Part shown: one piece after another, positions 1-64,000 of the stretch
Layout of the letters: each line of letters starts with the position of its first letter
Numbering within the stretch: position 1 is the stretch's first letter
Assembly (NCBI RefSeq): GCF_036711975.1
Contig: NC_091966.1
Span: 28,403,501-28,467,500 of the forward strand
Direction of reading: 5' to 3'
DNA from: Onthophagus taurus
Lineage: Eukaryota; Arthropoda; Insecta; Coleoptera; Scarabaeidae
Length of the DNA: 64,000 nt
Notes under the pieces: model-generated
Databases searched by the model: none
Told to the model about the DNA's origin: nothing
Seen by the model: the letters and a program-made list of their open reading frames with translations, nothing else
Program-made: the position numbers and the translations under genes

Positions 1-1049
1 TTCTCTTCGATTCTGTTTGAGATTGAGAAATGTAAAGACAACAAAGAGGATACTAATTCCTACTACTCAAACGTTTAATTAAGACTAATTTTAACCGAAC
101 CTCACAAACACTGACGCCTCTACATACCGTCACCAGTAATGTTTTATAAATTTTAATTGTTTCACTCAAAACATTCTTTTCTAAACCTTGATAACAATTT
201 TACTATTTTTATTAGAATTATTCTATATAATTGCATTCTCATCACATTTTAATGTAATTCCTGGCTAAGATTAAAGTCTAGGTTTTAACAAAAGTCAATT
301 TGAATAGGTGATCTTTAAAAATTTATGTGTAACGATTTGTTGATTATGGAATGTTAAAATTTAATATAACATCCTTTATAAGCTAAAAAAAAAGATTCAT
401 TTCTTAAATACTAATCGATTTACAGTAAATATTTTTTACTTTAATCAATTCACTTTCAACAAATGCCAATTTAAATAAGTAATCTTCAAATATTTGTGTG
501 AAACAAATTGTTGCTTATGGAAAGTTAAAATTTGGTATAACGTATTTTCAAACGTTCCTTGACAACCTCAAAAAGTTTTAATTTTTAATTCTACATAGCA
601 TTGAAGAAAATAATTTTTATCTTTAACTTCACTATTGATGATAATATCCTCGATAATAACCTTAAAGATAAGTTAGACCAACTTATCTTTAAACACTGCT
701 TTATTCAAATACTCTTATATAATTGGATTCTGATATAAATTTGGAAATGATGAACGAAGTCGCTGATTTTCACTATTGACATGTTGTTTGATAGGTTTGA
801 TAACATTCAGGTTTGAAACTGAAATGGTGGTTAAAAATGTTATCGTTGATAATCATAGACGATTATTCTGAGAGAGGTGCTGGCCTGAATTTGAATCCTT
901 TTTTATATGCATAAGTTAAACATTTTATGTCATAATATTAATCGCTGGTTATTAAGACTAGCATTTGACGATTTTGTTTACCACTCATCTTGTGTTGTCT
1001 TAATATAACGGGGAGTTCCTATATTTTCCAAACACTCCATTACATTACA
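1..1049. other. Intergenic AT-rich DNA with a diverged tandem duplication
   Basis: No gene is visible. The only structure is a pair of related blocks at about 291-375 and 461-545, offset by 170 bp. They share phrases such as 'caatttgaataggtgatctt' versus 'caatttaaataagtaatctt', and both end in 'ttaaaattt'. This reads as an old duplicated unit of about 170 bp, function unknown. Confidence 0.4.
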
Positions 1050-1858
1050 TCAATTATATACCGGGTAGGCGACCAACCAACCTTGCACCGCGACCTCAAT
1101 GCTCTTAACGAACATTAATGCCTTACTCGGTGAAAAGTCATTCAAATCCTTTGGGGAGATAAACTGCAACCCAAAAATTGAAAATCTGGTACGGTTAACA
1201 GCAGGGAAGTGGCATAAAACATGCTCAACCGTCTTCTCTTGTTCTGCACATAGTCGGCATTCAACATGGTCGGCTAGGCCCAACAAATTGAGGTGTGTCT
1301 TTAATCGGCAGTGCCCAGTAAAGACACTCATTAGAACTTTAATGCTCCTACGAATAGTCCTAAAACATTCACGAGTTTGACAGTTGCAATGGTGATAAAC
1401 AACTTAACGTCTCTCATTCCTGGAGAACTGGTCTACAGTAGGTAAAGTCTCTCTTCAGCCCACAGTCCACTCCTATGGTTGGCCATCGCAAATGACATAC
1501 TAATTGCTACTTCTGGTCCCACAAACGCTTTAGCGCTGCCCTCTCGTGCTAACTCATCTGCCGCTTCATTGCCAGCCACCCCAGAGTAACCTGGGACCCA
1601 GATCAGAGAATCTCTGTTATCACAACTCAGTATGTTTAAAGTTCTTTTACAGTAATTAACCAGAGCCGACACCGTTTTCATGGTCTGCAGCGCCTGGAGA
1701 GCTTCTTCACTCCTTTCACGCACCCATGTCAATAGCAAATACTTCCGCATGGAATACAGTACAATACGTACCCAGGCTGAAAATTTGCTTAATCCCGAGT
1801 GTCTGGCACTGCTGTCTCGACACCTTCCGGCTTTTATGATACATCTGTCAACATGCAT
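1050..1858 (-). mobile_element. LINE remnant: RNase H and C-terminal zinc knuckle
   Basis: This is the decayed 3' part of a non-LTR retrotransposon ORF2 read on the minus strand. The piece at 1433-1858 contains the RNase H signature WVPGYSGVAGNEAADELA, where most relatives have His in place of the first Tyr. The piece at 1050-1331 contains the Cys/His cluster CRLCAEQEKTVEHVLCHF, which usually follows RNase H in I/R1/Jockey-group elements. The two pieces lie in different frames, so at least one frameshift separates them. No reverse transcriptase precedes it at higher coordinates. It is a truncated, inactive copy. The class call rests on family knowledge of the RNase H motif; the exact clade is not determined. 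Confidence 0.75.
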
Positions 1859-1869
1859 AAACCATGCAA

Positions 1870-4800
1870 TATTTGCTTGAACCAGAAAATTTTCGTTTTC
1901 AATCCAGGACTGCCGTTCAGGCAGTCAAAACAACTACTATTCATTTATAATGTCTAGATACTCTAGATGACTCTTCTATATCTAATATTGATTAAGTACT
2001 AATTGTAAGTTACATACTTGAAAGTATAAACTGTAAAAATTAATAACAAAATGTTGTTACAGGTCAACCTAACTAGAGATTAAATATAATTTTTTAAACT
2101 AGTCCTAATTAAAATTATTGATTATATTAAACACAACAGTATTCTTTTATTATTTACTTTTTTGTGAGTAAACAAGTTGTTGTTTTATAAATTTAAGTCG
2201 TCAACTTGCACTTTATTATGACGCATATATAATTTTATGAAGTCAGCATTTTTGAATAAACCACATCTATTGCGTACTAACACGATTAAAAAAAAATGTT
2301 TACTTTTACAAACAGTATAAACATGTAACAGGAAGTAATAAAATAGTCATAACGTTTATTATAAATCGAAGAAAGGGTTGTACGTTGTTCATTTAGGAGA
2401 GTATTGGTAATAAATTAATACCCACGAGGAAATTGGTCTAAAAATATCCATAGTAATTTTAGAACTCGTTCAAGAATTTGCTACTTACACTATCCTATTT
2501 AACATCTATTACTAGTAAAATAACTATATTCTATTCATAGTAAAAATTAAATATGATTTTTTTTTATTTGGCTGAAAAATGCTGTGTTGCTTTTGTGCTG
2601 ATATAAAAAAGATGTACGAAATGTTTTATAATATCGATCCGCATACGTAAGTAGGCATGAATTAAATACACGAATTTGTATTTCAAGGCCATTATAGTTG
2701 TGCTTCGTTTATAAATATCGCCAAAAATACCTTGCCCTTACTTTAAGAGAAAACATCTTTAACCCACTTTTCTTTGAAAATCCAATTTGTTTATTAAACA
2801 AGACTGCTATTGCAACTTTGCCAAATAATTTGCATAATTTTGTCAATATTATGTAGATATTAATAGTATTTAAGAAAGTTTTTAGGGATCATAGAATAAA
2901 ACTCGTAACATTGCGAAGAAAAAAAAATTTGTAATAAAAAATTTTTGCGTTAACAATTATATTACATGAAATTGCCGGACATGAAAACCATTTCCGTCGT
3001 TATCAAAAGAGATCTCATATTTCCATTACGTACCGGGCGTTTTGTATTTCATAATAATATAAAAGCCTGGTATTTTTTAATTGTTTTCCGCGTATAGTGC
3101 ACATAATCTGCATGTAACCCGAGAAATCTAATTCTTTATTTCTTGAATAAGACCACATACTTATTCAAAGTTGTACTTTGTATTATTTATTTTTTAATTT
3201 ATTATGTCACTGACAGCAGGGATTTAAATGTGTTTTAAGACACTATTCTTTTTGAATTAGGTGGTATGGAAAAAGTTGATCGATATAGATACAGCACATT
3301 TACTTTTATTTTGTATTATAAATAGTACACATAGTAGATGAATCAATAAACATTACAAAATTTTAAATGTATTAAACGTTCTGCAATACAACGACTCAAA
3401 TATGTTAACTGAAATATGTTTTCAGTAATTTTATCTGAATACGTCTTTGAATGAATAATGCAATCCCACTTTATCTGGATGGTCTATGTCATAAACTAGA
3501 TTGTAGAGTTTCTAGATTCCAAGGGAGGCAACGAATTCAATAGATTTGATGATAAATAATGTCGCAAAACAGATTTACCTTCATATTGCAGAATTTTGGC
3601 GTGGATTAAAACAATTTGTAAAAGGCAAACCAATTAGATAGGGGTACAAGTTCTGAATCGGAACTACAAGAAATCGGTGCATAGACTGGATCGGGGTTCA
3701 ACTACAATTATATTTTAAAAAATTTGAAGATTATAGACTTGGGGCAGATATTGTTCTGCAATTTGAAAGATTATTTGTAGGTTCATTTTCATCTTTACCT
3801 CGATACTCGATGCCCTTATTAGAAGAATTAAAGATTATAGGCCTAAAGCTTATAATCTGTCCTTTATCTCGCTCTTCTAGTCTAAAGGCGAAAAAATAGT
3901 TTAAACGACGGTATTATTTTTAGTAATTTGCGTAAAGGTAATGACAATAATGTTATCGAGGACCATCGAGGAAGACCATTTACCATGGATGTGGTAAAAA
4001 AGACTACGGTTTAGGCACTCGCTAGCGTTTGGGCTTCTAGAAACAATAGAAACAGTTCTTATTTTCTAGAAATATAAGAAAACAACTAAACAAGGTCCTA
4101 GCCGACAGTCAGCAAACCTGTATGAAGATTCTCAATACTATCGGCTAGATCATTTAATCACTTAACAAGAAAGGCAAATACGGTACACAATATGTCATAA
4201 AAATGTAACTTTCTTTGCCATAAATACGAAATAGCTTTGCAAATAGTTCACACTGTCATTTCAGGGCAAATAATACTGATTACAGATCGACCACTGTCAA
4301 GAGCATAATGCTAGAGACCTTATACTTACTTTTTGTGCTTCTAGATTTTTGCTTTAAAACTAAGTATTTTTATGTATTTGTAATATTAACAGTTTGTACA
4401 TTTTGTTGTATCCACCAATTTCATCAACAATCAAGCAGGACAATAATGCAACCCTATCTTATGATATTTAATCACTTTTCCTTCTCTCGCCATTTTCAAA
4501 ATTCATAACTTTGTTCTTGTTTAATTAGAGGTAAATAATATTTTCTGGGGTTCCTCAAGTATCATTAAATAGATTTTTTTCTACTTCCAATTTGGTTTCA
4601 CCCTGTCAAGTTTTTACCTTTTGTAAAAAACTAGACAAATCATACTTCTTTTGGACGTGCCATTATCAAATGTTTTCAATGAAATTTCTGAATAAATTTG
4701 GAACATTTCCAAAGCTGAGGTAGCTTTTCAACTGAGAAGTCAACATTTCCTTTGCTTTAAGGATGCTTTTCCAAGCTCCTTATTCTTTTATTTTGTAAAT

Positions 4801-5230
4801 ATACAGACTCTTTTATCTGAATCTTTTTGAGAAACAACTTCAAGTACATATTCTTCATCAGATTCATCTATGTCAGTTTGATGTTCGTAATTCTGTACTT
4901 GGAATATTTGGGTTAAAAATTTTTCCTTCCACTTCGCTTGTTCCAGGTTGATGTACAAATTCAGTTGTTTCCTTATTCATCCTTTCTAAAGAAACCTTCC
5001 AATGTTAAACTGCACTCAATAATTTTATGTGCATTACATTGATTATCTTGACTTGGATTATACTTAATTTACCAATGTTTGGTGCTTTATATAAATTATT
5101 ATTATTTTATCAATTCTCTAAAAATAAAATATTTGAGATCTACAAACATTTCTAAAGTAACAGATAATGCTTTGTGCTAATAGGTAACACTAAAATTCAG
5201 TAAAATATAGAGTTACCTACTTTTCGAACT
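1870..5230. other. Intergenic DNA without recognisable genes
   Basis: I see only short, low-complexity open frames here and no conserved domain, RNA gene or clear repeat. Some of it is probably decayed mobile-element DNA, because LINE fragments lie at both ends, but nothing in the sequence can be assigned. Confidence 0.4.
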
Positions 5231-5235
5231 TTATC

Positions 5236-5400
5236 GACTCCATATATCTTTAACACCTTCAAAACTTCCCCCTATCCATAGTATCAAATGCCACCTTTAA
5301 ATCAATAAAAAAGCATAAACATTTCTCCCTTTTCTATTTAAACACATTGTTTTTCTGATAAAACTTTCCTCGCTTCCATCTTTTTTGTAAACCTTCTTAC
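5236..5400 (-). mobile_element. LINE reverse-transcriptase scrap
   Basis: On the minus strand a short frame reads FFIDLKVAFDTMDR, which matches the block of LINE reverse transcriptases that carries the first catalytic Asp (typically F-x-D-L-x-x-A-F-D). Flanking codons are interrupted by stops. It is a small, dead fragment close upstream of the amino-acid transporter exons and probably has no role. Confidence 0.5.
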
Positions 5401-5751
5401 TCGTAATATAACTTGTAGTTTTTAATTAACTTTATATTCTACCACGTTGACACAAATAAAATTACGAACTTACTGACGTATTCAAAACATTTTTACCACA
5501 ATTCTTATTTTTGTATTATAATTTAATCTTACAATAGTAGGTAAAATACTCTTATCTGATTGTTTTAAATTATTGTCTTATTCAACATATGTCATAATAT
5601 AACAGTGAGAATTCAGTAACATAAATTATTTCGTACGTAAATCACTTCATTCAAATTAACACTTTTTTAATGATTTTTTTTTCAATTATTTCAGAAACCC
5701 CAGCTGATACCACAATTCGAAAACCAGAAAAAGGGTGGTGTTGATACAATA

Positions 5752-8239
5752 ATGACTAAGTAAGTACTATAACTCTAATTCGTCAACTGCTAAACTCATT
5801 CATCGAAACGGCACACAAACGCTTCTTTTCGGAAGGTACAGACAAATTTAACTTTCGTAATCGAAAATTATATTAAGTATATTACTTTTTTTTATATTTT
5901 TCAAATTTCACTTACATTTTAATTAGCTTGTTGTTTGTCTCTGATTGTTGAAGTTAATAATTACTTCTTGGGGAGTGAGCGGTTTTGGTTTATAAGATTT
6001 TTGTTTTACTATTTATTTTGTGTGAAATTTTGTACGTATGTAGTAGTAATGGTGATTGGATGTATTTTGTTATAATTCTACTTAATTACAGTTTTATTTT
6101 TCATTTTGAAACCATGTACATTTATGTTATCGTTTTGAAATTAATCTTCAATAAGAACGAAGTTAAATAAAACGAAATTTCGTATATGTACATGGAGTTC
6201 TTGGTTTAAAAAAGATAAACCGAGTGTTGTTGTGATTATATTCTTCTAAGTCTTTCATAAGATTATTGGCATATGACCGGAGCTGTCGAAGTGCTGTACC
6301 GCAACGCGTTGCGCTGCAAGTGCTGAAGAGCTGCGGAATATGAGGAGGATTAAGGGTACAATATTTTTCGTTTTAAGTTATAACATATTCTATTTTATCA
6401 TTTATTCGCCGATATTATTACGTTTATGTTAAACGAATATTACAACTTTTAAAAATAGGATTTCGATACGAATTATCGCGATTTGCATTTCCCATTTTTT
6501 CAAGTTCTTTTATTATTTTTTTTTTATTTTGCCAACATTCATTTTAACTTCTAAGCTTTGCACATAATATATTTTTATGAGAATAAGCCAAAACTTTTTT
6601 TCCTTTTAATTTTGGTTAATTTTCTTTAAAATAGCCGTTAATAAATAATTATAATTCCGGTTTTAAAATTTGCAAATAGGCAGATAGGAATTTATTAACC
6701 AAAATCACATTTATCTTAGAATTTTGCTTCCAATTTCTAATTTAAATTTATTGCAGCTATAAAAGTGAAAAAAATGACGTTCCTGTTACCCTGGCAAATG
6801 GATCTACAGTACCTTTGGTGGAAGCACCGGGAAAAAGCGATTTGGAATTAGGAGAATACAATCCTTTTGATCATCGAAAATTAGAACATCCTACATCGTA
6901 AGAAATAACATTTACAACATTATTTTCAAAATACATATTAATTTGGTTGCTTTTTTAGCGATTTGGATACATTAATTCACCTTTTAAAAGGTAGTTTAGG
7001 AAGTGGAATTCTCGCAATGCCTGTTGCTTTTGCAAATGCAGGTTTAGCATTTGGTTTATTTGCAACATTCACAATTGGATTTATTTGCACTTATTGTGTC
7101 CATATCTTAGTGAGAAGCGCACATGAATTATGTAAAAGAACACGAGTTCCATCGCTAGGTTTTGCCGAAGTTGCTGAAGCGGCATTCTTAGCTGGTCCAC
7201 AAAGTTTAAATAAGTGGTCGAGATTTGCAAAAGCGATGATAAATCTATTCTTAGTGATAGATCTTTTGGGATGTTGCTGTGTATACATTGTATTTGTATC
7301 AAAAAATATCAAACAAGTAGTTGATCATCATAGTAGTTCTGATATTGATTTGAGATTGTACATGGCTGTTTTATTACCATTGTTGATCCCAATAAATTTG
7401 ATAAGAAATCTAAAATATCTCGCTCCGTTTTCGATGGTTGCAAATATTTTGGTAGCAACAGGAATGGGGATTACATTTTATTACATATTCATTGATTTAC
7501 CAGAAATCTCTACAAGACCAACAATCGTTTCGTTTGATAAATGGCCAATGTTCTTTGGAACTGCGATATTTGCTTTGGAAGGAATCGGCGTTGTTATGCC
7601 TTTGGAAAATAACATGAAAACACCAACTCATTTTATTGGATGTCCTGGAGTTTTAAATACTGGAATGTTTTTCGTTGTTTTATTATATGCCTCTGTGGGA
7701 TTTTTCGGGTTCCTAAAATATGGTGAATTTACCGAACCAAGTATTACATTAAATTTACCACAAGACGAAATGTAAGTTATCAAACATATTTAAAAAAAAA
7801 TAAATGTTTTAATTAATTTATGTTTTTTAGTTTGGCTCAATGCGTAAAGATAATGATTGCAGTTGCAATTTTCTTCACATACAGTCTCCAATTTTATGTG
7901 CCAATGGAAATTATAATGAAAAATTTAAAACAACGTTTTGGAATGAGATCAACGTTAGGAGAATATCTGATTCGTAGTGTTATTGTAATTGGAACTGTTG
8001 GAGTTGCGATAGCTGTACCAAATCTTGGAGGATTTATTAGTCTCGTTGGAGCTGTTTGTTTATCAACACTTGGTTTAATATTTCCTGCGGTAATTGATTT
8101 AGTAACATTCTATGAAGATCCTGGTTTGGGAAAATATAATTGGCGCTTATGGAAGAACACATTTTTAATTGTATTTGGACTAATTGGTTTTATAACCGGT
8201 AGCTATGTTAGTTTGGGTGAAATTTTTAAAGGGGATTAA
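5752..8239 (+). CDS. Proton-coupled amino-acid transporter (SLC36/PAT, pathetic-like)
   Basis: Four coding exons join in frame with GT-AG borders: 5752-5759 (exon begins at 5695 after an acceptor), 6757-6897, 6959-7771 and 7831-8239. They give 456 residues, normal for this family. Residues 61-71 (GSLGSGILAMP) form the substrate-site motif in the first membrane helix of amino-acid/auxin permeases. About eleven hydrophobic segments follow, as expected for PAT proteins. Family members carry small amino acids with protons across plasma or endolysosomal membranes, and insect relatives link amino-acid supply to TOR-dependent growth. The acidic N-terminus (residues 4-49) is cytoplasmic and poorly conserved. 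The start ATG at 5752 sits close to the end of its exon. The same frame is open back to the acceptor at 5695, so an extra upstream coding exon is possible. Substrate preference cannot be read from sequence. Confidence 0.93.
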
Positions 8240-9279
8240 TTTACAATCGATCAAATATCAGCATCTTAGTTTCAATTATTAAAGTAGAATGTATTTCTTT
8301 TATAAAATTGAGAAAACAATTGAAACAAACAAGGGTTAATCAAACATATGCAGACTGTAATTTTAAGCTGTGATTGCAAAATTATTTTAGGTATTAATGT
8401 ATTAATTTCTTAATCTTTAGAATTTCTTGTAGTAATATTAGTAGTATTTTTTTATTGTTTTAGAGCACTTTATCTCTAATGTGATCTGGTTGATTTTTTC
8501 ATTTTGTATTATTAGTATTAAGTATTTTCTTTTGTGTGGTTTAAAAAATGGTAATCTCTTTAAAACGAAACAAAAAAGTTAAACGTAGATGCTCAATTGC
8601 CAGCAGGGAGCAGCTCTCCATATTTTGTATAAGATTTTATACATGTTTTTTAAATAGTATTTAGTTCCAGTGGAACTGTGACTCGGTGCCTTAAGATCTT
8701 CTTAGTGTCATACAATGACATTCATTGGATCACTTTTTTTCGATAAAAATGCGATGTGTATATGGTATTATATCACATGTTTTGCATGATTGGATTTTAA
8801 AAAAAACGATTTTATTATAATTTTATAATTAATTTACTTTAGCTGATTTGAGTGCCAGATTTCGAATTCCTTTATTTATTTTATTATTAATTTATAAAGA
8901 GATAAATCGGATCCGAGTTCCTTCAAAAATTGTAAAAAGAAACATTTTGCTTGCTGTTGTCAATTAGTTTTAGATACACCTAGGGATAATCTAACATAAA
9001 TTGTTATTACGTTTTATCTTTTTAAAACAATATATAAACTTTTTTTGCAACATTTTGTTTTATTATTATTGCAACACGGTTAACATTAGTTCCGCTTTGT
9101 CCCTCTTAATTCATGTCACTGCGTATTTAAGCAAAATTAGTCCGACAAAATATTTCAGATGCCAGTACTATACAGCCTATTAGAAACTGTATGGGATTCA
9201 TAGAAAATTCGTCTAATTTGCTTAATATAAAAAAGGGCAATCTGTCTTAGCTGAAAAGTTGACGAGATGAATACCACAT
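8240..9279. other. Transporter 3' UTR and AT-rich spacer
   Basis: The first several hundred bases after the transporter stop are presumably its 3' UTR, with several T-rich and AATAA-like stretches. No single polyadenylation site can be chosen. The remainder up to the hAT fragment shows no gene. Confidence 0.4.
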
Positions 9280-9847
9280 CAAAACGAGACAGATTGAAGC
9301 AACTCTGTCCTACTCGATGGATTCAACGACAAGATTCCATTGTTCTAATGACAGAATTGTTAGAGTCTATAATTTCTGCTCTAGAAAACATAGTAACTTG
9401 GAAAGATTGAAAGCCAACATCTGGGGCAACATTGTTGAAAAATTCTTCAATTCTTCCGAATTCATATTGCATCTTTTGGTTATGGAAGTCGATTTTTCTT
9501 ATACATTACCCTTTCTCAAGATTTCAAGCAGTTTCTCTTGGAGAAAATGCAAGAACAATGCCGACACAGCTTTTAACAATATATATGACGAAGAAAACCA
9601 ATTCGGACTGAAAATCATTGGAGAACAATTGAAACAACCGAAATTTATACTTAGACAAAGAAATAGTGCGAATTTTGTCACAGAAACTATAGAAGAATTT
9701 ATTCCGCACAAATGTATCTCAGTATCCTTCGGATGTTTAGTTCCATCGCCAGAAAATATAAACAATTTGGAAGACTTAGATGACGTCTCAAAATCTGTTG
9801 CAACAGGTAAAATAGTTTACCAAAAGAATTTCCCAATTCTCCTTTAA
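9280..9847 (+). pseudogene. hAT transposase remnant (ZMYM1-like group)
   Basis: From 9282 a frame reads KRDRLKQLCPTRWIQRQDS, then LMTELLESIISALENIVTW. This is the 'LCxTRW' block of the hAT transposases often annotated as zinc-finger MYM-type 1-like. The frame then shifts. The 176-codon open frame 9317-9847 carries the downstream half: SYTLPFLKISSSF, a long helical stretch, then QPKFILRQRNSANF, typical of the region before the hAT C-terminal dimerisation domain. The N-terminal zinc finger and the C-terminal hAT domain are absent. It is a broken piece of transposase, not a host gene. The open frame alone would look like a novel protein, so the upstream frame matters for the call. Confidence 0.7.
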
Positions 9848-10008
9848 ATGCGTTATCAATCATTGTTGTTAACTATTCTATAATAAAAATTGTTTATGTA
9901 CAGAATGGCAAAATAAGCGTGCAAAGTAATGTATCTCGGAAACTACTTGTAGAATATAGAAATAAAACACAGATGTGAGCTTTACACTTGCATAAAATTT
10001 AATTTATA

Positions 10009-10048
10009 TCAGTACCGGTTTCGAAGTTTTCACTCCATCGTCAGCTGA
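10009..10048 (-). ncRNA. Hammerhead-ribozyme-like motif, left arm
   Basis: On the minus strand the order is UCAG, CUGACGA, one extra U, GGAGU-GAAA-ACUUC hairpin, GAAA, CCGGUA, CUGA. This follows the hammerhead plan: stem I (UCAG/CUGA), the core CUGANGA, stem II with a GAAA loop, the core GAAA, and a very short palindromic stem III (A-CCGG-U). The predicted cleavage site follows the A of GUA. The unpaired U before stem II departs from the minimal consensus. The short stem III suggests that activity, if any, would need a dimer. Confidence 0.5.
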
Positions 10049-10159
10049 AAACTATACAGAGAGCGGTGAGTATTTCGTTATATTTTTTATATCTTCTATA
10101 TTTTCATATTTTTATATCCATTACATATTTTAATAATAGTTACGCTCTCTGTATAGTTT

Positions 10160-10199
10160 TCAGCTGATGATGGAGTGAAAACTTCGAAACCGGTACTGA
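10160..10199 (+). ncRNA. Hammerhead-ribozyme-like motif, right arm
   Basis: Stem I 5' strand is 10160-10163 (UCAG), core CUGAUGA 10164-10170, extra U 10171, stem II 10172-10176 with 10181-10185 around a GAAA loop, core GAAA 10186-10189, palindromic stem III to 10194, H17 = A at 10195, and stem I 3' strand CUGA 10196-10199. It is the mirror copy of the left-arm motif with C changed to U at core position 7, which the consensus allows. Self-cleavage is inferred, not shown. Confidence 0.5.
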
Positions 10200-10384
10200 T
10201 ATAAATTAAATTTTATGCAAGTGTAAAGGTCACATCTGTGTTTTATTTCTATATTCAAAATTTCATTTACTTGCAACATGGATAATTTACATAACTTCTT
10301 GTAGAGACTTGCGGTAAAAAAATTATCGACTAAAGTGGCTAAGAGAAAATCCTGGAAATAGGGGCGATTAATGGTGTTTCAAAC

Positions 10385-10470
10385 TCAACCTACCACCAAA
10401 CAAGATATAGAAAATAGGATTCGGAATGCCATTCACAACCTACCAAGAGCAGGAATGTAAGGAGTCAGTT
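10385..10470 (+). mobile_element. Mariner-type transposase C-terminal scrap
   Basis: The frame PTTKQDIENRIRNAIHNLPR resembles the conserved C-terminal tail of insect DDE_3/mariner-like transposases ('TTREDMxxRIRxAxxxIxxE'). Nothing else of the transposase is present next to it. It is a short relic. Confidence 0.45.
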
Positions 10471-11029
10471 TTTTCTCAGTTTTGCAGGACTCAGTTATTA
10501 ATTTTCTTTTTTCTAGTAGATAGTTTTGCAATTATGATCTGTTTAAAATTATGTTTATTTTTGTCAATATACCAAATTTTCGTCTCTAATTTTACTAAAA
10601 AACAATACAATGAGAAATGCTCTTAAAAGTGAGGTGAAGTATCTTCTAAACTAAGGCACCTAAAAAAACTCATTGAAATCCATTAAATTTTCTCAAAAGA
10701 TCTTCTTTCACTGATATTTTAGGTTAGGAACATGATCTCAAGGCACCGTTTTCACTAGCTTGTTTGGGCATCATTTTGCGTTTTTTCCATGAAAAGAAAG
10801 TAATACCAATAGATTTAATTTTTCTAAGAAAATTCACAATATGTATTGTAATATCGGAAAATGCCCTCTAGTGGCGACGTACTAACTTACAATCACTACA
10901 AATAAAGTAGGATTTGTAGTCTAGAAAAGCTCTTTTCAACGATACCAAGTTTATTAAATTCCGAGAACCATTTTAAAATTATAATTAATTAAAATTAAAA
11001 CTATAATTTATATCAACTTTAAAAGGCAT

Positions 11030-12822
11030 AATATAATAATAATAATAATAATAACTTTTTTATCCCAACAGAAATTTGTTTTCCAAAAAGAGAGATAATA
11101 TTATAAACAACATAATTAAGCCTATGAACGTACATTAATTGACATAATAAGAAGTAAATATATACAAACAAAAAGAAAAAGAAAGAAACCATATTCAATG
11201 AAAAATGAAAAATCAAATAACAACAATTTAACAAACTGCTAAGTTAAACATCGAAGAATGATACACATTCGGTCGTATTAGCAGCTCGCATTAATTTGTT
11301 GAATGGGGAGTTTAGTCCAATATTTGTGTGACCGCGATTGGTAGTAAAAACATTAAAGTCACGAGCACCAAACCTCGGAACTTTTATATTCAATTGCGGC
11401 AAAACACCCGATGCAACCACTACACCCGACATCACATCCCGAACAAATCTTGCTGACATACACTTCCTTCTGTCTTCAAGGCTCTGGAGTCCATAACGAT
11501 GTGAGAGATATGGATAGTTCAATTCCCCTCGAGGCGGATAATGACCAAAGTCCAGGAAATGCATGAATCTAACAAATTTACGTTGTACCCTCTCGATGGT
11601 GATGATGTACCTTAAATAAGATGGTAAGAACAATACAGCAATATTCAAGTTTGCTTTTTACGAGTGTAAAGTAGAGTTTTATTATTGTGTTTATATGAGC
11701 AAATTCCAAACTATTTCTCGTTATAAATCCAAGTGTTCTGAGGGCGTTCGTCGACGTCTTGTCAACATGTACATTGAAAGACAAACCAGTGTCGAACCAT
11801 ACACCGAGATCCCTCACCACAGAAATGCGCGATAGGCAGTCAGTCCCAAGTTCATAATCAAAATCGATGGTGTTACGTTTCTGGCTATATGTCATTACCT
11901 GACATTTGGAAGTATTCAGAATCAATCTATTAGTAGTACACCACGAATAGAGTTTATTTAAGTCCAACTGAAGTGAAATGCAATCCTGTTCACTACCAAT
12001 AGTAGTAAACAACTTCAGATCATCTGCGTACAATAGGGCATTCGTGCTAAAGCTCACAAAAATATTGAACAGTAGAGGGCCAAGTATGGATCCTTGAGGT
12101 ACGCCACTAGTAACGCTTATTTTTCTCAATTTAATACCAGCCAACTCGACGTATTGTCTTCGATTTGACACATAGGATGACAGAAGCCGTATAAGAGAAC
12201 AATCACACCCAAACTTCTCCAACTTTTCCGTCAACAAGAAGAGGTCTAAACAATCGAAGGCCCGTGAGAAATCCGTGTATATGACATCCACCTGTCCACG
12301 GCAATCTAGTGCCCTAGATACGTATTCGGTAAAACTCAACAGGTTAGTGGCTGTGGATCTACCTTTGCAGAAACCATGTTGATGTTCAGACATTCGTGCT
12401 TTGGTGTAGAATTCCATCTTGTATGCTACGATTTGTTCAAACAGCTACGCGAAGTTATTTATAATAGCTATTGGCCGATAGTTCATCACACAGCACCTAT
12501 CACCTTTTTTGAAAACAGGATAAATTCTGCTCAATTTCCAGGTTTCCGGAAATTCAGAGTTCCTTACAATTAGATTGAAAATATGTTGCAGTGGTCGCAG
12601 AAATGCAGGTGCACAGTCTTTAACTATAAATGCAGGAATGCCATCTGGCCCGGTTGTATTTTTTGCCTTAAATCTATTGAAGGATTCCACCATTTCGCCA
12701 TAGCTAATTTCAGAGATACCGAAAGAAACCCCAGTCATAACAGGATTGATATGGTGACTATTGGAGGCAGCGAATGAGGTACGACTATACATACTTTCGA
12801 AATGGTCAGCAAATAAATTCAC
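11030..12822 (-). mobile_element. LINE reverse transcriptase with microsatellite tail (pseudogene)
   Basis: The RT domain is read on the minus strand. It begins with the finger region (FKAKNTTGPDGIPAFIVKD) and continues with YRPIAIINN, DFSRAFDCLD, GVPQGSILGPLLFNIF and the catalytic YADDLKLF, then thumb and C-terminal sequence to the stop near 11244. Defects are an in-frame TAG at 12442-12444, a small deletion before YADD, and a frameshift near 11610-11650. No endonuclease lies upstream, so the copy is 5'-truncated, which is usual for LINEs. The 3' end at about 11037-11053 is an (ATT)n microsatellite instead of poly(A), as in some I- and CR1-like elements. The upstream end abuts an inverted copy of the 9905-10345 repeat. 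Confidence 0.85.
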
Positions 12823-12949
12823 TATAGTATGTAAATAGTTATGGTTTTACCGTTCCATTTCAGAACACTTGGCGAGTTCAAAATATATTCTTTTGTAATG
12901 TTAATACAGTGGAACAACATTTTTCAATTCAAGATGGCGTTTACGCCTC

Positions 12950-13045
12950 CTTACTTTAGCCATTAAATTTTTTACCGCAAGTTTCTACAAGGAGTAGTTT
13001 CCGAGATAGAGTACTTTGCACGCTTAATTGGCCACCCTATTACAT
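12950..13045 (-). repeat. Uninterrupted copy of the 9905-10345 repeat
   Basis: Read on the minus strand, this stretch carries 'taagcgtgcaaagtactcta', 'tctcggaaactactccttgt' and 'agaaacttgcggtaaa' in one continuous run, matching the two flanks of the foldback insertion at 9952-10285. It therefore works as an empty-site reference. The two copies are inverted relative to each other and bracket the LINE at 11.0-12.8 kb. Confidence 0.55.
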
Positions 13046-13800
13046 ATGTATGATGCAGAAATGTACTATTTAAAAAACGGCATGATTGGTAATATCTAGC
13101 AAAAGCAAATACATAACCAACCGGGACGTCCCTTAAGAGTCTAATCCCCACTACTGCATGTACTGCATACAGTTCTTACAGCTGGTATTTAAACGTGACC
13201 CTCCTGAATACGACGAATATTTGAATGTAAAGTATTTATGTTTCTTTAAGGACACAGTAGTTTTTCTGTCATCGACAAACTCGATGATATACTGCCATAG
13301 AAGGTACAGCTTCTATTCTATTTTAATCAAAACTTTGAAAATTCAAACGTGAGGCGGCTATATTATGCCAAACACTAAGAAGGAGTATGCATTTATAACA
13401 TAAATACTGAAGTAAACAACATTTTGGTTGTGAATTTCTCTGCACTATTACATTTTTGATTGTGATGTGCTCCGGAGAGATATATCTTTCCATCTTCAGT
13501 AAAATTTTTCTTTACATATAATGATGCACTAATTGTACAGATACAGAACCACTCACTAATGACAAGTCCTTCATAAATATTAACCTTTTGTTTAAACGCT
13601 TGTCCTTCATTGCCCATGCCCAGCAATATTTCAGTGTTACAGTGTTGTTGTTCTGCTAAATTATTTTAGGTGTTACTTTGTGGTGCATAAAGTATACTAG
13701 GCAAATTTTTTTTGTTAAATTTTGTAAAATTATGTATTTTTAGGGATCCTGTAATAGTCGAATATCAATAACAAGTTTGGAAACTATGGCGCAAACTAGT
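13046..13800. other. Spacer without recognisable gene
   Basis: A 77-codon minus-strand frame (13393-13626) and short plus-strand frames are present, but none resembles a known protein or has a convincing start and context. I see nothing assignable. Confidence 0.35.
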
Positions 13801-14940
13801 CGGAAGACCAAAAAAGGGATGTGAATATCCAGAATGAGACTAAAGAAGATGAAGAAACAAACGCGGAATATTTGTTAGTCAAAGATAAAAAAACCGAATG
13901 GAGTAAGAGTCCACTTACAAGTAGGTTTAGCAAAACCAGACAAAAAGATATTGTTTGGATACTTCCTGGCCCAACTTTTTATTCAAAGAATATTCCAGAT
14001 GTAAGTAGTGCGTTTGAAAAACTTTTCTCTGATAATATTATTGACGATATTATAGAATGTACCAACATAGAAATTGAGAGAATGCACACAAAATTTTCAA
14101 GACAACCAAAAACTAAATAACGGTTTTTATAGTATTATACTTCTGATAACTGAAGCTAGAGAACAGAATCACACGAATGTAACATGAATTTTATAGAGCT
14201 GTAGACAACCGATGGACCAAGATAAGATATATTTAGAGCTTGTATGGATTGTAACAAGTTTTTATTTTTGCTAGCCGCTATAAGATTTGATGATATGATT
14301 TCTATACCCTACAGGAAAAAAACTTAATTGCTATTCTGTTTATCACCGATCAGTTTGTACAAAATTATAAAAAAACATTGCTGACTTGGTATAAATATGA
14401 CGGTAGATGAAATATTAATAACATTTAGTGGAAAATGTAGCTTTATCCTGTATATCCCGAATAAGCTCGCCAAATATGGGATCAAAGACTTTTATATTAT
14501 GCGATTCTAGAACTTTCTCTGCATGATGAATCAGATGAAATCAAAAAAATAAAAAAGAACTTCCACTAGAATTTTTACTAAATAAAACAAGATAGGCTAA
14601 TTCTCCAATTTTTGAATACTAAACTGTTGCTACCATTGTGTCGTATGTGTCTAAGGAAAACATTGCAGTGGTGTTACTTTCTTCAATATATGATGATGGA
14701 CATATAGATACTGAAACTAAGAAACCCTCATTAACTTTGAACTATAATGCCAACAAAGATGGCATTGATATGGTTGATAAGATGTGAGCTACTTATTAGG
14801 TATCAAAAAGAACTAGGCGGTATCCTTTTGTAATATTCTTTCAATTAATAGACATATGTAGAATAAATAGCCAGATTTTATATAATGCAGCGCATGTTGA
14901 TGATCCTCAAAAATATATAAGAATCTTTTTAAAAATTTGT
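13800..14940 (+). pseudogene. piggyBac-type transposase remnant
   Basis: Several plus-strand frames add up to a degraded piggyBac transposase. The 13821-14120 frame has the acidic N-terminal region, the WSKSP segment and the SSAFEKLFSDNIIDDIIECT block found ahead of the catalytic domain. Around 14398-14500 a frame reads MTVDEILI, then SFILYIPNKLAKYGIKDFYI, matching the 'MxxDExxxxFxGR...YxPxKPxKYGIK' signature. At 14715-14860 NYNANKDGIDMVDKM and TRRYPFVIFFQLID match the later 'NxxKxGVDxxDQM' and 'RRWP' blocks. Stops and frameshifts separate these pieces, so it is inactive. Terminal repeats and TTAA target sites were not located. Confidence 0.75.
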
Positions 14941-15221
14941 AGTTTTGATTTTGAACTTATTATTATGATGAGTGACATCTATGGTTTAGTAGCAACACTT
15001 TATATTTGACATATATTCCGCCGCCGTTACCAAAACAGAAAATTATCGTGATGTCAATCAGCTGATTATTGAGTTTCTCGCCGTACCGGCTTTACTGCTT
15101 ACTCATTACGTCAAACGATTTTCTAGGCAAGTAGTCTTTTCACATCATTATTTATTTATCATACGATTTACATTTGTTTAAAAGATTTCCGCTTAAATTA
15201 ATAATACAAAATATCACTACA

Positions 15222-15420
15222 TTTAGATGTTATTTTATTTATTTATATTTAATACCAATTTGATTTCACCTTTAATTTTTTAAAGTCATTTTTAACTACA
15301 TACATACATACTTAATTTTGTAGTCAACAAAACTCTCGAGTCATTAAGATAGCATACTATCGAGTACGCGCAGTGACCAAGTCGATAATTTGATAATAAT
15401 CGTACTTCTAATATAAAGAA
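15222..15420 (+). promoter_or_regulatory. 5' flank shared by GPx genes 1 and 3
   Basis: The 200 bases before the first peroxidase ATG are strongly conserved before the third (22917-23100), including 'cgcgcagtgaccaagtcgat' about 50 bases from the start. The duplication therefore carried the presumed promoter and 5' UTR. 'tataaag' sits only about 10 bases before the ATG and is too close to act as a TATA box. No transcription-factor site is claimed. Confidence 0.45.
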
Positions 15421-16017
15421 ATGTTATTTTACGGCTTACAGTTTTTCAACTTTGCCACTGTAGCCCTACGGACGTTTTCAACGGAAGCTATTCAAAAAAT
15501 GGCAGATACCGTAACAAATCCACAAAATCCTAAAGAAGCAAAATCCATTTACGAGTTTAACGCATTGGACATTAACGGACAAGCAGTTTCGTTCGAAAAA
15601 TATCGCGGACACGTTTGTATTATCGTTAATGTTGCGTCTCAATGTGGATTCACCAAAAATAATTACGCAGAACTTGTCGAACTTGATGAATTATATGGCG
15701 AAAGCAAAGGCTTGAAAATATTGGGATTTCCATGCAATCAATTTGGGGGGCAAGAACCTGGCGATTCCGCCGAAATATGCAGCTTTGTTTCGAAGAAAAA
15801 CGTCAAATTTGATATGTATGGAAAGATTGATGTTAATGGGGGTAATACACATCCCTTATGGGTTTATTTAAAATATAAACAAGGTGGTACTTTGGGGGAT
15901 TTCATCAAGTGGAATTTTACCAAGTTTATTATTGACAAAAATGGGCAACCGGTTGAAAGACATGGACCAAGTACTAATCCAAAGGATTTGGTGAAATCAC
16001 TTGAGAAATATTGGTAG
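15421..16017 (+). CDS. PHGPx: Glutathione peroxidase 1 (Cys-type, GPx4/PHGPx family, mitochondrial-like)
   Basis: One uninterrupted frame of 198 codons. The fold is thioredoxin-like. The catalytic tetrad reads Cys75 (in NVASQCGF), Gln111 (in NQFGGQEPG), Trp164 and Asn165 (in KWNFTKF). Cys replaces the selenocysteine of vertebrate GPX4, as in most insects. Cys120 (in SAEIC) is the likely resolving Cys, so thioredoxin is the probable reductant. Such enzymes reduce phospholipid and other hydroperoxides. Residues 1-22 are hydrophobic and basic with RTFS near a plausible cleavage site, suggesting mitochondrial import. Initiation at Met27 would give a cytosolic form. The CDS has no intron. Gene 2 follows 0.7 kb downstream on the same strand and a near-copy lies at 23.1 kb. 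Confidence 0.95.
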   Translation: MLFYGLQFFNFATVALRTFSTEAIQKMADTVTNPQNPKEAKSIYEFNALDINGQAVSFEKYRGHVCIIVNVASQCGFTKNNYAELVELDELYGESKGLKILGFPCNQFGGQEPGDSAEICSFVSKKNVKFDMYGKIDVNGGNTHPLWVYLKYKQGGTLGDFIKWNFTKFIIDKNGQPVERHGPSTNPKDLVKSLEKYW

Positions 16018-16224
16018 AATTCCATTTATTATTGTATAAGCTCCATATATTTAAAAATCTTGTATTTTATTATTATATTTTTGCTGGGATGGATTTAGAT
16101 TTAGAATGAATATGTTTGGTTTATTATTTTTATATTTATAATGCATTTAAAATAAATATTATTTGGAAATGCTTTTGTATTATTTTCTTATTCATTTTAA
16201 CCTTTATTATACCTTTATTAAGGC

Positions 16225-16525
16225 ATATCTTCTTATTACGTCGTTTTCTTTTGAAGGTCGGCGATCCAATTAGCGGTGATGATTTTTAAGGTTGCAGTCC
16301 GAAATGTCTATAGCGACTAAACCAACGTCGCAGTTCTTTCAAAATGAGTTTTGGTGTCTTCCCACAAATCTTTTTCCCTTTATTGTGCCTTCAATGATTA
16401 AACGGAGAACATGATACCTTTCGCCTCTCATTATGTGCTTTATATATTGTGGTCAAGCATTGTTTCAATGGATATTTTCTCCATCTATGAGATTTTTAGG
16501 ATTCGACGGTATACATATATTTCGA
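16225..16525 (-). mobile_element. LINE 3' end remnant between GPx 1 and 2
   Basis: On the minus strand the frame HIMRGERYHVLRLIIEGTIK followed by GKRFVGR matches the conserved C-terminal tail of many insect LINE ORF2 proteins ('MRxxxxxLxxLIxxGKIxGKRxxGR'). Only this 3' end remains. It lies between two peroxidase genes and presumably inserted after their duplication. Confidence 0.6.
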
Positions 16526-16733
16526 ATGCATTTATTGTATTGTCCAATGATGGACTGAGCATAGACACCCAATATTACACAAGTTTAAAAACTGTTGCAG
16601 CATCATTCGTACACTATAAATAGCTACATTTCCTTCTAAATCTAAATCATTTTACATCTCTCACTAAACAAATTCTCTGCGACATATTCAGTTGATATTT
16701 GTAATTTATTTAACTCAAAAATATAAAACAACA

Positions 16734-17324
16734 ATGGGACTACAACGTTTTTTAGTTAAGTTAACGGGTGTAGTGTTTAGTGCTTATTCTTTTAGTACAG
16801 TAGCAGCAGCAAGTTCGTTAAATAATCCGAAAGATCCAACGAAGGCTAATTCGATTTACGATTTTCAAGCCTATGGTATTTCTGGTGAAGTGGTCTCGTT
16901 AAGTAAATACAAAGGTCATGTTTGTATTATCGTAAACGTCGCTTCCGAATGTGGCTTGACGAAAGACAACTACGCTCAATTGGTTGAGATTTACGATGAA
17001 TATTCGAAATTGAAAGGTCTAAAAATTCTGGCGTTTCCCTGTAATCAATTTGGAGGACAAGAACCTGGAGATGATGCTCAAGTTTGTACATTCGCGTCGA
17101 GGTACAACGTAAAATTTGATATGTTTTCGAAAATTGATGTTAATGGAGGAAATGCTCATCCACTTTGGGTTTATTTGAAACATAAACAAGGTGGAACTTT
17201 TGGCGATTTTATTAAATGGAATTTTACTAAGTTTATCATTGATAAAAATGGTCAACCCGTTGAAAGACATGATCCTACTACTAAACCTAAAGATTTAATT
17301 AAGTCATTAGAAAAATATTGGTAA
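16734..17324 (+). CDS. Glutathione peroxidase 2 (Cys-type, predicted secretory/ER form)
   Basis: A single 196-codon frame. I chose ATG 16734 (context acaacaATGGG); the frame is open upstream but has no other ATG. The tetrad is Cys73 (in NVASECGL), Gln109, Trp162 and Asn163, with resolving-type Cys118 (in DAQVC). The N-terminus differs from gene 1: a short basic start, a hydrophobic run (LTGVVFSAYSF) and an AAAS cleavage-like site near residue 26. That is typical of a signal peptide, so an ER or extracellular location is likely. The core is roughly three-quarters identical to gene 1 and ends in the same LEKYW. It also lacks introns. Gln to Glu immediately before the catalytic Cys is a difference from genes 1 and 3. 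Confidence 0.94.
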   Translation: MGLQRFLVKLTGVVFSAYSFSTVAAASSLNNPKDPTKANSIYDFQAYGISGEVVSLSKYKGHVCIIVNVASECGLTKDNYAQLVEIYDEYSKLKGLKILAFPCNQFGGQEPGDDAQVCTFASRYNVKFDMFSKIDVNGGNAHPLWVYLKHKQGGTFGDFIKWNFTKFIIDKNGQPVERHDPTTKPKDLIKSLEKYW

Positions 17325-17349
17325 TAATTATTAGTTTTATGATTTTTTA

Positions 17350-17722
17350 ATGTAATATTCACGCTTTTATAACGAAATAAAATGTTTTAAAAAATCTTAT
17401 TTTTTTCCTCTACTTTACTAAGTTGTTAAAAGATAAAATAGGTGAGTAAGTGCGAAGGTGTTCAAAAAGACATATCTGTCAATCGATACCTACTTATGTA
17501 GCCTTATTATATATCAATAATTCAATGAACGACGAAGGTAATGACAACCTTAGACACGTGTCCTTTTTCCCCGTAATTCATCCTACATTAAGAGTTTTAT
17601 TGTTCACTGAAATTATAAAAAGAAAATGGAGAAGAAATGCCATTTACTGTTATACATTTTTTATGTGTTTTGATGCCATAAATTCGAAGATGATTAATTA
17701 TCATTATAGATAGGTTTTAGAT
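17350..17722 (+). repeat. GPx2 downstream flank, duplicated after GPx3
   Basis: The sequence from 'taatgtaatattcacgcttt' to about 'gatataggttttagatat' reappears at about 23733-24108 after the third peroxidase, with scattered changes. It includes a shared AATAAA (around 17375) that probably serves as the polyadenylation signal for gene 2 and, in the copy, for gene 3. Similarity stops near 17722 and 24108. Confidence 0.65.
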
Positions 17723-17949
17723 ATATAACTAATAATAATTGTATATTTACACGATTAAGACATTAAGATACATTTCGCTCGAACCTAAAAATAATTTGGT
17801 GTTTACCCGATTAAGATACCGTAATATAATTCTTCAAATTAGTATAATTAGATTATCTAATCGTCAGTCTGGTTTAGATATTAAATGGATAGGTAGATTT
17901 AGTACGTAGATCGGGTCAGGCTCATTGTGAATGTTGCATAGGCTCCAAT

Positions 17950-18973
17950 CGCTCCTATCCTGAATACAATTTTCGTACGACTTTTTTATGAAGAAATTTA
18001 TGACTCTCTTCTCAAAATCAAACTCCAACAGCTACAATTACCGCTGCGAAAGCTATTACCGATTGTCTACCGACCTTCGATAGAGATGGAATACAACTAG
18101 AAATATTCATCAATAGATGCGAAAAATTTTATTTTATAACACATATGGGAAAACAGTTGATAATTTGTTAAACGACTACGTATTCCACGCTATGTGTTCT
18201 AAACTCAGAAATGAAGTATCAAGTTTTTTGATGTGCTGACCCGACATAACTACATGGTAGCAAATTAAAACTGTCTCTAAGAACATTACGCGATCGAATA
18301 GACAGGTAGACACTAACGCGTGAATTTCTCCAATTTACAAAATCAAGGAACGAAGACCTAATGGATTTTCTAGTAAGACTAAAAGTTGTGAAGTCCCGAG
18401 TGAATGTGAAGATCCAAAGAGCTTTATCGTTTAAGGCGGATCAAAAAGCGTTGTTTATGACTCAAAATGAATTAAACACACTCGACGTTCTATCCTCCAA
18501 CTGAGACGATAAGCTAACGATGCTATTAGACATGAAGGAAGTCAAAGCTCTAAGTCAAGCCACCGAGATAGTTCTTAGACATTACCACAATCACAGCAGA
18601 ATAGAAAACCGCACATAAATCTCAAAAATCACAACCCGTCAATAAATCAATTCCAGATGGTTTCCCAAATAAATAAACATCTAATTAGTTCTCCATATCT
18701 AGCACCTCCGCAAACAAACTATCTTTCTTATTATCCGTAAAACCTTTACCCAAACAACCAGTTTGAACCAACACAATATCATCATTTCAATCCTACCAAC
18801 CAAAATAGATTCCCGTCACAACCGACATCATTAAGATCAATTCCAACCCAACAACAAGCATTCCCTACGAACTTACAAGTATTTGGCAATCCAATGTCGT
18901 ACAAAAATATAAACGTATTCGCACCAAGAGAACCACAAAAACCAATCCCTCCGACAGAATCAATGGACACGAC
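17950..18973 (+). mobile_element. Ty3/gypsy gag remnant, left part of a split element
   Basis: A plus-strand frame broken by several stops shows a gypsy-type Gag: a region like LEIFINRCEKF, then FLQFTKSRNEDLMDFLVRLK and VKIQRALSFKADQKALF, followed by an Asn/Pro/Gln-rich tail (about 18620-18960). The element continues beyond the hAT insertion at 20889. LTRs were not found. The copy is degenerate. Confidence 0.65.
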
Positions 18974-20880
18974 TAAGAGATGGGTGAACTCGTTTTATCA
19001 AACCGGGTTAACTCGAGTTGAGGTTATTTCAAGTCAATTCAAGTGAGACTGTTACTAACTCGAGTTGGATCCTTTGTTGCTACCACCGGCTTCTTCTTCA
19101 CCTCTTGATGTTGAACCTCCAATAAAACAATTCAAGCAAACTTGTTTAACCGTACCGCCAAAAATGTTGAAGAAATCTGGAGATGATGCGTTGGTTCAAA
19201 TGATAGTTCAGGATTGCCAACCGTAATAAATTGTCGCAAATAAAGGTTTCCGGAAATACCCCAAAATATTAAATACCGATTATGAATTGCCTCAAGAAAA
19301 AAATTGACTCAGATGTTGGAAGAGAAGTATAATATTGAGTCTACAACTCATAAGGAAAAATTGCAGGACGTTGAACATATTGCTTTGACATCAGATATTT
19401 GGACGTCAGACAATAATAAAAGTTTCATTAGTGTGACCGCCAATTTAATACAAGAAACAAAATTGCAATCAATAGCTATTTCTACTTCAGAAATACAAAA
19501 TAATCATACAGCTGAAAATATAGCAAATGTTATTCAAGAAATATTGGACGAGTGGCAGATAAGTTGTAAAATAGTGACTGTAGTTACAGACAATGCAGCT
19601 TCAATGAAAAAATCAGTTAGCGAAACTATTTCTGTGTAGCCCACCCTCTTAATCTAGATGTGAACGAGTGTATAGAAAAAGATAGAATTAATTAAGGAGA
19701 TACCATCTCTAATAATAATCAGTTATTGCAAGTAATAAATAAATACCGAGCGATTGTTTCTCATTTTAAACATAGCACAAAATCTTCATATCGCCATGCA
19801 GAAGCAAATGAATTTGGATGAGATCAAATTAAAGCAAGATGTTCGCACTCGCTTGACCAGTACTTTTCGTATGCTCGAACGAAAAGCTCAAGGTTCCGCT
19901 TTCTGCTACTTTACTGACACTGTCACTATCACCTCCACCGAATCTGGATTCTGAAGAGTGGTTATTTGTTGAAGGTAACTGCAATTTTATCCGGAATAAA
20001 GTATCCATCGCCATCATCTGTTATACCTCTTGTATTCGGTCTATAAAATACCATTAATAGCAAAACTCCAATGCTACAGACTGGCAAGCACTTACAAAGA
20101 ACTCTTGTTGTTATAATAGAGACGCGACTTGGGGTTTATGAGGTTAATAGAACACCTGCAAAATCTCCTTTTCTTGATCCGCTGTTTAAAAAATCAGCAT
20201 TTAGTTTAGAGAGCAACGCAAACAATGCGCAAATGTGGATAATAATTGAACTAAACGACTACTTATCAACGGAAACCTTGAATTCAACCGAATAAACTTC
20301 TACATCTGCTGTTTTTGGCGCTGCTTCTACATTTACTATTGAAGATGATATTTGGGGTGTTATAGACCGAAAAATATCAGAAACCGTAGAGAAGTCCAAC
20401 TTCACTACAACTTGTTCAACAGGCACGGCGATAAAGCTATATATTGAATTACCATACAGAGGCAGAAAACAAGATCCCCTCCAATTCAGGAGTGAAAAAG
20501 GTATTTTATGTAATGATCGAAGACACCAACTAGCACCTAAAAAACTTAATCAAATATTGTTTCACACTACATTGTATTAAAAATTATTTTTGTAATTCAA
20601 CTTTGAATTAGTGTAGATTCGTTAAAATATATTCTTTTCTGAATTATAGTAATTTATTTATTGCCTACGGTACAATGTTAATAACAATGTCGGACACTAC
20701 CTAAAAAATACCACAACGTGAGTCAAAGAACACAATATTGACTTAGACATCCATCTATCTGCGCGGTTTGCGAATTTACAGATTTTAGATTTTTGCTACC
20801 AACTCGGTTTGACCTCTGTTTACGAAAATTTTAAACTCGGTTAACTCGGTTTGGCGAAAACCCGAGTTGGCCCATCGCTA
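18974..20880 (+). mobile_element. hAT transposon, 1.9 kb, inserted in the gypsy gag
   Basis: The ends are imperfect inverted repeats ('taagagatgggtgaactcg' left; 'tagcgatgggccaactcgg' as the reverse complement of the right end). The 8-bp sequence gacacgac lies directly outside both ends (18966-18973 and 20881-20888). This target duplication is the size hAT elements make. Inside are transposase remnants. The 19304-19639 frame has HIALTSDIWTSDNNKSF and VVTDNAASMKKSV, the hAT catalytic-core blocks. Around 20255-20480 come DYLSTETLNSTE and LPYRGRKQDPLQF, like the C-terminal dimerisation domain. Several frameshifts and stops show it is dead. Confidence 0.85.
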
Positions 20881-20888
20881 GACACGAC

Positions 20889-21849
20889 TTCTATTAATCG
20901 ATTCTTGAGATCGAATCAATTTCGACCACCAGTCAACAGGAACCCATTTTCGAAATGGGTTCCAGGGCCAATATTTCAACAACTACGATTATTCGGAATC
21001 CTATTATAACATGTACCAACGATTACAATATTTAGAAAATCCAACAACGTCGGAAGAAATCGTTCAATCTTCACATAATACCCAACAATCGGATTTTCGC
21101 GAGGATCACTTAGAAGAAAACCAACCATAGACCTCAACGATGTCAATCGAATTAATTCTTTACACTACATACAGTAAAAAACCTATCTATCTTGAGACTG
21201 TACATAGCCGAAAGACACTTCGCAAATACTATATACCGCAAATGTACACCCATATCAACTTGTGCAGGAAACAGAAAAAGCCAGTATAAAGCTAAAATCC
21301 CGCTACAACGAGAATTTAACATCACTGAGGAATACGAATTTGTGCATTTCACAAATACTTCGATGGTATTACCGGAACATGAGATTTAAAGAAGCTGAAC
21401 TTCATGTTGGACTTCACATCACCAAATTATATATCGAAAGAACAAGCACCCCCTTCGCAAACCGAAATGAATTTGATACGTAAAAGGTGGAAGTTCCACC
21501 AGAATCCTCAACCATCAAAGATATCAAAACGAACCTCCTCGAGGGAACAGAAATTACCTTAAAGGGTATAACAATAGATAAAGGTACTGGTCATATACTC
21601 GCCTGCATTACTAAAGTAAAAAATGGTGCAGTCGCTATTGAGATCCAAAACCATACCAACCAGAGTCAACTAATAACATTTTCTACAAACTTTATAAAAA
21701 ACTTCGTAACGGTAGTCAATAAAAACGAAATAGAATGTTACTACATAGAAAATTTCATGACCCACACACAAGTCATACCAACCAGCCACATCACTATAGA
21801 AGATTTGCGTACCGACCACCTAAATAAAGGGATTGTAACAGTCATGTGA
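20889..21849 (+). mobile_element. Ty3/gypsy gag tail and protease region, right part
   Basis: The host element resumes after the hAT. The open frame 21487-21849 (120 codons) resembles the segment between protease and reverse transcriptase in 17.6/297-type elements: a beta-rich region with AIEIQNHTNQSQLITFS and the sentinel LRTDHLN just before the reverse transcriptase would start. Upstream, EAELHVGLHI and a frameshifted Gag C-terminus are visible. The reverse transcriptase itself is missing because the element is cut at about 21849 against a BEL/Pao fragment. Confidence 0.65.
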
Positions 21850-22740
21850 AAGTCATGTACCGTCATTATTTCCCTTTGTGTTGTTTTGGTAATTGTCTTC
21901 ACAGTTGGCGTTTTCATTCCTTTGAATTCTTAGAACTAGAACTTCTTCAATTTCCTAGAACTTTTTTAATTGAGCGTCTTCTTCTACTCGGTTTATCATG
22001 CTTAAAATTTATCTTAGCTTGTTTCTCTTTCATTGTTCCTGATAAAATCCATCGAAACTTCGCCTTCTGTCCCAATAATCCATGTTCAATGAATCCCGTC
22101 TTGAATAATTTTTCCATATTCTTCTGCTCCGATGATAGCATCAATGGGACCAAGAATATTGTAGGTGGGATCAGCTAGGATTTTGTTATTCCAGTGTTCG
22201 TCTGAGGAAATTGGTACGCTTATAGGCCGAGATGAATCCATCAGTAGCTACATCATGAAGGATTGCTGTGGACTCCCGTGTGTAGAAATAGTCTTGATGG
22301 TATTACTCTGGATGGCGGAAGCTGAGCTAGAAGCTACTAACCACTCTGGATACACATCCTAGCGCACGTTAAATATCGATGGATGAAGGAGCGAATTAGA
22401 ATTTTTCCACCTAGAATTCAGAATCGACGCCCAATCGAAAATAAAGTCATTTTCTGTGATGGGCTTCGATTATTAAATTGGTAAAATTGGAATCCTTTGC
22501 CAAAATCATTGGGTGCTTCTCGTCCCAGTCAAGCGAAGTAAATTGAAGTCTTCTAGAAATTCCTATAGTTTCATTGTCATCGATGAAAGGAACTAGTCGA
22601 TACAAGGAACTCGTTTTTGGCACTGCTTTCTTTTCTGTCAAAATCTGGATCTCATGTGGAAAGTAACAGGCTTTCGATTTCCTCTGCGGTAAGGAACACT
22701 GAACCAAATGGTTTAATTTTTTTTTTAATTCGAACACACC
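21850..22740 (-). mobile_element. BEL/Pao pol fragment (RNase H to integrase zinc finger)
   Basis: The clearest part is the minus-strand frame 22447-22737. It contains LYRLVPFIDDNETIGISRRL, then KHPMILAKDSNFTNLIIEAH, the start of the BEL/Pao integrase with its HHCC zinc-finger helix ('L.PFLD..GLLRVGGRL...KHPIILP...H.T.LII..H'). The region at 21947-22360 contains shorter, frameshifted pieces consistent with the preceding RNase H part. No LTR is seen. Orientation is opposite to the gypsy piece. Confidence 0.6.
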
Positions 22741-22789
22741 ACGCCGTTATTCGAAATAATTGTTTCATTCACATTCGTGAATCAGTGGT

Positions 22790-22916
22790 CACTTCGAACC
22801 AGTTTCTGAAGAAGGTTGCAACATGGCATCCGAAACGTCAAACCTTTTCTTAAAAGACGCACCGCAAAGTCTGAAAGTTTCTAGTGTTAGTTCTAATTTT
22901 AGTTCAATAACTACTT
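22790..22916 (+). repeat. Partial copy of the hammerhead-bearing repeat family B
   Basis: This stretch shares the block 'ctgaagaaggttg' ... 'catccgaaacgtca' and the tail 'gtttctagtgttagttctaa' ... 'ttttagttcaat' with the inverted-repeat element at 46909-47133. Only one arm of the tail is present here, so this copy is truncated. It abuts the duplicated 5' flank of the third GPx gene. Confidence 0.55.
22802..22843 (+). ncRNA. Hammerhead-ribozyme-like motif (family B)
   Basis: Order: GUUU (22802-22805), CUGAAGA (22806-22812), one extra A, stem II GGUUGC/GCAUCC with one U-U mismatch around AACAUG, GAAA (22832-22835), palindromic stem III A-CG-U, H17 = C at 22839, AAAC (22840-22843). Stem I GUUU/AAAC pairs perfectly. 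As in the 10-kb motifs there is one unpaired base before stem II, and stem III is minimal, so dimer-dependent activity is the most that can be proposed. Confidence 0.45.
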
Positions 22917-23100
22917 TAAATGTTATTTTATTTATTTATTTTTAATACTAATTTAATTTCACCTGTAATTTTTTAAAATCATTTTTAACTATGTACTTAA
23001 TTTTGTAGTCAATAAAACTCTCGTGTCATTAAAATAGCATATTATTGAGCACGCGCAGTGACCAAGTCGATAATAATCGTACCTACTTCTATATAAAGAA
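22917..23100 (+). promoter_or_regulatory. Duplicated 5' flank of GPx gene 3
   Basis: It closely matches 15222-15420 ahead of gene 1, including 'acgcgcagtgaccaagtcga' and the 'tatataaagaa' just before the ATG. Gene 3 therefore probably inherited gene 1's regulation. Confidence 0.45.
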
Positions 23101-23697
23101 ATGTTATTTTACGACTTACAGTTTTTCAACTTTGCCACTGTAGCCCTACGGACGTTCTCAACGGAAACTATTCAAAAAATGGCAGATACCGTAACGAATC
23201 CTCAAAATCCTAAAGATGCAAAATCCATTTACGAGTTTAACGCATTGGACATTAATGGGCAAGCAATTTCGTTCGAAAAATATCGCGGACACGTTTGTAT
23301 TATTGTTAATGTTGCGTCTCAATGTGGATTCGCTAAAAATAATTACCCAGAACTTGTCGAACTCGATGAATTATATGGCGAAAGTAAAGGCTTGAAAATA
23401 TTGGGATTTCCATGCAATCAATTTGCGGGACAAGAACCTGGCGATTCCGCCGAAATATGCAGCTTCATTTCGAAGAAAAACGTCAAATTTGATATGTATG
23501 GAAAGATTGATGTTAATGGGGGTAATGCACATCCATTATGGGTTTATTTAAAATATAAACAAGGTGGTACTTTGGGGGATTTCATCAAGTGGAATTTTAC
23601 CAAGTTTATTATTGATAAAAATGGGCAACCGGTTGAAAGACATGGACCAAATACTAATCCGACGGATTTGGTGAAATCACTTGAAAAATATTGGTAG
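23101..23697 (+). CDS. PHGPx: Glutathione peroxidase 3, recent duplicate of GPx 1
   Basis: The frame has 198 codons and differs from gene 1 at 11 residues (about 94% identity): G5D, A23T, E39D, V56I, T78A, A83P, G109A, V123I, T143A, S184N and K188T. The tetrad Cys75, Gln111, Trp164, Asn165 and the resolving Cys120 are intact, as is the mitochondrial-like N-terminus with internal Met27. Two changes fall next to the active site: T78A just after the catalytic Cys loop, and G109A in the usually invariant NQFGGQEPG loop. The enzyme is probably active but could differ kinetically. The 5' flank is that of gene 1 and the 3' flank from about 23733 is that of gene 2, so the gene looks recombinant. No introns. 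Confidence 0.94.
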   Translation: MLFYDLQFFNFATVALRTFSTETIQKMADTVTNPQNPKDAKSIYEFNALDINGQAISFEKYRGHVCIIVNVASQCGFAKNNYPELVELDELYGESKGLKILGFPCNQFAGQEPGDSAEICSFISKKNVKFDMYGKIDVNGGNAHPLWVYLKYKQGGTLGDFIKWNFTKFIIDKNGQPVERHGPNTNPTDLVKSLEKYW

Positions 23698-23732
23698 AAC
23701 TGCATTTATTATATAAAAATCCTCTTTTCTTT

Positions 23733-24108
23733 AATGTAATATTCACGTTTTTACGAAGAAATAAAATGTTTACAAAAATCTTATTGTTTTCCTCTACTTC
23801 AGTAAGCTGTTAAAAGATAAAACAGGTGAGTAAGTGCGAAGGTGTTCAAAAGACATATCTGTCAATCGATACCTATTTATGTGGCCTTACTATATATCAA
23901 TAATTCAATAAACGATGAAGGTAATGATAATCTTAGCCGCGTGTGCTTCTTTCCCGTTATTCATTTTTCCTACATTAAAACTTTTATTGTTCACTGAAAT
24001 TATAAAAAAATATGAAAAAGAAATGCCATTTACTGCTATGGATTTTTTATGTGTTTTATTGTCCTAAATTCGAAAATCGTTAATATCATTATAGATAGGT
24101 TTTTGATA
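23733..24108 (+). repeat. Copy of the GPx2 3' flank downstream of GPx3
   Basis: Near-identical to 17350-17722, including 'ggtgagtaagtgcgaaggtg' and 'cgatacctatttatgtggcc'. The switch from gene-1-like to gene-2-like sequence occurs within about 20 bases around 23712-23733. Confidence 0.65.
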
Positions 24109-26617
24109 TATCGTTGTGTTACTTCTAAAATCAGATAACTCCCAAAATAGCGTGTTGTCTAATTAGTGTTTTCAGTTCGGCGGTTATATTGAATAAGGCC
24201 CCGTACGGAAATTTACATTGATTGCGATGGTAGTGATTCTCTTACCAATATAGCTTCATTTGTTAGTAAATTTGAACAGGCGAATATGGGTACATAAACA
24301 TTTCGCATCAAGAAGAACGGGGAATTCGATAAATTATATGCAAAGCTTAGAGAATGTGATCAAAAGTTGATTATCTATTCATATGAAACTTCAAGAACGT
24401 TTAAACTTTAATAAGTTCATTTCTTCCCATCAAATATTGATGGTAACATTAAGGGGATCGTTTGGGTCGCCCGTATATGGCAATTTGCATGGAAAGTTTT
24501 GTAAAGATTACCTATTATTTACTTATTACTAACTTTATATAAAAGAAATTGGTTTCATTAGAAACCTTGAACCTTTGTGCAGGTATCTACAAGGGCAAAT
24601 TTTGAAAATTTTAATTGCCCGACTCATAATTATGAGTTATTTGAACCAGTACAAGCTTTCAGAATTGAATTAAAAAGAATTAAAAAAAAAAACACGTTTT
24701 GGAAGTAACAATCAAATCAAATTATAAGCTCGTAGGTTCCTTGTAAATGTTCCATGTTATATACCAAAAATGGTGTTTATACGGTAAGTATTAAATGAAT
24801 AATTCATAAAAAACAATTAACTAAAATATTGGGCGGAAGATGCTGCCACTAATTATTTCGGTAAGAAAATATTTCTTAACTCTGTCCATCGTCTGTTCTA
24901 TTTTTACCGTAGGAAATAAGTTTTAGTAAGTACAACTTAAAAAACCGGGAACAGAGTCGTATCGATGTGGATGCTGTAATGCAATCAAATTAATTTGCAA
25001 GATATTATTTAAATAAAATGTATACTTAATTTAGGCGTTAGACCACTCTAGAACGTCGAAAATTAATTTAAACCTCTTTAAAAAAATCAAATATTACAAA
25101 TTTAAGGGACATAAGTATACAGGATTCAAGTACACAGATAATAAGTTGTATTAACATTAGAAAATTATATTGTAGTATCTGATGACAAGCGAACTCGTCT
25201 TAATGAATCGGTGTCATAGATTTCCTGTCCTAAATTTGACCCAGACTTAACAAAATAATTTCTTATGTTGTATCAACGTGGTAAACTAACGAATTTCACG
25301 TTCTAAACTAGACTGAAGCACAACAATGATTTTCAACCAAGTACCAATATAATAATAAGTGTAACATGTCAAGAGCTAGTCTCAGAAGCAAACGAAAATG
25401 ATTAATGACAAAATTATTTCAGTATCTTTTATGGTAATCTAAAATTATTACTTGGCCGTAAGCGGCCTTGGCTTAATGAATCGGTATCATAAATCTCTCG
25501 TTCTATATTTAACTAAGCCGCAACAAAATGATTTCCAATGTTGTATTGACGTGGTGTTGTTCTTTGGCTTAATCAATTTATATCGCAAATTCCAAGTTCT
25601 ATATTTGTTTCAGGCATAACTTGTTAATAAGTATAATTAATTAATAAGCAACGATTTCGTGTAATTTAGTTCTAACCATTAATTTGCGATGGATTGGAAA
25701 TTAATTGAGATATGCAACTCGGCTTTGAGCAAAATAGTAGTCATCACAATGATATTTATCACTTCTTTGTTTAAATTGATTCAATTTTTCCTCTTCTATG
25801 CATAGTAAGTTTTACGTTACCCGTGTCTCTCATTTTTCTGTTTTGCTATTTTGGAATTGGTATCAGCATGTTAAGAATTACTTGTATCGACTGATGATGA
25901 TTTCTTCCCTTTTTGATGGTTTCAGAAACGTAGCTTCACCTTTCACTTTCTCGTTTATTGTTTTGACTCTTATTTAAAATGTAATTTTCAGACAGATCTT
26001 GACCAAATTTCGTACGAAAACTGATGGAAAAAACAAAATAATTTAGTGGTATCGAAATAGTCGTACGAAAGAAAATGTCGCAAGCATCTATGGACAACAA
26101 TGCATTTGTTTATTTCTAATGAATTGGTGCGATAAATTCTGCGTTTAAAATCACAACTCCAATAGTTTTTGTAAATTTAGAGAAATTCTTTCTATTTTCT
26201 CTTTGCTTTCATCTTCTGTATCAGGTACACAGTCCTATCACTCGTAAAACCAATGGTGTTCTAAATAACTTTTCAGTGTTTTCAGTAATTGCTGAAAATC
26301 TAAATCTATTAATTCATGTCTAAAAACAATTATATCAAAATCAGTATTGTTCAGGTTCTTGTTACTAAAATATTTACATTATCATTTCACTCTTGGGACG
26401 TGCGTGTCGAGCGACTTGAGTTAACGCGACCACTGTATGTGTCGTATAAACACGTGCGATAAGGTTAACGACTAGGTACAATACGAATCTTTTATTCATA
26501 TCGTTTATTAATCGAATTAGGAAACAAATCAAAATAACGATGTTATTCTAACGCCTACAATGCTACCTATGCACAAGACAACAGATAATGGCATTTCGAC
26601 AAAATGCGAAACCTATG
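24109..26617. other. Gene-free stretch with diverged internal repeats
   Basis: No coding potential is recognisable. Blocks around 25197, 25471 and 25571 share phrases such as 'ttaatgaatcggtgtcat'/'ttaatgaatcggtatcat' and 'atgttgtatcaacgtgg'/'atgttgtattgacgtgg'. A weaker relative is near 26117. These look like old, irregular repeats of about 100-280 bp. Confidence 0.4.
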
Positions 26618-27390
26618 CGAAGTTAGCCTCCAATTTTTCTAGCCCCCAATTAGCTAGGATTTTACATGTATAGTATTTTGATTATAACAAGAGAACCAGT
26701 CAACCGATTTCGATAAACAATGCCCGATTCGAAATCTCTTTCGAATTCCGCTAAAGCGCCAAAATAATGCGAAGGTACACGAAAATAACACAAAAATGAC
26801 CTTTTTTAAGTGGTGATAAGTCGTAAACGATGTACCCCATTATCAAGATCTATACGTCATTCGATTCGTCATAGTTTCTTCTATCGAAATCACAAAATGC
26901 CCAATTTCAATTCTCTCCTGTTAACCTTGTACAGCCCTCAGAATGACACCGTGTTCCGTGTGGCTCGTTGTTTATGCACGTGTGAACGCCCGAAAGTCTA
27001 GCCCCCAATATAAAAAAATTAATTTAACCTAAATCGACTATAATTCGAAAACTGTTTGGCGGATATTAATGTTTTATATCTCAAACGAAAGCTTGCTCGA
27101 AATGCCCGATTCGAAATATTTAAGAATTTTGAATAAAACACAAAAAATGAATTAATCAAATAAGTCAATTATCTCCTCTGTTAATTGACCAATTTTAGTC
27201 ATCAACATCTCGATCGAAAGTATGATCTTCAATGAATGCGAAGGTGGAAATGCCCGATTTCAAAATTTACTAATTACCTGCGTACGGCTATTGAAATTCG
27301 CTTTAACTAAAGAATGGTTTGGCCGATTTTAATGTTATATATCTCAAATGAAAAGCTTGCGTCTGGCTGAATGTAGAAGATATAAACATT
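26618..27390 (+). repeat. Repeat family 'CCCGATTCGAAAT', copy 1
   Basis: This is the first of three related blocks. It holds several copies of a short core ('tgcccgattcgaaat', at 26729, 27098 and variants) spaced by distinct modules ('ccccaattagctaggatttt', 'tttaatgttttatatctcaa', 'gcgaaggtggaaatgccc'). The same modules recur in the same order at 29132-29850 and in reverse at 28680-29130. No protein is encoded and the element class is unknown. Confidence 0.65.
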
Positions 27391-28000
27391 AAATTAACAA
27401 GGCGTATACACGCATAACATTCTATTAGATGAAACTGTAAGTGCATTTTTCTCGAAACATCCTTTTTACATCTGGTTAACACGATTCCTAAAAAACTACT
27501 CATTCGATTGACTTGAAATTTGAACTGCACTATCAAATAGCATCTTTCTATCGTAAGACCTACAGAGAAACTGATACGATATATACATGATTTATTTTTT
27601 GAGATAAACTTATCGATTTGAAGAACAAAATCGATTATCTTAATTTGACTAGGCGCCATATTGCCAATAATATTTTTTTTGCTTAGTTCTAGTTCAAACG
27701 ATAATCACAAGTACATATATAGAAAAGAACATCATTTTTGAGTTTCAGATTATTTCAGGGATAGATATTGTATCAACCAGCAACTTAGACAATCCACGCA
27801 CCAACTTGGTTGAGGGACAATGTAAAGATTATTTTCTATAAACAATTCTTTTTAAATAAGTAAATATATCATGAAAACATATGCAAAAGATTAAATTGAA
27901 ATACCACATAATTTGGTAGCAAAAAATTCCCAAAGAAATCATTTTATTTGATACAAAAAAAAAGACACTTCCCCATTAAAAAGTTTGAATTAGATTATAC

Positions 28001-28653
28001 TAGTATTATTTGGAGTGGTTTACACTCAATTTCAAATTATTTCATGTTTTGACAATGTTGATAATTAAAGCTTTATAATTTTTCAATGATATGTTTTGGT
28101 CAATTAATAAAATTGAAAACGACTCACCGAATAGATGTTGTTTTCCTTGGATTTTACTTCGAAGCTCAGCTGGAAAGAAAAGATAAATTAATTTATTGTG
28201 AAAAAAAAAAGAATTAATACGATACGTTCACATCCTTCAACATCCATAAAATAGCAATCCCATGATGTCCTATATCACATCACTAATATCACCTAAACCA
28301 GCATAAATATAGCACGCATTTATCACTTAATTTAAGTAATAAGTTTTATTTTTCTAAACTACTTTACCACCCTTAAATGCCCGCATATCAACTAAAATGC
28401 GTTATTAGCGAATCAACTTCCAAACATCCCCTCCTTAATTTATTGTGGGAAGAAGGAATACTGGAGGTGAATAAACAAAAAATGTAAAGACGACGGGCCG
28501 AAGCGGTTTTGAAATCTTTTTTGGTTTTAAAACTCAACCTTTCAATAAAAAAATTACTCGTTTTCTCGAAACATTTTAAATAAAACTTACGTCATTTTAC
28601 TAAAATAAAACGCACTAATCGAATTTCAATGTTTAACACTTCCTGCAAAAGAA
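28001..28653. repeat. Large inverted repeat, left arm
   Basis: About 650 bp that pairs with the reverse complement of 30671-31427 at roughly 90% identity by eye. Outer ends are 'tagtattatttggagtggtt' here and 'aaccactccatataatacta' there; inner ends are 'acacttcctgcaaaagaa' and 'ttcttttgcaagaagtgt'. If transcribed across, the RNA would fold into a long hairpin. A 42-nt exon-like block (28128-28169, minus strand) is embedded. Confidence 0.8.
28128..28169 (-). other. Exon-like 42-nt block, left arm
   Basis: On the minus strand this reads ..tttccag|CTGAGCTTCGAA...|gtgagtcg, with consensus acceptor and donor. The 42 nt keep all three frames free of obvious problems; one gives AELRSKIQGKQH when the preceding splice base is included. 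The matching block in the other arm differs at only two positions. It could be a microexon of a gene with long introns, or a chance splice pair. Confidence 0.3.
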
Positions 28654-28679
28654 AGTCTATCCTCCAATATAAAAAAGAT

Positions 28680-29130
28680 AATTTAAATTAAATCGACTAT
28701 AATTAGAGAACGGTTTGACGGATTTTAATGTTTTATATCTCAATCGAAAGTTTGGGGGCTAGACTTCCAGTCGGCAGATTCATGGGGTCATTTCAATAGC
28801 CGTACGCAGGTAATTAGTAAATTTTGAAATCGGGCATTTCCACCTTCGCATTCATTGAAGATCATACTTTCGATCGAGATGTTGATGACTAAAATTGGTC
28901 AATTAGTTAAGGAGATAATTGATGTGTTTGATTAATCGTTTTTTGTGTTTTAATCAAAATCCTTAAATATTTCGAATCGGGCATTTAGACAACCGCATTC
29001 AGCCAGGCGAAGTTATGGATTGAGATATAAACCGTTCAAATCCGTCAAACCGTTTCCTAATTATAGTTGATTTTGCTTAAATTAATTTTTTCATATTGGG
29101 GGCTAGACTTCTAGTCGTCAGATTCGCCTA
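28680..29130 (-). repeat. Repeat family 'CCCGATTCGAAAT', inverted copy
   Basis: It is the reverse complement of the 27000-27300 part of copy 1: 'agccgtacgcaggtaattag', 'gaaatcgggcatttccacct' and 'atactttcgatcgagatgtt' all appear in reversed order and strand. It directly abuts the forward copy at 29132. Confidence 0.65.
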
Positions 29131-29131
29131 T

Positions 29132-29850
29132 GCGAAGTTAGCCCCCATTTTTCTAGCCCCCAATTAGATAGGATTTTACATGTATAGTATTTTGATTATA
29201 ACAGGGGAACCACTCAACCGATTTCGATAATCAATATCTCATTCGAAAGCTTAATCCTTGGCCAATACGAAGGTGGAAATGCCCGATTCGAAATCTCTTT
29301 CAATTTCCACTAAAACGCCAAAATATTGTGAAGGTACACGAAAATAACACAAAAATGACTTTTTTAAAGTGGTCACAACTCGTAAACGATGTACTCGATT
29401 ATTAAGATATATAGGTCATTCGATTAACCATAGTTTCTTCTATCGCAAAATGCCCGATCTCAATTCTCTCCCGTTCACCTTGTACAGCCCTCGGAATGAC
29501 ACAGTGTTCGGCTCGTTGTTTATGCAAGTATAGACGACCAAAAGTCTAGCCTCCAATAAGAAAAAATTAATTTGTATTGAATTGATTATAACTACAGAAC
29601 GGTTTGACGGATTTTAATGTTTTATATCTTAAACGAAAGCTTGCGTCTGGCTGAATAATTATGTCGAAACACCCGATTCGAACTATTTAAGGATTTTGAT
29701 TAGAACACAAAAAACTACTTAGAAAATAAGTCAATTATCTCCTTTATTAATTGACCAATTTTAGTCGTTAACATCTCCATTGAAAGTATGATCCACGGTG
29801 AATGCGAAAATGGAAATGCCCGATCTCTGAATTTGCTAATAAAGTAGGTA
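29132..29850 (+). repeat. Repeat family 'CCCGATTCGAAAT', copy 3
   Basis: A direct copy of 26618-27280 with the same module order, from 'gcgaagttagcccccatttt' to 'aatgcccgatctctgaattt'. Point differences and small indels are spread throughout, so the duplication is not recent. Confidence 0.65.
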
Positions 29851-30670
29851 AGTACGATTGTTTAAACGACTCCGGTGACTTTACTGCCTGGAAGTCTACT
29901 CCTCAATTACATAAAATATATTTGTATATAAACTTATTACTACTAGAGAACAAACTAATGTGAAAATGTTTGAAATATTCTACTAATCATAATAAAGTAT
30001 GTAAACAAACGAACAAGTAAGAGACTGATTTAAAATGTATTTGTACTAAAATAGAAAATTGTTTTTAATTTTTGGTTTTAGTATTTCTACATTTAATATA
30101 ATTTACTGTTGTTCTTACTACTGTTCTAGTCTTTTTTTTTTCAAATTTTATATTTTTAGTTGTACCGGGCATCCCGTTAAGGGTACAGAGCGGCTGTATC
30201 ATAACAACGATTTTTATAGAAAATAAGAAATTATATAAGTTATGTGTCACCATATCTAAGAAGAACTATGAATCATCCTAGAATCCCAGAAATTTCCATA
30301 AAAGGCCCTTATTCAGCATAAATCTTCTGAAAATAGTATAAAAGGCCACGAAAATGTTAATAATTAATTCATTTCACTCGACGTCGTTATAGTGTTAGTT
30401 TGAACTTTGTAATTAATTCTAAAATAAAAATAACTTAATTTTTGAAAAGAGTTTTTAAAAATAAAACTTCTAACTTCAAAAACAAAAGTTATATAGCCCA
30501 TTATATCTTCATTAAATTAGCTTTAAAATGTTCTTTATTTCATGATGATACCTCAATTCGTTCTTGAGATAAGATTTTTTTAAATTTATATTTCATGACA
30601 CAAAAAATAAGGGATGATGCATAATCCAACGTCTTGGCTGCTTCGCTTTAATTATTTGTTGGGCACCTGA

Positions 30671-31427
30671 TTCTTTTGCAAGAAGTGTTAAACATTGAAA
30701 TTCGATTAGTGCCTTTTATTTTAGTAAAATGACGTAAGTTTTATTTGAAATGTTTCGAGAAAACGAGTAATTTTTTTATTGAAAGGTTGAGTTTTAAAAC
30801 CAAAAAGCGATTTAAAACCGCTTCGCCCCGTCGTCTTTACATTTTTTGTTTATTCACCTCCAGTATTCCTTCTTCACACAATAAATTAAGGAGGGGATGT
30901 TTGGAAGTTGATTCGCTAATAACGCATTTTAGTTGACATGCGGGCATTTAAGGGTGCTAAAGTAGTTTAGAAAAATAAAACTTATTATTTGAATTAAGTG
31001 ATAAATACGTGCTATATTTATGCTAAGTGTTAAGTGATATTAGTGATTCCGAGATCATCGGATTGCTATTTTATGGATGTTAATAGGTATCGTATTAATT
31101 CATTTTTTTTGTCACAATAAATTAACTTATTTTTTCTTTCCAGCTGAGCTTCGAAGTAAAATCCAAGGGAAACAACATCCATTCGGTGAGTCGTTTCCAA
31201 TTTTATTAATTTACTAAAACATATCGGGATAATTCACGATTTGAACGGTGTAATGTTGCCAGATAAAAACCGTTTGAACGCTGCTCATTGGATTTGTGCC
31301 TGAAAAACGGTACCATTCAATAAATTTTTACATTTTGTACTTGAAAACTTATAAAGCTTTAATTATTAACATTGTTAAAACATGAAATAATTTGAAATTG
31401 AGTGTAAACCACTCCATATAATACTAC
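30671..31427. repeat. Large inverted repeat, right arm
   Basis: The partner of 28001-28653. It is about 100 bp longer because of extra sequence around 31220-31335 ('acgatttgaacggtgtaatg' onward) that the left arm lacks. It contains the exon-like block 31144-31185. Confidence 0.8.
31144..31185 (+). other. Exon-like 42-nt block, right arm
   Basis: It is bounded by tttctttccag and gtgagtcg. It is identical to the left-arm block except at two positions (GGA for GAA and CAT for TAT in the frame starting with CTG). Both splice dinucleotides and a pyrimidine tract are conserved between arms. Confidence 0.3.
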
Positions 31428-33181
31428 TATCCGTGCAAAAAGTCAAGGCCCCTCACTTTAGAGATCGATATCTTCGCAACCGTGCGATAAAAAAAATTGC
31501 GACAAAGTTTGTTGTAATCACAGAATTTTCTACGTAATTTCTACGTAACATGTCAATTTGAAAATTTTCGGATCCACGGTTTTCTATTTATCGCAAGTTA
31601 AATGAAAAAAGTACCCGATTGTTTACGATATCGGCAACTTTGTCATCTTTGCGACTTTTTTTTTTTTTGAAAATTATCGCACGAAGAAATTTGAATTTTG
31701 AACAGGTGCACATGAGTGACATATTTTATTTTTTCGATATTCCATACAGTTTCGCGGAAAATTGCGGTTTATTAAGACGCCGTTATGGCGAAAACGGCTG
31801 GGTGGATTTCCTTGCGGATTTGACCAAAATATGTCAAGTAATGTCGGTTGTCGGATTCCGTTATCAGCTTTTCAAAATTAGAGCTCCCTAATTTTTTAAG
31901 AGCGAGATTGCCAAACTGCAATGGAGTAATTGTTGGAAACATATGTTTGTTGTTCAATTGCTTGTGGTTTAGTACACACAGTGCAAGCGTTTTCTCTAAA
32001 ATCCTGTCTATTAAGATCATATAGTCCAAATAGAATTGCTGAGCAAGACAAGTAAGTATTCCAAATGCCTTTAAAATTCTGCAAATGCCAGTGGTCTGTG
32101 CACCATGGCAAGTGGAAAGTATTCGACGTGTAAGGAATTCCGGTACATAATATAGGATCAGTAATACTTACCTATTTAATAAATAATTATAAGTTACATC
32201 CCTGCTATGTTAAAAACCTTCCCTCTTTCACGTAATTCTAACAACATTTCAAGACTTACATTTAGAGGTTAAGATGTAAAAACTGTTACATTAGTACATT
32301 AATGTTGAATAAGAAGTCCCCAAGTCCTTCCCTATTTCATTCCACGTCATTTCGTATGTTTTTATCTCTACAGTGACGTAAATGTTGATTATAGAGAAAT
32401 TTTTATTGTCGAATTTTTTATATTAAGAATTCCTCTATTGGTTATCGGTATCGTAGACAAAATTTTCTCATATTGAACTTAAACGGACTATGAATTATTA
32501 TTATGATTATTAATATCTAACACCTATTATTAAGTTACTTTCTTATATACATATGTTTATATGTATATACATATATGTTCTGTATGTTTATACAGAATGA
32601 CTTCTTAGTACTTTTTTAAAAATCTTACCAATGATGTATTAAGGCTTTCTCAAATGTCTTTTGAATTTCATCCGTGTTTTTAAGGAATCTTTTAAGGCTC
32701 GAGATGAAAGGAATAAAAAAAGAATACGTTCTATGTGACGACATGGAATAGTTTTCTATGGCAATTATAAATCGATTGTGAGCGAGAAAGTGATATAATA
32801 ATATGGTGGTTTATTTATTCAACTGCAGATTTATTATTCAAATTTCTGTTTGTATAGCAATGTTGTAAAAATGGATGGAAAGTAAAAATTTCTTATACAG
32901 TAACTAATTTTAAATCAAAAACAAAATTTTCCATCGTAAACATGATATCAAGAATCTTTACTATTCCATCCTATCTTACTATCACATTTGAAAAAAAAAC
33001 ATAAATTTACAGTTCAACTCAATGGCAACGGTACAAACTTGAAAGAACTACTAGAAACTACTTTTATATGACATATTACATTGGCTATTAATATAAAAAG
33101 TGCTTAAGTTTTATTAGTTAACATTTATGTTTTATTTATAATATCGAGTTAAGTATTAATTACGTGAAAATTATATATTAA
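31428..33181. other. AT-rich spacer before the CD36 cluster
   Basis: From about 31437 'aaaagtcaaggcccctcact' begins a stretch that looks like a dispersed repeat ('gatatcttcgcaaccgtgcg'), and its 90-codon frame (31619-31891) is not protein-like. Around 32545-32600 there is an AT-rich palindromic microsatellite ('atatgtatatacatatatg'). No gene was recognised. Confidence 0.4.
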
Positions 33182-36100
33182 TCAACATATGAATACAAAT
33201 ATTAATCCAATAAAAAATATTAATATTCCAAAACCAATTAGAACCCATGTAACGACATCAACCATAACTAATTGATCGAAATATCTAACACGTAATTCTC
33301 TTACGTAATTATATGGTAATTCCATTTCCTAAAAGAAGAGTTATTTTTATTCATTCTCAGGTTTAATAAAATGTCTTATTTGTATCCTTACTTCTTCAAC
33401 CCAAAATATAGGCATAACCGCTCTAGGAAGATTTCTAGTTGCTTCAATATAAACTTTTCGGTCTTCCTTCGATTCATCATTTCCCCCATTATCTTCTCCA
33501 TCATCTTCTCCATCATTTTCTCCATTAATTTCACGTCCAACAATATCATAGTTGCTATCCACAGTAAAACTAATGGGTCTTAAAACCATGTTAAATTGAG
33601 TTCTCCTAACAGCTTTTAACACAGTACCAGTATTCTAGAAAAACAAATAATAAAAATAAGTGTTTAATGTATAAAAAAACTGTTTCAATATAAACCGGTT
33701 CAAAAACAACATAAGATCCATGATCTTCTTTTTTTGGTTCTAATCCAATTACTGTTTGGGCAAATTCAGATTCCTCCGCGTTGAGAAAATGTGGATTCGA
33801 CATGATAAACATTGTATCTAAATATGAAAAAAATGTTTTTCTTTTGTATAATCGATAACATAACTTACTTAAGCAGGTGTATAAATCCATGAAACCATCT
33901 GGCCAGCACGTATCTTCCCCATTGATATCTCTGGTGTTTCTTGTGCAATAACATGATTGATTTCCGTCATTTGTGAAAGTATCTTCTTTTTGTTCATACC
34001 TATAACCGGGAATACCCTTATATTCTTCATTATCTTCGAATTTCATTGAAACAACTCTAGAATAAAACAAAAATAATGACACTATTCTTGAATCTCTTCT
34101 GTTAAAAGCAGAAGGTTTCAAATTAAGACAATGTTTCAGAAACGAAAGAGAATTTTTTTAGTCACTTTATTGACCTCATTAAAGAACAATATGAAATGGG
34201 GCATTGAAAATAACCTTGTCAATTATCTTAAAACTCTTCGATCTATTGAGTTATCATCGGTAGCAGAATTGATATGGTTTTTAAATGATTCCAACCAATA
34301 TCCAAGACGGATGACAACATTTTTAACAGCATCTGACCCAGTTAGAAACGATGCAGATACCAAGATCACATAGTAATACAAAAGAGAAGAATAACAAATT
34401 TATCTACAAAATCAAGAGAAGCCGACGTGAAGAATCATATCATGTTAATTATGCGCAGAAAGCTTTCTTGTCAAATTAGTAAAACGATGTTGTAAAATTC
34501 TGAACTTAAACCAAATTGGAGTTGGCAGAATTAGCATAGAAAAAGGCGTCCTAACAACATGTGTGTCTACAAACACTTAATAAACAACCATATCTGGTGG
34601 GTAATCTAAAAGTGAAACATAACAAAACTAAAATCAATAACTGAGCTTTTCATCAACAATGAAAATATATCCACATTGTTGTTTACTGCAGATGATTTAG
34701 AAATAACTCCAGTACCGCACTGAAGCAACCACACAAGAGATGAAAGAAGGTAGACATTTACAAATTTTAAACAATGAATATTAAGAGTAGCAAATTTTGT
34801 TAACTGAAAAACAAACTATTACCCTATTACGTTCCCTTATTCTTTACATGCTTTCTTATCAATATATCAGGAACATTTTTGAGTTGGCAATGGCGAAAAA
34901 ATGACACACTAATTTCTGTGTTCACGAATGCAGAAAAAGATTGGTGTACAGTATTTTTAGCACACATACCCAAACAACTTTTTGGTGATCTATCAAGTCC
35001 TACAATTGCATCAAGCAAAGGTTATAAGTACAGGTTACATTAAAGTTTTCGGTAATTGTGTGGGTAATACCCAGGCGTGATATAAAACGATATTTGAGGA
35101 GTTCCATACAACTTTTTGAATTGTTAATGTGAAATGTTGTACAGCTTCTTCAATGTTACTACTACTCTTGAGAGGAAGGCTCATTTTAATTTTTCTAAAT
35201 ATTACTTCTTAAACAAAAGCAAATATATTTTTAGTTTGTTAAAGTTGGTGGCTCAGTCAGAAGGTACGGTTTCATTGCTTCCTCTACTAATAGAGACTTG
35301 TACTGGAGAGAGAGACTGTATTATTGAGAGACTACCTGGGTTATTGAGGCTTACTTTGGTGTACGGTGCATAAATGGGGACATCCCATTACGGTAGTAGA
35401 ACGTATTCTTCAAATATTAATTGTCATAAGAATCCATATACATTAGACGTTATATAATAGATACTAGATGATGCTTATAAAAAAAACAAATATCAACTTG
35501 GCAATGCTTAATACTACTTTCGACACGCATAACAGTTTAATGTTTATTTATAATTAGCTTTTCACGATTATATAGTAAGAAGTCATTAATTTTCCTATTA
35601 TAAAACGTGACAATAATAATAACGTAATAATAAGGAATATTATACCAAATGTTATAATTAATTTCGGTTTATCTTCCTTTTAATAACTTACCTACATATA
35701 TCACTTCGAAATATATCAACTGTATCTTCTTTGGTAGCGTGTGGTGGGAAAATCAGAAAATCTCTTCCTCTAACTTCTTTACAAACTTGGCTATTTTCAC
35801 CGTCATTCCACATATTCAAGATATCATCATTCCGCCATTTTAACAGGTTTCCAACATCCTCTACGACATTCATACCAGCTTTAATTAAAAAGCTCTCTAC
35901 GCTGTTATTGTGCCTCTAATAAAAGTTATAAATAAAAGCTAATAGTTAAAAATAGGTATGTTAGTTTACATGTCTTAAGAACGCGAATGATAATCCATCT
36001 TCATCTCTATCAATAATTCTCATATAGTTATTACTCGCAACCATATCATTTAATTTTGAACAAACTGAATCTATTACATCTGGGATTGTTGTACCAGTGG

Positions 36101-37508
36101 TTGTTTCAATGGTTGATGTTCCATCGGTAGTTGTTTCCAAAGTGGTTGTTACATCTGTAGTTGTTGTCAATGTGGTTGTTTCATCCGTAGTTGTTTCATC
36201 GGTGGTTGTTTCTAAGGTTGTTGTTTCATCGGTAGTTGTTTCCAAAGTGGTTGTTACATCTGTAGTTGTTGTCAATGTGGTTGTTTCATCCGTAGTTGTT
36301 TCATCGGTGGTTGTTTCTAAGGTTGTTGTTTCATCGGTGGTTGTTTCTAAGGTTGTTGTTTCATCGGTAGTTGTTTCCAAAGTGGTTGTTACATCTGTAG
36401 TTGTTGTCAATGTGGTTGTTTCATCCGTAGTTGTTTCATCGGTGGTTGTTTCTAAGGTTGTTGTTTCATCGGTAGTTGTTTCCAAACTGGTTGTTACATC
36501 TGTAGTTGTTGTCAATGTGGTTGTTTCATCCGTAGTTGTTTCATCGGTGGTTGTTTCTAAGGTTGTTGTTTCATCGGTAGTTGTTTCCAAAGTGGTTGTT
36601 ACACCGGTAGTTGTTTCATCGGTGGTTGTTTCTAAGGTTGTTGTTTCATCAGTAGTTGTTTTCAAGGTGGTTGTATCATCGGTAATTGATTCCATGGGAG
36701 ATGTTCTACCGGGATTTATTTCACCGGTTCTTATTGCACCGTTAGGACAAAATTTAATTCCATCGAATAGTAATTCGTTTGCAGAAAATTCCTGAAACAA
36801 ATTCATACCTGGAAACGCTTCCATCCAATCGTAGTTAATAGTGTCCAAAAGATTTGGTGATGCTTCGACTAGTTTTTCTGTCATTTGAAAAAAATTCTAA
36901 AAAAATATTCAAATAACCCAAGTTTATAACAGAGGTTTTAAAATGTTTTTACCATAAGAGGTACATTTAATGTATAGATCATTTCATCTAACGATAAAGT
37001 ATTAGCTTTTTCATCAAATTCGAAAAAGGTATTTTTAAAATAAAGTAATGTATCCTTATCTTCGTCATATTCAACATTATCTCTATATCTACTTTGTCTA
37101 AAATACAGCAAAAACTTTATCAATTAATTCTTTTAAATTAAGTTAAATACCTATAAATAAACGGCCCTATTTGTTCGACTTCAATTCTTTGTATATCTTC
37201 AATTGCTGATACCCTTTTTAAAATGTCTGAATTCTTTATTGTAAAAAAATACACTTTAATAGTAATGGGAAACGGCATTTCTTTCCATCTTGTAAATTGA
37301 ACGGTGCCGTTTTCTAATCTAGCGTTCTGAAAAAAATTGTGTTGGGGCATTTCTTAGAATACATCAAGATTTATAATATTATTGTTACCTCATTGATTGT
37401 GCTTATAATAACATCTGGAAGAACAGCGAATCCTAGAACCGCACCAATAATTATACAAATTATACCAAAAAATGCTATAACAATAAGCACTAATTTACAA
37501 CAAGCCAT
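33182..37508 (-). CDS. CD36-family class B scavenger receptor with Thr-rich repeat insert
   Basis: Nine exons join in frame on the minus strand: 37389-37508, 37151-37326, 36953-37097, 35970-36896, 35692-35915, 33869-34056, 33696-33817, 33392-33634 and 33182-33328. They give 763 residues; relatives have about 490-550. Residues 5-30 are the N-terminal membrane helix and a second helix lies near the C-terminus (VDVVTWVLIGFGILIFFIGL). The CD36 ectodomain signatures are GPFIYR, FSANELLFDG, LSFAFLRH, RSDICR, the Cys-rich block CYCT...CWPDGFMDLYTC and SNPHFL. Two inserts are absent from the neighbouring genes: about 197 Thr-rich residues (about 218-414) in exon 4 and an acidic run (NGENDGEDDGEDNGGNDESK) in exon 8. 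An in-frame ATG three codons upstream (37515-37517) is an alternative start. Class B receptors bind lipids, lipoproteins or cell debris; the ligand here is unknown. Confidence 0.9.
34057..35691. other. Long intron of the first CD36 gene
   Basis: This 1.6-kb intron is much longer than the others in the gene (about 55-80 bases). It holds open-frame scraps on both strands (for example 34131-34373) that probably come from a decayed mobile element, but I cannot name it. No exon was recognised inside. Confidence 0.5.
36096..36686 (-). repeat. Coding minisatellite: Thr-rich tandem repeat
   Basis: The basic unit is 15/30 bp, encoding variants of TTLETTTDET on the minus strand. Units are arranged in longer blocks of about 120-150 bp that repeat at 36181, 36301/36361 and 36421 with almost no change. 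This points to recent expansion or homogenisation. All units stay in frame. The antisense open frame on the plus strand (Val/Ser-rich) is only a consequence of the repeat. Confidence 0.9.
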
Positions 37509-38159
37509 GTTTTTCATGTTTGTGCCATTGTGGTTTAAACGTTCGTTTTAAGCCGACATTTTATCAGTTTGCTGCAAAGCCTTACTTAATACCAGAAAGT
37601 TTAACAATAAATAAACATGTTTTCGATAATGATAACAATATCGGGATCGTGTAATAAAATGGAAACTTTTGTTACTTAGGATTTCTGAAAATTAGGTGTT
37701 ATATTAATTTTTTCAATTTATTTTTAGTGACTCTCTTAAAATAGAAAAACAATAAAAAAATTTGTGACTTGAGATGATAGTATCTAATATTACTTTAAAA
37801 TATTGAAATGAATATACATTTTAAAGAATGAAAATTAACTAAACTAATTACTAATGAATTGTTGAACCACAAGTCTGTTATAACGTTGGAAATAATGTTG
37901 CTTTTGTAACTAAAAACAAAATTTAAAAAAAAATATTACACCTTGAATAAACCTTAACTACCCATAAAAGTAAATGTAAGGAAGTTGCAACTACTTTTAG
38001 CCTTGGTCATTTGATTCAAGGTCATTGTTTCTTTGAAGTCTGCCCTTTCCTCGTTTCTTTTGTTCCTTGTAGTGATGGAACTTTTCTTTTATATTAGTCA
38101 ATGTAGGTATTCAGAAATGCCTTAAATACCTCAATAGACACTCAAATTCTCTTAAAATC
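37509..38159. other. Upstream region of the first CD36 gene
   Basis: It should contain the promoter and 5' UTR of the minus-strand gene. The bases just 5' of the ATG ('gtttaaacgttcgttttaag' on the plus strand) are also found before the related pseudogene at 48.04 kb, so some promoter-proximal sequence is shared. No specific site can be named. Confidence 0.4.
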
Positions 38160-38850
38160 GAGGGATGATATTCAGAAAGCTGCAACACCGACACCTAAAC
38201 ACAGGGACGGATTGAATACTTACCCAAATCATATATTACAGCAAATGTGAGAAAAAAGAATGCTAAGGAAAAATTTCAAAACACTCAAACTCAACTCAAT
38301 CGCGCCACTTGTCGATTAAGAAATGCCCTATCTGAGTTTAAAAACACATCCTACGACGTTACTGGGAAAGTCAGGAGTCTATCACTCGTTCAGAATGCTA
38401 AATTGATAATGGCAAAGAATCGATGAAGACAAGGCTCGCACGTTTACGGTGTATCTAACTTCAGCCTTCTAACCTCACATGAGAAAAATTTCACCTATTG
38501 AAGAAGAATATATAGTGCAGACTCTAGAGACACCTCACCAAATGTGTTTAGCGACAGAAAAGTTTAAAAAGTATGACCTCGGTGTGATTAGAAGTTGGAA
38601 ACCTAGAAAAGCACCTGATTATGATCTCATTACAGGGCAAATATTGAAGCAAGTACCTGAAAAGTTTATCAAACTCATTAGCTATATTTTTAATGTCATG
38701 GTTCGACTCGAATACTTCCCAGTAAAATGGAAAATTGCTGAGGTTAAAATGATAAACCCAAAAAAGACCAAAGTGAAGCGGCATCGTATAGCTTTCAGTT
38801 TGCTTCCGCTGCATGGCGAAAAAAATGCAGCTATTCAAACTCCATCCTAA
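38160..38850 (+). mobile_element. Jockey-type LINE fragment (linker and RT start)
   Basis: The frame 38479-38850 reads QTLETPHQMCL, then IRSWKPRKAPDYDLITGQIL and YIFNVMVRLEYFPVKWKIAE, the start of a Jockey-clade reverse transcriptase. Upstream (about 38250-38430), in another frame, LNRATCRLRNALSEFKN matches the linker between endonuclease and RT. The catalytic part is missing and a frameshift follows 'KMINPKKTKVK'. Inactive. Confidence 0.75.
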
Positions 38851-39790
38851 CCAGTAAAATTTAAGGCTTTAGAGAACACCATGGAACTATTGAACAGGTA
38901 ATCGTCAAAACAGTGAAACAGGAATTCGAAGAAAAAAGCTGCTGTAGGTCGACAATATCAGGCTTTCGATAAAGTTTGGCAATTACCTCACCAAAACCAT
39001 GATCCGTGATGACTTGGACATAGTGACTGAGTATAGCAACACTATGTTACTTTTATCTTTGTTAAAATTATTATTTATTGTTATTTTTTGTAACAGATAG
39101 CATTAAGAAAAATAATTGAAAAAAAAAATCAATTTGATAGGACGTGCTTTTAACGACCTTCAAATATCCTTCTAACATGCACTTCCAGTTTTTCTTCTCC
39201 TTAGCTGATCATACATAATCAGGATAGTTGTATAACATTTCTGCCATATTCTATCACACGCTATATAGGCTTACTCTTGTTATCCTTTGTGCAAAATAGT
39301 ATTTTCTTGTATTTACTTACCTTCTTTAGTTTTGCATGGATAGGTTGAACATTGTTGTTATGGACTTGCGGTTAGAAATGTCACCTTTAAAAGTGACCTC
39401 ACCCAGATATTTAGTAACAGCAAATTTTCAGTTTCCACCACAAATTTCCAAGAAAGTATCATTAAACTTTGCTTTAGCTAACTTATTTTTACACATTTAA
39501 AATTTGAACGTGTTTGCTATTAGCTTGAATTTCTTTAAATATTTGCAAAATTCTTGATAACACGATTTAAGATTACGTCAATCGGTCATCAAATTTTTTA
39601 TTAGTGGTAATATCCTATCGAGAAACGCGTTCTTTGTAGGAATTATCAGAATTTTGTTACTATCAATTGCTGAAATGAATGACTTAGTTTCTGCACGGTT
39701 CTGCTAATGGACGTGTTGTAGAAGGCACTGTAATGAAACGTTTTCCTGTTGTCGACTGCTTTCGCATGTGTTGTTTTGGATTACTTGGTA
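38851..39790. other. Spacer, no recognisable feature
   Basis: Short frames only. The stretch 38940-39020 ('aggctttcgataaagtttgg') may be a further scrap of the Jockey element (AFDKVWQ-like). The rest shows nothing assignable. Confidence 0.35.
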
Positions 39791-39799
39791 CCTTTGACA

Positions 39800-40080
39800 A
39801 ACATATAGACGCGTAATCCTGAACGCCTACAAGAATAATGAAAGTGCAATAAAATTGAAAAATAAAATCTCTATACTCTGTCTAAAATGTATGTCCCAGA
39901 ATCTGTGAAGAACTGGAGACAAAATTGCTTAGGAATGGGTATACTGCCCAATGATCAATGCTTAACTACTTTGTTGTTCGCCAATGATCAAGTGTTTATT
40001 ACAAACACCGAGGAAGACATTGATTATTATTATATTATATTACTTTTTTTAAAACTGCAATACCAAACATCGTTTTGCCA
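39800..40080 (+). mobile_element. LINE RT fragment with degenerate active site
   Basis: The frame at 39887-40060 reads NWRQNCLGMGILPNDQCLTT, then LLFANDQVFITNTEEDID. This is the palm region of a LINE RT in which the catalytic FADD has become FAND. Upstream codons (YKNNESAIKLKNKIS) fit the preceding block of the same family. Dead copy. Confidence 0.65.
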
Positions 40081-40289
40081 GCATATTACAAGGTGGCCTA
40101 CACAATCGCGAAATATTAAAAGCCTCATACGATCGCAGAAGAACTTATTCTATTGGCTGCTATAAATATTGATTTATTTATTTACACACCAAGTTGGGCA
40201 CAGAACAGGACTAATCCAGAAAAAACTGTGCCTCGAAAATTACAATAAAAAATAGAACAGAAATATATAAATATCATCATGAAAAATAG

Positions 40290-40640
40290 TCAACTACACG
40301 CTGCAACCCCGAGCAATCCAGAAGTGAGGACACACGAATAAATAATTTCAGATCTTCAGTATACATTAAGCAGTGAGAATGTCTCAAAAAGCAAATATAT
40401 CATTAATGTAAATAATAAACGAAAAGGGATTGCCCTGCGGTACACCCGAAGGCACTGAAATGAAACTAGATTTCTTTGATTAACAGAGTTCTTCCGAGCA
40501 TACAACCATTTGATCAAGTAGTCATCGATACCAAAATGTTGAAGTTTTGAAATTAACGGATTATGGTTAACTCGGTCGAACTCCGTGCTGAAGTCTGTGT
40601 AAATAGCGTCTACTGGGATATGTTATGTATTAAATATGGT
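40290..40640 (-). mobile_element. LINE RT fragment, minus strand
   Basis: On the minus strand: VDAIYTDFSTEFDRVNHN, then KLQHFGIDDYLIKWL, and after a frameshift VPSGVPQGNPFSFIIYINDI. These are consecutive RT blocks. The (F/Y)xDD box is not preserved. It is a different family from the adjacent plus-strand piece. Confidence 0.7.
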
Positions 40641-40910
40641 AAATATTAGATCAATTAATTGAAATAATTAAAGGAGTAGTATTTGGTTTGCAGTTAGATG
40701 CAATTGTCGATGTTGATGTTTATAACAAGTCCGATATAAAGATTACATTTCAATACAAAATAGAAATGTTATATCTTATTTTCTATTGAATCATTAATTA
40801 GAGTTACTTTATTAGTATGGGAAACTTTATTAGTTACTTTATTAGCATGGGAAACTAATTACATCATTTTAAGGTAATTAATTTTTTATATTTATTAAAA
40901 TTAATAATTA
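40641..40910. other. Spacer 3' of the second CD36 gene
   Basis: AT-rich, with a small duplication 'ttattagtatgggaaacttt'/'ttattagcatgggaaactaa' around 40809-40855. It presumably includes the 3' UTR of the gene that ends at 40911. Confidence 0.4.
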
Positions 40911-42854
40911 TCAACAACATAATATCTTTAAAGCTATACCAAGTATAAATAGAGCAATACCACATCCAATCAATGCCCAAGTAATTATAGTAATGGTATT
41001 CAATTCTGATAAATATTTATCATGAATCTTGTCAATTAAATTCGATGGTAATTCCATGGTCTAAAATTAAAATGAAAAATTAAAACAGTTTTATGTATGT
41101 TTAAAACACTTATGTACTTCTTCAATCCACAATACAGGATAGATCGTAGATGGTAGTCGACTCGTTACAGTAACACCTCCAATGTTTCTTAAAACCATGT
41201 TGTATTGGAATCTTTTCACTATTTTTAATGGTGTTCCAGTACCCTATTTATTTAAAAAAAATAATTATGAAAAAAGTGAATATTTTTCAAAATTTACTGG
41301 TTCTATGATTGTATAGGAACCATGATAATCCTGATGTCCTTCTAATCCCAATACTGGATTTTGAACAATTGAAGCACCCAAAAAGTGAGGATACGAAAGT
41401 ACTACATGTGATCCTAAATTGAAAATATTTGGATTAGTTTAAAGATTGTTTTTTCATTGCGGTTATTATACGTGTACAAGTATAAAGATCTGTAAAACCG
41501 TTGTGCCAACATCGATTTGAACCATCAGGCAACCTTGTTTGACCAGTACAATAACAATCGTTATCGTTGTCGTTATTAAGGGTTGTTTCTTCAAATTCCC
41601 GCCTATGACTTGAAATACCTTCAAAGCCTACATTTTCGACATGTTCTAATGTAACTGTCCTTGAAGATTTAATAAAAATTATTTAAATAAATAATTTTAT
41701 TTCCATAGTTATGTGTTAAATGGTTTTTCTTACCTACAAATATCGCTATAAAATATTCTAAAATCATCATTTCTATTCACATTCGGTGGGAAAATTGTTG
41801 AATCGCGGCCATTAATTTCTCTGCATTGTCCGGTATTTCCCCAAACGTTATTTGGCAAATTAGGTTGTCCATTCCATGTCCTAATCAAACCAAGATCTCC
41901 AATGCTATCCATTCCAGCGGTTATTACATAAGTACCATCAAAAGTATTATCCCTCTGTGTAATTAAAACCTTAATTTATTATCGAATAAAAATTTATTTT
42001 AGTTACATGTCTTAAAAATGCAAATGATAAAGCTGTTGCTCCTTCCGGTTGAATATAATGCATATTTTCTATCTCATTTCTGGTCGGGCACAAATTAGGA
42101 GCTGCTGTTGGGTTTGTGCAAAATGTATACCCATCAAATAGAAACTCTCTAGCACTGAATATTCGAAATACATCTTCTGGGTTTCCAAACGCTGAGTTTA
42201 TTTCACTATTAATACCTGTCGGTAACCTATCTTCTATTGATTGCACTAAACTCTATAAATAAATGTAAGTGACTAATATATCGTAAAGCTGCGTGATTTT
42301 ATATACCACTAATGGAACGTTAAGTAATTTTAACCGATGTGTTTCAGGAAACTCTGACTCTTCTTCATCAAAATCAAATTTAAGATATTCTCTGTATGTT
42401 ATTGTATCATCATCGCGATTTTTCGCATCTACTGTTTTTTGTCTGGTCAATCTAAATTTGACAGCAAAATTAGATTAAGTATGTGCTTTCATTTAATGCT
42501 GTCAAATTAATGAAAAAACTTACTTATATACGAAAGGTCCTCGTTCAGCCACTAATATCCTATTGTCTGGCTGCAAATTATGTTCAAAAAAATATATTTT
42601 CGCTGTTTGATTAAAAGGCAAAATTTGCCATCTTTGAAATTGTTCACTACCATATTCTAATCTAACTCTCTAAAATTCGAAATTAATTGTTTCATAAATA
42701 TAAAATTTTTATTCGAACATCTTACTCGTTCTACTTCGTCTCTAATATTGTTAGGTAAAACAGCAAAACCTACAACTGCTCCGATAATAATTGCAGCTAC
42801 ACCAAGTCCAGCTACAATAAAAGCAAGAATCTTGCAAAGTATGCCACCACACAT
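40911..42854 (-). CDS. CD36-family class B scavenger receptor, second gene
   Basis: Nine minus-strand exons: 42726-42854, 42524-42669, 42307-42451, 42007-42252, 41734-41954, 41472-41659, 41298-41413, 41118-41243 and 40911-41060. The sum is 1467 nt (488 residues), normal for the family. The N-terminal helix is FIVAGLGVAAIIIGAVVGFA. The ectodomain has RWQILPFNQTAKIYFFE, GPFVYK, FSAREFLFDGYTFC, ALSFAFLRH, SDIC, the Cys block CYCTGQTR...CWHNGFTDLYTC and SYPHFL. A C-terminal helix (ITIITWALIGCGIALFILGI) ends in a short Cys-containing tail (LKILCC), possibly palmitoylated as in CD36. Exon lengths and phases match the third gene almost exactly, so the two arose by tandem duplication. Introns are about 50-80 nt. 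Ligand and tissue cannot be read. Confidence 0.93.
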
Positions 42855-43540
42855 GTTTGTGACAAATACACCTCACGTGATTAACTATGTTAACATGTTG
42901 AAAATGTATGTAGATTTGGTCGTTATTACATTCCGATCGAGCCTTTTTATCTTGTTTACATTGGGGTAAATTCTTATCGGTTTCCGTCAAAAATATAAAT
43001 TATTATAAATCGGGGTATTTTGTAGATTTGATTTCATTTATTTCATATAGATTAACAGGAGTTTATCGAGCTAATCGAGGTTAAGGTACAAAATATGAGT
43101 AAGACTCTCCATCCCAAAATATAGTGAACGTTTTTATGAAAGTACTGATTATAATAATGTTTTAAAATTTCTATTTTCGAATTTTCTGTATCTGGATCAA
43201 ATTAAAATATTCTTGTTAAAAATTGTCTACCCTAATTTTAATAAGCTTTAAAAAATTTGTACTATTTTATAATTATTAAATTTTACCTACGTTTTTTATT
43301 CATTAAGTAAGTCAAACTTTTTTTTTTTCTATATTATGCATAGCAAAATTGTATAACACCTAGTAAATACATACTAATTAGTTACTTATTTTTAACACTA
43401 AATTAAACTAGATAATGTTTTGCAGCTTTTCCCAGTGGTCCAGTCTGCTTTACCCATAATACAGATAAATATTGTCATATTTTTACCGTTTTAAGACCAA
43501 AACACAAAAACGCGCACACTGCGATACGCGGAACACACGT
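42855..43540. other. Upstream region of the second CD36 gene
   Basis: The first 180 bases upstream ('gattaactatgttaacatgt', 'gaaaatgtatgtagatttgg') are recognisably shared with the region upstream of the third gene (52570-52760), so promoter-proximal sequence was duplicated with the gene. From about 43090 onward nothing is assignable. Confidence 0.5.
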
Positions 43541-43765
43541 ATTGGGTATTATTGTTTTTGTTATAATTCCGCACTATTGCTCGCGTTTGAATCGACAAGG
43601 GCACTAGGTCACTAAATCGAACGGCTTCATCCTCTGAAGGCGACGCAGGACATCCTCGTTGTCGAGAAGCTGCATGGCCTCGATGTTGGGATGATCGTGC
43701 ATTCTCTTCTCATGTTTACATGCGAATGATGCAATTTCTGATGACACCGATGCTACTTTCAATTT

Positions 43766-45481
43766 GATTCACATAAGAACCGACACAGCAGGGACATGTA
43801 TAGGACAATAAATTAAGATGATTTAACGTAACTTATCTTTATACCAAGTTGTACTTCTGAGGAGTTATAGGCTTTCAAAGTTGGGTCTTAAATTTTTAAA
43901 ACATTGAATATCTTCGTAATACATTAAGCTAGAAAAACCAAATTTGGTATACGTTATGAGTGTACCGAGGGTATTAATTGGTAGCAAGTAGAGACCAATT
44001 GAGGCATTTCAAAGGGTTGATTAAGGGTGATGGTTCCCTTAATTTTGACAGATTTTTTTAACCTTTTGGCGGATTTAATACATTACTACTTCATTTCATG
44101 TGGAATTTAATTCTAAAACTTTTTTTACTCTTACTATTTTTTAAAAAACATTGTCGTTCTCATAAAAAACTCAAAAAACTAAAGACGCGTATCTTGTTAT
44201 TGCTACTTAAAATCATCGAAAATTTAGTAGTCGGCTATGAAATTGTACGTAATTGGAGGAATAAACTGTTTATTATGAGCTAAAAAGACATCATCCATAA
44301 ACAAATTTAGTTTAGGCATAATAATTTTTTAGTGATAAAGAGAAAATCCTCAAAATGTCAAAATTAAGTACTTGTGATTTTAAAATCGATCATAACTCAA
44401 GAATGAAAGGTGATGACGAAAAGTTTTTTAGGAATAAATTGTTTATTATGAACTAAAAAAACATCATCCATAAACAAATTTAGTTTAGGTATAATGATTT
44501 TCTAGTGATAAAGAAAAAATCATCAAAATGTTAAAATTGAGTACTTTTGGCATTAAAATAGATCATAATTCAAAAATTAAAGGTGATGGAGAAAAGTTTA
44601 TTTGAAATAAATTGTTTATTATGAACTAAAAGGACATAACTCATAAACAGATTTGGTTTAGTTATAATGATTTTCTAATGATAAAAAGAGAAAATCATCG
44701 AAATATCAAAATTGAGTACTTTTGATATTAAAATTGATCATAACTCAAGGATGAAAGGTGATGGAGAAAAGTTTTTTAGGAATAAGTTGTTTATTGTCAA
44801 CTAAGAAAACATCATCCATAAACAAATTTAGTTTAGATGTAATGATTTTCAGGTGATAAAGAGAAAATCCCCAAAATGTCAAAATTGGGGACTTTTGGTG
44901 TTAAAATCGATCATAACTTAAGAATGAAAGGTGATGGAGAAAAGATGGAGAAAACCTTGTCGTCAAATAACTTTATACCCTATTTGTCAAGTTTGACGTA
45001 CAATTTCATAGCCGACTACTAAATTTTCTCTTATTTTAAGCAACATTACGAAATACGTGTCTTTAGTTATTTAAGTTTTTTATGAAAACGACAAAGTTTT
45101 TTAAAAAATAATACGAGTAAGAAAAGTTTTAGAATTAAATTCCACATGAAATGTAGTAGTAATGTATTAAATCCGCCAAAAGGTTAAAAAAATTTGTCAA
45201 AATTTAGGGTGCCATCACCTTTAATCAACCCTATGAAATGCCTCAATTGAGTTCAATTTGCTACCAATTAATACCCTTGATACACTCATAACGTATACCA
45301 AATTTGATTTTTCTAGCTTAATGTATTACGAAGATATTGAACTTTTTAAAAATTTAAGAGCCAACTTTGAAGGCCTATAACTCCTGAGGTGTACAACTTA
45401 GTATAGAGGTAAGTTACGTTAAATCATCTTAATTTATTGTCCTCTACATGTCCCTGCTCTGTGTCGGTTCTTATGTGAATC
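43766..45481. mobile_element. Foldback element with 485-bp arms and inner tandem repeats
   Basis: The left arm 43766-44250 and right arm 44997-45481 are 485-bp inverted repeats (outer ends 'gattcacataagaaccgaca'). The interior, about 44258-44945, is four tandem copies of a 173-175 bp unit starting at 44258, 44431, 44604 and 44779 ('ggaataaattgtttattatg'). No transposase is encoded. The structure resembles foldback-type, non-autonomous DNA transposons. A clear target duplication was not found. Confidence 0.8.
44258..44945 (+). repeat. Four-copy tandem repeat, 173-bp unit
   Basis: Units begin at 44258, 44431, 44604 and 44779. Each contains 'cataaacaaatttagtttag'-like and 'gaatgaaaggtgatgg'-like blocks. 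Divergence between units is modest. The array fills the interior of the foldback element. Confidence 0.8.
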
Positions 45482-45917
45482 ACCCTGTATATCAGGGTGC
45501 ATTCACTATGCACCTTAGTACGTTGTTCTGGAATCTTTGCATCAGACTTGCATTTGTCTTGCAGGTACAACCCCACAGTTGGATTCCGTATGTCCATTTT
45601 GGTTTTAATACTTGCTTGTACATTAACAACTTGTTTCTTAGTGATAGCGTTGATTTTCTGCCAATAAGCCAATATAGGTGTCTAAATTTGATATCAAGTT
45701 CCTCACGTTTTTTTTTGACGTGAGCTTTCCATTTGAGTTTGGCATCCAGCGTCGTACCAAGATATTTTGTGGTGTCGGCGTAAGGGACTGCATTGCCATT
45801 TATGTGTACTGGGACATAGTTTACTTTCTTGTAAGTAAAGTTTATATATGTCGATTTATTTGTATTTAGTTTTATTAGCCATCGTTTGGTCCAGCTTTCT
45901 ATTGAATTTAATGCCAC

Positions 45918-46908
45918 GATTCAGTCAAACATGAATCTTAAAAACGTCGATTTATAAACATTTAGTTTATTATCGATTTATAAAAATAAATCAATATTCA
46001 GAAAAGTATAATTAACATTTTTACAAAAAACGTTGCGAACTCATGGAACCTCAAAGCCAAACTACAAATAGAAGTGGAACATTACACCTAACTCAAGAAT
46101 GACGATGCACTATAATGAGACACTCTTAAAGCCCCAAATAGAGAATGAATACGGATGTCCATAACAGAAATGATAAGAAGGACAACAACTGATAGTTCCA
46201 CTTTTTCCATTTTAACCAACAAAGGGTTTATTATTATCTCAGTCATCATTATTAGCACTATGGCAATCCTCACATTGAACGTCGGCAGATTCAGGGAAGA
46301 CGTTGGTCTATGAATGTTTGGATTAAAGTTTTTAGAAGACAGAATTTGTCACATATTTTATATTCTTGGTGAATGGGGAAGCTTACAGAAGAGGACTTTC
46401 CTTTATAACAGCGATAGCAACATCAATGTTTTTTCAACACACGGAAATTGAATCATCGCATTCATAATAAAGGGGTTGGACGGAGAGAATTAACATCATG
46501 CCATCCTCAGGAAACCACGTTATACAATTTTTGTTTTTCTCTTTTTCATATTACTTTACTTTCTCTTCTTTCAACTTTTATTCTAAGTGTTTACTGTTCA
46601 AATCAGCCTGTATTAATGTTATTAAATATACAAGACGACGATGTTCTTTAGTTATTTATTCATATTGATTAATTTAAAGTTCATCGTAATATGTATTCTC
46701 TAAAATATTTTATTTTTAATTATAGAACTCATCCGATGGTTCAAATTATCGAAAAATACTATTAATGTACGCCATATGCAAATTGTATGCTGTAGGTCCG
46801 ATGTTAGTTTGTTTTTTAAATGTGTTCTATAGAAGCAATAAAGCATTTTATAATAATTGGTGTTTAGGTATATTTTATATACCTAAAGAGATTTATAAGT
46901 AGTTGATC
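45918..46908. other. Spacer, no recognisable gene
   Basis: Scattered short frames on both strands only. Neither the 61-codon minus frame (46088-46273) nor the 67-codon plus frame (46448-46651) resembles a known protein. Confidence 0.35.
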
Positions 46909-47133
46909 AATTGAACTAAAACTAGAACTAACATAGGATCTAGAACTAGAAACGTTCGGGTAAGCCATGCGTCTTTTGAAGAATGTGACGTTTCGGATGT
47001 TATTACAACCTTCTTCAGAAACAAGTTCTAAGTGAGAAAACAACTGGAAAAAAAAAGAAGGCATAACCCGAAAGTTTCTAGTTCTAGAGATAGTGCTAAT
47101 GTAACTAAAACTACAACTAGTTTTAGTTCAATT
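46909..47133. repeat. Inverted-repeat element, hammerhead family B
   Basis: The left end 46909-46966 ('aattgaactaaaactagaac' ... 'ctagaactagaaacgttcgg') and right end 47060-47133 are imperfect inverted repeats, the right arm being about 16 bases longer. Between them, on the minus strand, lies a hammerhead-like core. A truncated relative is at 22790-22916. No protein is encoded. Confidence 0.65.
46983..47022 (-). ncRNA. Hammerhead-ribozyme-like motif (family B, weaker)
   Basis: Minus strand: GUUU, CUGAAGA (complement of 47012-47018), extra A, stem II GGUUGU/ACAUCC, GAAA (complement of 46991-46994), A-CG-U, C, ACAU. Stem I has a mismatch and a wobble, so this copy is weaker than the one at 22802. 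Core bases are conserved between the two. Confidence 0.35.
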
Positions 47134-47619
47134 AACACCAGCTGTGAAAGCCAGCTCATACTTATAGGTAATTAATTTTATTAATTAAAAAAATTTGAAT
47201 ATCAACGAGCTTCATTCAATCAGTAGGAAAAATAGACTGATATATGCAAGAAAATAGAAAAGGAGCAGTAAATTCCTGGGCACTAATAAGGAAAGAAAAC
47301 AATAAGAGATTATTCTCAGATATTTTTAATAGCATATAATTCTTTATATGAACACAATAAAAGTATTAAAGACTGAAATCGGTAGAAAATGTATGAAAAA
47401 AAATCTTTTTAAGACATGTAACTGAAAGGGGATATGCTGTTCTTGGTCTTTTGTGTATTTTCGTCTTCAATTGTTATTGGATGTTTCATCCCCTACCGTG
47501 TTTTCCACAAATAAAAAATTACTATAGACACCTCAATACTCTCAACGTTTTCACCAAAATGAAAATTGAAAACACCTCTAAAACTTAATCAATCGTTTTA
47601 TTTTATATTCAGTAATTAC
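47134..47619. other. Spacer 3' of the CD36 pseudogene
   Basis: I looked here for further CD36 exons continuing the pseudogene and found none. No other feature was recognised. Confidence 0.4.
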
Positions 47620-48036
47620 CTATAAATGATAAATAAGCGTTCCTATTTGTTTTTATAGCTATAATTTCAAATAATTTTATATGTGAATTAATACTATTCG
47701 ATTTAAATTAATTTTATTTATTTTGAAAATTTTAATCTATTTTCTAAATCATTACCTAAATCATCCACATTCTTTATTGTAAAATAAAACGTTTTAATAT
47801 TAATTGGAAACGATAATTTTTCATGTTGCACAGCGTATACTTAAAATTTTTGATCTAAAAACAAACGGACATAGTCTTAAATTATGTATTTTTATATTAT
47901 TTATTTCAATATTATTACCTTAGAATGTACTCAAAATAACATGTGGAAGAACAGTAAATCCTAGAAGTGCAACAAGGATAATACAAATTATACCTAATAT
48001 AATTATAACAGTAACCACCACATTACAACAAGCCAT
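47620..48036 (-). pseudogene. Truncated CD36-family pseudogene (relative of the first gene)
   Basis: Only the first two exons are recognisable. Exon 1 (47929-48036) encodes a membrane anchor very like that of the first gene (MACCNVVV, then GFTVLPHVILST), but a small deletion near its end creates a stop before the donor. Exon 2 (47620-47857) keeps FPINIKTFYFTIKNVDDL but has lost frame in its first half, and ends at a preserved donor. Exons 3-9 are missing. The sequence just upstream of the ATG also matches the first gene, so this is a decayed tandem copy, not a retrocopy. Confidence 0.8.
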
Positions 48037-48375
48037 GTTTTTCACGTTTCAGCCGTTGCGGTTTAAATGTTTGTTTTAAGCCTGTATGTTATCAGCTTTC
48101 TACAAATCCTTCCAAAATTCTAGAAAGTTTCATAGTAAGTAAATATGATTACGATAATAAAAAAACGATATCGACTTAACATTGTTGGTTTTGTTAAATT
48201 GAGGTAACTTAAAAATAAAATACATTTTTTCAATAATTTTAAGTATGTATTTATTTTAAATAAGGAAGAGATCCGCAGATTTTGGTAATAGTTACATATG
48301 TAGATTGGGTTGGATTTGATTTGGTTTTAGAGAAGATCTAATCACAACCTCTATTTATTTACGAAAGCATAACAA

Positions 48376-50000
48376 TCAATTAATTATTATACAATAATCC
48401 ATAATAATCAAAACTATATTTGGAGAAAGAATGAATGTGAAGTATTTGAAAATCTTCAAATCTTTTATAGTTTGATTCATTATCAAATTGAAAACTAAGG
48501 GACAGATGTAATCTATTTGTCCTATTCTTATTTCTTCGTTAATTGTTATGTCTTTTGTTATTCCTTCGTTCATCTTTATCCTTGTGGTTGTATTTTCATA
48601 TACATATATATCCCGTATCACTTCCATTACTTGTGCTTGTATCTGCTATTCCCTTAATATGTTGATAACGTCCTTGTTTATTTGTGATTCAGTTTGGGCT
48701 TTTCCAGTTTTCAAGTTTACCCACGAGTACTTTTAGTTTTTGTATTGGTATTTTATCTTTATTTCTGATTTTTGGCATTGTGATGTTTGGGATTTGGTAT
48801 TGGTTGTATTGTTTTCCAAAGTAGTTAGTCCAGTCTTCCTTACTTATGTGATTGATTTGAGTATATGTAAATTTTGAGTATTTTTGTAGTTTTAATTACT
48901 ATAAATAATATGTAATATGTGTTTTGACAGGTGTAAGAGTGCATGCACTTTTTTGCATAAATAAAGAAATATAATAATAATAATAATAATATAATATTCA
49001 TTCAAGCTTTCCCAATACCTTTCGTTGTGATTTTTATCTTTTGATTTATTTTGTTTCTTACTTGTTTATATTTGTTATACATTCTTTTTTGCTTGGCTTC
49101 TTTGTATATGCTACCTTATTTCCATAGTGACGTATTTCTTCTGTGAATTTGTTCGTGTTGGCTTTTTTACACTGTTTATATTTCTAGTTCTTAGTGCTTC
49201 TGTGGCAGCCACTCCCATATTTTTAATCATTTCTTACATTTAGTCTGCATTTTGGCTTTTTATCAAAGCTGCGATTTGGATCCTCTCGTTTGATGCAAGT
49301 TTAGGGTTGTCGAATCCTCCTATAGTTCGGTATTAATTAGTTCAACTGTCGTTCCCTTTTGCTTTTTAATTATTTTTCATCTCTAGGTTTATCTTGCACA
49401 ATATCATTACATGATATTACGATTATACGATATCGATATATATCATATACGATATATACGATTACATGATCAGTCTCAATATTTGCAGAAGTCAAAGATC
49501 AGATATCAAATAACTGCTCATGTCGTATGTTTTTATTAGCTAATATAAAATCGATTGCCGATTTTGTCATCCTTGTGCTTTTGTGTTGCGGTTTGTGGCT
49601 AAAGAATATATTTACAATGCATAATTCATTCATAATACAGAATTCTACCATGTCTTCGTCGCTATCATTTACATCTGCGTCATTAAATCTTTGTTTTATT
49701 CCACGTATTACTATGACCCTTTTCTTATTTTATGCGTTTCACTTACTGAATATATGTCTATTTCCTAGTTTTCCAATTCCAGGAGTTCTTGATCTCTATT
49801 TCTTCATGAGACTATATCCCAAGTGGCCAATCGGGTAATTTGAGTCCGTGTTCTTGCTTTGGTCGTCTTTGTTAAGTGTTAGTCCAATTTCGAGGCTTTC
49901 TTATTATTTTGTGCTAGTATTTTATTGTACGGTAGGGAGGCAGCTAACTTCACCTATCCAACCTCCTCGTTTACTCGCACTTGGAATCATTGAGTTTTAC
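48376..50000 (-). mobile_element. RTE-type LINE remnant (endonuclease and RT)
   Basis: Minus-strand frames show endonuclease pieces: ELLELEN plus SVSETHKIRKGS near 49.7-49.8 kb, then EDMVEFCIMNELCIVNIFFS, HKPQHKSTRMTKSAIDFIL and SANIETDHV near 49.45-49.65 kb. RT pieces follow: VNEEIRIGQ-like (ITINEEIRIGQID), then CPLVFNLIMNQTI near 48.4-48.6 kb. Stops and shifts interrupt throughout. A small insert with an (ATA)n tail lies at about 48850-48995. Inactive. Confidence 0.7.
48850..48995 (+). mobile_element. Short insert with (ATA)n tail inside the RTE remnant
   Basis: The sequence 'tgcataaataaagaaatata' followed by (ATA)n at 48958-48992 resembles the 3' end of a small retroelement in plus orientation, lying within the minus-strand RTE copy. 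Its 5' limit is uncertain. Confidence 0.35.
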
Positions 50001-50563
50001 CTCGTATTATCTTTTAATAATATGTTAATTAAATAGTTTATTAATATTATTTAGAATTAACTAAGATACCTTAGCATACCTAGAAATGTGCACGCAATTT
50101 TTTGGTCGTTGATTCCTAGTCCCATGACGTTTTTTGCTAAATAAGTTAAAAATTTTATTATGCATGCATTTTGATTGGTACCATACCGTTTTTAACATCT
50201 CGTTAAACAACTGGAACTCATCGATCAAAAATATAGTTGACAAACCTAGTTCACAATCCTTTGCGACAAACGCGTAACAACGGTTTTTATGTCTTTATAA
50301 CTCTATACGGAAATATTAAAACGAGCTATGGTTTGTATGATGTAAAGACTTTGCACCTACATTGAGATCTAGGAAGTAAAGGTTGAATGAACGCCATAGA
50401 CTCATTTGATCTTGTGTACATAGTGACATATTTTTGCACAATCATTTGGTTATTCTTCTCATATAATAACAAAACGTGTATGTTTACGAAAAGTAATAGA
50501 AATGAAAACATTTCTTAACATCAATTTAAATTAATTAATTTATTTTTGTATAAAATTTATAAC
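50001..50563. other. Spacer 3' of the third CD36 gene
   Basis: No gene. The 60-61 codon minus frames here are not protein-like. The final 50 bases presumably belong to the 3' UTR of the CD36 gene ending at 50564. Confidence 0.35.
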
Positions 50564-52529
50564 TTAACAACAACATAATAATTTTAAAAGTATACTAGCT
50601 ATAAATATTGCAATACCTCCACCAATCAATACCCATGTAATTATAGTAACGGTATTTAATTCTGCTAAGTACGTATCATGTATCTTGTCAATTAAATCCC
50701 AAGGTAATTCCATGGTCTGAAATGAATTGAAATTTTAATATTTGTTTTATTTATATCTAAAATACTTACTTCTTCAATCCACAATACAGGATAGATCGTA
50801 GGCTCCAGTCCAGTCATTACATTGACACGATCAATATTTCTTATAACCATGTTGTATTGGAATCTTTTTACTATTTTTAATGGTGTGCCAGTGCCCTATT
50901 TGTTCCACAAAAAATTATTATGAAAAAATTAAATGTTTGTCAAAACTTACGGCCTCTATAAGTGTATAAGAACCATGATCGTCCCAATTTGCGGTTAATC
51001 CTTGTACGGGATTTGGTAAATTTCTTACATCCAGGAAATGAGGATATGAAAGCACTACGTGTGATCCTAAAAAATAATATGGCTCAATCTTTTTGATCCT
51101 TTTTTTTCTTATCTTTAATACCTGTACAAGTGAAAAGATCTGTAAACCCGTTTTGCCAACATTGCTCAGAACCATCAGGCAAGTTGGTTCCTCTAGTACA
51201 ATAACAAGTGTTATCGTTGTCGTTGTTAAGAGTTGTTTCTTCAAATTCACGTCTTTGAGTTGATATACCTTCAAAATCTACATTTTCGACATGTTCTAAA
51301 GTTACCGTCCTTTAAGATTAAGTAAAAATTGTTTAAATAGACAATGATATTTACACAGTTTAATTGCTTTTTTTTTTCTTACCTACAAATGTCGCTATAA
51401 AATATTCTAAAGTTATCATTTCTATGTATATTCGGTGGAAATATGGTTGAATCGCGACCATTAATTTCTCTACATTGTCCGGTGTTTCCCCAAATATTAT
51501 TTGGTAAATTAGGCTGCCCATTCCATGTCCTGATCAAACCAAGATCTCTAATATCATCCATTCCAGCGGTTATTACATAAGTACCATCAAAAGCATTATG
51601 TCTCTGTGTAATTAAAATTTTAATTTATTACCGAATAAAAATTAATTTTATTTACATGTCTTAAAAATGCAAATGATAAAGCTGTTGCTCCTTGCGCTTC
51701 AATATAGTCCATATTATTTATGTCATCTCTGCTTGGGCATAAATTAGGAGCTGCTGTTGGGTTTGCACAAAATGTGTATCCTTGAAATAAAAAGTCTCTA
51801 ACACTGAATCTTCGAAACAAATTTTCTGGGTTTTCAAATGCTGAGTTTATTTCGTCGTTAATACCTTCTGGTAACCTGTTTTCTATTGATTGTACTAAAC
51901 TCTATAAATAAATTAAGTGATTAATAAAATATATTAAGTAAAAAATAAAATAAAATTTTGTGAGTTTACACACCACTAATGGAACATTAAGTAAATTTAA
52001 TTGTTCTGTATCAGGAAATGCTGATTCTGTTGCATCAAAATCAAATGTGAGGTGTTCTTGGTATGTTATGGTATCGTCGTCGGCATTTCTGTTATCTACT
52101 GTTTTTCGCCTGTTCATTCTGAATAACGTAAACAATGTGTGTTAATATTCAATTCTATACTGCCAGAAAGAAAGGAAAAGAAACTAAAAAAAAAAACTTA
52201 CTTATATACGAATGGTCCTCTTTGATTCACCGTCCTAAAGTTCGTTTCGGAACTAGGTTCGAAAAAATAAATTTTCGCTGTTTGATTGAAAGGCAAAACT
52301 TGCCACCTTTCAAATTGATCAGTACCATACTCTAATCTAACTCTCTAAACAAAACGAAATTAATTTACTGTAAATGAAAGTTTTTATTAAAATAACTTAC
52401 TCTCTCTACTTCATCTCTAATGTTATCAGGTAAAACAGCAAAACCTACAACTGCACCGATAATAATTGCAGCTATACCAACTCCAGCTATAATGAAAGCA
52501 ATAAACTTGCAAAGTATACCACAACACAT
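50564..52529 (-). CDS. CD36-family class B scavenger receptor, third gene
   Basis: Nine minus-strand exons: 52401-52529, 52202-52344, 51974-52118, 51656-51901, 51383-51603, 51122-51309, 50951-51066, 50770-50895 and 50564-50716. The sum is 1467 nt (488 residues). Architecture and exon phases match the second gene; exon 2 is one codon shorter and the last exon one codon longer. Conserved sites: N-terminal helix FIIAGVGIAAIIIGAVVGFA, RWQVLPFNQTAKIYFFE, GPFVYK, FSVRDFLFQGYTFC, ALSFAFLRH, SDIC, the Cys-rich block with QCWQ..TDLFTC-type ending, SYPHFL and a C-terminal helix ending in CCC. It is a tandem paralogue of the second gene. The two have diverged most in the stretch after KIYFFE and around exon 7. 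A role in lipid or ligand uptake is inferred from family only. Confidence 0.93.
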
Positions 52530-53430
52530 TTTCGCGATCTAAATACACTGCACGTTGATCGTAAACTATGTTAACATGTTGAAAATATATCGAAATTTGG
52601 TGGTTAGTAAAATCCGTCCGAGCCTTTTATCTTGTTTACGTTAGGGTAAAATCTTATCATTTTCCATGAAAAACATAAATTATTATAAACGGTGGTATCT
52701 GGAGATTTCTTTGGGCATTAGTCGTTTATTCATTAAGATTAAGGGGAGTTTAGAGCTAATCTGTTAATCGAGGTTGAAGTATAACATATGAGTCAGAATT
52801 ACGATAATGGGAAGAATTGCGAAATATATAGAATTATTTTTATTAATGTGAATCATATTTGTTTATGAAATGATTAACTAGTTCAGTATGTCTTTTGCGA
52901 ACATTGGTAAAGAAATCTTGGAGGATTACGAAAAATTGCTAGAGTAACAGAAAATACACTATTAATGTATACACTATACTCTTTTGATAGACATTAAAGT
53001 ATGTTAATACTTGATATCTGCATTTCTTTTACATATTCTTCTACACTTAAAATTGTCTGTCGTAATAATTAAATATATGGTTTTAAAATGTATCAATTTA
53101 AAATCTAAATTAATTAAATTTGAAACATTTTTTTGATGTGTAAGCATGAACAAGTCAAGATTACATCGGCTAAAATAAATAATTTCGATTGAAAGTGTGA
53201 ATAAATCGATACTGATGCTCTTGATCCTATTCAAGCATCAGATCAACAGTTTCGAAGATAAATTTTGTGAATTTATGCGATGAGTAAATGACTCATATAT
53301 ATGAAATAAGTGTGAACACAAACAAAAATAGAAGTTTATAGTGGTCGAAAGACTAGCGTCGATGTAGACAATATATATGTACAGGGTGGTGGGGATCTCC
53401 GAAACCGAAACAACACAGCATATGTAAAAA
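52530..53430. other. Upstream region of the third CD36 gene
   Basis: Bases up to about 52760 are similar to the region upstream of the second gene ('taaactatgttaacatgttg', 'ttatcttgtttacgttaggg'), so shared promoter elements are possible. Beyond that I see nothing assignable. Confidence 0.45.
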
Positions 53431-53439
53431 GAATAATAT

Positions 53440-53570
53440 GCATCATGGAAAAAAGGTAGGAAACTTGGAACAACATAATAGGAAAAATAATAAAGAAGAA
53501 AGATATAACCTGGACTGAAGCGAAAAAGGTCGCTGAAATCAGAAATGACTTTAAATTTTTTATATAGAAT
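53440..53570 (+). mobile_element. LINE C-terminal tail
   Basis: The frame ETWNNIIGKIIKKKDITWTE followed by AKKVAEIRNDFKFFI and a stop matches the C-terminal tail of Jockey/RTE-type ORF2 proteins ('W...I......TW.E...LA.DR..W'). Only this end is present. Confidence 0.55.
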
Positions 53571-53649
53571 TATTATGACAAAGTAGCATAAGGAAATCTG
53601 ATACTTAATCTCTGGTTTACACAAGATAGTGCTACAAGGAACGGTAGCT

Positions 53650-54092
53650 AAGGTTAAAATGTTCTACTATGTTGCCAAATGTGTTTTCATGATTTATTTT
53701 AAAGCTAAAGAAAATAACTTTAACAAAAAACTAGTTTTCATAATTCTTTTTATTCTAAATTACAGTATATTTATCAACAGATATTGAATATTAACGATTA
53801 TTTATGGACAAATTATCCGAAGTTCGAGAACCTCATGAAGAAGTATGAAGCATGGTACAACATTTTAAAATTACGATTTTCGCTTTAGAATCGAACGAAG
53901 AATGTCGCTATGTGTACATTATCCGCCAATTTCTAAACACCCTGTATAATAGATATGGCGTAAAACACATAAATATAACAGTACTTTTTAGTTGCTGCTT
54001 TCACTTTTCACGTACTGATGGCACATATTGATAATTTGTTGCATTTTTCGCATTCGGTTTTATTTTTGATATCCTTAAATGCAAATTAAGGT
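53650..54092 (-). repeat. 3' end of a piggyBac element, copy 1
   Basis: Nearly the same as 58887-59585 but without the 273-bp MITE present there. On the minus strand the last codons (KTECEKCNKLSICAIST) are the Cys-rich C-terminus of a piggyBac transposase, followed by about 370 bp of 3' flank. It serves as an empty-site reference for the MITE. Confidence 0.7.
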
Positions 54093-54094
54093 CG

Positions 54095-54690
54095 TGTAGA
54101 GTATAGTATTTCACATATTTCTAATAATATATCTGTGAGCCGATATTATAGATCCCCCTCTTTTAATCCATCTTTCGAGAAACTTTTTAGAAAATTATTA
54201 TCTGGTAGTCCATAATATGCCGGTGATCCGTTATATTTGAGACAATACTTAAATCCGTTTACTGATGTAATATTATCGAGGAAGATACAAATTAAAATTA
54301 ATGCGCTCAGGTAGAAACCAACCCAACCCAACTCAACGATATTGTAATAATCTAGCCCCGATATTTATTGACCATCGTCTTTGGCGGGACCTTTTGCGTA
54401 TTAAATGTACGTTTTCATTTTTCATTCGTGCAGGTTAATGACTATTTAGGATACTTGCCTTACAATGAGTAAATTTGGATTCATCATTGCAAAGAATGTT
54501 TTCAATAAAATGTGGTTAATTATTTACGGAATGCATTAAACATCTACAAAATCTGACTCGAATCTCTTTCATTCCATCATGTAGAACTTGAACAAACTAG
54601 TCCTCGTTAATAATTTATGAATTGTATCCTTTTGGAATAATGTTTGTAATGATGCAAATCGAAGGCTTGTACTTGGGATTCAAGAATTTT
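54095..54690 (-). pseudogene. Mariner-like (DDE_3) transposase remnant
   Basis: Minus-strand frames, with stops, give RVRFCRCLMHSVNN, HFIENILCNDESKFT (the catalytic Asp block 'ILFSDEATFT'), RRWSINIG, GWFLPERINFNLYLPR and finally RWIKRGGSI ('RWIGRGGP'). These are consecutive blocks of insect mariner-like transposases. The 61-codon minus frame at 54146-54331, which looks like a small secreted protein, is part of this relic. Confidence 0.65.
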
Positions 54691-54799
54691 CTATTTTTAT
54701 AGGATAACGTATTTGGCAATCTATAACTTGTTAGGTCAATTGCGTTGTCATTTCAGATGCCTATTTAAGGATTCAAAGACTTAGATTGTTCTTTTTTAT

Positions 54800-55539
54800 T
54801 GGAAATAATAATAAGGTTTTCCGTTCAATTTATAATGAAACGGTATCTGATTAACGAATACTATAGAAGTGAATATGCACAACTGTAGTTATAATTTAGG
54901 GTCAATAACATTGAAAAATGTAGAGACAGTAAATCAACATTTCTAAAATGCATAATTTTTAGGATATAATGTTTTGATTACATTTAGTTGTGATGGCCAA
55001 GATCCTGGTATCCTTAAATATATGTTCTTCAACACTAGATTATATGTAAACAGTGTTATTAGTAAAAAGTGCAATAATAGTTATCTGAAAATAAAACTGC
55101 AGGGTAGCGATGGAGTTCCACTACACTTTACCTTTCACTCTTCATATTACTCACTATAATTTACTACTCTATATATAATTTTCCTTGAATATGTTATATA
55201 TCATGAACAACGCGATTGACTAATCAATTTCCGTTATTAATTTATGCATACGCTACAGATATTATGCCCATAAGTTGACTTGCGTGAGAGTAACATGGTT
55301 TCTAATGAATACGTCTGCTGTGCATAGAAAATGTACACGCGAAAAAGTAAAAGTGAAAATCTAAAATATGTACAACGAGTACAGTGTGATTAAATTAAAG
55401 TTCCGTAAGATGTCCTTGAAAAGAAAGTATCACCTTGCATTATTAATACTATTATTTCTTTATAAATGCATCTTATCGCTCAAGACTATAGGAAAAGCTG
55501 CCTGGCTTAACGCAATAGGCATTTTTTACCCATTTGGTA
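54800..55539. other. Spacer, no recognisable feature
   Basis: AT-rich with short frames. The 75-codon frame 55368-55595 overlaps the pogo terminal repeat and is not a gene. Confidence 0.35.
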
Positions 55540-55854
55540 TACCGTATTTTCTCGAATGTAATCCGCACCTTTTTTACAAATTTTATGTGCTCTAAAATCA
55601 AATGCGGATTACAATCGGGTGCGGATTAGATTCGCAGTAGTATAGTTGCAATTTGGAAAATAGCAAAATAAAATCGCATTATAACAATAACACTTTATTA
55701 AGGGTTTTAGAACGATATTTACATTTTTATGTATCATTTTCTTCCCATATTACGTCATCTTCGGATCAATACGGATCAATTCGGATTATACAAAACTTCT
55801 TAAATGATGTTATAATATTGTTTTCAGGGATCGTTTTCCATGTCGCCTACACTC

Positions 55855-57655
55855 TGTAACGAAGTTACATTATTTCTATTTTTCCAAAAACCGAATAACC
55901 CGAAATATTACCGAAAATTAAACATATCCGAGTATGCTTCCCACACTACCTCGATACGGTACAGTTTCCATCCGATTTGCAGAAATTCCGAAAGAGATAT
56001 CTTATTACCTTATCACTGCCCGTTTATGCAACCCATTTTACATTTTATTAATTTTGATTATTTTCTTAATTAAACTTTAATTTTCTCCGTTTCACATTTC
56101 GAAAGCGCTATTTTAAATTCCAACAACGTTCCCTGACCGAATCATCAATAAATGAAAGTGATTAATAAAATTGCTGAATCACGAAAACATGTGCTTTCCG
56201 AAAAATTATTATCAAATAATTAAATAATTCCGAAATTAACAAATTTCCAAACAAGATACGACAAGCCACATGTTTCTATCCGTCCAGCCGACCGTTCCGA
56301 GGAAGTTTCAGCAGCCAGCGAGCTACCGTTCAGCTACCGTACGGCATCTATTTTTTATGATGCGGAATTAGAAATCGTAGAACGATCAAACCGATTTCTA
56401 ACAATTACAAATATCATGAAATAACCGTTGAACAATTTTAAATACGATCCGCTTATTATTAACATGATTATTAACCGAAAACCATCCCGCATCATAAATA
56501 ATTAATTACTCCATTCCTGATGGTCATCCGTTGAAAATATTGCCCATGTAGGATTGCCCCGAACATCATCCAACTGCTGGAATTGTTTTGTGTTAAGGTG
56601 CGTGTAAATTAATACCGATTAATTGGTTTTAACGTGAAACACGTGGTCGGGAAAACGTTTGTGAATATAAGTGCCGTAAACAGTGACCGATTTTGTTAAA
56701 AATATTTTTGTGATTTTCCGTATAAGTAAGGGTATCTTTTGATTTGTGTTATAAATTTTTCCGTTAATTATTGTTGATTAATTGTTAATTACTCCGCCGT
56801 TCTTTAGCCGATTTTACCCGTTCAAAGACTGTAATTATGTAATTTTATGTCCCGCATCCGATAGCGCCGTCAGAATTTTGCTATCTTTGTTAATTAGCGC
56901 CGCGCATTGTAAATTAGTCGTTGATAACTTGTACTGATACGATCCCCCACGCGGAAAAATCCAGTTTTCGCCCCAAAATGGTATAAATAGCCGGCCAAAA
57001 TTCTGATTTTTAACAGTTCTTCATCAGTACTACGACCGTTTTCAACAAGTTCTACAACAGTCTTCGTCAATAGTTAATTTCCGAAATATCCGTATTTCAG
57101 TTTACCGTAAGTCCAATTTATTTTGATAGACTTTGATTTTATTTTGCTGTTTATTTTCATTAATTGTTGTACATTTTGTCCCAACCTTAATACTCTTGGA
57201 AGGTTCTTCGAGTATTCCGTTCCTTTGCACCTTAGGAAGGTTTCCAGGTGTATCCCATACCTCCGCCTCACTTTTTATTTGTTTAATTTAAATTCATTTA
57301 TTTTAAAGTCAAAGTCTTGTCAATTTATTCCCACCGTCCCCATTCTCCGACCGTGGTCACAAAACAATAAACTGCCCTCCTATTTGTTTATTTTATAATT
57401 AATAAAGTTTCCCATACCGAATCCCTGAATCTCCGACTGTAACCCCCAAAAGTTACCTGGAGGCGAAAGAGTTCCTTAACTCTCTAAACATAAGGTGGCG
57501 CCCGAGACCGTTAACATCCCGAACACATAATAGGGCACCAAGACCCCTTTTCCTAGGACCGAACCAGGATAAGGTCGTCGCAACTCACTGAACAAGTTCA
57601 GAAGCTTCTTTAATTGCTCCCGGTTTTGTTAATTCTCGAGTTAGTAAATATATAT
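55855..57655 (+). mobile_element. LTR and leader of a Ty3/gypsy-type element inside the pogo copy
   Basis: The proposed LTR runs from 'tgtaacgaagttac' (55855) to 'ctctctaaaca' (57490). Just after it, 'tggcgcccgagacc' (57496) is a primer-binding site of the tRNA-Lys type (TGGCGCCC). Within it are a core promoter (TATAAATA at about 56981) and AATAAA (about 57401). After 57490 only about 165 bp of leader remain before pogo sequence resumes. LTR borders are tentative because no second LTR or target duplication was found. Confidence 0.5.
56978..57020 (+). promoter_or_regulatory. LTR core promoter candidate
   Basis: 'tggtataaatagccggcc' has a consensus TATA box (TATAAATA). About 30-40 bases later 'ttcttcatcagtac' offers a TCAGT initiator, the usual insect spacing. 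It probably drove transcription of the LTR element. Activity today is unknown. Confidence 0.5.
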
Positions 57656-58886
57656 ATACGTACACAGGTTGTAGTATGGATGTTATTCCACCAGGTATTA
57701 TTATTATGACAAGAAGTCTAAATCAAGGGCAATTTAGTCTATGATTAATTAATATCCTTATTTAATAATCCTCCTGGTCTAAGACTCCATACTTGTCTTA
57801 ATCATTCCATCATCAGCTTTTCCATTATCCATCCTTTTTGTTGTGCCCTAACTAGGACGTCATTTGGAAAGTCTTTCAGATTTCAGAATGTTTTTTTTCT
57901 CAATATTACTAATGACAGCAATTTTTCCCTATCACTTGTTACTGCTAGCATCAATGTTATGCGCAATTTTTCGCAACCACTCGTCTATAAAGAAATTTCC
58001 CACACACCTCTTCTTTCCAGTGTGTAATTGGGTGGCATATCCAGACAAATTGAAATTTTCTTGAAAATCATTAGGAGCTTTTGGGACATTGTAGTTATAC
58101 GCCTCAACGATAACATCATTCGGCGCATAAATCCCACAGTCCAACCTTTGCTAGTATTAAAAATTTTTAGTCCCTCCTTTCGTTTTTCTTGAGAGAACTA
58201 GAAAACTGCCTCGTCAATTTCATGAAATTGTCTCTTCTTTGGCCCGGTAAACTTTTTGCACGATGCCTCACAGTCTGCAATAGCTACCTGGTCTTTCCGC
58301 AACAGCCGCAACGTTACTCTCATTATCAGCAAAAATTGTACCAGCTTTTCAATTTCCTTAACGCTAACTTAATAACATCTCTTTAAACTTTGCTGTATAG
58401 AAGAACCTTTTAGATTTTTGCTACTTATTTTAATAATTACGCTATTATATGTATAATTAAGCACACACCATGTTCGAGCTACTACGAGGGCAGTATATGA
58501 ACGGAATTCGTGCTAGGCATTACTATTTATTTTTAAAATTATATTTATTTTCCAATTTTTTCTGGCTAGGTAAATTTAAAGTCTAGTCTAATAAAAACTC
58601 GTCGTAAGCAAGGTTTCTTTAGGTGCATCAGCGTCAGTCAACAGAAAAAATATATATTTATGGTTAACAACAAGCATCGCATCGTTTTGGTGTTGTCGAA
58701 TTGCTCAAAAAAGATCCGGATTACATTTGCAAACTAAATTTTTTTACCACTATGCATTCTTAAAATCGGGGTGCGGATTAGATTCGAGTGCGGATAAGAT
58801 TCGAGAAAATACGGTATATGGACAATTATTTTAGAACTGTTTATTAACCCGAGTATACAGGATATTTAGAATCGAAAATCTTAATG

Positions 58887-60050
58887 TTAAAATGTTGTTC
58901 TACTATGTTGCCAAATGTGTTTTTCATGATTTATTTTAAAACTAAAGAAAATAACTTTAACAAAAAATTAGTTTTCAAAATTCTTTTTATTCTAAATTAC
59001 AGTATATTTATCAACAGATATTGAATATTAACGATTATTTATGGACAAATTATCCGAACTTTGAGAACCACATGAAGAAGTATGGAGCATGGTACAACAT
59101 TTTAAAATTATGATTTTCGCTTTAGAATCGAACGAAGAATGTCGCTACGTGTACAGTCGGTACGATATTTGTTTGAGCCATAATTCCCAGAAAGGAAAAA
59201 ATCAATGACGTTCTATTCTCAGAAAGCAACGGTTAATCACGGCTTGATATTTGCAAGCAGTAGCGTACCTTTAAACCATTCACGATATATAAACGCTCAT
59301 TGCAAGTATAAACGCCCACTTGCTATGCCGCCGCCAACGACTTCCGGGTGTCCGATGTTATAGATTCCAAGAATCTGACGTAGTAGTTTTCCAAGAAATT
59401 TGGCTTAACAAATATCGTACCGGCTGCACATTATCCGACAATTTTGTAAACATCCTGTATAATAGATATGGCGTAAAATACATAAATATAACAGTACTTT
59501 TTAGTTGCTGCTTTCACTTTTCACGTACTGATGGCACATACTGATAATTTGTTGCATTTTTTGCATTCGGTTTTAGTTTTGAAATCCATCCCAGACGGAC
59601 GGTCTTGACATTTACTTGATGCTATCTTTGGATGTTTTGGTGGTATCTCTTCTTCAATCACAGCCTTTGGACATATTAATTTTAAAAGCGTTTTTACTTC
59701 CGATGAGAGTGTTACAATTGTTTGTCTATATTGTAAATGTTGCTCTAACTTCATAGCAAAGGATTTTAGGAAATCTCTCCTATACACATTTTTTTGTTGG
59801 ATTATTATTAATACATTAGCTACAATGTTTAGCGTGCCAAAGAAGTCACAAAGTAAAAACATTTAATCTTGAAAGTGAGAAAGTAACCTTGAAAGAATTT
59901 CTCGGAGAGGTAGCAACTTATCTTTCTTGTTTCAGTCCGATCTCTAACATCATCAAACCGAAGACGTCTTAGCAGAAACAAAAATCTTTTCCCGAACACA
60001 GAAGATGAGCTGGACCTGTTCATCTTCCGTAACCATCTTTTGACCATAAA
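58887..60050 (-). pseudogene. piggyBac transposase remnant, copy 2, with 3' flank
   Basis: On the minus strand, 59829-60047 contains LRFDDVRDRTETRKI, the block that follows the first catalytic Asp region of piggyBac transposases. The 59521-59862 frame contains RRDFLKSFAMKLEQHLQYRQ and the Cys-rich C-terminus KCQDRPSG...CKKCNKLSVC. The middle of the catalytic domain is deleted or frameshifted. The region downstream of the stop (58887-59520) matches copy 1 at 53650-54092 apart from one inserted MITE. Confidence 0.7.
59154..59426 (+). mobile_element. 273-bp MITE (TA target) in the piggyBac flank
   Basis: The ends are inverted repeats of about 25 bp ('cagtcggtacgatatttgtt' left; 'cagccggtacgatatttgtt' as the reverse complement of the right end). 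TA (59152-59153) precedes it and CA, a likely decayed TA, follows (59427-59428). The paralogous site at about 53914 lacks it and reads 'gtgtacattatcc' straight through. Tc1/mariner-type non-autonomous element; no coding capacity. Confidence 0.8.
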
Positions 60051-60740
60051 TCATGCGTATTTAAATGTGCTCATTTGATTACTCTAGCGTAATGCAGTAA
60101 TCCATCACGTTTACTGTCAAATCTAATAAGTTATTAGAGATCATGCAATTCGAAACGTCTAATGGCGTCAAGAAATTTTTTACGTCTGCTCTAGGCCCAG
60201 GTCTATTAATACTAAATTATAACTCTTAGTCCTTACATTTTTGAAAGGAACACCTCTTTTTTATTGATTACCATCACGCCCATGATTATGGTCACTCATA
60301 TAAGACACCATTGGGATGTCGTCGTCTTGCCCGTCGGTGTCGAAACTTTTATCTTGTACTGGCTGTGTCATAATCAAATTAAAAAAAGCAGTTTTTATAG
60401 AACGATGAAGAAGTTTGCCGAACGATCTATCTCATGTATGATTCAACGCGCGACTGGGTAAAAAGGACCCCATTTCACAGCTTTAAAGCGATTCTTATAA
60501 CTGCAAAAAAAACAACGTTCTAAATATACAAAGAAGCAATAAAACAAGGTCTGAGGAAGGTAACAGCGCAGTTTCAGTCGTAGACGTAATAAATTGTCTG
60601 TTTAAATTGGCGTAAGCAAGAGCTAGTTGGACAGATTATTTGAGCCCTTAAAAATAAAAAAATGTTACTTATCATCCAACCTTATTAAATGCAGAAAAGT
60701 TTCATCCAACAAAAAAGTTTCTGAAATTGATGAACTTGCC
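60051..60740. other. Spacer, no recognisable gene
   Basis: Possibly further decayed piggyBac N-terminal sequence on the minus strand. No motif is clear enough to annotate. Confidence 0.35.
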
Positions 60741-60745
60741 AATGA

Positions 60746-61000
60746 ATGGGGCCCACAAAGTCACTTCGGTTGACTCCCTATCATTGTCAATTGAATCCAA
60801 TTGCACTGATTTGGGCGAAATACAAACTTTATAATAAACATATAGGCAGAGATGGATATGGTGAAGATAGAGTCCTTTCAACGTGGTCTCAGGCACTGCG
60901 TCAAGTGACACTCAGTGATCACTCTTGTTATAATAAGATTACAAGAGGACAGCAGTGATGAAGAAGATGAAAAAGATGATGACATTGAGGAAGTAAATAA
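60746..61000 (+). mobile_element. DDE transposase C-terminal fragment
   Basis: The frame LRLTPYHCQLNPIALIWAKY matches 'LPPYHCxLNPIExxWxxxK', the last catalytic block of a DDE endonuclease family common in arthropods. Downstream, an acidic tail (about 60950-61000) fits the usual C-terminus of that family. The rest of the gene is missing. Confidence 0.6.
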
Positions 61001-61429
61001 ATAAATTTAATAATTCAAAATATATTGCAAGTAGCAATTATTTTTGATATTTTTTAAGACTTTTTTTGTATATTATAAATATGATGTATCAAAAAAGTAA
61101 TGTAATTCATATTCTTTTTTCAAGTTTAGTAATAATATTTGGTGTGCTATTAAAATAAAGTACCTTCTTATAATTCATATATTTCTAGGCAAGGCTACAC
61201 AAATATACGCTATGTATATTTGGTTACCTATCTTCTCCAAAATGCTTTCTCTAAAATCTAAGCCCTATGTCAAAATCTTATTTTTGTAATGAATAATAAA
61301 TATATTCACATAATACTTTTCAATTTATTATAATAATTAAAGTAGTAAAAATATAAAATACCAATCTTTATTCAATAAAACCAATTTAAATAAAAAAATT
61401 ACATTAATTTAATCGTAACTTTTTCACTC
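61001..61429. other. Spacer 3' of the fourth CD36 gene
   Basis: Very AT-rich. It contains several AATAAA/TTTATT words that could provide the minus-strand polyadenylation signal. No gene. Confidence 0.4.
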
Positions 61430-62202
61430 TTACTCTTTTGGTCCATATTTTTTTAATTTATAATAATACCGACCACCACATCCAACTAATAAACAAGCAC
61501 CAATAGCGGTAATTAACCATTTGATCACATCAACAGCGGTTAAAGCGACATGTAAAAGAGTCTTGAAAGTATTAAGTAGATCATCCGGAACGAGCATTCC
61601 CTAAAAATATCACTTAAATAACGGAAAAAAGATTTTGAAAACATTTTACCTCCTCAACCCAAGCGATTGGACAAACGTTAGGTACTATATTTTCTAATAC
61701 GGTAATACCTGGAACGGGTCTCAAAATCATATTAAATTGTAAACGTTTTCTACCGCTCATGGGTGTACCAGTTAACTGTTAAAAAATAATTATTAAAACG
61801 TGATTTTTTCAAATCGAAAAGAATCATACTGGTTCAACCATTAAAACTGTTTGATGCTTTTCTGGAACTGGATCTAAACCTATAACAGTCTCAGCGTATT
61901 TTTGATCACCAAATAAGAAATGAGGGTAAGATGCTATAACAGGTGCCACTAAAAATGGGTAGAATTAAAATAACGTAGTTGTACTAACATACTTTTTATA
62001 CTTACTGTAACATGGAGATAAATCAGAAAATCCATCTGGTAAACATTTTTTATTACCGTATAAATCACGTTCGTGTTTACCACAATAACAATAATTGTTT
62101 GGGTATGTTTCTGGATCACCTAATGTGTCTGCTCCAAGTACTCTTCTTTGCACTGTAATACCACTAACTTTATCTTCTCCATCATAAGCTGCTACACCAG
62201 TC
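61430..62202 (-). CDS. CD36-family class B scavenger receptor, fourth gene (partial, 3' exons)
   Basis: Four in-frame minus-strand exons are present: 62006-62202, 61830-61948, 61650-61775 and 61430-61600 with the stop at 61430-61432. They encode the C-terminal third of a CD36 protein: RTGVAAYDGED, the Cys block YCYCGKHERDLYGNKKCLPD followed by GFSDLSPC, IASYPHFLFGD, a conserved GTPMSGRKRLQFNMILRP strand and a C-terminal helix (WLITAIGACLLVGCGG) with a basic tail. Exon borders match those of the other three genes. The 5' exons are not found up to the right edge and probably lie beyond it, across an intron that holds a LINE fragment. It is more distant from the other members and closer to the general croquemort/SCRB1-like pattern (CLPDGFSDLSPC). 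Confidence 0.88.
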
Positions 62203-62589
62203 CTAAAATAAACATTAATTATAATTAATCGTCAATAATAAGATAAAAGTAGCATTTCAGCTTCCACTCTGGAGACAGTCTAAGTTGAAAGTGTTGTTAC
62301 CGGTGGGATTTACTTCTATAAGTTTCACATCATCTTAATGGATTTACTCGATTACATGGAAAAATTGGGATAGTGCTTGTGTGTATTACATTTTGTAAAC
62401 ATATATATGATCTTACAATTGATGTTTACACAGATTTTCAGTAAATAATTTGAACATTCATATTTAAGGCTGATAGGCTTCGCTACAAGCAAAAGCATGA
62501 TAATAAGCTCAACTTGTTTCCTACACAAATCCCTTCACAAGAGCTGCTGAAGAGCTGCGAATAGGAAATACCTGAATGATTTAATCCTA

Positions 62590-63060
62590 GAAATGGAAGG
62601 GAACTTCAAACAGCACAACCCAAGATACGTCTACAAATTTATCAAACAACTAAGAGAGGGGTACAAACCACGGACATCAATATTCAGGAAAATAAGAGAC
62701 GTTACCAACAACCCTATAATTAAGGAAACCTGGAGGAAGTGCTTCCAAAAACACTTGGGGGGTAACTCAACAAATATAGTAGAAGGGGACATCCCAAAAC
62801 CAATTGTAATCGGAACATCAGACATAACGGTGCCCTACCAACGAAAAAAGAAGTGGGTGACGCTATCAGATGGATTCAGTATGGGATGACATTCCAGCCA
62901 AATTGTACAAAGAGGGAGGAAATACTCTGCTATCATATACATAATGCACATTGCTGCACAGCGTACAAGATTCACTTATATAGTGGGCCGAAAGAAGCAG
63001 GAGAATGAGCAGACCAAGGAGATAGTGGGAGAACGTAGTGGCGGAGGATATCAAGGATTT
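62590..63060 (+). mobile_element. RTE-type LINE fragment
   Basis: The frame 62593-62889 (FKQHNPRYVYKFIKQLREGY, then TNNPIIKETWRKCFQKHLGG) matches the linker before the RT. After a frameshift, PTKKEVGDAIRWIQYGM and QPNCTKREEILCYHIHNA continue into the first RT block. The rest is absent. It probably lies in the long intron of the fourth CD36 gene. Confidence 0.65.
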
Positions 63061-64000
63061 CCTAAAATATCTTCCAGTAGTGAGGGTCCAACCTTTATTC
63101 AGCTGTTATACTCTTTCATCTTTCTGTTTTACTTTTCAACAAATAGTTTCACCATTAATAACAACTTATTAAAACTCGCTGATGCAATCTGAAGAATTTC
63201 CTTGAGAAGAACAAGGTGAGAGTATTTTATTCGATTCCTTAACAGGACCTAAAATAATTGTAACAGACGCGTTCTGAATATTATTCATTCCTGATGTACA
63301 CAGGTCAAATACTACGACAAGACTGACGAAAATACTGATCATTTTGAATGACCGTATAGGGTTAAGAAATACCGATGGATATTGAGGTAAAAATTATCAG
63401 CCTAAGGAATGACAATCTGAATGATTTTGCGAGCACAAAGAGATCATTCGACAGATTGCTAGATTTACTGTACAACCACCTTCGGGATTTCCCGCAAAAG
63501 TAGGGATAAAATTACTTGTCTTCTAGCACTCGTCCAGTTCCTCATTCGGAAAGTTTACCAGTACCAAGTCCAATCTAAGAAGAACACGCCTCATTTAATA
63601 AATGAATTGGTACTATTTAAATGACCCAATTCGAGATCTCAATATATCAAAAACTCAACCAGAAGTATTAGGATTAAGGCTGCAAAGATAGAAGTTGTTA
63701 GTTCCGGGTACGCGTATGATTGTCTTTAATCTTAGCGATGTTAATGACGAGCATGGAGAAAGGTTCCATCAAGATACAGCCACCATTGAAAAATGTTATC
63801 ACGGCAAGTGGAATAGTGAGATGCTGCCTCATAATAGCATATAATTAGTTTTTTGTAGTAAAGAAAACTAAACCAAATTGAAAATTTGTTGTTTTGTGTG
63901 ATTAAGTAAATGTTTTGAGAAAAGCAAAATTTGTTATTGTAACAAATAGACATAATGCAACTCAGGATATAAACAGAAATCAATGCATCGAAAGTATGAC
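63061..64000. other. Right-edge sequence, no recognisable gene
   Basis: Short frames only on both strands. If the fourth CD36 gene continues beyond the window, this would be intronic. No exon with CD36 signatures was found here. Confidence 0.4.

Follow-up and report, generated by a model that had tools for sequence, protein, structure and literature searches.

Can a CD36-family receptor carry a long threonine-rich tandem repeat inside its ectodomain, and which part of the molecule would house it? This question is raised by gene A, a CD36-family gene in the 64,000-nt stretch of the Onthophagus taurus genome analysed here (the window). Judged from its sequence, gene A, one of a tandem family of insect CD36/SNMP lipid receptors, departs from a known receptor type in an unusual way, with the insert placed in a small loop at the outer tip.

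Structure and relatives of gene A

Gene A lies on the minus strand (window 37517..33182), and its model, derived from the DNA sequence, joins nine exons into a stop-free CD36-family protein of 766 residues, rather than the 763 given in a preliminary description of the locus, whose assignment to the CD36 family was borne out by a match to Pfam PF01130 in three stretches (303.3 bits, E 3.1e-90, cut-off 26.5). Its introns are GT-AG, with phases identical to those in the gene models of paralogues B and C, which share the nine-exon structure and a cysteine pair discussed below but lack the insert and are 488 aa long (Table 1). Two hydrophobic runs (residues about 8-33 and 741-766, judged by eye on the translation) flank an ectodomain of ~710 aa, above the 367-616 aa reported for metazoan CD36-family ectodomains (PMC10715195). 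Six conserved ectodomain cysteines (504, 533, 569, 571, 584 and 595) have the same spacing in B and C, the last five intervals being 29, 36, 2, 13 and 11 in all three proteins. The 927-nt exon 4, which carries the insert, had been described as in frame at both borders and proved to be so: it enters and leaves in phase 0, contains no stop and is bounded by an AG acceptor (TTTTAG) and a GT donor (GTAAAC). No short alternative exon 4 for gene A was found in the window.

Table 1. Features of gene A and related loci (window positions).
Feature	Position	Strand	Basis
Exon 1: start codon, short cytoplasmic tail, first hydrophobic helix	37389..37517	-	gene model; alignment with B, C
Exon 2 (CD36 domain)	37151..37326	-	gene model; tblastn vs paralogues
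Exon 3 (CD36 domain)	36953..37097	-	gene model
Exon 4, 927 nt: SNMP-type Cys loop and Thr-rich insert	35970..36896	-	gene model
C200 codon, first loop-bracketing cysteine	36747..36749	-	residue number from translation; coordinate counted from exon start
Thr-rich acidic insert, residues 222-420	36087..36683	-	Tandem Repeats Finder, translation, shift identity
C429 codon, second loop-bracketing cysteine	36060..36062	-	residue number from translation; coordinate counted from exon start
Exon 5 (conserved Cys 504, 533)	35692..35915	-	gene model, translation
Exon 6 (conserved Cys 569, 571, 584, 595)	33869..34056	-	gene model, translation
Exon 7 (CD36 domain)	33696..33817	-	gene model
Exon 8, 243 nt (126 nt in B, C): second acidic insert	33392..33634	-	gene model; Tandem Repeats Finder
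Exon 9: final ectodomain stretch, second hydrophobic helix, stop	33182..33328	-	gene model
Paralogue B, 488 aa, 9 exons alike, no insert (exon 4 = 246 nt)	40911..42854	-	gene model; Pfam CD36 E 2.2e-96
Decayed partial copy of gene A: similarity confined to exon 1 and a portion of exon 2	47757..48042	-	sequence search of window
Paralogue C, 488 aa, 9 exons alike, no insert (exon 4 = 246 nt)	50564..52529	-	gene model; Pfam CD36 E 2.3e-94

A tree of genes of this genome only grouped gene A with B and C (support 95/93). Gene A might be under relaxed constraint and drifting towards a pseudogene while inserts pile up, as the nearby decayed fragment of the gene, the length of intron 5 (1635 nt; its counterparts in B and C have 73-74 nt) and the presence of two low-complexity inserts could suggest. 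However, it retains 766 stop-free codons, GT-AG introns, eight cysteines and both hydrophobic ends, and the tree gave no sign of faster change; a relaxed-constraint reading of the long branch of gene A (0.77 from the common fork) was dropped because B and C lie farther from that fork (1.02 and 1.04). A dying gene thus appears very unlikely.

The threonine-rich array

Between the FSANELLFDG and LSFAFLRH segments, where about 197 Thr-rich residues had been noted before, we found 199 residues, of which 122 are Thr (61%), 49 acidic, one basic and none proline. Its repeat unit is a pentad, in most cases TTT[D/L]E, of which 39 follow one another in register, and LETTTDETTT is present 10 times. Tandem Repeats Finder assigned the array a period of 105 (score 807), and shifts by a multiple of 15 nt gave high identity (0.79 at 30, 0.90 at 105 and 0.82 at 135), the best value at any shift not a multiple of 3 being 0.37 (shifts 1-299). 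The longest exact match within the array spans 149 nt at a distance of 135, and exact blocks of this kind support the active expansion proposed in the preliminary description. Pentapeptide-repeat and antifreeze-type folds were considered and dropped because the array lacks cysteines and only some of its pentads contain Leu.

The 585-nt pentad array contains no stop in the frame of the gene and 16 and 17 stops in the other two frames of the same strand; one opposite-strand frame is likewise open. At the 117 Thr positions of the pentads, 115 residues are Thr and two are Ser, and the codons at these positions show five distinct third-site variants vs two at the first or second site, both leading to Ser (binomial P 0.045 vs one third). 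This pattern weakly hints that hydroxyl residues have been retained, although recent homogenisation could produce it as well.

The exact copies also speak for the possibility that the array was collapsed, expanded or misplaced in assembly. Nevertheless, it starts and ends in frame within one conserved exon and sits in a 44.24 Mb contig, and a protein search of the genome with the 199-residue insert matched solely the gene A locus at E 1e-3 among the best 150 of 468 candidates scored, a depth at which other Thr-rich genes may be missed. An assembly artefact is extremely improbable.

The array had been termed mucin-like, and its Thr-rich tandem repeats agree with that term; typical mucin repeats, however, contain proline, and the insert accounts for 26% of the protein (199/766), below the one third of length required of repeats in the Drosophila mucin scheme (PMC2515642). 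Because of the zero proline and the 26% share, the sequence points to "mucin-related" rather than mucin under this scheme. Like the array, the Drosophila mucin-related (Mur) proteins have proline-free Ser/Thr tandem repeats over less than one third of their length, but gene A differs in that its whole-protein Ser+Thr content (23.2%) misses the 25% cut and in that its repeat lies inside a CD36 domain (PMC2515642).

Splice sites within exon 4

A short receptor could still predominate if the array acted as an exitron and were spliced out of most transcripts. In exon 4, 22 GT and 26 AG sites were scored against matrices built from the 24 introns of gene A and paralogues B and C. GT..AG pairs that are in frame and stop-free number 111, and with 33 of them the entire array would be excised, in some cases with both loop cysteines retained. 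The best total combined donor 36808 (9.8, strong) with acceptor 36080 (-1.3) and would lose C200; donor 36724 (5.1) with the same acceptor would remove 645 nt, retain both cysteines and leave a loop of ~13 residues, inside the paralogue range, and donor 36709 (2.7) with this acceptor likewise retains both. All three donors score inside the range of the 24 real donors. In contrast, the array-adjacent acceptors 36080 and 36071 (-1.5) fall short of every one of the 24 real acceptors, the weakest of which scores -1.1 (leave-one-out). Farther downstream, acceptors 36007 (1.7) and 35974 (1.2) beat 4 and 3 of the real ones, respectively, but their in-frame partners are all poor donors (-3.0 for the best one shown), and such pairs would lose both cysteines. 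Furthermore, 23 of the 24 introns measure 51-83 nt, whereas removal of the array would need 600-800 nt. Since exon 4 offers no good acceptor, splicing-out of the array is unlikely.

The apical loop and its possible role

The insert falls between C200 and C429, the extra cysteine pair of the sensory neuron membrane protein (SNMP) subfamily. This pair was present in all 11 genes of the C1 cluster whose exon 4 could be read, which were picked by location, and in two C11 genes, which were picked by that motif; the corresponding segment of the four loci read on C2, C7 and C16 held no cysteine. By this pair gene A would be SNMP-type, the comparison tree consisting of genes of its own genome alone. 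The loop spans 228 residues in gene A vs 7-16 in the 12 other SNMP-type genes with the loop read (9 in B and C, 10-16 in eight other cluster genes), or 14 to 33 times the paralogue length. Among these 13 genes the Thr-rich insert is unique to gene A, being absent from B, C, eight more cluster genes and the two C11 genes (12 of 12), which extends an earlier statement about exon 4 of the two neighbours; X86, an incomplete cluster member without a match to exon 4, was left out of the count.

The eight ectodomain cysteines of gene A match those published for Drosophila SNMP1, with identical values for four of the final five spacings (29, 36, 2, 9 and 11 in SNMP1, from published residue numbers). 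As far as SNMP1 is covered in the accessible portions of its description, both proteins have a CD36 domain, six conserved cysteines and an extra pair around an acidic apical loop after helix 6, but SNMP1 has 10 residues between the loop cysteines and no Thr-rich array is described there. The correspondence with the SNMP1 loop suggests that the insert would indeed lie near the ligand-binding apex, as had been supposed, and a C200-C429 disulfide is predicted from position. A projecting stalk, which had also been suggested, does not fit because the array is a loop bracketed by two conserved cysteines.

Lineage-specific expansions at the membrane-distal apex, as in gene A, occur in CD36-family proteins of Aurelia, Dictyostelium (LmpA), Phytophthora and Tetrahymena, but these are located at helices 4-5 and have themselves been modelled as helical; in some lineages, e.g. 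peronosporalean oomycetes, expansions are also found near helix 7 (PMC10715195). Caenorhabditis elegans SCAV-2, a CD36-family protein of apical membranes that affects the apical matrix, offers a functional parallel only, and the available part of that report (PMC12848578) describes no mucin-like insert, unlike gene A. No CD36/SNMP protein with a Thr-rich or mucin-like insert was encountered in the accessible portions of the open-access literature; beetle SNMPs have been surveyed (128 proteins; Zhao et al. 2020, as cited in PMC7873011).

We propose, giving the idea about an even chance, that gene A is an apparently intact CD36 gene of an SNMP-type tandem cluster whose apical loop was enlarged by repeats into an acidic brush at the tunnel entrance. 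Gene structure, frame and inter-cysteine position are read directly in the DNA; transcription and tissue we infer. The loop after helix 6 would have grown by tandem duplication of a 15-nt, five-codon unit into the 199-residue acidic array, which, if C200 and C429 remain bonded, would form a flexible closed loop, negatively charged and probably O-glycosylated, that covers the distal mouth of the lipid tunnel. Such a brush may exclude bulky or negatively charged carriers while admitting small hydrophobic ligands; it may also tether the receptor to an apical matrix rich in glycans. It is rather doubtful that, beyond this, an SNMP loop needed for ciliary targeting and signalling has become a disulfide-closed, O-glycosylated acidic brush that excludes ligands by size and charge, is tuned by repeat number and could differ in length between individuals.

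As it was found in one gene of one genome, the insert may instead be selectively neutral. Slippage and unequal exchange could have swelled a tolerant loop in a receptor that works as its paralogues do, leaving an array without special role, a reading that we consider possible if somewhat improbable. Loop length already varies among the 12 paralogues, the exact blocks imply recent copying, and the presence in exon 8 of another low-complexity, acidic insert raises the possibility that gene A tolerates inserts generally. However, all 39 pentads have stayed in register with no frameshift or stop, and both replacements at Thr positions gave Ser, a pattern that homogenisation could mimic. The Drosophila SNMP1 loop is also intolerant of change: in the accessible part of that study (PMC4912623), this apical loop bears several acidic residues, its deletion abolished localisation and pheromone response, and charge reversal or Cys-to-Ser changes strongly reduced both, so that the loop was judged important although its precise function could not be distinguished.

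With a loop 14-33 times as long as those of its paralogues, including two adjacent ones of equal exon structure, gene A provides a natural test of whether this loop serves ligand gating, targeting or partner binding and, if expressed, an example of a mucin-type element inside a CD36 fold.

Two further features of the gene were observed. Short stretches of intron 5 recur at six other places (71-81% identity); they are outside the Thr-rich insert, for which no transposon origin was seen. The low-complexity acidic insert of exon 8 lies at about 33574..33455 and includes a 12-bp repeat at 33475-33525.

An SNMP-type loop enlarged by a Thr-rich array

Gene A, the CD36-family gene with the Thr-rich array, and the neighbouring paralogues B and C all showed a CD36 domain (Pfam E 3.1e-90, 2.2e-96 and 2.3e-94, respectively), bearing out the family assignment made for gene A in the preliminary description, and the solved relatives at E 0.001 were CD36 and LIMP-2 chains only (8 distinct sequences each for A and B). 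The earlier placement of the array within a 927-nt in-frame exon, with a 246-nt counterpart in both neighbours, was likewise upheld (see table). The main correction is that the insert enlarges a cysteine-bracketed apical loop typical of sensory neuron membrane proteins (SNMPs), an insect group of the CD36 family. The motif FxGxxFC...C occurred in all 11 genes of this contig's cluster with a readable exon 4 and in two genes of contig C11 (C11a and C11b), which together define our SNMP-type set (n=13). The two cysteines are separated by 7-16 residues in 12 of these 13 genes and by 228 in gene A (C200 to C429); the pair was absent from that segment in the four CD36 loci read there on other contigs (two on C2, one each on C7 and C16).

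In Drosophila SNMP1, the stretch that follows helix 6 (V185-K194) forms a short loop at the apex; it has several acidic residues and is accompanied by an SNMP1-specific cysteine pair at 187 and 198. Deletion of the loop abolished localisation and function, and charge reversal or Cys-to-Ser substitution strongly reduced both localisation and the response to cVA (Gomez-Diaz et al. 2016, PMC4912623). Cysteine spacings are 11, 67, 29, 36, 2, 9 and 11 in Drosophila SNMP1 (from published residue numbers), 10, 71, 29, 36, 2, 13 and 11 in B and C, and 229, 75, 29, 36, 2, 13 and 11 in gene A. Because these spacings correspond, we place the array, on sequence grounds, in the same loop. Since the cysteine pair brackets the array, the insert fits a closed loop, with a putative disulfide, better than the projecting stalk initially proposed, which was not borne out.

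Features of gene A, its paralogues and the rest of the window
Feature	Position	Strand	Description
Gene A	37517..33182	minus	nine exons, GT-AG introns, stop-free; 766-residue protein assembled from sequence
Gene A exon 4		minus	927 nt, phase-0 borders; contains array
Thr-rich array	36683..36087	minus	residues 222-420 (199 residues)
Gene A intron 5	34057-35691	minus	1635 nt (73-74 nt in B and C)
Gene A exon 8	33392-33634	minus	243 nt (126 nt in B and C)
Exon 8 insert	about 33574..33455	minus	second insert, acidic; D/E 14 of 40 residues
Tandem repeat in exon 8	33475-33525		12-bp unit
Paralogue B	42854..40911	minus	nine exons, phases as gene A; exon 4 246 nt; 488 residues
Paralogue C	52529..50564	minus	nine exons, phases as gene A; exon 4 246 nt; 488 residues
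Decayed, truncated copy of gene A	48042-47757	minus	exon 1 (39 residues aligned, 67% identity) and part of exon 2; no match to exon 4
Satellite	44257-44944		four copies of 173-bp unit
Amino acid transporter-like frames	6942-8239	plus	6942-7775, Pfam Aa_trans E 8.9e-53; 7817-8239 by position only
Reverse transcriptase fragment	11578-12846	minus	retroelement; 11578-12444, Pfam RVT_1 E 1.2e-20
Glutathione-peroxidase-like frames	15412-16017, 16668-17324, 23077-23697	plus	Pfam GSHPx E 4.3e-37 to 6.2e-40

Repeat history and retention of the array

The array comprises 39 in-register pentads (TTTDE 15, TTTLE 10, TTTLT 4, TTTDV 4 and six singletons), with 122 Thr, 49 Asp or Glu, one Lys and no Pro per 199 residues. 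Shifted against itself, the array showed high identity whenever the offset was a multiple of 15 nt; higher-order periods lay at 105 and 135 nt, and exact internal matches reached 149 nt. This pattern supports recent block duplication. At the Thr codons, three per pentad, each distinct variant was counted once whatever its copy number: five of seven fell at the third site and two, both leading to Ser, at the first or second (binomial P 0.045, with one third as the assumed expectation); seven variants being few, this hints weakly that hydroxyl residues have been kept. Neutral growth of the array is possible, if somewhat doubtful. A protein search of the genome with the array as query, in which 150 of 468 first-look candidates were scored, matched the array itself and nothing else at E 1e-3.

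The array might be removed from the mRNA by splicing. In-frame, stop-free pairs removing the whole array numbered 33 of 111, and donor 36724 with acceptor 36080 would keep both cysteines in a paralogue-like loop of about 13 residues; however, the best-scoring such pair, 36808 with 36080, loses C200. When scored with matrices built on all 24 introns in A, B and C, the two acceptors directly after the array (36080 and 36071) reached −1.3 and −1.5, against −1.1 for the lowest left-out real acceptor. Acceptors 36007 and 35974, further downstream, scored 1.7 and 1.2, beating 4 and 3 of the 24 real ones, but their in-frame partners are poor donors only and both cysteines would be lost. Given these weak acceptors and poor donors, and real introns of 51-83 nt in 23 of 24 cases, splicing-out appears unlikely.

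Relatives and possible function of the enlarged loop

The genome (290.8 Mb, the window lying within a 44.24-Mb contig) gave 87 exon-level CD36 matches, with a cluster at about C1:28.437 to 28.569 Mb. Expanded SNMP sets are published for beetles, Onthophagus taurus having as many as 16 members (PMC7873011); by itself, therefore, an SNMP-type cluster belongs to a known kind. A tree of 18 partial proteins from tblastn pieces, with exon 4 omitted, rows under 120 residues (C7, C16_1 and C1_12) removed beforehand and four rows filling less than half of the columns, grouped gene A with B and C (support 95/93). Distances from their common fork on these partial proteins were 0.77 for A, 1.02 for B and 1.04 for C; gene A therefore changes no faster than its sisters. 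Elsewhere in the cluster, genes G112 and H127 (G000:C1 28.511-28.534 Mb, L013-L015) are near-identical in the compared parts (branches 0.003 and 0.028), which suggests recent duplication or conversion.

The gene A ectodomain, about 710 residues with ends set by eye, exceeds the 367-616 aa published for metazoan CD36 proteins (Boohar et al. 2023, PMC10715195). The lineage-specific apex expansions described there map to helices 4 and 5, and some lineages, e.g. peronosporalean oomycetes, also have additions close to helix 7. The gene A expansion, a low-complexity array, occupies the loop that follows helix 6. The Drosophila mucin scheme applies a Ser+Thr cut of 25% and includes a mucin-related class with proline-free repeats over less than one third of the length (Syed et al. 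2008, PMC2515642). Gene A shares the latter two traits but, at 23.2% Ser+Thr for the whole protein, falls below the cut; the term mucin-like suits its Thr-rich tandem repeats, not its lack of proline or overall composition.

That the enlarged loop would form a working, brush-like structure is about an even call, its function being putative. Because the CD36 distal tip adjoins lipid-cavity entrances and binds ligands (PMC5052687), a putative gating or shielding role is favoured. SCAV-2, a CD36 receptor that can act at an apical matrix (PMC12848578), offers a parallel only.

Other features of the window

Pieces of gene A intron 5 recurred at six other genome places (71-81% identity). The 173-bp satellite is dispersed, with at least 194 genome matches, other copies being 89-96% identical among the matches listed. 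In the glutathione-peroxidase-like frames, the usual peroxidatic position is, by eye, Cys.
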